Shown here: in pieces, positions 1 to 32,063 of the stretch
Layout: every line of letters begins with the position of its first letter
Numbering within the stretch: the stretch's first letter is position 1
IMG/VR virus record: IMGVR_UViG_3300011999_000020
Location: 8,587-40,649 of that record
Strand: one strand, 5' to 3'
Source: a virus
DNA length: 32,063 nucleotides
The notes under the pieces: model-generated
What the model saw: only the letters and a program-made list of their open reading frames with translations
The model's database searches: none
Told to the model about the DNA's origin: nothing
Program-made: the position numbers and the translations under genes

Positions 1-148
1 AGTTTCTTACCAATCCCCCAGTTAGAAAACTTCCATTATAATAAAAGCCTTTTAGAAGCGTTGAATTAGGAAAATGTACTCTTGTTAGTTCTGCGGAAAC
101 TTTAGACACATATCCTATGAATTTTTCAGGATCAAAGTATGGAATCAT
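1..148 (-). CDS. HerA-like helicase, N-terminal fragment (partial)
   Basis: This is an open frame of 49 codons starting at the ATG at 148 and running off the left edge without a stop. It begins MIPYFDPEKF and continues with a beta-rich stretch (residues about 10-49, including IGYVSKVSAE and GSFLTGGLVRN). That stretch resembles the HAS-barrel domain that opens HerA-type hexameric helicases. The catalytic domain lies outside the window. The start overlaps the last 17 bases of the SIR2-family gene in another frame, which suggests translational coupling. HerA is the usual partner of SIR2 proteins in the SIR2-HerA anti-phage system, where the two form one complex. The open frame is directly visible. 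The HerA call rests on a short N-terminal match plus context, and another ATPase is possible. Confidence 0.55.
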   Translation of the reverse strand, partial: MIPYFDPEKFIGYVSKVSAELTRVHFPNSTLLKGFYYNGSFLTGGLVRN

Positions 149-1397
149 TGTCGTCTGTGTCTAGGATATCTTCCGGTTCGACGAATACCGGATCATTGAT
201 TCCAATAAGTGGATTTTTCCTATCTTCCTCGTTAGGAATTGATGGCATATTTTTTGCAAATGCATCAAAATCGCTAGAAATAAACATCAGGTTGCGAAGT
301 CCTTTTTCGAGTATCAATTTTTGAAATTCATCAAACTTTCCCTCTTGAGCTGCTGTTGGAGAAATCACAAATACCTGAAGATTCAGGTTCGCTATAACGG
401 CCTCTTTTACTATCCTATTTATATGCTCATCTCCAAAACCATAGCCAATGATGAACAGTACGGTATTCGTCTTTCTCAATGCACTTTGGAATCTTGAGAC
501 TAGCTCAAAAAACGGCATCTGATAGCTTTCTTTGAATTTGTCCTTATGTGGAAATATCATGATGGAATCCTTCTCATCCTCATTCCGCCTCTGTATTTTT
601 TCGCCCTTTAAATACCAGTTTGTTGATCCATGCAATTTATAGAGATGGAATAGTTTTGAGTAAAAATTGTCTTCAGTGTGAATTCTAGTTTTTTCTCTGT
701 GAACGATATCTAGATCGAATGTGATTTGAGAAAACGTGTTGTCATGAGAAAAATTGAACCCATCGACAACCACAGCTTCCACCTCGTTTGCAGCCTGCTC
801 AGTCAGGGTATCGTAATTAAGAGTAAATATTTTTACTCTCGAATGCGATTGCTTCCTGAGAAATATGTTTCTTAAGAATTTTGGATGCGGAAACTTTGAG
901 CTTAAGGTCAGTTTGCATTTCTCTTTGATAAATCCCTTTATATACGAAATCTGTCCGTCAATTGCAGTTACTTCAGTTACTTTATTATTTAAATGAAAAT
1001 GTGATGCCTCTGATTCAAGTCGTGAAAGTAGCTCCTCGAGATTTTTGTTCGCAGCTGTTATGAAAGCCTCATTTATTTTTTTAAATTCAGCATTGTCCTT
1101 TATTTCTTCCCACAAGTCTGCCATTGATTTACCTGATCCTGTTTCTGCTTTCCCGTCTTTATCTTTAATTAAAGATGACCCTGCCCCCATCAAAAAGCAT
1201 AGATTATCTGATGAAAAAATAGCCCTTTGGATTTGCGAGTTTATGTTTTTGTAGAGCACTGTTGGCACATCGACACCAGTACCAACATAGCCAGAATCAT
1301 CATTAAAGATCTCCCTGTCCTTAGAGTAAAATATCCTTCGTCTTGCTTTGACGGTTGGAGTTTCAACTGTATTTGATTCTGCCTTTTTCTTTGCCAT
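132..1397 (-). CDS. SIR2-family NAD-hydrolysing defence protein
   Basis: This 421-aa protein has a SIR2-like fold. The nucleotide-binding GAGSS motif is at residues 71-75, the FTLNYDT signature at 191-197, the LHGSTNW motif with the likely catalytic histidine at H256, and GYGFGDEHIN at 318-327. These features are typical of bacterial anti-phage SIR2 proteins, which degrade NAD+ on infection, rather than of protein deacetylases. The N-terminus is lysine-rich (MAKKKAESN). The gene starts 5 bases after the res stop and its end overlaps the start of the HerA-like gene, so all four genes probably share one transcript. The expected role is an abortive-infection effector acting with HerA. The family call is secure and the NADase activity is inferred from relatives. 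Confidence 0.88.
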   Translation of the reverse strand: MAKKKAESNTVETPTVKARRRIFYSKDREIFNDDSGYVGTGVDVPTVLYKNINSQIQRAIFSSDNLCFLMGAGSSLIKDKDGKAETGSGKSMADLWEEIKDNAEFKKINEAFITAANKNLEELLSRLESEASHFHLNNKVTEVTAIDGQISYIKGFIKEKCKLTLSSKFPHPKFLRNIFLRKQSHSRVKIFTLNYDTLTEQAANEVEAVVVDGFNFSHDNTFSQITFDLDIVHREKTRIHTEDNFYSKLFHLYKLHGSTNWYLKGEKIQRRNEDEKDSIMIFPHKDKFKESYQMPFFELVSRFQSALRKTNTVLFIIGYGFGDEHINRIVKEAVIANLNLQVFVISPTAAQEGKFDEFQKLILEKGLRNLMFISSDFDAFAKNMPSIPNEEDRKNPLIGINDPVFVEPEDILDTDDNDSIL

Positions 1398-1402
1398 ATA
1401 TT

Positions 1403-4294
1403 TTAATCGAATAAATTACTTTCCTTTTGGATTTTGGATCGTAATTTTGCGAATTCAAGCATGTCGACTACAGATGCATTTTTTGCCTTCCAGTCTTTGA
1501 AGAAGGCGTCACCAATAAGCACATACTCCCATTCCGCATTGCTACGCATCTCAGGTGGGAGTGCATTTACTCGAGTGATCCAATTAACGGCCGATACCTG
1601 CTTCTTTTGCACGTTTGGATGGCTGATCTGATCCTGTGCCTTGGTTTCAACAATGTAAATCTTTCCGTTGTTTGCTCGCACTAAGAAGTCAGGATAATAG
1701 AATGCCATCAATCCATCTTCTTTGAGATATCGAAAACGGACGAAATAATGCCTATCGACGAGTAATTTTACGAATGCTTCGACAGTGTTATCGGTATCAG
1801 CGTATTCCATAAAATCCTTTTCAAACTGACCCTTATTTGATGGATATCCTGTGCGTTCGTAGATTGTTTTCACCGCAGGGATTGAGTAATTTTCGCGCAT
1901 GCGAAGCTTGTCTACTTCAGATATGTTTCGATTGATCACTTGCGGCTCGCTGACTGTCTCAGTTTCCTGCATCTTTAGGATCGCGCGTGAAAGTTCTGCA
2001 ATGACATGATTTGTTACCACGTCGATCATAAGTACACGCCAGTTCTCATCTTCAAAAGGATCAACATCTTGATTGAATAGTTTGTGACGAATATATTCAT
2101 CAGTAAGTCCTGCAAGTTCAGGGAGTTTGATCTGAAGTGCTGGATATTTTGTTTGAGCTTTCAAATGTCGGCCGGAAACAGGTTCATGTAAAAGTGAAGA
2201 GACACGATTCACCAGTCGTGAGACAAATTCGTTATAGCTTGTGGCAGTCATTATTCCCCCTCCGATGCTGTAGTCACCAAAACGAGTACCCTTTGTCATT
2301 TCTTGAGAGATGAATTGCTCGCCCTTTGGGACCATCTTTTTCATGTTCGCAAATGGCATCAAGGTGAAAGCCCCCAGTTTTTCAATACTTAATTTTGAAT
2401 CTTTTATGATTTCTTCAGCTTCGCTCACGATCACAGGAAAGGCAAAATCATATTTAGCAAAGTCTGCCTTAAGTCCAACTGATATTATGTCACCTGTTAC
2501 GTCAGTGCCGCCATCAATGTCGTTATCGTCAGTACCTGCAAGTCCGTCCTGCATCAGCTCCTCATAGAACCCGACGAATGCAGGGTGTTCGATAATACTG
2601 AGTATGTCGAAATAGTTTTGTGGACTGGCTTTCTCTACAAGTAATCGTTTTCTGTTCTCTGCCTTGATATCGGCAAATTCAGGCTCACGCCACATCTGAC
2701 GGAGTCCTCGTCCGATAGTCTGTTCAAGCAAAATAGGAGCTTGAGACGATCGAAGTGGCACAATAACGCAGATATTGTTTACATCGAATCCCTCTCGAAG
2801 CATCAAAACTGAAATAACAATTTTAGGTGATTTGTGATTGTCGAGACGGAAGAGTTTCTTTTTTATTTCGATCCATTCATCCTTGCCAACGTCACCCATT
2901 TTGTTTGAGTGGATCTCAAGAACATCGTCTTGGTTGAGTCCTTCGCTCATAAAAAACTCAGTTACAAAAGGAACAACCTTTGTGTCCTCGCACACGATCA
3001 TCATTTTTGGGTATTTATTTTTTTCTTCAGAAATCTTCTCGAATTGGGTTTCAAGAATACGAAGCTTTTTGAGACCTGCTCGAAGCATCACACGCTGACC
3101 TTCGGAGAGACCAATAACTTTATTGCTTTCATCACGGACTGCCTTGAAATCGAGATCCATCGCAGCGAGCTCCTTTCGCTTATCAAGAACAAGTGTTTTC
3201 ACAAGACCTTTCTGGATCGCTGTTTTAAGATCAAAATCAACGATTATGTGTGGAAAATACACCTTTGTCTTTCCTACCTGATTGAAAGGTGTGGCTGAAA
3301 AGTCGATTTGAATAAACCCTTCACCTTTTGGCTCTGCAATTGCGGTGAGTGATTTCTGCCACTCTACTTCAGTCGCCTCACCTGCTTTTTTCATCTCATG
3401 AATATGGTGAGCTTCATCGTTGAAGGTCACTAGATTCGGAAGACTCTTTAGGTACTCTAGCTCCTTTCCCCTACCATATTGATTATCGAGAACATTAAGA
3501 CTATTTCCAGCAGACGTTCCTGGTCGTACTGGTAAAACTGAGCGTACGACTTGAGTTGGGTCAAGATCACCAGGTGAGTCAACCTCTTCTTCCGTCTCCT
3601 CTTCAACGCCTGCCAAGAGATGCCAGTTCGTAATAGCGACAAGTCCGTCGCCGACTACTTTTGTGCCAATTTCTTCTTTTTTTACCACTGATGATTTCAA
3701 AAAACCAAATATTTCATCACGATATGATTCAGGAATAAAAAGTTCTTGCATTTTAAACATATCGGATTTTTCAAAATCACGACCTTCGCCATCTTCTCTT
3801 TCTTTACCTACAAAAGCATCAAGTAGTCGTTCGTACACAATGAGTCCTGGTGCAACCACAAGAAAGTTTTTACTGTAGTTTCCTTTCTCGTGTTTTGCAT
3901 TAAGATACTGCCAAATAAGGAGAGCTTGCAAGACGAATGTCTTGCCCGTACCAGTTGCCATTTTTATGGCGTATTTTGGATGTGAATACTTTGACTTTGA
4001 AAGTTCAGCAAGACTGCCATCACCCTCAAGAAGTAGGTCAGGGGAGAAGTGTTGATATGCCTCGAAGATATTTTTTGACTTTATAACTTCGTGAATATAG
4101 ATCGCATTTAGAATTGCCTGTTTTTGCCCCACATGAAAATTGATCTGGCGAAGGTCATTATATCCATCAGCAAACCAATACTCGAGAAGTGCTTTAGTGG
4201 TGGGCGTTACTTTTTCTAGAAACTCACCAGAATCCCATGCGTTATTCGCCTGGTTCGTGATGTCTTTTGCGAATTGTAATGAGTTTCTTGCCAT
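1403..4294 (-). CDS. res: Type III restriction endonuclease, Res subunit
   Basis: This 963-aa protein is a full-length type III restriction subunit, which translocates or slides on DNA and cleaves when complexed with Mod. Visible motifs are Walker A GTGKT at 114-118, the DEAHH box at 293-297, SATPF (motif III) at 333-337, and a C-terminal helicase motif VI region (LLEQTIGRGLR). The PD-(D/E)xK nuclease sits near the end, with D869, E883 and K885 in PDF...ETKA. All catalytic positions appear intact. It starts 4 bases after the mod stop, the usual mod-res order. Its downstream neighbour is the SIR2 gene 5 bases on, making R-M and SIR2-HerA parts of one apparent operon. Confidence 0.93.
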   Translation of the reverse strand: MARNSLQFAKDITNQANNAWDSGEFLEKVTPTTKALLEYWFADGYNDLRQINFHVGQKQAILNAIYIHEVIKSKNIFEAYQHFSPDLLLEGDGSLAELSKSKYSHPKYAIKMATGTGKTFVLQALLIWQYLNAKHEKGNYSKNFLVVAPGLIVYERLLDAFVGKEREDGEGRDFEKSDMFKMQELFIPESYRDEIFGFLKSSVVKKEEIGTKVVGDGLVAITNWHLLAGVEEETEEEVDSPGDLDPTQVVRSVLPVRPGTSAGNSLNVLDNQYGRGKELEYLKSLPNLVTFNDEAHHIHEMKKAGEATEVEWQKSLTAIAEPKGEGFIQIDFSATPFNQVGKTKVYFPHIIVDFDLKTAIQKGLVKTLVLDKRKELAAMDLDFKAVRDESNKVIGLSEGQRVMLRAGLKKLRILETQFEKISEEKNKYPKMMIVCEDTKVVPFVTEFFMSEGLNQDDVLEIHSNKMGDVGKDEWIEIKKKLFRLDNHKSPKIVISVLMLREGFDVNNICVIVPLRSSQAPILLEQTIGRGLRQMWREPEFADIKAENRKRLLVEKASPQNYFDILSIIEHPAFVGFYEELMQDGLAGTDDNDIDGGTDVTGDIISVGLKADFAKYDFAFPVIVSEAEEIIKDSKLSIEKLGAFTLMPFANMKKMVPKGEQFISQEMTKGTRFGDYSIGGGIMTATSYNEFVSRLVNRVSSLLHEPVSGRHLKAQTKYPALQIKLPELAGLTDEYIRHKLFNQDVDPFEDENWRVLMIDVVTNHVIAELSRAILKMQETETVSEPQVINRNISEVDKLRMRENYSIPAVKTIYERTGYPSNKGQFEKDFMEYADTDNTVEAFVKLLVDRHYFVRFRYLKEDGLMAFYYPDFLVRANNGKIYIVETKAQDQISHPNVQKKQVSAVNWITRVNALPPEMRSNAEWEYVLIGDAFFKDWKAKNASVVDMLEFAKLRSKIQKESNLFD

Positions 4295-4298
4295 GGCA

Positions 4299-6317
4299 TT
4301 ATATTTCTTTTATAACCTCGCTCTCCCAACCAAAGACATCAACCGCCTTTACGCAAATTCTTCGTTTGCCATTTTTCTTTGGAACTTTAATAGAAGTTTT
4401 ATGAACCACACGAAGAGCATCTTTGTCATTTTCAGTATTTTGTCGGTAATCCTGCCAAATACTGCGAAATATTTCCCCATCAAAATCAGGGTCAATACTC
4501 CAGTATTCAATAAGATCAAGCGGACTCGTTGCAATAACTTGCTGAAGTTTCTCTTTACTTTTTTCATCGAGCGGAAGCGCGTCCGGTGATAGGAGCATGT
4601 AGTTGTCTAGCTCAATAGTAATTTCATCCTCTAACCCATCAATTGATTTCACCACTGGTGGTTTGATTGTAAGATATTGGAGTGTTGAGAATCGAACCTT
4701 GCCAGACTTCACTAGCTTTTCATAGTTAGCTTTACTTGAAAGTTTATCAAGGAGATCTGGCGGAATGACGAGTACCTCCAAGCTATCATCTTTTAAATTG
4801 TCGATAATTTGACCGATATCAGAAACGAAGTTCCATGCAAGTACTGTTACTTTATTCCATCCTCCAAGATGGGAGTCACGAAGTTGTTGTGCTTTTTGTA
4901 ATGTTGAAAGACCACAGAGCTTACTTGGTGAATCAACTAGTACAAGATTTTTACTTTGCGGAATATATCCAAGATTTTTGTTTGGATTATCCTCTATTGG
5001 AAACGGGACCGCACCGTATAGACCAAGAATTACTTGGGCAAGATCTCCAATTCTATATTTAGCTCCCATTGTTGACTGAAGTTGTTCTCGTTGATAGTCA
5101 CCAATTGACTGATACAAGAACGGTTTTGCTTCATGATCAATAAACCGTTTACGCATTACCATCGCAGCAGGCTTCCCTATATCAGAAATGATCCATTTGC
5201 GACCAAATTTTTCTGCTGTAGCAGCAGTTGTTCCTGAGCCTCCAAAGAAATCAGCCACAATAGAATTTTCGTTTGAAGCATGTTCCATAATACGCTGAAT
5301 CAAAGCTTCCGGCTTTTGCGTATCATAATTAACAATTTCTGAATGTCCTTTTTGACTTGGTTTATATGCACGAGGGTCAGCATATACTTGTTTTATATCA
5401 CTCCAAACAGTTGAAACAGGGACGCCCTTGCTCTCATCTAGATATTGCTTTTCCCAGTTTATATCTCCTTTCTCATCACGCCCACGCATTCGTCTTTGAT
5501 AACGACGACCATCATCATCTGTGAATTTAAACCAATCATCTATGTATTTTTGAGTATAAGGTAAATGAATTTTATTCTGAATTCTATCTTCATAGTTTTT
5601 CGAGTAGTGAAGTATGTATTCGTGAATTTTCACAAATTTCGCTCCAGCCGCTCTACCACCTGATGGTGATCCGTATGCCCATATGATTTCTTCAACAAAA
5701 TTTCCCTTACCAAATATTTCATCAAGGATGATTTTTACATAATGAGAAGTCTGCATTCCTATGTGAATGAATATATTTCCCTTTTCCGAGAGTAATTCTT
5801 TCATCAAAGCTAACCTCGGGTACATGTACTTCAAATAAGCTGCTGTGCCAGAGACTTTTTCACCATTTATTTCACTACTCCATGTGTCGGCATATGCGAA
5901 CTGTTCCACGACTGTAGGTCGTTGCTCGAGCTCTGCGCCCGGTATTTCTATTTTTGTTCGATAGTCTGCTTTTGAATCAAAAGGAGGGTCAATGTAAATC
6001 AAATCAATCTTCCCACGCATACTTGCAAGACCTGAATCAGAGTCTCCTGCAAGGAGGGCTTGAATCAGAAGGAGGTTGTCTCCGTAGACAAGACGGTTTT
6101 TCCATGTTTCTTCAGTCAGGTCTTGTTTTGCGACATCAAGTTGACCAAGTTTTTTTAGTTGGTCAAAAAGATCACGGTAATTTGAATCCTTAGAAGGGAT
6201 AACTAGCTCATTGGTTTGCAATGAGAGACGTGTGTTATCAGAAAGGCCTTCGAGAATACGGTTTACTTCTCGTCGACCCTCTGACACAACTTTTGGCAGC
6301 TGGTCGATAAGTGACAT
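4299..6317 (-). CDS. mod: Type III DNA methyltransferase, Mod subunit
   Basis: This 672-aa protein is the modification and recognition subunit, expected to methylate adenine N6 using S-adenosylmethionine. The catalytic DPPF motif is at 110-113, and the SAM-binding FFGGSGTT motif follows at 357-364. That order (motif IV before I) defines the beta class, typical of type III Mod. A YDTQKPEALI segment at 331-340 is also characteristic. The region between the motifs probably contains the target-recognition domain, and the C-terminal third should contact Res. It is the first gene of the leftward operon, followed by res after 4 bases. Its start lies 69 bases from the divergent NYN gene. The DNA target cannot be read from the sequence. 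Confidence 0.93.
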   Translation of the reverse strand: MSLIDQLPKVVSEGRREVNRILEGLSDNTRLSLQTNELVIPSKDSNYRDLFDQLKKLGQLDVAKQDLTEETWKNRLVYGDNLLLIQALLAGDSDSGLASMRGKIDLIYIDPPFDSKADYRTKIEIPGAELEQRPTVVEQFAYADTWSSEINGEKVSGTAAYLKYMYPRLALMKELLSEKGNIFIHIGMQTSHYVKIILDEIFGKGNFVEEIIWAYGSPSGGRAAGAKFVKIHEYILHYSKNYEDRIQNKIHLPYTQKYIDDWFKFTDDDGRRYQRRMRGRDEKGDINWEKQYLDESKGVPVSTVWSDIKQVYADPRAYKPSQKGHSEIVNYDTQKPEALIQRIMEHASNENSIVADFFGGSGTTAATAEKFGRKWIISDIGKPAAMVMRKRFIDHEAKPFLYQSIGDYQREQLQSTMGAKYRIGDLAQVILGLYGAVPFPIEDNPNKNLGYIPQSKNLVLVDSPSKLCGLSTLQKAQQLRDSHLGGWNKVTVLAWNFVSDIGQIIDNLKDDSLEVLVIPPDLLDKLSSKANYEKLVKSGKVRFSTLQYLTIKPPVVKSIDGLEDEITIELDNYMLLSPDALPLDEKSKEKLQQVIATSPLDLIEYWSIDPDFDGEIFRSIWQDYRQNTENDKDALRVVHKTSIKVPKKNGKRRICVKAVDVFGWESEVIKEI

Positions 6318-6370
6318 GAAGTGAGTTTACCACAAAACTCCCACATAATAAAGTGTTTTTATTTTGTTTG

Positions 6371-6379
6371 TGTTATAAT
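6371..6379 (+). promoter_or_regulatory. Extended -10 promoter for the NYN-domain gene
   Basis: TGTTATAAT is a perfect extended -10 element (TGn plus TATAAT at 6374-6379). No good -35 box lies at the standard spacing, which extended -10 promoters can tolerate. The ATG at 6387 is only 7 bases downstream, so the predicted transcription start falls at or next to the start codon and the mRNA would be leaderless. Confidence 0.6.
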
Positions 6380-6386
6380 GCTCCAC

Positions 6387-7025
6387 ATGCGTACTTACGC
6401 CTACATTGATGCGTCAAATCTTTTTTATGGAGGTAAAAAGTCCCTCGGCTGGAGTGTTGATTTTGAAAAGCTTTTTAAATATTTACAGGACCGCTTTGAA
6501 GTCTCGAACGTTTTCTATTTTGGCGGTGTTGAAATCCACAAGTTCCCTTTTGACTATCTTACCAACGATACAGTTTCTTTAAAGAACCTCGAAAATTACC
6601 TTGTTGACTACACTGAGAAAAATAAAAAAGATTTGACCAGTGCGATGCTCGTACTCCTTGATCGCCATTTGAAACAAGTGCGTTTCTACCAGAAACTTGA
6701 GAGATTTGGTTTCCAACTTATCCTGAAGCCGGTGAAAATGTACGAGGACGAAGAAGGTAATCAAAAGCGTAAGGCAAACTGCGATGTTGAAATGGCGTTT
6801 TATATGATGCGAGACAAAAATGCTTTTGAGCGCGTTGTCATTCTTTCAGGTGATGGAGACTTCCTTCCTGTTCTGAAGCATCTTCGTGAAGTTGCTAAAA
6901 AAGAAGTGTTGGTACTTTCTCGCGGACCGAGAACAGCAAAAGAAATCAAACGATTTGCCGGAGACAAATTCATGGATCTCACCAACAATAATCTACGAGA
7001 GAAACTTGAGAGAGTAGACCTATAA
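6387..7025 (+). CDS. NYN-domain (LabA/PIN-like) protein, putative RNase
   Basis: This 212-aa protein belongs to the NYN family of PIN-fold, metal-dependent ribonuclease-like proteins. Acidic and polar active-site positions are visible: D8 and N11 in YIDASNL, D133 in NCDVEM, and the SGDGDF motif at 154-159, with a final FAGDKFMDL strand. I chose the ATG at 6387 rather than an upstream start because the longer N-terminus would overlap the extended -10 promoter and adds non-conserved sequence. It is divergent from the defence operon and is the only confident plus-strand gene in the window. NYN proteins occur as RNA-processing enzymes and in defence loci. A defence role here is only suggested by position. 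Confidence 0.85.
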   Translation: MRTYAYIDASNLFYGGKKSLGWSVDFEKLFKYLQDRFEVSNVFYFGGVEIHKFPFDYLTNDTVSLKNLENYLVDYTEKNKKDLTSAMLVLLDRHLKQVRFYQKLERFGFQLILKPVKMYEDEEGNQKRKANCDVEMAFYMMRDKNAFERVVILSGDGDFLPVLKHLREVAKKEVLVLSRGPRTAKEIKRFAGDKFMDLTNNNLREKLERVDL

Positions 7026-7029
7026 AAGC

Positions 7030-7056
7030 GAAAGGCACCCATTTAGGATGCCTTTC
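7030..7056. terminator. Convergent terminator hairpin
   Basis: GAAAGGCA pairs with TGCCTTTC (8 bp), with a possible inner CC/GG pairing, directly after the NYN stop codon. On the minus strand the hairpin is followed by GCTTTTAT, so it can end the leftward phage late transcript. On the plus strand the following bases are not T-rich, so termination there would be weaker. It sits between two converging transcription units. Confidence 0.6.
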
Positions 7057-7116
7057 AGGTCTGTTGCTACTAGTATAGCAGGTACATATTCCCTGTCAAT
7101 AGTTATCCACAGTGCC
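7057..7116. other. Intergenic spacer with a DnaA-box match; possible phage/host boundary
   Basis: This 60-base non-coding spacer separates the plus-strand NYN gene from the end of the phage lysis cassette. It contains a perfect DnaA-box consensus TTATCCACA at 7103-7111 and a short inverted repeat TGCTA...TAGCA near 7063-7079. If the phage is integrated, an attachment site should lie about here. No matching second copy can be tested inside this window. Confidence 0.3.
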
Positions 7117-7293
7117 CTATTTACCGGCAAAAGGCTGAGTATTATCGCCCTTATTTGAGAAGTAGAATGAAGAAGCTGCTATCGCTAGAATCATAAATTG
7201 ATCTACTGGGAGCTTGCCCATAACAAAGCCTGCACATGCCGTAATGGTGAGCAGAACAAAGACAAGTTTCGATGCTGATTGATATATTTGCAT
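7117..7293 (-). CDS. Small two-helix membrane protein (phage lysis cassette)
   Basis: This 58-aa frame has two hydrophobic stretches: residues about 9-27 (KLVFVLLTITACAGFVMG) and about 33-46 (FMILAIAASSFYF). They are joined by a short polar loop, and the tail is polar (NKGDNTQPFAGK). It starts 4 bases after the amidase stop, in the tight spacing seen across the phage operon. It is the last gene of the late transcript before the terminator at 7030-7056. Size, topology and position fit a small holin-type or inner-membrane phage protein. Function is inferred from context only. Confidence 0.65.
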   Translation of the reverse strand: MQIYQSASKLVFVLLTITACAGFVMGKLPVDQFMILAIAASSFYFSNKGDNTQPFAGK

Positions 7294-7297
7294 ACGT

Positions 7298-7903
7298 TTA
7301 AAGTTGATTAAGAAGACTGATAATTTGTGACTTGATTCCCTCTTTACTTACTGACGGGACCGGAAAGAGTCGCTTGAGAAGTTCTGTGCGAACAATCTCA
7401 GGCTTTTCTTTGTAGTCAGCAATGTCTCCGTGGATGATGATATTTTTCTCATCAAGCACAAATGCCGTATCAGGATTGTTTACGAAAGACTTCACGAGTT
7501 CAGTGAGCTGTTGATACTGCCACTCAGTGATGTCGTTCTCATTCGGTTCGACCACGCCATCCTGATCCACGTCATATCCGGCCGCGAGCTCAATGCCGAT
7601 TGCATACTGATTCGGATTTACCCACGAGCCGTCTAAATTCTTTTTCATCACTCGCTTTGCACGATCGTTTGGGTTACTGATCACGCCTGCATGCCATGCG
7701 ATGTCAGTAACTTTCACAAGCTGGGTGATCTCTCCTTGATTCCGTCCAATCACATAGTGAGCTGAGGATCTGTTTGGACGGTTTGAGTTCATGAGCCAAC
7801 TTACCGCTCCGTTATACGCACCGAGAGTGAAATGAAGGACAATAACACCCTTCTTTGTGGGACCGACAGCATAGTTTGGTGTCTGTTGAAATGGAATATT
7901 CAT
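7298..7903 (-). CDS. N-acetylmuramoyl-L-alanine amidase (endolysin)
   Basis: This 201-aa protein is an Amidase_2/PGRP-type hydrolase that cuts the bond between N-acetylmuramic acid and the stem peptide. Visible features are H24 in IVLHFT, SSAHYVIG around H49, AWHAG around H71, AIGIELAAG with E105, and IIIHGD with H158. The usual C-terminal K-x-D/C-P zinc-ligand segment reads KEKP here (165-168), so the third metal ligand is not the standard residue. There is no signal peptide, so export would depend on a holin. It lies between two small membrane-protein genes with 4-base gaps, giving a compact lysis cassette. An alternative role is a virion-associated cell-wall enzyme. Confidence 0.9.
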   Translation of the reverse strand: MNIPFQQTPNYAVGPTKKGVIVLHFTLGAYNGAVSWLMNSNRPNRSSAHYVIGRNQGEITQLVKVTDIAWHAGVISNPNDRAKRVMKKNLDGSWVNPNQYAIGIELAAGYDVDQDGVVEPNENDITEWQYQQLTELVKSFVNNPDTAFVLDEKNIIIHGDIADYKEKPEIVRTELLKRLFPVPSVSKEGIKSQIISLLNQL

Positions 7904-7907
7904 AAAT

Positions 7908-8150
7908 TTATTTGATTATTAAGTTAATAATTCCGGTGATCAGACCGGCGATTGATGCTGAGCTGACAATCCAGAAGAATTTCATGATCCACTCCTGGTT
8001 TGTCTTCACAACAGCAAGATCCTCTTGAATATGGCTCAAGTGGTTGTCTTTGATTTCTCTGATTTGATCTTCGATTTTTTCAATTCTCTTTTCCATAATG
8101 TTGGTACTGAAGGACGTTTGCTTTGAATTATTTTCTATGGCTACATACAT
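7908..8150 (-). CDS. Coiled-coil/transmembrane protein, XhlA-like holin candidate
   Basis: This 80-aa protein has a heptad-rich helix (residues about 19-52, KRIEKIEDQIREIKDN...) followed by one C-terminal membrane helix (about 57-79, MKFFWIVSSASIAGLITGIINLIIK). That layout matches the XhlA/haemolysin-type lysis proteins found beside phage amidases. An internal ATG at 8096 (MEKRIEK) would give a 62-aa form closer to the usual family size. The upstream 18 residues have no clear feature, so the true start may be 8096. It lies 4 bases upstream of the amidase. Confidence 0.7.
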   Translation of the reverse strand: MYVAIENNSKQTSFSTNIMEKRIEKIEDQIREIKDNHLSHIQEDLAVVKTNQEWIMKFFWIVSSASIAGLITGIINLIIK

Positions 8151-8305
8151 GCATGTACTATGTTTTGACCTGCATCCTGCTTTTCGTTTTTATATTCATC
8201 GGCGGTGCATACCTAGGATTGGTCGGCATTGTTGTAGGAGCTATTTTGGCTTTCATTGTGGTGGCTGGTTTAGCTGTTCTTTTGGCGTACTTAGGAATTG
8301 GTTGA
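8151..8305. other. Gap with two competing small ORFs on opposite strands
   Basis: The 102-base gap between two leftward genes is unusually wide for this operon. On the plus strand, ATG 8153 to 8305 encodes 50 residues that are almost wholly hydrophobic (IGGAYLGLVGIVVGAILAF...), like a two-helix membrane protein. Its last 53 bases run antisense over the end of the large virion gene. On the minus strand, 8158-8256 encodes 32 residues starting in an ATGA overlap with that gene's stop, and the product is Pro/Lys-rich. A 12-base palindrome TACATGCATGTA lies at the left end. Either frame could be a real micro-gene, and neither has independent support. Confidence 0.25.
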
Positions 8306-10298
8306 TCGCTTTCGTACCCTGCGAGTTTAAGATCTGCACCCAGTACTTCGCCGCAGTAAGACTGCCTATCTCAGTGAGCTTCTCAGCCAGTTTCGCTTTT
8401 TGAACGGCTTGGAGCGTGTTGTACCAAGTGCTATTCAAAAGTGAGGTAATTCCTACAGCTACGCTTCCACCAGTAAGTGATCCGACGACTGTACCAGCGG
8501 GACCGCCGATAAATGTGCCAGCAGTGCCTCCAGCTGTCGCACCGCTACTTCCCACGACCGTGTTGAACCATGAGATGAGTGGACGAGCTTCTCTGCGCTT
8601 TGCAGTCTCATCGAGAATGTCGAAGAGTCTTGAATTCAAGGTGTAGGCTTTGTTGATCTTCTCGTAGTCAGGATTATTTGTGTTGAGAAGATTTCTGATT
8701 GCACCATCGACCTTTCGTACCTGCGAGAGCATGCCGTTGTCGTCGACGGTCTTTAGGCTCTTTCGAGTCTCATAGACAACGTCGCCGTAATCCTGGGCAA
8801 GCTCACGAAGATCCTGCTGATAGGCTTGAGTCGGCTGATTGTATAGATGCAAGGCTTCGATATCGTCACGGAGCTTCTTGAGTTGATTGATTCTCGATGA
8901 ATTAACCGAGATTGGCTTTTGCGGTATCGCTTCAGCGACAGCTTGCTTGAGTGTTCGGCCGTACTCATCAAGACTATCCATTTTTGAGAGATCAAGGTTG
9001 TCGATAAGATCTCCAACGTCATTGATTCCGTTATGGCGGAGTTGGTCAACGATATTTTTCTTTGAGTCAGCAATGATTGCTTGTATTCCGCCGGCTTTTG
9101 AAACTTGATCAGCCATTTCAGGATCATTAAGTATTTGCGCAGCAGTTTTTAGGTGATTATCGATCGTGGTTTGGATAGCACTCGTCTTTTCCGTAAATGC
9201 TCGGCCACCTTGGGAGTAGTTCCCTATCTCATCATCAATTTTGTTTAGCAATCCGTCTGTCTCTACAGTTCCTTGAAGCTCTCCGAGTTTTGCGTACTCA
9301 TCATTTGAGAGTTTTATTCCGCTCTCTGCTTTTTTAATAAGTTGCTTCTTTGTACCCCACGTCTTTTCATCAAGCAGATCAGGAATGATCTTGTCAGCCT
9401 GTTCTTTGTACTTTTCTTTTGTGGCATTGAGACCACGCTTGTAACTATCGATAGCTTCTTTCTTCAAAGTCTCGGGGCTTACATTTCTCATATTCGCAAA
9501 ACCTGAGAGAGTACCTCCGATCACACCAGATACACCGGCACTTGTGAGTGACTTTTTCAAAATGGTAGGGATATCCTCGTCAGCCTGCATCGATGCTGAA
9601 GCTCCATACCCTGCACCGATCGGAACAGCAGTCTTAGCTCCCTGAAGAAATCCTTTACCGAATGCTGCGAGCTTTGATGTTGCGGTAGGTATTGTTTTCT
9701 CGAAGACAGTTGATGCACTCTCCGGCAATGCTTTTGCAAGAAGACCGCTCATTTTTCCACTGACAAGCAGTTTGCCGGTCTGAGCTCCTTTCGCCGCTTC
9801 GCCATAAGTGCCAAATGATGCGATATCAGTCGCAACTCCTAGCCCTTCACCGAATACCTGCTTTGCACTTTTATTCACACTCGCATTGGTTTCGTTTATA
9901 TCGATCGGAGGCTTACTTGATTCCTGAATATGCTGCTGAAGTGCGGCTTCAAGGCGTGTAGTGTCTTCGCCTCGAGCTTTCTTTTGCTTTATCGTCTTCA
10001 TCAAGTTGTCAGTTATCTCCTGGCTTTGCGCCATGAGTTGCTCATTCTGTTTATTCGTCCATGCCGCACTCCCCGGAACGAAAGACGGCAATGCATCAGC
10101 TATGCTTTTACCGAAGCCGAGTTCACTTGAAATGAGAGCCTTGCCGACCCTTTTCAATATTCCTTCTTTTTTAGGAGGCTCAGGTGTTGCTGTTGGTGCA
10201 GGTAAAGAGTCGAGCCATTGCTGAATTTCTTCATGGCTTGCACCCTGTTTTTCTAGGGCGTTTACGTTTCCTTGGATTTGTTCGTGTGTAAGAGACAT
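8253..10298 (-). CDS. Large glycine-rich phage virion/ejection protein candidate
   Basis: I recognise no family in this 681-aa protein. The N-terminus (about 1-35) is a small helical segment, then comes a Pro/Thr linker. There are two Gly/Ala-rich, membrane-like stretches, near 215-265 (IGAGYGASASM... GVIGGTLSGF) and 575-621 (ATAGGTAGTFIGGPAGTVVG). Long charged helices of coiled-coil type separate them. Glycine-rich membrane-active segments and long helices are common in internal ejection proteins of short-tailed phages, and the position between the LysM protein and the lysis genes fits a virion component. A minor tail protein is the alternative. It begins 2 bases after the LysM gene stop. 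Confidence 0.6.
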   Translation of the reverse strand: MSLTHEQIQGNVNALEKQGASHEEIQQWLDSLPAPTATPEPPKKEGILKRVGKALISSELGFGKSIADALPSFVPGSAAWTNKQNEQLMAQSQEITDNLMKTIKQKKARGEDTTRLEAALQQHIQESSKPPIDINETNASVNKSAKQVFGEGLGVATDIASFGTYGEAAKGAQTGKLLVSGKMSGLLAKALPESASTVFEKTIPTATSKLAAFGKGFLQGAKTAVPIGAGYGASASMQADEDIPTILKKSLTSAGVSGVIGGTLSGFANMRNVSPETLKKEAIDSYKRGLNATKEKYKEQADKIIPDLLDEKTWGTKKQLIKKAESGIKLSNDEYAKLGELQGTVETDGLLNKIDDEIGNYSQGGRAFTEKTSAIQTTIDNHLKTAAQILNDPEMADQVSKAGGIQAIIADSKKNIVDQLRHNGINDVGDLIDNLDLSKMDSLDEYGRTLKQAVAEAIPQKPISVNSSRINQLKKLRDDIEALHLYNQPTQAYQQDLRELAQDYGDVVYETRKSLKTVDDNGMLSQVRKVDGAIRNLLNTNNPDYEKINKAYTLNSRLFDILDETAKRREARPLISWFNTVVGSSGATAGGTAGTFIGGPAGTVVGSLTGGSVAVGITSLLNSTWYNTLQAVQKAKLAEKLTEIGSLTAAKYWVQILNSQGTKAINQFLSTPKEQLNQPPQ

Positions 10299-10300
10299 GG

Positions 10301-11887
10301 TTAGTATGGGAGCTTATAGGTGTTGCCACCGTTGCTTTTGAATTCAGTGCCTTGCGTTGCGACTGGAGCTGATCCGTATCCAAGCTCTGATTTGAGCTTG
10401 TCAGCTTTTGCGTTCATACCTTGATAGATAGACTCAAACCTTGAGACATCTCTTTGACCGGCCGACAAAGAGTTAAGCTGATTAGCAAGCGATCGAGTTG
10501 CAATATCAAGAGTCATCGCCATCACTGCTTTATTTACGTCAGTTGTATTTTTCAAATTCGCAATAGTGCGAGAATAGTTTTCGATATCAGCATCAGTAAG
10601 CACTCCGACTTCTCCGTAAACTCCACGGGCAAGTTTCGGAACGATCGCAGTAATCGCTGACTTCATCAGCTGGGCTTTGGTATCGTATGGATTTACGCTT
10701 TTTATGATTCCAACGATCGGACCAGTATCTACGCTATTGATCAAGCCTGTAAGTGTCTCCGCTTGGCCGACAATCGTTTGAATGTCTGTAATCGGCTTGA
10801 GTTCGCCTTGAGTCATGACACGACCACCCTTTGATTTACGAATTGCATCAAGCGTGTAATTTGGATCGTCATATTTGAGCGTAGTGCCAGGAGTTCCAGT
10901 CGTGCCAGGCGCATATGTCTTTGCGCGAGCAGCCACGAGTTTTGCAGTGCCTGTTGCGGGATCGTAAACATAGCGAGCATCACCTTCATTAAGGCTGAAT
11001 TGATTCGCATCATTTTTTGATTTCTCAAGATCTGCTTTTGCTTTTTCAGTAGTAATATCAGCAGTAGATTTTTGTGTCTTCGCATCGTTATAAAGTGAGA
11101 CGAGCTGGTCTTTGCTGAAGCCATACTGACCTTGAAGTTTCTGAACATCAGAATCACTGAGCTGTGTTGGATCAACCCCAAGAGCAAGCATGTTTTTGAT
11201 AAATGCGGTGACCTGATCTCTTTTCTGCTTTCCTTGATTGTCCAAGAATTCAAAATACTTATCGACTCCTTGTTGGATAGCAGTACGCCTTGCTTCAATT
11301 TCAGCAGTGGCATCTCTGCTCGCACCACCCATAAGAGAGGATATTTTTACATTCGCATCGTCACGATATGTCTGTTCTTGCTGGCTGTTGTAGTTTTCAG
11401 TTGTCTGGAATTCAGACTCTCCCGTCGCACTTCCAATTCGTCCGCCGGCCGCCGCAAGTGCGTAACTTTGCCCTTGTCGGTTCTTGCCTGTAGTATTCCT
11501 GAAGTTTGCTATTTGATCGCTCACAGCGGCGTTTATAGCGTCAATTTGCCCCTGAATACGTGATCTTGTGGCTGCTCTTATGGCTTCCTCGTTCACCTGT
11601 GAAGTAGCTGTACTTTTATAGTTATTGCCGATCTGGGTTGCAGTCGGATCTTCCACATAGTTTGGGACCGTCACTTTTGCCACCTGAGCTATAGTTTGCT
11701 TTGCAGGAGTCGGTGTAGGAGCTGGTGTCGGAGTGGCAGAAGCTCCCAACGACAAAGTACGCCCAGCATATATTTTGTTGGGATCAGTGATCGAAGGATT
11801 GAGAGACATCAATTCTTGGATGCTCTTTTCTGTCTTTGATGCGATTCCACTTAAGGTATCGCCGTATTGTATCGTGTAAGAATTCAT
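10301..11887 (-). CDS. LysM-domain phage structural protein
   Basis: In this 528-aa protein residues 1-48 form a LysM peptidoglycan-binding domain (YTIQYGDTLSGIASKT... IYAGRTLSL). A proline/threonine linker (about 50-68, TPTPAPTPTPA) follows, then about 400 residues of mostly helical, Gln/Ala-rich sequence with no known catalytic motif. There is no signal peptide, so the domain most likely acts on an incoming virion, anchoring it to the cell wall, rather than on a secreted enzyme. It sits between the fibre protein and the glycine-rich virion protein. The LysM call is strong and the virion role is inferred. Confidence 0.75.
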   Translation of the reverse strand: MNSYTIQYGDTLSGIASKTEKSIQELMSLNPSITDPNKIYAGRTLSLGASATPTPAPTPTPAKQTIAQVAKVTVPNYVEDPTATQIGNNYKSTATSQVNEEAIRAATRSRIQGQIDAINAAVSDQIANFRNTTGKNRQGQSYALAAAGGRIGSATGESEFQTTENYNSQQEQTYRDDANVKISSLMGGASRDATAEIEARRTAIQQGVDKYFEFLDNQGKQKRDQVTAFIKNMLALGVDPTQLSDSDVQKLQGQYGFSKDQLVSLYNDAKTQKSTADITTEKAKADLEKSKNDANQFSLNEGDARYVYDPATGTAKLVAARAKTYAPGTTGTPGTTLKYDDPNYTLDAIRKSKGGRVMTQGELKPITDIQTIVGQAETLTGLINSVDTGPIVGIIKSVNPYDTKAQLMKSAITAIVPKLARGVYGEVGVLTDADIENYSRTIANLKNTTDVNKAVMAMTLDIATRSLANQLNSLSAGQRDVSRFESIYQGMNAKADKLKSELGYGSAPVATQGTEFKSNGGNTYKLPY

Positions 11888-11894
11888 TAATTTT

Positions 11895-13976
11895 TTAATC
11901 GATTAACAAGAACAAGTGATCTATTTGAACAGTTCTAGCTACGCTGTCATTACTTTTCATTTTTATTCCGAACTCTTCTTTGTAAATAGGAAGATCCACA
12001 TTAATCTTTTGCTGGAAGCCTAGATCGGTTTTAGTGAATGTACCGACGAGGTCATCGCCGTTATACAAATCAAAACTGAATGCTTTGTCACTGAATGTAG
12101 ATATCGCTCCGTTTGCATTGTTGTCAGTGCAGATGAAGAACATATTTCCATTGCAGTTCACTGGATCGCCAATTTCAGGAAAGTTGTTGTAGATTTGATA
12201 TTTATAAATCTGTTGATCCCCAGCATTTTCGTTCCAACCGAAACTCTTGTATGTCATCTGCGGAAAAGTGAGGGTTGTACCGGAAAGCGTAACTTTTGCA
12301 CCAGTAAGACGATTGCTTTCATAGCCGTACATATAGAAGCTCGTAGCATCAATCATTTTTGGATAAAACATGCGATCACCCCACCATCCGGACGGCACGT
12401 AGCTACTACTTGCAAGAGTCGTATTAGTACCAGACACAGTAAGAAGACCAGCACGATATCTATCGCGCGTTTGATATTGAACCTGACCCCAATGACTCCA
12501 AAACATGAATGTGTCTGTCGTGATTTGGTACAGCAAAATGTATCGGTACGAGTAGCTAGATTCGTAACTGACCTGAAGACCTGCCTGTACTGTTATTGTG
12601 CTTCCTGAAGTTGTTACCACAGCCGAGTACCATCCACCAGAACCGATGTATGCAATCTGACATTTATCTGTGCCATTTGGTGCAAAGACCGGCTTTGATG
12701 CAGTAGTAATTGTCGCTAATGATCCGTATGACGGAACAGTTCCTGAAACGGAAACGCAGTAAAGATTGATGTTCGCTCCGTTTTCAAAAGCAAGGATCGC
12801 TTTATCAGTTCCGACTTTCACAAGTTGCTTATAGCTTGGTGCAACAGCTACGACCTGGACTGGAGTGTTGAGTGCAATACCTGTACCTGAGATAGTGACT
12901 ACTGCTGTATTGACGTAATTTGATGCGCCAACAGGAAGTGCAATAAGCACTTTGTCAGTGTTGATGAGGCAGGCATCAAAGTTTTCGTTGTACCAGTCGA
13001 CTGTATACATTATGAGTGGCGCACCCCATGTGATAGTTCCGTTAGTATTCGTATTTCCAACAACTGCGTAGATGCCAGTTGTACCCGCTTGCTGGCGATA
13101 AAAGGTAATGAATCGTGTCGAATCAAGTTCAATCGTTTTGAACACACGATTACCTGTGCTTTTGGCGAATGGAGACGAGAGAGTCTGCGCTTCCATATCA
13201 CGAAGTTTGGTGTATAGTGTCAGAGATCGTACAGTCTTTATTCTTCTTTCAAGGAAATTTGGAGAATACATTTTGCGTGTAGCCCCTGCTGCAAGCTGAT
13301 AGTCATGATCAGGAAATTCTCGGAGCAATTCCTCTTGGATACCGAAGCCTCTGTCTGCATCGCCATCCCAAGATGATCGACCGATGTAGAAGTTTTCTCG
13401 AGGGTTATACTGGTTGTTAACATAGTTATTGAAACAGCCTCGATATCCAGGAACAATGATCGAGTCAGCATCGCTTGCTGCTGCACCGGCTCGGTACGTT
13501 CCGAGAGTTACTGCATCAAAAGTGTTAGGAGCTACGAGAGTTGAGGTCGTGGCGATTGCATTCCCTACTATGCCTCCAACTTTTGAAGTGACAATAACGT
13601 CATTACCGATGATTGCAGTTGCTTCAACATCACCATTGAGAGAAGTTGCCGATGCGTACTGGCTTCCTGGAAGTCCGGAGAGGTTTATTGCTGCCATGAT
13701 ATTCGCTCGAGTTACCGCAACACTTCCTCCGATCACAATCTGTCCGTCAGTATTAGTGACAAGGCTTGCCACAAAGGAGTAGGTCTTTGTACCGATGGTT
13801 ATGGTTTCTCCTGGCGATGGCTGATTTTGGATGGTGAGTTTTCCTTGCGCTTTGACTGCTGGCCACTGCACCATTCCCTGCCTGCTCCATTCAGCAAATT
13901 TGGAAATTGGGGCAATGTTTAGTCCCTTTACGCTTGTTGTTCTATCTAATCTTCGATCTACTTGTAAATTAATCAT
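11895..13976 (-). CDS. Tail fibre/spike protein with an inserted accessory domain
   Basis: This 693-aa protein has a short N-terminal segment (about 1-45). A beta-rich accessory module follows at about 50-155 (GETITIGTKTYSFV... TRANIMAAINLSG... GNAIATTST). The central section (about 230-600) is Ser/Thr/Gly-rich with repeated SGT-containing blades such as VTVSGTNTTL and KVTLSGTTLTF, resembling a beta-propeller or sugar-binding fibre region. The C-terminus looks like a beta-sandwich (about 640-693). Composition and place in the tail module indicate a receptor-binding protein. The 50-155 module recurs as an insertion in the major capsid protein. The host receptor cannot be predicted. Confidence 0.72.
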   Translation of the reverse strand: MINLQVDRRLDRTTSVKGLNIAPISKFAEWSRQGMVQWPAVKAQGKLTIQNQPSPGETITIGTKTYSFVASLVTNTDGQIVIGGSVAVTRANIMAAINLSGLPGSQYASATSLNGDVEATAIIGNDVIVTSKVGGIVGNAIATTSTLVAPNTFDAVTLGTYRAGAAASDADSIIVPGYRGCFNNYVNNQYNPRENFYIGRSSWDGDADRGFGIQEELLREFPDHDYQLAAGATRKMYSPNFLERRIKTVRSLTLYTKLRDMEAQTLSSPFAKSTGNRVFKTIELDSTRFITFYRQQAGTTGIYAVVGNTNTNGTITWGAPLIMYTVDWYNENFDACLINTDKVLIALPVGASNYVNTAVVTISGTGIALNTPVQVVAVAPSYKQLVKVGTDKAILAFENGANINLYCVSVSGTVPSYGSLATITTASKPVFAPNGTDKCQIAYIGSGGWYSAVVTTSGSTITVQAGLQVSYESSYSYRYILLYQITTDTFMFWSHWGQVQYQTRDRYRAGLLTVSGTNTTLASSSYVPSGWWGDRMFYPKMIDATSFYMYGYESNRLTGAKVTLSGTTLTFPQMTYKSFGWNENAGDQQIYKYQIYNNFPEIGDPVNCNGNMFFICTDNNANGAISTFSDKAFSFDLYNGDDLVGTFTKTDLGFQQKINVDLPIYKEEFGIKMKSNDSVARTVQIDHLFLLID

Positions 13977-14017
13977 GGTAAAAAATTAAATTAATGGATA
14001 ATGCTTGCGATCCTCTC

Positions 14018-14764
14018 TCAGACATCCCGAATAGACCACTTCTTCACTCCGTCATAGATGCTTCGGAGTAGCCGGTTGTCGTCATACTCGAACACGAATG
14101 TTTTTCCGTTCACATTGTCATGAAGTGATCTAACGCTTCCATCTGCATTTATTGCGACATCGACATACTCAAGTCGGGCCTGAATACCAGTAAGGGCGGC
14201 CGCCATGAGCTGTGAAAGTGTCACCGGCTGTGAGGCACTTACAGCGTTAGGAACATTTGGAGAATTTATAAAATTATTATTACCAGAAAATGTATTGTTG
14301 CCATTTGTTGATGCTTTACCCGCAAGGTTGGTGTCTACATATCCTTTTGAGACCACTTGCTTTGAGTCACTGAAAGCAGGATCAGCATCGTACTTGAGCG
14401 GATTTGCTGAATCTAAAGTGTCAGCACCATTCATGATGTCGACGATGATTTTTAAATTGACGAAGTCGGTGAGATAACATTTGGCGCCGGCTCTATGACC
14501 ATTGAGATTTTGTACCCCTGCGGTCTGTACCCCCTGGCGCGACACACTATAAATATTGGATATAGATGTGCCTGATAAATCAAAGATCAAGTGTTCTTCA
14601 TCGCCAGTTCCTCGGTCAATAATCATGCAATATTTTCCTGACGGAATTGTCACGGCATTCTTGTCGGTAACACTCGTTAGAGACCCTGAAGTAGCGCCAT
14701 TCGCTAGCTTGGTGGCAAGAGATGTTTCGAAGTTTGCGACTACTTTTGTGAGTTTGCTCGACAT
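14018..14764 (-). CDS. Phage tail/baseplate-type fibre protein
   Basis: The first half of this 248-aa protein (about 1-110) has the pattern common to many phage tail proteins: GSLTSVTDKNAVTIPSGKY, a DEEHLIFDLSGTSI segment and a SRQGVQTAGVQNLNGHRAGA segment. The middle (about 145-170) is Asn/Gly-rich, like a fibre-shaft connector (SKGYVDTNLAGKASTNGNNTFSGNNNF). The C-terminal part (about 195-248) is a small beta domain. Directly upstream on the minus strand is one copy of the 45-base repeat, whose AAAC end is 1 base from the ATG context. It may therefore begin its own transcript with the fibre, LysM and later genes. Confidence 0.65.
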   Translation of the reverse strand: MSSKLTKVVANFETSLATKLANGATSGSLTSVTDKNAVTIPSGKYCMIIDRGTGDEEHLIFDLSGTSISNIYSVSRQGVQTAGVQNLNGHRAGAKCYLTDFVNLKIIVDIMNGADTLDSANPLKYDADPAFSDSKQVVSKGYVDTNLAGKASTNGNNTFSGNNNFINSPNVPNAVSASQPVTLSQLMAAALTGIQARLEYVDVAINADGSVRSLHDNVNGKTFVFEYDDNRLLRSIYDGVKKWSIRDV

Positions 14765-14765
14765 G

Positions 14766-14810
14766 GTTTAATTATTTACTCTAAAAAATGTGAAAAAGTG
14801 TGTGCAATCA
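14766..14810 (-). repeat. 45-base repeat, copy A (candidate promoter/control element)
   Basis: Read on the minus strand, the element starts with the TGA stop codon of the upstream gene, continues TTGCACACACTTTTTCAC and then an AT-rich part with TTTTTTAGAGTAAATAAT, and ends next to the ATG of the tail-fibre gene at 14764. It is identical over 45 bases to 22873-22917 and shares a 29-base core with 19673-19701. TTGCAC could serve as a -35-like box, but the possible -10 (TAGAGT, 18-base spacing) is poor and is not kept in the third copy. That favours a phage-specific element over an ordinary host sigma-70 promoter. Confidence 0.85.
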
Positions 14811-16709
14811 TTGGTCAATATTTTTGCCATCAAGACTCACATGCTCCTTCTGCCTATATACTTTTGGCAGTTTGTCTTCATAAGTCAGGATGTCCCAGTC
14901 GATTGATTCCATGACACTTACATAGCCGATTCCCTTTGCTAAAAATCGGATGCTTCTACGGCGAAATTTAGGTATTTTCATCGCCTTTATTTGTAGTTCA
15001 TAGGGGTACACTTGAGCTGATCCGTCCCCTCCGACAGCTGCCTCACCGATCATGGTTGTACCTACACTCGAGGGACTGGATCTGTTAACGTAGGTCGCAT
15101 CACCTCGGATTGTGCCTACAAGGGCATATCCGGCTCCGTCAAAGTCAGCGTAGACTTCCACATATTGAGCAGGATCTATTTCGCCTCGATAGCGAAGTCG
15201 TCGATATTTTTTCAGTCGGCGCACGCCGTATGTTTCGTACTTGCTGTCCCAGTTGTTTTGAATGACATATCCATCGTCGTCAAAGCCGTTGAGGATTTTA
15301 TAAACAGTTTGAGTGTGTGGACTTCCGCCATAAAGCACACCTGAATCTTTTGCGAGTGATTTCATTCCATAGTTTGTAATGTCGACAGTATTTTTTACGA
15401 TATCAATCACGAGCGTTCGATCATTCACGATACTTGATTGAGCTCGGCAAGATAGCACCACAAATTGTCCGTAGGTTTCCATGAACGCATCGCTATAGTC
15501 GAATTTTTCCCATGCAAATTGCGGAATAAGTTCAGTTGCGAGAATGTCATCGCCGAGAGGATTCTTTTCGAGGACTGTAAGCTGAGGACGATCAGGATTT
15601 GCTGTGTTGATGAAGACCACACCTCGGCCGGTAGTGACTGAGCTTTTTCTTGTGAGGACTCCGATGTTTCTTCGGACCACTTGATTATTGAATGTCTTAT
15701 CATCGTCAGTGTATTTGTGCTGATATGCACTTTGTTTTTTCAATGAGTAGTAGTTTCCATCAATACCGATGACAAGCTGCTGAATGGCATCACCTCCTTC
15801 ATCCTGCCGGATCACATCCCCTTCGCCGGCAAGCCTTGATGCGCTATATGTAAAATCTGCTACGCCTTTAGTCGTACTGTTTTCCCAGACATAGGTTGAT
15901 TGGATATTGTTTGCTGAAGCTCCAGGCACAGTTACGAAAGTCACACTCCACGCTCCGGTGATGTAATTGATCGTGCCTGTTCCGCCTGAGCTTCCCTTTA
16001 GGTTTCCATTTTTATCGTCTGTAAATATTTCACCTCCCCCATCCGTGCATTTGATTGTGACGAGTCCGCAGTTTCGCTTTGGTTGACCCGACTTGAATAG
16101 AAGCACTCCGGTGAATGCTGTTTGTGATCCGTTTCCGCTTGCAGCATTTTCGTTTGCCACCTGAGTGAAGCTAACTCCATCACGTTGCACATCAATGAAA
16201 CTTCGATAAAGTGCTGTCGTATCTTTAGCGATTCCCCACAGATACATTCTCGCTTTGTCGATCAGAGGAAATCCGCAAAAAAAATCTGTCGTAGTATAAA
16301 GTTGGATATAGCTTGTTGGATTCGCGTTAGCAAATTTAAATAATCCGCCAGGACCGCCAGCAAACGTCCACGCTCCAGTGAGTGAGCTGTAGTTTGTAAA
16401 AACGTAGATATCATTCGCATTAAGTCCTGTTACCACATCTACCCAAGTTGTGACATTAAAATACTGAATTTTTGTAGCAATTTTTCGCCAGAGAATTGCA
16501 ACACCTGTGCTTTTATATCCAATATGGATTGCAGGACATGAGCCTGCCGCACCTTCAGTTCCGACTGTCACTTTTCCTCGAGCGAGTTCTAGGCGACCAT
16601 CAATGGTCACCCAATTGAGCGAATCTTTAGCGCTGTCTTTTGGAGTGTCTTCGTTATCTTCACGATTATGTACTCCTGATGCAAATTTTTTAATTTCATG
16701 ATCTGCCAT
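14808..16709 (-). CDS. Tail hub/stabilisation protein, P22 gp10-like
   Basis: This 633-aa protein opens with SLNWVTIDGRLELARGKVTVG (about residues 30-50), a pattern of the packaged-DNA stabilisation and tail-hub proteins of short-tailed phages, which begin with a gene-product-specific beta-propeller. The rest is beta-rich with many Gly, Thr, aromatic and Asp residues, consistent with a propeller plus a C-terminal beta domain. It follows the gp4-like adaptor by 3 bases, matching the adaptor-then-hub gene order of P22-like phages. It supports a podovirus-type virion. The specific gp10 analogy is a pattern judgement, since such proteins diverge strongly. Confidence 0.68.
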   Translation of the reverse strand: MADHEIKKFASGVHNREDNEDTPKDSAKDSLNWVTIDGRLELARGKVTVGTEGAAGSCPAIHIGYKSTGVAILWRKIATKIQYFNVTTWVDVVTGLNANDIYVFTNYSSLTGAWTFAGGPGGLFKFANANPTSYIQLYTTTDFFCGFPLIDKARMYLWGIAKDTTALYRSFIDVQRDGVSFTQVANENAASGNGSQTAFTGVLLFKSGQPKRNCGLVTIKCTDGGGEIFTDDKNGNLKGSSGGTGTINYITGAWSVTFVTVPGASANNIQSTYVWENSTTKGVADFTYSASRLAGEGDVIRQDEGGDAIQQLVIGIDGNYYSLKKQSAYQHKYTDDDKTFNNQVVRRNIGVLTRKSSVTTGRGVVFINTANPDRPQLTVLEKNPLGDDILATELIPQFAWEKFDYSDAFMETYGQFVVLSCRAQSSIVNDRTLVIDIVKNTVDITNYGMKSLAKDSGVLYGGSPHTQTVYKILNGFDDDGYVIQNNWDSKYETYGVRRLKKYRRLRYRGEIDPAQYVEVYADFDGAGYALVGTIRGDATYVNRSSPSSVGTTMIGEAAVGGDGSAQVYPYELQIKAMKIPKFRRRSIRFLAKGIGYVSVMESIDWDILTYEDKLPKVYRQKEHVSLDGKNIDQ

Positions 16710-16712
16710 AAA

Positions 16713-17336
16713 TTAGATGAGTTTAAATCGCGCATCCCTCAGTTTTAGGTTTTTCAAATACTTCTGATACTGCACGGCATTCTCTTGCATGTTGCTTCGT
16801 GCCTTTTCCGACTTCTTTATAATTTCTTCATCGATAAGCATGAGAAAAACAATCATCGGATGGTACTCAGGAGGCAATTTAGGATACGTTCCGACTGCGA
16901 TATCGTCAGGGCTTGTTTTGTAATCAAATTCATATGTCGCACCTGTCCCAGGACTTTGTGCAAAGTTTATTTTTCCGTCCAACGGATCAATCCAACAGAC
17001 ATTACTAAATTGATTTGCATTCCTCTGCCCCATTGGCACAAAGTAGTAAGGACTTCTCTGGCTTCCTATAAAAATTACTTTGAGGATTGGCTCATTCTGG
17101 TCTTGGCTATAATTCTCCATCAGTTCATCAAAGTCTGTTGGCACAGTAATTTTTCCATCGCTTTCAACAGCGCCAGTCTTTTTTCTACGAAGAAATTCCC
17201 ACGGCTGTTCCATGTAGACGAGACGGAGTTTGTCATTTGCGAGAGTGAGTTCCTCATCGCTCGACAAATCGGTTGTATCGTCGGTATACAATTCAAAGCG
17301 ATCAATAATTTGTTGTCCTGTTAGTGGTGTTGCCAT
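16713..17336 (-). CDS. Head-tail adaptor protein (gp4-like)
   Basis: This 207-aa protein has an N-terminal helical part with LSSDEELTLANDKLRLVYMEQPWEFLRRKKTG (about 24-55, a pattern typical of phage adaptor proteins). A beta-rich middle (KITVPTDFDELM, then FIGSQRSPYYFVPMG) follows, and the C-terminus is helical and basic. Such proteins form the ring below the portal that closes the head after DNA packaging. Its place right after the capsid gene and right before the tail hub supports this. A strong hairpin (17356-17398) precedes it on the transcript. Confidence 0.72.
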   Translation of the reverse strand: MATPLTGQQIIDRFELYTDDTTDLSSDEELTLANDKLRLVYMEQPWEFLRRKKTGAVESDGKITVPTDFDELMENYSQDQNEPILKVIFIGSQRSPYYFVPMGQRNANQFSNVCWIDPLDGKINFAQSPGTGATYEFDYKTSPDDIAVGTYPKLPPEYHPMIVFLMLIDEEIIKKSEKARSNMQENAVQYQKYLKNLKLRDARFKLI

Positions 17337-17355
17337 GATATGTTTTTATATTTCC

Positions 17356-17398
17356 CAGTGGCAGAAGCAGCCCATTGCAAGTTCTGCTTCTGCCACTG
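17356..17398. repeat. Perfect 15-bp inverted repeat after the capsid gene
   Basis: CAGTGGCAGAAGCAG (17356-17370) and its exact complement CTGCTTCTGCCACTG (17384-17398) enclose a 13-base loop. Neither strand has a T-tract after the stem, so it is not a standard Rho-independent terminator. In the leftward transcript it lies between the major capsid gene and the adaptor gene. A role in stabilising capsid mRNA, RNA processing or partial attenuation would fit the need for far more capsid than adaptor protein. The remaining intergenic bases (17399-17430) show nothing else. Confidence 0.8.
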
Positions 17399-17430
17399 AG
17401 CCCCAGCGTGAGCTGAGATCAGCGGAATCC

Positions 17431-18633
17431 TTATGATTGGACTTGAACGTCGAGATACTGAGGCTTACCGTCGGCAAAAGTGAAGATTCCGTAGATAGCA
17501 TCGGATCGGATGATCTTTGCTCGCTGATACGGATCGTCGACCATTTCGACTTCGGCAGTGTCCTGAATAACAACATCGATCGCACCTTTCTTACCGTAGT
17601 AAGCGTGGATGAGGTTCTTGGTCAGCGTGTACGTAGCGTTTCCGCCGAATACAAGGCGACCTGAACCTGTACCAGTAATGGTGATCTGATCAGTTGTGTC
17701 GTTGTCGACAGCGGCGAGCTGAAGATCGACCCAGTTAGACTGGTCGTAACCAGGATCAACGTCAGTCCATGCGACATACTTTGTACCGGCTGTGCCAGTA
17801 GTCTGATGAATTGCATCGATCAGGTTATCTCGGGTTGCATCCACACCTGCTTCAATCAAAACGTTACCTGGGGTAGCGCCGATCGAAGTGACGAACGTAT
17901 AGATGAATCCGTTGATAGAGAACGTCTGTCCGTTCGTAGGATTTGAAGCCATCGTGACGATTGCTTCAGCGAGAAGATTCTCGGAGGTGTAAAGCTCCGC
18001 ACCACCGACCGGACCGGCATAGCCGTTTTTGAATGCGGCAGCAGCGAGGTCAATGTTTTTAGACATGACGTACTGCTCGATGACCGATCCACCGTAACTG
18101 TCGATAACCAGAGCAAGATTGGTGAGATCCTGATTCGCTCGGCGTAACTTCGCACGACCCTGAGCCAAAAGCTGAGGAATGTTTGTCGTCGAGAGCACGA
18201 TCGGAGTTCCGCTCGATGTCATCGTGGTGAGGTCACCAGTGTCGAATGCTTGCTGAGCTTTCTTCACTTCAGCAAACACATCGGCATCAATGTAACGAGA
18301 AAGCTTCTTTGCGACTTCCGCACCGATTGTCTCGGCTGGATTCAATGGACCTGCTTGAATCATTTCCTTTTTGGAAACACGGAAGTCTGCACCCTTGTTC
18401 TTGTTTACAAGAAGGGTTTCACCGGAGTCATTGAGCTGGTCAATGGTTCGGTTCACTCCAATCGTGATGTTACGAACACGAATTGGCGCAAGAGAATACT
18501 TTACACGCTTTACGCTCGCACCGTAGTCGAGCTTTTTTTCAAGGCGCGTGTTTGCGATCTCCATCGCAACTAGTACCTTGTCGAACACAGCCTGATAGGC
18601 GTTGTCGAACTGTTCTTTAAATACTGCTAACAT
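17431..18633 (-). CDS. Major capsid protein with inserted accessory domain
   Basis: This 400-aa protein has the layout of P22/HK97-fold coat proteins. It has an N-terminal arm and long helix region and a central spine (about 150-205). A GYAGPVGGAELYTSENLL segment (204-221) is typical of capsid beta-strands before the A-domain, and the C-terminus includes YGKKGAIDVVIQDTAEVEM (about 346-364) and AIYGIFTF. An extra module occupies about 232-335 (GQTFSINGFIYTFV, ATRDNLIDAIHQTTG, ITITGTGSGRLVF) and matches the pattern of the fibre module at 50-155 of the 693-aa protein. It probably forms a surface-exposed decoration. Scaffold upstream and adaptor downstream confirm the context. A mature particle role is inferred. 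Confidence 0.85.
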   Translation of the reverse strand: MLAVFKEQFDNAYQAVFDKVLVAMEIANTRLEKKLDYGASVKRVKYSLAPIRVRNITIGVNRTIDQLNDSGETLLVNKNKGADFRVSKKEMIQAGPLNPAETIGAEVAKKLSRYIDADVFAEVKKAQQAFDTGDLTTMTSSGTPIVLSTTNIPQLLAQGRAKLRRANQDLTNLALVIDSYGGSVIEQYVMSKNIDLAAAAFKNGYAGPVGGAELYTSENLLAEAIVTMASNPTNGQTFSINGFIYTFVTSIGATPGNVLIEAGVDATRDNLIDAIHQTTGTAGTKYVAWTDVDPGYDQSNWVDLQLAAVDNDTTDQITITGTGSGRLVFGGNATYTLTKNLIHAYYGKKGAIDVVIQDTAEVEMVDDPYQRAKIIRSDAIYGIFTFADGKPQYLDVQVQS

Positions 18634-18680
18634 ATGAGGAATAAAATTAGTTGAATAAATTTACCCTCTCAAAACATCAG

Positions 18681-19547
18681 TTATTTATTTCGATGACGTG
18701 AACGCTGAGTGAGGCGATCGATCAGGCTCTCCTGATACTTATCAAACTCCTTACCACCCTTTTCTCGGGATTCAGCAATACGCTTGTGATCATCTTCTGT
18801 TGGTTTGGTGTAATCCGGTTCCTTTGGATGATTGCCTCCCTGAGAGCTGTAGCCTTCCATTCCTGGTTCAGGCTTTACCGCATCGCCATAGAGTTCCTCT
18901 AGAATGTCTTCCATTGTGCGGCCGAGGTTTTCCTCGCTCGACATGATGTACTTCCTGACGGCTTCTTTTTTGGCAATCTTGGCAAGTTCGGGGTTATCGG
19001 CAATCACTCGGTCAAACTCTTTCGAGATTGCTCCGGTGATCTGAGCGGTGTTGATCTCCTTCGACTGCGCTTCAGTCTTCAACTTAATATCTTTGATATC
19101 TGAAAGGTACTCGTCCTCGAATTGCTTCTTGGACTTTGAGAGGAGTGCGTTCGCAAGTTTTCGAGTAAACTCGGGATCTGCACTACCTTCGATGAGCGCT
19201 TCTATCTCGTCCTTGGCATCTGCTCCGCGCGAACCTCCTTTCTTGATCTGCTCCTGCAAATCTTTGATGGTAGGAATGACCTCATCTCGGATCATTTTTT
19301 TCATCTCACGATTCTCTTTTTTGAGTTCATCAAAGAGTTCGTCTTTCTCGATCTCTGCCCGATTCCTTCGTACCTTTGAATCGCTAGGCTTTGATCCTTC
19401 TCCCTCTGCAATCTGAGCAATCGATTGACCATTTGTAGGGTTGTCTGAATCTTTCTTGCCGTTCTTATCGATTGGCTGAGATTCCCCTGCGGCTTTTCCT
19501 GACTTGTCGTCAGCGGGTGCGGCTTCCGTATGATTTTGTTTGTTCAT
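18681..19547 (-). CDS. Capsid scaffolding protein
   Basis: This 288-aa, highly charged and largely helical protein has low hydrophobicity. It has a disordered N-terminus rich in Lys, Asp and Gly (1-60), a coiled-coil stretch (about 65-105, IEKDELFDELKKENREMKK...), further helices, and a basic C-terminus (DRLTQRSRHRNK). Scaffolding proteins typically end in a small basic helix that binds the coat protein. It lies directly upstream of the major capsid gene, the classic scaffold position. Upstream are a 125-base leader, one repeat copy and a terminator, so it is the first gene of the capsid transcript. There is no sign of a fused protease. Confidence 0.75.
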   Translation of the reverse strand: MNKQNHTEAAPADDKSGKAAGESQPIDKNGKKDSDNPTNGQSIAQIAEGEGSKPSDSKVRRNRAEIEKDELFDELKKENREMKKMIRDEVIPTIKDLQEQIKKGGSRGADAKDEIEALIEGSADPEFTRKLANALLSKSKKQFEDEYLSDIKDIKLKTEAQSKEINTAQITGAISKEFDRVIADNPELAKIAKKEAVRKYIMSSEENLGRTMEDILEELYGDAVKPEPGMEGYSSQGGNHPKEPDYTKPTEDDHKRIAESREKGGKEFDKYQESLIDRLTQRSRHRNK

Positions 19548-19672
19548 AATTGTTTACGTTTTTTTGCAATGGTTTTCGCCCCATTGATGCTCGATTGAAA
19601 CGCAGAGCATTAGCGCCGTTACCTTTTTATTAATTAAGAGGTTGGCCCCTCTATGCTTATAAGTATCTAGCG
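19548..19672 (-). promoter_or_regulatory. Untranslated leader of the scaffold/capsid transcript
   Basis: There are about 125 bases without a convincing gene between the repeat copy B and the scaffold ATG. On the minus strand it holds AGAGG-GGCCAA-CCTCT (near 19640-19656) and ATGG...CCAT (near 19573-19588) small hairpins, plus a TATAAG at about 19660. A long leader is unusual in this otherwise 0-40 base-gap genome, so translation or stability control of the capsid genes is plausible. No known riboswitch class is recognised. Confidence 0.4.
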
Positions 19673-19701
19673 CTAAAAATGTGAAAAAGTGTGTGCAATC
19701 A
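19673..19701 (-). repeat. 29-base repeat core, copy B (candidate promoter/control element)
   Basis: This shares the core of the two 45-base copies: TGATTGCACACACTTTTTC followed by ACATTTTTAG on the minus strand. The adjoining bases differ (GCGCTAGATACTTATAAG). It lies just after a strong minus-strand terminator and before the scaffold/capsid leader. That is the position expected for a promoter and not for random duplication. The core is kept while the flank changes, so the core is the functional part. Confidence 0.82.
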
Positions 19702-19707
19702 TTTATC

Positions 19708-19737
19708 AAAAAATCACCGGTTTCCCGATGATTTTTT
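19708..19737 (-). terminator. Rho-independent terminator after the early structural genes
   Basis: On the minus strand AAAAAATCATCGG and CCGGTGATTTTTT form a 13-bp stem with a GAAA (GNRA) tetraloop, ending in a run of six T. The single non-Watson-Crick position is a T-G wobble on this strand but an A-C mismatch on the other, so the minus-strand RNA is the selected one. It follows the 130-aa gene by about 10 bases and ends the portal-to-130-aa transcript. Confidence 0.88.
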
Positions 19738-19747
19738 TGTCTTTTCT

Positions 19748-20140
19748 TTACTTCGCAAGATCGGCTGAAACACTAGGGCGTTTTCTGGCAAGTTCGTTTA
19801 GCAAGATATCAAGGTCTTCGTCTGCGCCGATAAAACGCCTGAGCATTTGCACGGATGCTTCAAAGCGAGCAATGACCGATACCAACTTCCCGAGTTCAGG
19901 ACTATCGTGAAGAACAGCAAAGAGTTCATTCATCGCCTTTCGAGATTCATTCTGAAGACGATCGATAGTGTCCTTGCCGGCAGGAGTTCTAGACCACGAG
20001 ATTAAATCCTGTGACACGTCAATTGCTTTATTGAGGTCTTCAACTTCAGCTTCTTCGAGCTGTTGTTTTTCTTGATCTACTTCTTGCTCTGCATTGTGCG
20101 GACCGGTGAGATCCACTTTTGTTTCTGGTTGTTCGCTCAT
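19748..20140 (-). CDS. Hypothetical helical phage protein
   Basis: This 130-aa acidic protein is not recognised. The first 40 residues are Glu/Gln-rich (EQEVDQEKQQLEEAEVEDLNKA), and the rest is predicted helical with an LLNELARKRPSVSADLAK tail. It is the third of three small genes between portal and scaffold, overlaps the preceding 124-aa gene by 4 bases (ATGA), and is followed by the terminator at 19708-19737. Head-assembly or decoration proteins often occupy this slot. Confidence 0.7.
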   Translation of the reverse strand: MSEQPETKVDLTGPHNAEQEVDQEKQQLEEAEVEDLNKAIDVSQDLISWSRTPAGKDTIDRLQNESRKAMNELFAVLHDSPELGKLVSVIARFEASVQMLRRFIGADEDLDILLNELARKRPSVSADLAK

Positions 20141-20511
20141 AGTTTTAATTTATTACGGACAAGTACATTTTCCTTTTCAAGGGTTTTGAGAATACATTTT
20201 GCTTGCAATTCCTGATCCTTGAATTGCTTCGCTTTATTTTCCTGTATCGCAAGCATGGTGAGAGCGAATCGCTTTTTAGGCGATAGCTTTTTCATGTATG
20301 CGAGAAGCTCGGGATTTGCACGACGAATGTTTTCAGCCAGAGCATTCTGAAGCTTTGCATTTGCTTCCATTTCCCTCGCCTGCTTCTTGATCTGCTCAAT
20401 GTTGCGACTCATCTCACGCAGAGAAAACTCAGCAACTTGACCATACTTGGTGATACGATAGTCGCCTTTATCCTTCGCTTTCTTTTCAATTTTATAAGTA
20501 AATGCTGGCAT
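20137..20511 (-). CDS. Hypothetical basic helical phage protein
   Basis: This 124-aa Lys/Glu-rich protein is not recognised. It has a short beta start (MPAFTYKIEKKAKDKGDYRITKYG) and then long helices (REMSRNIEQIKKQAREMEANAKLQ... ) of coiled-coil type. Its stop overlaps the start of the 130-aa gene by 4 bases, so the two are probably translationally coupled and made in similar amounts. No catalytic or metal-binding motif is seen. Confidence 0.7.
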   Translation of the reverse strand: MPAFTYKIEKKAKDKGDYRITKYGQVAEFSLREMSRNIEQIKKQAREMEANAKLQNALAENIRRANPELLAYMKKLSPKKRFALTMLAIQENKAKQFKDQELQAKCILKTLEKENVLVRNKLKL

Positions 20512-20528
20512 GGTATGACAACGAGATA

Positions 20529-20837
20529 TTAATTCGTTCCTATACCATCAGGAATTGATGCTTGCCCTGCATCCGTTCCACCTTCTGGTGAAGTATTACC
20601 TGCATCAGCTGATTCAGGAGCTGTCGGAGCGACGGGAGCAGTTGTCTCTGTGCCAACGGGACCGGCTTCAGGTGTTGAAGCTTGTGCTTCGCCTCCATTG
20701 ATATCGTAGTCTTCTCGAGCCTGTCTCTCGGTATCAAATTCAGGACTTCTGAAAATAACTGACCCTTGTTCGTCGTAGCGCTTCCATAGCCACTTGCCGT
20801 TAGCTTCTACGAACTTTACATTGTTTGATTCTGACAT
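20529..20837 (-). CDS. Small protein with DUF1508-like fold and Pro/Thr-rich tail
   Basis: The first 45 residues of this 102-aa protein (VKFVEANGKWLWKRYDEQGSVIFRSPEF...ARED) resemble the short YegP/DUF1508 beta-beta-alpha unit. The remaining half is a low-complexity Ala/Pro/Thr/Gly tail (STPEAGPVGTETTAPVAPTAP...) likely to be disordered. It is the first gene after portal. A capsid-associated or decoration role is possible. The family match is weak and rests on the aromatic pattern only. Confidence 0.6.
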   Translation of the reverse strand: MSESNNVKFVEANGKWLWKRYDEQGSVIFRSPEFDTERQAREDYDINGGEAQASTPEAGPVGTETTAPVAPTAPESADAGNTSPEGGTDAGQASIPDGIGTN

Positions 20838-20867
20838 AATTTTATTGATTAAATTAAATAATAATTG

Positions 20868-22868
20868 CTACGGTGTAAGCGCAGCCGTTCGAGTGGCAGG
20901 AGCACCCTTCATTGCAGGATCAATCGTATCGCCAGGCGGTGCATCGACCATACCGCCAGGACCGCTGATCAAGCCTACTTTTGCTGATTGCGCTACCACT
21001 GAACGTGCTGCGTTTTTCTCCACAATTGGAGTGATCTGATCCATGTAGGCAAACACCACAGTATGCTGTTCGGGTGTAAGCTCATGATCAAATTTGTCTG
21101 AAAGATCATGTAGTCTTTGCAGGAATGCTGTATTGGCATCTTTGTAGAGCGGAGCTTTGTCTCCGCCGATAAGAAGTTGGAATGCTTCGTCGGCTTGGGC
21201 TACCACTTCGATCGCATCGTAGTCACTCGTATCAAGAAGTCGTTTGACTGTATCGTCATCGACACCTGCGATTGCCGCCTGAGTTTCAAATAAAACTTTC
21301 TGATTAATAGTTTGATCGCCTTTATAAGCTCCAAGGAAAGTTATTTTATTTTTACTTTCAACAGCATTGTTTTGCGCTTCGGCACTACTTGATTCAACGA
21401 GAATGTCATAGTCGTTTTGATATGGTTTCAAATCTCTTGATGTGACCATTTCAATTTCAAGACCCATCGGACCGAGAATTTGGACAGCAGTTTTCTTTTT
21501 CAGATCCTGCATCACTCCTTCTTTGTGTAAAACAGCAAAGCGATAGTAGCCCTCTGCGTAGCTTTTATTCAAAAGACTAAATCGATCACCTGCTTGCTGG
21601 AGATTTCCTTCATAGATTCCGAGGGTATCTTCAGTCCCCACCCCTTTTACCCCTGCGGTCACACCACTTTCACCTTCGACGATCGTTTCAAGCTTGTCAT
21701 AGACCATGAATGGACCCTGAATTGGAGGGGTTTGCCGTGTCTGTAGCACCTTATTCACATCGATATTGCCCTCAATCTCAATGTATCCGTCCTTTCGGTA
21801 GCGTACTTGTGCAAGATTGCGCACATAGTCTACGTTTACGGCAGTTTGCGGTCGGTTGATCTGCTCAGAGTTATCAAGCGACTGGTTGATACTCTTTTCT
21901 TGTGCCATGAAAATGCCTCGAGCATAATCACAATATGATGGTGTCCAAAATTCACGAGGATCTGGGAATGCCGCCCATGTCCATATTGGATACTTCTCAC
22001 TTTTTCGTATGTCTTTCCAAGGTTCGCATCGAATACAGTCACCTGATGGAGTCAGTACCAAATAATAGCGGTCATCGTTCTCGTCTGTCGTGATCCATGT
22101 ATAGAAAATAAATTGATTCTCGTTTTTGAAACGTTCACGAGGTGCGCCATTGATTTTTCGATTATCTTTGTCGATATCCTGCTTTGTTTTTGCAGTATTA
22201 TTCCCTCCGCTTGCAAGCATTTCCTCCACCACCTTCTTATAGTAAATTCCATCCTTAACACCTTGTGTAAGCTGAGCGCGAGTGAGCTTGGTATTCCACC
22301 ATCCAAGGTATGAAGCTTTTTCTACTCCGCTTCCATCTTCTTCTTCAGTACAAAGTCCGCCAACATCGGGATCAATGAGGAAGTCTTTCGGATCTATCAA
22401 ATTCAAAAGGCTCTTATAAACTCCTTTGTCATTTCTAGTGAGGTACAAATAAATAGTTCGTCCATAAATTGCAGCATCACGCTTTCCCATCAAATCTTTA
22501 AAGTTCCATCTACCGATTTTGGAATCCTTATCTCTGATTGCATTCATCAGTTTTGCTTTTTTCAGATCTGCTGATTCACCTTTGACGTATTTGAATGTGA
22601 GAGGGCTATCAATCTTTGAGAGGATGGTGTGTACAAATCCGTGCATCTTGAAGAGTGGGACTTGAGCTCTCGTATCGCCTGCCTGTTGCAGATAGGTACT
22701 GCCTCCATATGGAGAAGTGACACTTGGATTAGCACGATCAGGATTCATCATGTCTTCGTTTTTATTCCACGAAGACATCCGAGCTTTTTTGTAGCGGTAT
22801 GAGTAGTCGATCTCCTTGAGAGATTGCGATGCTAATGTGTCTCGGGTTTTATAGTGCGCTAACGACAT
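20868..22868 (-). CDS. Portal protein
   Basis: The size of this 666-aa protein, and its place between large terminase and scaffold/capsid, are those of the portal, the dodecameric ring through which DNA is packaged. Supporting sequence includes an Arg/Lys and aromatic-rich first third, the DYARGIFMAQEKSINQSLDNSEQ helix region (about 340-365), an ESGVTAGVKGVGTEDTLGIYEGN stretch (about 420-445), and the acidic, helical C-terminus ending in a Pro/Gly-rich tail. Its ATG follows repeat copy C, which therefore could start the portal transcript. No alternative family is suggested by the sequence. Confidence 0.8.
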   Translation of the reverse strand: MSLAHYKTRDTLASQSLKEIDYSYRYKKARMSSWNKNEDMMNPDRANPSVTSPYGGSTYLQQAGDTRAQVPLFKMHGFVHTILSKIDSPLTFKYVKGESADLKKAKLMNAIRDKDSKIGRWNFKDLMGKRDAAIYGRTIYLYLTRNDKGVYKSLLNLIDPKDFLIDPDVGGLCTEEEDGSGVEKASYLGWWNTKLTRAQLTQGVKDGIYYKKVVEEMLASGGNNTAKTKQDIDKDNRKINGAPRERFKNENQFIFYTWITTDENDDRYYLVLTPSGDCIRCEPWKDIRKSEKYPIWTWAAFPDPREFWTPSYCDYARGIFMAQEKSINQSLDNSEQINRPQTAVNVDYVRNLAQVRYRKDGYIEIEGNIDVNKVLQTRQTPPIQGPFMVYDKLETIVEGESGVTAGVKGVGTEDTLGIYEGNLQQAGDRFSLLNKSYAEGYYRFAVLHKEGVMQDLKKKTAVQILGPMGLEIEMVTSRDLKPYQNDYDILVESSSAEAQNNAVESKNKITFLGAYKGDQTINQKVLFETQAAIAGVDDDTVKRLLDTSDYDAIEVVAQADEAFQLLIGGDKAPLYKDANTAFLQRLHDLSDKFDHELTPEQHTVVFAYMDQITPIVEKNAARSVVAQSAKVGLISGPGGMVDAPPGDTIDPAMKGAPATRTAALTP

Positions 22869-22872
22869 GATT

Positions 22873-22917
22873 GTTTAATTATTTACTCTAAAAAATGTGA
22901 AAAAGTGTGTGCAATCA
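22873..22917 (-). repeat. 45-base repeat, copy C (candidate promoter/control element)
   Basis: Identical over 45 bases to 14766-14810, read on the minus strand. It begins exactly with the TGA stop codon of large terminase and ends 4 bases before the ATG at 22868 of portal. As in copy A, the repeat fills the whole interval between stop and start. Confidence 0.85.
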
Positions 22918-24603
22918 AATACCGATGTCTGGGTATTGCGGACCTTCATCTACCAATTCATCCTCGTATGCAGGTTTTACTTTTCCGTATGGAGTGTCGA
23001 CAAAACGTTCAGGTCTAGGATCTCGAGGCTTTTCCGTCCCGGCAGGACGTGCGATGTCGCTTTGATATGCTGTCGCATCGCTTATGTCGTCATGATCTGC
23101 ATCAGGAAAACGCACGAGTTCATTCTCAAGGTCTTTGCATTCGCCTTGGAGGTGATACACGCTTCGAGTTTCGTAGCGGTACAATAGTCCTGTTCGTATA
23201 CGATCCTGCTTTGACCGACCTTCATGTTTGAGCCACATCAAAGGCAGGAAAGTCTGTCGCACTCTCTGTTCGTGTCGGAGCATCGGCTCAAGCCCACGAG
23301 TGAAAGCGGTATCTTCCCATCCCATTTTTAAAGGAGGCGTACCTGCTTGTACAAGAAAATTGTAAATACCGAACATCTTTTCAATGATTCCGGTGGGACC
23401 GAGCTTTTCTCTCCATGCTTTCAAATGCCACTTTCCTTCTCGGTCAATCCAGTTGATGCAGAAGCCGACGAAGTCTCCGCCTGCGGTTACTACGCCATCT
23501 TCTTTTCTGCTCGGTGTGTCGATCGTGACGTATGCCGCAAGTTTCTTTTCAAGCAGAGCTTCCCATGCGACTGGCATAAACCATTCACGTTTAAAGAGGG
23601 CTTTCATTTCATCGATCGGCTGACAGAGCATCTCAGCCTGAAAATCCATATCACCTTCTTCTGGTGTCCACATCGATCTTCTCTTTCCATCAATACTCGC
23701 CTTGTTTGTGGCTTGGGCTTCGGCATCATTCATCGTCCATCTCTGCGGCCACGATGGAGTGTGCAACCCTGACATGAGAGTTCCTTGGCAAATAGGAACG
23801 ATGCGAACCTTAAGTTCAGGGTCATGTTTGGCACGTTCTATCGTGCTTTGTACATTTCCGTATTCGCTTAGGATGTTACCGAGATACATAACCCTGCGAC
23901 GCTTCGAGTCTAGACCTCTTTTGAATTCTTGTATGTGCATGCGTACCTGACTTGTCGCCGCTTCACTTTTGAGAGTTTTCTTTGTCTCAAAGTCATCAAG
24001 TAAAACAAAGCCAGGACGCATCGCTCCATGCACTCGACCTCGCACGCTTTCCTGCGTACTGTGCGCTTCGACACGGATTCCTGCTTTCTTGATCCTTCCG
24101 TATTCATCTTTCTTGGGATTGGTCACAAAATCTTTTACACGCTTTTGTGTGATCTGATCCTTGGAACGCTTTACGTTATACAATTCACCGAAGTCATTGA
24201 TGAAGCGACTGTTAGTTTGAAGCTCCCAGACAACGTCAAAGAGAATACGCTCGGAGTTAGTGCTATCGAATGCATCGACGTTGATGTACGGTTCTATTTC
24301 ATAAGCGATCATGTAAAGAATAAGTGCCTTAGCAAAACTTGTCTTTGCACTTTCTCCGAACATAAACCATGCGACCTCTCGCACTTTGAAATCAAGGAGG
24401 TCATGTACGTCCCTCATCATGTCGTAATGGAACGACGCAAACTCACTCCAGATATAATGCTGGAGGTAGTATGTGACAAAGTAGCCGAAGTGCTTACGCA
24501 GTGCCTTCGTACGCGCCCCTACGTTGCTCTCCCTGAGGAATTGGATTCCCTGTTGGTTGATCGGGGAGGCTACTTCCATTAGTTGGTCGTTTATCGTTTC
24601 CAT
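22915..24603 (-). CDS. terL: Terminase large subunit
   Basis: This 562-aa DNA-packaging motor and nuclease has a variant Walker A GESAKTS at 83-89 (not the GxxGK form, a known terminase deviation) and Walker B LLDDFE at 201-206. The C-terminal RNase H-like nuclease shows YVTIDTPS around D362, GWED around E430, and DADHDDISDA (501-510) with its aspartate cluster. Length is standard. Its first 110 bases overlap the end of the small-terminase frame. Its stop lies within repeat copy C before portal. It packages DNA into the head through the portal. Confidence 0.92.
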   Translation of the reverse strand: METINDQLMEVASPINQQGIQFLRESNVGARTKALRKHFGYFVTYYLQHYIWSEFASFHYDMMRDVHDLLDFKVREVAWFMFGESAKTSFAKALILYMIAYEIEPYINVDAFDSTNSERILFDVVWELQTNSRFINDFGELYNVKRSKDQITQKRVKDFVTNPKKDEYGRIKKAGIRVEAHSTQESVRGRVHGAMRPGFVLLDDFETKKTLKSEAATSQVRMHIQEFKRGLDSKRRRVMYLGNILSEYGNVQSTIERAKHDPELKVRIVPICQGTLMSGLHTPSWPQRWTMNDAEAQATNKASIDGKRRSMWTPEEGDMDFQAEMLCQPIDEMKALFKREWFMPVAWEALLEKKLAAYVTIDTPSRKEDGVVTAGGDFVGFCINWIDREGKWHLKAWREKLGPTGIIEKMFGIYNFLVQAGTPPLKMGWEDTAFTRGLEPMLRHEQRVRQTFLPLMWLKHEGRSKQDRIRTGLLYRYETRSVYHLQGECKDLENELVRFPDADHDDISDATAYQSDIARPAGTEKPRDPRPERFVDTPYGKVKPAYEDELVDEGPQYPDIGI

Positions 24604-25102
24604 TTTCTTGTGATGTTGTTTTTGACGGCAGTAGTTTTCTGAACCCGAATAATTCTTCTATGCGAAGGTCATCTTCATCTGTGACAATCATCGTGCCTGA
24701 AAGCCTTTCGCCCTTGCTTGTCAGGTCAATGTGCTGTGGCGGTCTACCGTCAAGGTATGCCCACACGAGTTGAATCATTTTTGGATCACCTTCAATCGCT
24801 AGCTTCACAATCTTCTGGGCGAGAGCTTCTTCAAGCGGTAACGGATTGCCAAACTCGTCTTTTGCTTCAAGAGCAAGAAGTCTTTCTCGGACCCTGTGCG
24901 TGAGTTGTTTTATGCCCGATGGACGACCGATAGGATTTCCTGAAAACCCTGGCTTGAAGCGCCCAGAATCGTCCCTCACCTGATCTTTTCCTGATGTATC
25001 AGGTGGAGTGGTATCAATCTTGATGTCCTGCTTCACCTGTTCTTGCGCTGTTATTGGCGGTATCAGGAGTGGTTTATCGTTTTTGTTTTCTTGATTATTC
25101 AT
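24494..25102 (-). CDS. terS: Terminase small subunit-like protein (DUF5681-type)
   Basis: This 202-aa protein starts at ATG 25102, chosen because the longer frame would extend deep into the upstream methyltransferase gene while this start overlaps its stop by only 8 bases. It has a polar N-terminus, the signature FKPGFSGNPIGRPSGIKQ (about 51-68) seen in DUF5681/phage packaging proteins, and a helical part (LTHRVRERLLALEAKDEFGNPLP...). A GRPPQH segment and a disordered Gly/Arg/Pro tail follow. Position next to terL supports a DNA-recognition role in packaging. The 110-base overlap with terL is unusually long. Confidence 0.68.
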   Translation of the reverse strand: MNNQENKNDKPLLIPPITAQEQVKQDIKIDTTPPDTSGKDQVRDDSGRFKPGFSGNPIGRPSGIKQLTHRVRERLLALEAKDEFGNPLPLEEALAQKIVKLAIEGDPKMIQLVWAYLDGRPPQHIDLTSKGERLSGTMIVTDEDDLRIEELFGFRKLLPSKTTSQENGNDKRPTNGSSLPDQPTGNPIPQGEQRRGAYEGTA

Positions 25103-26402
25103 GTGTCGTTTTGAGCCAATTTTCAGGCTGTCCGTTTTTAATAATTGACTCGATTCCGGTGTAGTCGACCCATCGTTGGACGACCACATCTACAAACTTA
25201 GGATCAAGCTCAATGCCTGCACATGCTCGGCTTGTCTTATGGCAGGCGATGAGAGTGCTTCCGCTTCCAAGAAACGGATCGACAATTAAGTCATCGACCT
25301 TTGAGCTATTGAAGAGTGCGTATGTTATGAGCTCCACAGGTTTTTGCGTTGGATGTTTGTACTCGCTTACCCGATCGCGCTTCATCGACCATATCGTCAG
25401 CTTTCCTTCTGTCTCTAGCTTGCGCTGTCGCTTTGCCCAGTTGAGGATCTTCTGGTCGCTATCATGGAAGTTTAGGATGGTGTGATTTCTTCGATCACCA
25501 TAGAAGACTGCTTTCACTCCCTCCTTTGAAACGTAAAAGAACGGCTCATGCTTCCATCGGTAATCTCCCCACCCCATTGATGCTGTTGGTTTATTCCATA
25601 TGAGTTGGTTATGGACCGACATTCCCTGCTTCTTCAGAGCTGACTCAAACTGTGACTGCGTTGAAGTTGAGTGAAAGACGTACCATCCTGCACCGCCCTT
25701 TGCGACTTCAGCTATCCGAGCGAACACAGCTTCAAGAAATGTATCGAACGCCACATCTGCCATGTTGTCGTTGAGAATCTTCTGGCTTGTATTTTCGCCA
25801 CGTCCTGAATAATTTACGTTGTACGGAGGATCAGTAAAAACACAATCAGCTTTTCTGCCAAGCATGATTTTTTTCCACGATTCATCTTCGATTGAATCTC
25901 CACATGCAATCGTGTGCGGACCGAGCTGATACACATCACCTATTTTGCTTTTAGGCTCTACGGGAGTTTCCGGCACAACATCATCATTCTCATCGTCTTC
26001 AACAAGCAGGTCTTTGGTAAATCCGGTGATCGTTATGTCGAAGCCTGCAATCTGCAATACTTTTAAATCAGTAATTACGAGCCCCATGATCCAGTCGCTC
26101 TCGTTGAGTTTGTTGTCTGCCAATCTGTAGGCAGTCTCTTGTGCTTCAGTGAGTGGAGTTGTCTCAGGACCGCCAAATATGGTTTTTCCTATGTCATCCA
26201 TAATCCATATCGGCTTCAACTCCTCTTTGTATTTTTCCCATGTCGCAAATCTTCCGTGGCCGACGACGATCACACCTTGCTGATTTACGATTACTGGCTG
26301 TCGCCATCCGACTTCTTTAACAATGGCGGCGAGCTTAGTGAGCTGTTCTACAGGATGCTCTTTGGCATTATTCTTGTATGGTTTTATGTCAGTGATTTGC
26401 AT
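25095..26402 (-). CDS. ParB-domain DNA methyltransferase (N6A or N4C), orphan
   Basis: In this 435-aa protein residues 1-110 form a ParB/Srx-type nuclease-fold domain (IKPYKNNAKEHPVEQLTKLAAIVKEVGWRQPVIV, then VGHGRF at 47-52). The methyltransferase follows, with DPPY at 191-194 and FLGSGST at 377-383, the beta-class order. Such fusions are common in phages, where they methylate phage DNA to resist host restriction. No restriction partner is nearby in the phage genes. The amino group modified (N6-adenine or N4-cytosine) cannot be told from the motif alone. It lies 4 bases after the 137-aa gene and overlaps terS by 8 bases. Confidence 0.9.
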   Translation of the reverse strand: MQITDIKPYKNNAKEHPVEQLTKLAAIVKEVGWRQPVIVNQQGVIVVGHGRFATWEKYKEELKPIWIMDDIGKTIFGGPETTPLTEAQETAYRLADNKLNESDWIMGLVITDLKVLQIAGFDITITGFTKDLLVEDDENDDVVPETPVEPKSKIGDVYQLGPHTIACGDSIEDESWKKIMLGRKADCVFTDPPYNVNYSGRGENTSQKILNDNMADVAFDTFLEAVFARIAEVAKGGAGWYVFHSTSTQSQFESALKKQGMSVHNQLIWNKPTASMGWGDYRWKHEPFFYVSKEGVKAVFYGDRRNHTILNFHDSDQKILNWAKRQRKLETEGKLTIWSMKRDRVSEYKHPTQKPVELITYALFNSSKVDDLIVDPFLGSGSTLIACHKTSRACAGIELDPKFVDVVVQRWVDYTGIESIIKNGQPENWLKTTHE

Positions 26403-26406
26403 ATAT

Positions 26407-26820
26407 TTATATTTTCTCCATCCAACTGATCATGCTTGACTCGTTGCATGCTCCGACCTTTCCGTTATCGTCGATGTACTCATACGCAGGCTTTCCAGTC
26501 TTTTGTGCGAGTATTCCAATAACAAGCCTTTCCTCGCCTTTACGATTTCTGCATATCGTGCCGAACGTATAGGTCATGCGTTGATCTACATTTCTTTTTT
26601 CCCAGTGATGGCGAAGGGCTGCGAAGAATTCTCCTTGAACAGTTTCAAGGAAAGCGATTATTACTTCTCTGTTTTCTGTTTTGAAAATTGGCAGGAGACT
26701 ATGTGCGCCAATGATCCACGCTCCGACAAAGTCAGGACGTGCTGAAAGAAACCGAGCCGACAGACTCAACGGATTGGCTTCTTGTTTTTTGATGTTCTTT
26801 TTATCTTTAGTCATGTTCAT
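26407..26820 (-). CDS. Hypothetical phage protein
   Basis: This 137-aa protein is not recognised. It has a basic N-terminus (MTKDKKNIKKQE) and a hydrophobic-aromatic core (FVGAWIIGAHSLLPIF, then VQGEFFAALRHHWEKR). Its C-terminal beta part contains TYTFGTICRNRKGEERLVIGILAQKTG. Its ATG overlaps the stop of the upstream gene by 4 bases, and the next gene starts 4 bases after its stop, so it is part of the methyltransferase transcript. No motif indicates an enzyme. Confidence 0.7.
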   Translation of the reverse strand: MNMTKDKKNIKKQEANPLSLSARFLSARPDFVGAWIIGAHSLLPIFKTENREVIIAFLETVQGEFFAALRHHWEKRNVDQRMTYTFGTICRNRKGEERLVIGILAQKTGKPAYEYIDDNGKVGACNESSMISWMEKI

Positions 26821-27239
26821 TGAATTTGTTGGTGATTAATGGAATCTGATTCGAGGATTTTTCCGCAAAAACTGCATCTCTTTATCCATCGAATGTGCTG
26901 ACAATTTTTATGCCGTTGTTGCTCTGCCAAGTTGCGGATATATTCGTATGAACCCTCCTCTAACTTTTTCTTTTTCTGTTTCGTGTCTCTGTAAGTGATG
27001 TGGAGGTATCTGGTTCTCTTGGCTTTGCTATAGACCTTGGCGACCTTGGCTGGTAAAACAGTTTGGACTTTTACTTTTCTCACCCATCCCTTTGATCTAA
27101 CGTGGTAGTGAATCGTGCTGTGGTATATCTGATAAAACACCGATATCCATTTAATTTTCCACCCGTAATCCTCAAAAGATTTACGGATCTCTTTCAGCTT
27201 TTGAGGTGATAATTTGTAGCATCGATGTTTTGCTTTCAT
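26817..27239 (-). CDS. HTH-like DNA-binding protein with a C-terminal Cys pair
   Basis: This 140-aa, very basic protein starts at ATG 27239, whose ATGA overlaps the methyltransferase stop. A longer frame to 27296 would add a Cys-rich stretch but would run over the conserved end of the methyltransferase. A helix-turn-helix-like segment (WISVFYQIYHSTIHYHVRS, about 32-50) precedes a Lys-rich middle (KVQTVLPAKVAKVYSKAKRTR). The C-terminus has KRCSFCGKIL, one CxxC that could be half a zinc site. A small transcription regulator is the best guess. Confidence 0.6.
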   Translation of the reverse strand: MKAKHRCYKLSPQKLKEIRKSFEDYGWKIKWISVFYQIYHSTIHYHVRSKGWVRKVKVQTVLPAKVAKVYSKAKRTRYLHITYRDTKQKKKKLEEGSYEYIRNLAEQQRHKNCQHIRWIKRCSFCGKILESDSINHQQIQ

Positions 27240-28321
27240 AGGATTTTTTGGACAATCGCCTGGACCGTATTTACAGTCACAGCATTGCCGAGACACTTGT
27301 ATCTTTGCGTGTCGCTTATACCCTCAGTCCATCCGTCGGGAAATCCTTGGAGTCGTTCGCATTCTGTTGGTGTGAGTCTGCGGATCTTTACTTTTTTGGA
27401 CCAGACTATAGGTGTCTGCCCTCCACCCATTCCTGCGGCTTGGGTTAGTGTTGGAGAGATTCCATCCTTTCTAGGTTTCTGATGTGCTTGCAGTCCACCT
27501 ACTGCATAGAGTCCTGTCTTCGCCCCGAGTCCGCCAGCTTGGCTTGCGATCGTGGTTGAGATGCCTTTTGGATCGTAAACACGATTCCCTTGGCTTCCGC
27601 CTATGATTTGACGTGGCGATCTTTTACCAACATAAGTTCCGTTCGAGTCTGCGGTAACACGTGTCGTGATGGTTGGTAGGACAATATCCTCGCTGTTGTT
27701 TTCGGTGAAAGGAAATACTTTCGGTCGGGCTGTGCCTCTAAGATGTCCAACAATGAACACACGCTCCCGATTCTGAGGGACTCCGAAATTCTTAGAGTTA
27801 AGCACCTGCCACTGAACGTCGTACCCCAGTTTAGTAAGCGTGGCGATGATGATCTTGAAAGTACTACCATTGTCATGAGATAGCAGTCCTTTGACGTTTT
27901 CCAAAAGGAATAGTCTGGGCTTTTTACTTCGGAGAATGCGTGCAATGTCAAAAAACAGCGTTCCTCGTGTATCTTTAAAGCCTTTCCTTTTTCCAGCAAT
28001 CGAGAAAGCTTGGCACGGAAATCCTCCGACCAATAGATCGAAGTCGGGTAGCTTACTTGGTTTGATTTTGGTGATGTCGTCATAATTTTTATGTTCTGGG
28101 AAGTGTTTTTGATATATCTCAACGGCGTATTTGTCGATCTCCGAGTAACCAGTACAAGTGAATCCGTTAGCACTGAGGTTATTGAGTTCGCTAGGTTGTC
28201 TTTTCTTATTTCCAATTCCTTGCATCCCCTGTCTCTTGTTCTTAGTGCGCATGATTTCATAAGCCTGTTTTAGTGCTAGCTCGAATCCGCCAATGCCGGA
28301 GAATAAGCTGAAGTACTTCAT
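27236..28321 (-). CDS. dcm: C5-cytosine DNA methyltransferase
   Basis: This 361-aa complete Dcm-family enzyme has motif I FSLFSGIGGFELAL (4-17), motif IV GGFPCQAFS with catalytic C103, motif VI ENVKG (141-145), and motif VIII QNRERVFIVG (183-192). Its target domain (about 200-320) contains two similar Gly-rich units (GISTTIASQAGGLGAKTG and GISPTLTQAAGMGGGQ). The final motifs are RLTPTECERLQGFP and LGNAVTV. Residues about 22-53 between motifs I and II are an extra basic insert. With no endonuclease beside it, it probably protects phage DNA from restriction. It overlaps its neighbours by 1 and 3-4 bases. Confidence 0.94.
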   Translation of the reverse strand: MKYFSLFSGIGGFELALKQAYEIMRTKNKRQGMQGIGNKKRQPSELNNLSANGFTCTGYSEIDKYAVEIYQKHFPEHKNYDDITKIKPSKLPDFDLLVGGFPCQAFSIAGKRKGFKDTRGTLFFDIARILRSKKPRLFLLENVKGLLSHDNGSTFKIIIATLTKLGYDVQWQVLNSKNFGVPQNRERVFIVGHLRGTARPKVFPFTENNSEDIVLPTITTRVTADSNGTYVGKRSPRQIIGGSQGNRVYDPKGISTTIASQAGGLGAKTGLYAVGGLQAHQKPRKDGISPTLTQAAGMGGGQTPIVWSKKVKIRRLTPTECERLQGFPDGWTEGISDTQRYKCLGNAVTVNTVQAIVQKIL

Positions 28322-28737
28322 TACACATTAAGAGTGATGCTCACTTCGACTCGACCTTTTGAATCTGTCGCATGATCAGACTCGAAGCTCCCATCAAGGA
28401 ACTTGTCATTTTCAAAGAGAGCATCTGCTATTCCTTTGAAAATATTGTCAGGATCTGCGTGCAGACCATTCATCCAGAAAATCTTTAAATCCATACGAGC
28501 CTTTTCTGAAGCTTTAGTAGTGAATGGCTGTAGGTCAGTGAGAAGCCTTTTACCGTCGTACATGACATATGCAGGATATTCAGCGAAGAACGATTTACGA
28601 ACATAGCTTTTCCAAGCCGCATATTTTCTTGCTGCTGGAAGCCAGAGCGCTCGGCCAACAACTCGGACACATGGAAGCGGATTGCCATGCCAGTCATCTG
28701 GGTTTCCTTTTATAACGAATGTGATTACTTTTTTCAT
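28321..28737 (-). CDS. rusA: RusA-family Holliday junction resolvase
   Basis: The RusA core HADPDNIFKGIADALFEND of this 138-aa protein (about 93-111) carries the metal-binding D95 and D97 and K101, with D115 in KFLDG completing the expected acidic set. RusA is a small dimeric nuclease that resolves Holliday junctions made during phage recombination or replication, and can clear branches before packaging. It shares one base with the start of the methyltransferase gene and follows the replication gene by 4 bases, so it belongs to the replication module. Confidence 0.9.
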   Translation of the reverse strand: MKKVITFVIKGNPDDWHGNPLPCVRVVGRALWLPAARKYAAWKSYVRKSFFAEYPAYVMYDGKRLLTDLQPFTTKASEKARMDLKIFWMNGLHADPDNIFKGIADALFENDKFLDGSFESDHATDSKGRVEVSITLNV

Positions 28738-28741
28738 GAGA

Positions 28742-29623
28742 TTATTTGTTAACTGATAAGTTGATGCAAAATTGTTTTTTCAAGGCATCAATGCGTTTGA
28801 GCATCTCTCTGCTTTCTTCGGTTGGTGCGTGGTGGAATCTTTGTGAGAGCGAATCAAGGTCTTTCCAAAAACCTGAACCGTTGGTCATTTTGTCTACAAG
28901 TCCGTTGATGACTGTGGAAGACAAAAAAGTGCTTATGCTTGGTGATAGGTTTCTGAATTGGATTGATCCAAGGAAATAGAGGATGAGTTTTTCAAAGTCG
29001 CTTTCGCTTAGAATGTTTAGATCGATCACCCTTTTGAGGTTCTTTGCATCCGCTTTTGTGATCACGATCCTTAGCCCCCTTGTCTGGCGTGCTGTGTTAT
29101 GAAAATACTCGACGAGTTTTGAATGGAGACTCCTTACTTTTTTGAATGCAGTCTCTGACTGCGATTTACTTTGTTTCTCTTTGTTTCCTATGTTTTGTGT
29201 GTTCACCTGCTGAACTGGTTTCGGTATAGTAGCTGAACTACTTTTGGTATGATTCGCATACTGGTTCACTAGCTGAACTACTTTATCCACATCCATTTGA
29301 AGGTGAATTTGGTAGTAGTTTCCTTTCGAGGTTTCTCTCACTGCGATCACTTCAGCAAGGGCTAGATTCCTGAGACCTTTTGCCACAGATGCCCTTGCCA
29401 AGCCACAGCCGTAATCGAGAACCTTGCCGGACCGATCCTTTATTCCATCGATGAATTGAGAGAAACTGATACGATCCTCTCCTTTATGAAATCCGAATGT
29501 TCGTCGGCAGATATACAAAAGACACCGCCCTTCAGCTTCGGGCAGTCTGGGAATTACGAGGTCGAGAATCACGTTCGGGACCTGCGTGCTATTGGGAATT
29601 AGGTTTAATTTGTTTTCATCCAT
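28742..29623 (-). CDS. Replication initiation protein, winged-helix (O-like)
   Basis: This 293-aa protein starts at ATG 29623 (MDENKLN), preferred to 29647 because the upstream eight residues would put the start inside the hairpin at 29636-29674. Residues about 10-90 match the N-terminal winged-helix of phage replication proteins (VPNVILDLVIPRLPEAEGRCLLYICRRTFGF, then GCGLARASVAKGLRNL). A Ser/Gln/Lys-rich linker follows, then a helical C-terminal half that may bind a helicase or helicase loader. Such proteins bind the phage origin, which is often inside or next to the gene. The adjacent structured island could be that origin. Confidence 0.8.
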   Translation of the reverse strand: MDENKLNLIPNSTQVPNVILDLVIPRLPEAEGRCLLYICRRTFGFHKGEDRISFSQFIDGIKDRSGKVLDYGCGLARASVAKGLRNLALAEVIAVRETSKGNYYQIHLQMDVDKVVQLVNQYANHTKSSSATIPKPVQQVNTQNIGNKEKQSKSQSETAFKKVRSLHSKLVEYFHNTARQTRGLRIVITKADAKNLKRVIDLNILSESDFEKLILYFLGSIQFRNLSPSISTFLSSTVINGLVDKMTNGSGFWKDLDSLSQRFHHAPTEESREMLKRIDALKKQFCINLSVNK

Positions 29624-29628
29624 AAGTT

Positions 29629-29712
29629 TTATGAAGAGAGAAAGCATCGATAAGCCCTATCGATGTTTTCTCTCATTGGTTTGTAAGACTGGCGAGGATT
29701 TACACCTCGCAT
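29629..29712 (-). CDS. Possible 27-aa leader ORF before the replication gene
   Basis: A 27-codon frame (begins MRGVNPRQSYKPM, ends CFLSS) stops 5 bases before the replication-protein ATG. Its last third is encoded inside the strong hairpin at 29636-29674, so ribosomes translating it would melt the stem. It could act as a leader peptide coupling translation. It also overlaps the T-arm part of the tRNA-like sequence, and both cannot be primary functions. Only position supports it. Confidence 0.28.
   Translation of the reverse strand: MRGVNPRQSYKPMRENIDRAYRCFLSS
29636..29674. repeat. Long inverted repeat just upstream of the replication gene
   Basis: Arms of 17 bases enclose a 5-base loop (AGCCC on the plus strand): GAGAGAAAGCATCGATA pairs with TATCGATGTTTTCTCTC. 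All positions pair on the plus strand if one G-T wobble is allowed, while the minus strand has one A-C mismatch. It ends 12 bases before the replication ATG. It could be an operator, an attenuator, a terminator for plus-strand RNA or part of a replication origin. Confidence 0.8.
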
Positions 29713-29812
29713 GACAGCATTTATTTCTCGACCTGCGAGGTAGCTGTCTTACGTGTAGTCCGATGGACTTTCACGCGTGCCATAAGCGTCTACTTATTCC
29801 GCCACAGACTTA
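29684..29812 (-). ncRNA. tRNA-Leu-like structured RNA with oversized arms
   Basis: On the minus strand an 8-bp acceptor-like pairing (TAAGTCTG with CAGTCTTA, one T-T mismatch) closes a 129-base unit. It contains TGGCGGAATAAGTAGACGC, which matches 17 of 19 bases of the D-arm of bacterial tRNA-Leu, and a T-arm-like CGAGG-TGTAAAT-CCTCG. Between them a CTTATG/CGTAAG stem bears a 27-base loop and a GACAGC/GCTGTC arm has a long loop. A normal 7-base anticodon loop is not found, and the unit is about 40 bases longer than tRNA-Leu. It may be a decayed, intron-bearing or mimic tRNA. TGCGAGGT can also pair upstream with ACCTCGCA, giving an alternative fold. Confidence 0.38.
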
Positions 29813-29813
29813 C

Positions 29814-29884
29814 TCGGGGACTACGCCCCCGATTTCAGCCCTCGTGCCACTGCGACCAGGGCTGAATCAGTGGCTTAGTTTTTT
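29814..29884. ncRNA. Hairpin plus candidate H-type pseudoknot
   Basis: A TCGGGG/CCCCGA hairpin (29814-29832) is followed by two interleaved perfect stems: TTCAGCCCT (29834-29842) with AGGGCTGAA (29858-29866), and GCCACTG (29846-29852) with CAGTGGC (29868-29874). Their order (first 5', second 5', first 3', second 3') and 1-5 base linkers are those of a compact H-type pseudoknot. On the plus strand TTAGTTTTTTC follows, resembling a terminator. On the minus strand the element directly follows the stop codon of the ATPase gene. Confidence 0.55.
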
Positions 29885-31075
29885 CTACTTACCACTTTTT
29901 ACTGCAGCCTTGGCGGCGGACCGCTTTGGTTTGTCTTCAGTCTTTGAATCTCGAAGATCTTTCTCAAACTTCTGTGTAGAAGTGAGCTCAGGAGGAAGTT
30001 CGTTTTTTAATTCAGCGATCTTCTTTTGAGCAAATTCCTGAATGCGAGCGTATCCGTCCTCGAGGACATCTGGTCTCATCGCTTCGATAGCAGACCAACT
30101 TCGAGTTTGGAAGGCATACTCAAGTGCATCAGTTTTGTTTTTCTTTTCCTGTGCGCCAGTGCTTGGCCAGATCGATACGAGGTAACCCTCGATTTCTTCA
30201 AGCCATCGCTTTCTTTCGAGTACCCACTTACGCTTGTCTTCTTCTGTTTTGATTAACTCGCCGGCATCTCGCTCTACCGGACTAAATCGTGCAGAGACAG
30301 GGTCTTTGATGATTGCTTCAATTGCAGGTGCAAAGTCTTCATATGTCGGATTCTTGAAGACCTTTCCATCTAGGAGATTGCCTCGTCCTTTGAGGACAGT
30401 AGCTTGTCTCCATACCTCACGCTTCTTGCGTTCGATGAGTTCGTGTCGCTCCATGAGTACCAAGACATCGAATTCGTATGCGGCGTTTTTCTCGGCCTGC
30501 ATCTTTACTCCGGTCTTGGTAAATTCCTTGCGACCATCCTCATCTATTTCTTGCTCCATTCGATCCGACACACGACCAGTGGCGATAATGTGTAGTGGTG
30601 ATTGAACCATCGGGATCGAGAAGTATTTATTCCATTCAGACTTGATTGCCATCCAGTCTTGAATTTGGAATGTTTGACGATTAAGCTTGCGCTTGTACGC
30701 CTCTTGGAAATCCATCCAGATATGTGTGATGCTATCGAGCACCATAATGTCTGAATATCCTTCCGAGCAGAGCTTCATTGCTGTTACCAAATCAGCGAGT
30801 GAGTGTGTCTCACGCACCATCGCTTCGATTCCATTCTCTTTGAAGAGCGGGACCAAAAACTTTGATGCTTTCTCTGTATCGATAAGGACAATGGGCTTCT
30901 TACTGCCGATCTTCTTGTGAAGACCGATTGCTACTAATGCGGCGCTCCAACTTTTACCAGTTCCCGGTTCTCCTTCAAATGCCGCTTTGAAGTAGGGCTT
31001 GGTGTTGCCGATCGCTGTGAAGAAGTTTTCTTCTTTTGTTGCGACCGGAACTTGACTTCGTTCTAGTGTTTGCAT
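29885..31075 (-). CDS. RecA/Sak4-type P-loop ATPase
   Basis: This 396-aa protein has Walker A GEPGTGKS at 35-42, a conserved IDTEKA strand at 65-70, and Walker B DIMVLDSI at 109-116, an arrangement seen in phage AAA_24/Sak4-like RecA-fold ATPases. These assist single-strand annealing or replication on phage DNA. The second half is helical and charged, with a Lys/Ala-rich tail (KRSAAKAAVKSGK). Its place before the replication and RusA genes supports a recombination or replication role. It is preceded by a 75-base gap holding a plus-strand promoter-like unit, and its own promoter is not evident. Confidence 0.82.
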   Translation of the reverse strand: MQTLERSQVPVATKEENFFTAIGNTKPYFKAAFEGEPGTGKSWSAALVAIGLHKKIGSKKPIVLIDTEKASKFLVPLFKENGIEAMVRETHSLADLVTAMKLCSEGYSDIMVLDSITHIWMDFQEAYKRKLNRQTFQIQDWMAIKSEWNKYFSIPMVQSPLHIIATGRVSDRMEQEIDEDGRKEFTKTGVKMQAEKNAAYEFDVLVLMERHELIERKKREVWRQATVLKGRGNLLDGKVFKNPTYEDFAPAIEAIIKDPVSARFSPVERDAGELIKTEEDKRKWVLERKRWLEEIEGYLVSIWPSTGAQEKKNKTDALEYAFQTRSWSAIEAMRPDVLEDGYARIQEFAQKKIAELKNELPPELTSTQKFEKDLRDSKTEDKPKRSAAKAAVKSGK

Positions 31076-31084
31076 ATTTTTTGC

Positions 31085-31160
31085 TTGACCTGACGAAGTG
31101 ATTCTTGATACAATGTATCTGTCTTAAGGGATCTCCTCGTCGGAGGTCTTTTATTTTTTG
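31085..31160 (+). promoter_or_regulatory. Plus-strand promoter-terminator unit (possible tiny RNA)
   Basis: TTGACC (31085-31090), an 18-base spacer and TACAAT (31109-31114) form a good sigma-70-type promoter on the strand opposite to all nearby genes. About 15 bases after the predicted start comes a GATCTCC-TCGTC-GGAGGTC hairpin (31130-31148) followed by TTTTATTTTTTG, a Rho-independent terminator. The -10 lies in a palindrome GATACA-A-TGTATC (31107-31119), so a repressor could control it. The RNA would be only about 30-40 bases. Confidence 0.5.
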
Positions 31161-31447
31161 AATAATTTAGTAATCCTTTTGTCGGCTTCTGCCAGCATCG
31201 TTTTATTGATCTGGTTCATGATTTCGCTAAACAATCCGTCCCGGATAATGCCATGTGCCATTGTTATGGCTTTGTCATTTTCCGCATCAAGATTGGTCAA
31301 CTTTCCCATGATGTCGCAGGTGAATTCCGCTACTTCGTCGAGCATATGAGGTAAGATCTGTTCGTCGACAATTGCCGGCGCTTTATCCCTCACTAACTTC
31401 AATGCTTCTCGAGCCAGCGTTCTCATCTTGGTTTGTGATGGTGTCAT
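31151..31447 (-). CDS. Hypothetical small helical phage protein
   Basis: This 98-aa, almost wholly helical protein has alternating acidic and hydrophobic residues (LPHMLDEVAEFTCDIMGKLTNLDAEN) and a basic end (DKRITKLFKK). It is not recognised. Its start region overlaps the upstream 100-aa gene by 65 bases, and a second ATG at 31426 (MRTLAREAL) would reduce the overlap to 44. It is the last of the small early genes before the ATPase. Confidence 0.6.
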   Translation of the reverse strand: MTPSQTKMRTLAREALKLVRDKAPAIVDEQILPHMLDEVAEFTCDIMGKLTNLDAENDKAITMAHGIIRDGLFSEIMNQINKTMLAEADKRITKLFKK

Positions 31448-31685
31448 GTGCTGATTCTTTGATTCGTTGCTGTCGGATCCGTTCTCTCTCCTTGAGTCTT
31501 TTTTGTCTTTCGCGGCTCAAGGTGATATTTTTCCGCAGTCGAATCTCCTTAGGCTGATAATCAATATCGACTAGATCGCCTATGATTAATCGATACTTTT
31601 CTGTGAGCCATTTCCCTTCGAGGATTAAGGCTGGTATGCCGTATCTTCGATAGGTCACAACTCGTGTTGGTCTGAGGTTTTTCAT
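31383..31685 (-). CDS. SymE/AbrB-like swapped-hairpin domain protein
   Basis: Residues about 17-52 of this 100-aa protein (GIPALILEGKWLTEKYRLIIGDLVDIDYQPKEIRLRKN) follow the SymE-type pattern P-x-L-x-L-x-GKWL...G-D-x-V-x-V, an AbrB-related fold that binds nucleic acid. The rest is a long Arg/Glu/Lys helix (SRERQKRLKERERIRQQRIKES) and an acidic tail. SymE-like proteins act as toxins or as nucleic-acid-binding regulators, and small versions are frequent in phages. No antisense antitoxin RNA is evident beside it. A regulatory role in early phage expression is plausible. Confidence 0.62.
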   Translation of the reverse strand: MKNLRPTRVVTYRRYGIPALILEGKWLTEKYRLIIGDLVDIDYQPKEIRLRKNITLSRERQKRLKERERIRQQRIKESAHDTITNQDENAGSRSIEVSEG

Positions 31686-31730
31686 CTTGGTAGTTCGTGT
31701 GGTTGCTCTCTCGGAAAAGCAATTTGTTCA

Positions 31731-32063
31731 CTACCTGATTTCGAGCTGATCGCAGGGGTAGAATGCGGTGAAGAAACTTTTTATCTTTTCAGAGTTTCCT
31801 TTTCCACCGATTCGCCACTCTTTGATCTCCTCGACGGGGCGTTTTTCTTTGTAGTCGTAGATCGTTACGATCGTTCGACCATCAAGACTTTTGAATGCCC
31901 ACTCGTACCTCACTTTGCCGTCGCCGGAGTACCATGATTCACCATCTTTGGTGCAGTCATGTGGTAATCCAAATCTGTCACACAACTGATTGAAGGTTGT
32001 TTTGATAGATCCTCGTCCACCAGTTCCTATCCGGTCTCGACTCGTTGCTTTTACGAATCTCAT
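31731..32063 (-). CDS. Conserved small phage protein (possibly partial)
   Basis: This frame of 110 residues begins with an ATG at the very last bases of the window, so the true start may lie beyond it. The middle and C-terminus (DGKVRYEWAFKSLDGRTIVTIYDYKEKRP, then EEIKEWRIGGKGNSEKIKSFF) show the pattern W-x-F-x-x-DGT-x-x-T-I-Y-x-Y-K ... W-x-I-GG common in small phage proteins of unknown function. It is followed by a 45-base spacer before the SymE-like gene, where nothing further is seen. Confidence 0.65.
   Translation of the reverse strand: MRFVKATSRDRIGTGGRGSIKTTFNQLCDRFGLPHDCTKDGESWYSGDGKVRYEWAFKSLDGRTIVTIYDYKEKRPVEEIKEWRIGGKGNSEKIKSFFTAFYPCDQLEIR

Follow-up and report, generated by a model that had tools for sequence, protein, structure and literature searches.

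A tRNA-like RNA without an anticodon arm, carrying exchangeable structured inserts, appears to be conserved across hundreds of phages

What occupies the long gap between the gene for an AAA_24 ATPase and that for an O-like replication initiator in a virus genome? The window analysed here, 32,063 nucleotides long, spans positions 8587-40649 of the virus record IMGVR_UViG_3300011999_000020 (40,649 bases in all), and all of the genes near this gap lie on the minus strand. A preliminary description, made from the sequence alone, had singled out the gap as a structured island and offered a regulatory RNA, a tRNA mimic or the phage origin as explanations. Every element that it named is present, including a 17-bp-arm hairpin whose arms are 94% complementary, a GC hairpin, two interleaved perfect stems that form a pseudoknot and a tRNA-Leu-like unit, and the island as a whole folds 6-7 SD better than dinucleotide shuffles on either strand. 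The island is a four-part mosaic in the orientation of the minus-strand genes; its parts run 5' to 3' as the pseudoknot PK1, the GC hairpin, the tRNA-like unit and the palindrome (Table 1). Relatives of the locus were found through the ATPase; the downstream O-like protein, used as a query, gave no confirmed relatives in viral contigs. Contig L058, which was binned as Patescibacteria, has a near-identical island, and related islands occur in L055, a Nomurabacteria MAG, and in L057, an uncultured bin. These assignments suggest that the host may be a Patescibacterium, although viral contigs are not binned reliably. At the left end of the window (132-6317), two long genes like a type III restriction helicase and methylase adjoin a SIR2-like gene, as judged by eye from the translations.

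Table 1. Features of the island and its two flanking genes, in coordinates of the window.
Feature	Position	Strand	Remarks
AAA_24 ATPase gene, upstream of island	29885..31075	-	Pfam PF13479, PHROG 1366
H-type pseudoknot PK1	29834..29874	-	all cells (100%) paired across 12 relatives; both sides changed in two pairs
PK1 stem 1	GCCACTG 29868-29874 / CAGTGGC 29846-29852	-	perfect
PK1 stem 2, interleaved	TTCAGCCCT 29858-29866 / AGGGCTGAA 29834-29842	-	perfect
GC hairpin CGGGGGCGTAGTCCCCG	29815..29831	-	kept in relatives with length and sequence changes
tRNA-like RNA, whole unit, 127 nt	29685..29811	-	CM R1 match, 64.5 bits, E 3.6e-14, the window being one of the 45 training rows
Extended terminal stem, 9 bp, one U-U mismatch	reaches 29683-29813	-	from the sequence
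Acceptor stem 5' strand AAGTCTG	29805..29811	-	pairs with CAGTCTT, 29685-29691
D-arm GCGGAATAAGTAGACGC, 3-bp stem and 11-nt loop, preceded by U8 G9	29786..29802	-	near invariant in 45 aligned relatives
Linker replacing the anticodon arm	29749..29785	-	includes hairpin 29752-29775 (CGTGAAAGTCCATCGGACTACACG)
Insert at the variable-arm position	29713..29748	-	closing stem GACAGC (29743-29748) / GCTGTC (29713-29718)
A47-U48	29711..29712	-	U48 faces A15 (Levitt pair position); U in 373/375 matches listed
T-arm GCGAGG-TGTAAAT-CCTCGC, 6 bp, loop UGUAAAU	29692..29710	-	4/6 pairs change on both sides
17-bp palindromic hairpin, ATCGAT core	29636..29674	-	arms 29636-29652 / 29658-29674; just upstream of rep gene start
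Replication initiation protein O-like gene, downstream	28742..29629	-	PHROGs 18020/678; Pfam Phage_rep_O just under cut-off

The tRNA-like unit combines familiar and unfamiliar parts. Its acceptor stem forms 6 of 7 pairs, with one U-U mismatch, and is kept in relatives. The D-arm (GGCGGAAUAAGUAGACGC) is of the tRNA-Leu type and fits the family D-arm GGCGGAAUARGUAGACGC, while the T-arm follows the pattern GG-UGYAAAU-CC, the loop of which is nearly invariant across the family described below. An anticodon arm with a leucine anticodon is absent from the unit in the window, and the linker that replaces it holds a hairpin that is changed on both sides in L055 (CGTA..TACG) and missing from L005 and L006. 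The insert loop contains a further hairpin, CTCG-CAGGT-CGAG, and the closing stem of the insert, which reads GACAAC/GTTGTC in L055, is followed by AU and so ends at U48. A73 is present and CCA is not encoded; the latter could be added post-transcriptionally. No promoter-like site of its own was found at the unit in the window.

This is not a real tRNA or tmRNA. The preliminary description had proposed ARAGORN and Rfam among its checks, and both were negative: in the window ARAGORN called neither a tRNA nor a tmRNA, and Rfam gave no match, not even to RF00005 tRNA (gathering score 29), at E 10. The idea of a regulatory RNA or tRNA mimic was right in kind, as the unit belongs to a conserved tRNA-Leu-like RNA, which is no tRNA and is not confined to one phage. 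A competing pairing of CCTCGCA with TGCGAGG, also proposed there, does exist as sequence; the relatives favour the T-stem, which in L055 has changed in a compensatory manner (GTGAGG/CCTCAC) while the other CCTCGC is unchanged.

Searching viral contigs with the 20-base D-arm gave 39 loci, nearly all of them with the same downstream T-arm, and scans with gapped patterns extended this to at least 375 distinct elements in at least 265 insert groups. Phages that carry the unit include SPP1 (between genes 9 and 11), phi3T (beside yonN), D6E, KLEB27-1, VEsP-1, LP65, Ln-9, Grass, EFDG1, Goe3, Listeria LP-101, Paenibacillus API480 and Brochothrix BtpYZU02, and it also occurs on Patescibacteria-binned contigs. 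The consensus consists of a 7-bp acceptor, U8 G9, the D-arm GCGGAAUARGUAGACGC, an insert that ranges from 36 to more than 200 nt, A47-U48, a T-arm whose 6-bp stem bears the loop UGYAAAU, and finally the acceptor 3' strand. A strict pattern applied to whole genomes was matched in 18 of 301 from the family to which a Lactobacillus MAG belongs and in 1 of 261 from that of Lysinibacillus, and the reversed control pattern had zero matches in the same genomes; such sparse matches suggest an accessory, prophage-type element rather than a host gene. ARAGORN calls overlap only 1 of the 375 matches listed, and Rfam has no family that corresponds to the unit. The literature searched, which took in no preprints and few subscription journals, gives no account of it. 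The family is thus apparently new and undescribed, though only provisionally so.

Evidence that the fold is under selection comes from several directions. Most rows of the 45-sequence alignment were selected for complete stems, so the fair test of the acceptor is a set of 356 hits picked by their D and T cores alone, without regard to pairing: 286 of these pair at 7/7 positions, as against 3% with shuffled partners. Within the alignment, for which that selection must be kept in mind, all seven acceptor pairs and four T-stem pairs change on both sides, as do the D-stem pair 11-25 (in two relatives) and the elbow pair 19-56, and the covariation score of 0.658 (against 0.166; 0/500 shuffles) collapses when the partners are slid. 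The elbow, where the D-loop meets the T-loop, is especially informative. Among the 375 matches listed, pair 19-56 is G-C in 327 and A-U in 30, the other 18 being mixed or mismatched (11 G-T, 6 A-C and 1 A-A), a covariation with a Fisher p of 3e-29. In D6E the elbow takes the canonical GG/UUC form, with G18/U55 instead of the A18/G55 of the others. G-U pairs outnumber A-C pairs (157 vs 37), and selection therefore acts on the RNA of this strand. The preliminary description had named relatives with neither compensatory change nor conserved stems as evidence against a structured island, and the outcome is clearly the opposite. At the level of sequence comparison, the unit can be described as a conserved tRNA-like fold without an anticodon and with exchangeable structured inserts, in which acceptor, D-arm, T-arm and D-loop/T-loop elbow are evidently maintained by compensatory change.

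The insert is where members of the family differ. A stem of at least 5 pairs whose 3' strand ends two bases before the T-stem is found in 61.6% of elements vs 17.9% when shuffled, and the signal is gone at offsets of 5 or more. Because this closing stem sits at the variable-arm position of class II (Leu/Ser) tRNAs, the insert can be understood as an expanded variable arm in a molecule whose anticodon arm is missing. The same acceptor sequence occurs with up to 19 different inserts, and a single phage may carry several copies with different ones. Among the matches listed, a canonical tRNA T-arm occurs in 10 of 265 inserts, where 0.35 would be expected, and the variable arm of two elements (L350 and L391) encloses an almost entire canonical tRNA, pointing to recombination with tRNA genes. 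Inserts can also be shared by unrelated phages of one host whose flanks differ, with two examples only: the SPP1 insert, common to Nitunavirus Grass and its relatives, and the phi3T insert, common to Goe3-type phages. Beyond occasional tRNA T-arm pieces, no motif is common to all inserts. Two further candidate features did not hold for the family. A small stem resembling an anticodon stem, considered as a conserved element downstream of the D-arm, occurs in 22% vs 18% of shuffles, and a pseudoknot between linker and insert loop, while true for some members (L193, L321 and L232), is barely above shuffles as a family rule (20% with p<=0.05, median p 0.35).

Genomic context is equally varied. A tRNA gene lies within 1.5 kb of 93 of the 375 matches listed, compared with 61 for random positions in the same loci, and some copies sit inside tRNA clusters. 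Neighbouring genes range from RinA/ArpU-type regulators and HNH genes to head, recombination, replication and polymerase genes, a diversity that makes a fixed cis target unlikely and argues for action in trans. Boxes resembling a -10 element are enriched, with a peak just before the 5' end of the unit, and terminator-like sites follow it in 29 of 251 cases vs 6 of 231 random positions. Most elements have no obvious dedicated promoter or terminator.

Other RNA features were seen in the same phages and in further records. In SPP1, a 44-nt mini tRNA-like element made only of an acceptor stem and a canonical T-arm lies directly 3' of the unit (L059, ~1605-1680). Between two tRNA genes of Felix O1 (L447, ~570-630) there is a mini acceptor and T-arm element with the loop UGCAAGU, and the match to its T-arm recurs in many Felixounavirus records. 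Enterococcus phage EFDG1 has a strong unannotated tmRNA match of 140.6 bits directly before its tRNA-like unit (L067:1145-1495), and phi3T has a DUF3800-VIII RNA match ~1.3 kb from its unit (L060:2864-2929). One locus holds a tRNA-Leu(UAA)-like gene (L327:4289-4420) and a second tRNA gene (L327:3003-3120), in both of which the anticodon loop has an insert of ~45-50 nt; the two genes attain the Rfam tRNA score with no ARAGORN call, and the inserts are possibly mini-introns, or the genes payload-bearing tRNAs.

How does the unit compare with known RNAs? With bacterial tRNA-Leu (class II) it shares the D-arm sequence, U8, A14, A15/U48 and the position of the long variable arm; it differs in having no anticodon arm, a 13-bp stack of acceptor and T stems (7+6), a UGYAAAU T-loop with G55, no CCA, a free discriminator and its large insert. 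tmRNA (RF00023) likewise has tRNA-like ends, no anticodon and a pseudoknot-rich middle. However, the unit possesses a D-stem, which is Leu-like, there is no Rfam or ARAGORN tmRNA call in the window, and the alanine identity pair G3-U70 of tmRNA is not in the majority, with G-U at acceptor pair 3 in 5 of the 375 matches listed. Plant-virus tRNA-like structures are also viral RNAs that mimic acceptor, T-arm and elbow, but they form the 3' ends of RNA genomes, whereas the unit is free-standing in DNA phages and has no Rfam match. Engineered 'tRNA scaffold' RNAs enclose a payload in a tRNA frame to give it correct ends and make it stable; the unit is natural, its payload would sit at the variable arm, and the anticodon arm is deleted. 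The closest known things are RNA C (species 1 RNA) and RNA D of phage T4. RNA C is a small stable phage RNA that adjoins tRNA genes and combines a tRNA-like acceptor and T-arm (CCGGGTTCGAATCCCGG with GAAACG/CGTTTC) with a non-tRNA middle. It differs in its canonical TTC T-loop, lacks the family D-arm GGCGGAAUARGUAGACGC and is not known to be modular, and a homologous relationship was rejected because the T4 locus (L052) contains nothing that model R1 matches. The roles of RNA C and RNA D are unknown (PMC3014915, PMC9697503).

From a structure established by comparison, we infer a function. On balance, the unit is probably a phage RNA that acts in trans, in which a tRNA chassis of class II (leucine type) bears an exchangeable, host-adapted payload. 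In the window it would be co-transcribed with the operon, and elsewhere it may sometimes be transcribed from its own promoter. Host tRNA-maturation enzymes (RNase P and RNase Z) would then read the acceptor, T-arm and elbow and cut out a stable RNA. The tRNA-like ends are the reason to assume this step, which the U-U mismatch in the window acceptor may weaken. Without an anticodon this RNA could not decode. It would instead act in trans: the frame would be the chassis, ensuring processing and stability, and the insert the payload, most likely aimed at a factor of the host, for instance one of defence or regulation.

Care must be taken to weigh this against other explanations, one of which is a cis element of the ATPase-rep operon, either an attenuator or a translation control of the rep gene. 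The unit lies between both genes together with the conserved PK1, GC hairpin and palindrome, and within window positions 29834-29895 an AGTGGC at the ATPase stop codon can pair with the PK1 5' strand; this alternative to the pseudoknot is possible in nearly all 12 relatives, shows no covariation and hints at a switch. However, PK1, the GC hairpin and the palindrome (altered yet still palindromic) are retained in L002-L009 and L012, while at this locus the unit is present in L005, L006, L055 and L057, missing from L002-L004, L008, L009 and L012, and reduced to an acceptor-stem remnant in L007. Seven relatives with both genes, PK1 and the palindrome are thus without an intact unit, and in other phages it adjoins unrelated genes, so that a cis role for it is quite improbable; cis control likely applies to PK1 and the palindrome, not to the tRNA-like unit. 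The phage origin of the preliminary description would be favoured by the adjoining O-like gene and the conserved palindrome before it; the palindrome could itself act as an operator of rep or as part of an origin. GC skew shows no turn in support of an origin here, the unit occupies many genomic positions that differ between phages and is missing or reduced in the relatives just mentioned, and the excess of G-U over A-C pairs is explained only by selection on RNA, which leaves a DNA-level replication origin with scarcely any credit.

A degenerate tRNA-Leu pseudogene, or a tRNA-Leu with a spliced intron, would account for a D-arm that is clearly of the tRNA-Leu type and for the 35-43 bits that genuine tRNA-Leu genes reach under model R1. 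This reading is already contradicted and highly implausible: strong compensatory change in stems and elbow signifies selection, not decay, excision of the insert would leave no anticodon arm, and Rfam gave no group I or II intron match, hence no sign of a group I intron core. Alternatively, the frame itself may be active, as a decoy occupying an enzyme that reads the tRNA acceptor, T-arm or elbow (LeuRS, the CCA-adding enzyme, EF-Tu, RNase P or a tRNA-end-modifying defence toxin), the insert then being no more than a modulator. The invariant parts are indeed the elbow and T-loop, some copies lie within tRNA clusters, and LeuRS works without anticodon recognition, such that an anticodon-less unit could conceivably be charged by it. 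Yet among the matches listed the discriminator A that LeuRS needs is found in 193 of 375 and an encoded CCA end in 3 of 375, G55 replaces U55, the acceptor sequence is free, and 265 kinds of large insert would be superfluous for a pure decoy. General leucine charging is unlikely because discriminator and CCA are not conserved, and we regard the decoy as a minority reading that deserves some weight.

The trans-acting chassis can be taken one step further, in a more tentative proposal that we consider possible without expecting it: the stripped leucine-tRNA frame may be a general chassis, defining an RNA class that delivers payloads which pass between unrelated phages with a host in common and serve in counter-defence or takeover. 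If true, its logic would be comparable to that of cassette systems, but in RNA. The tertiary covariation indicates that a tRNA-like fold is selected without any decoding role, and the exchangeable inserts suggest a fast-evolving RNA interface with the host. Standard annotation has missed a conserved RNA that hundreds of phages carry, among them SPP1 and phi3T, two B. subtilis phages used as laboratory models. Because both are convenient to handle, the purpose of tRNA-like phage RNAs such as T4 RNA C becomes directly testable.
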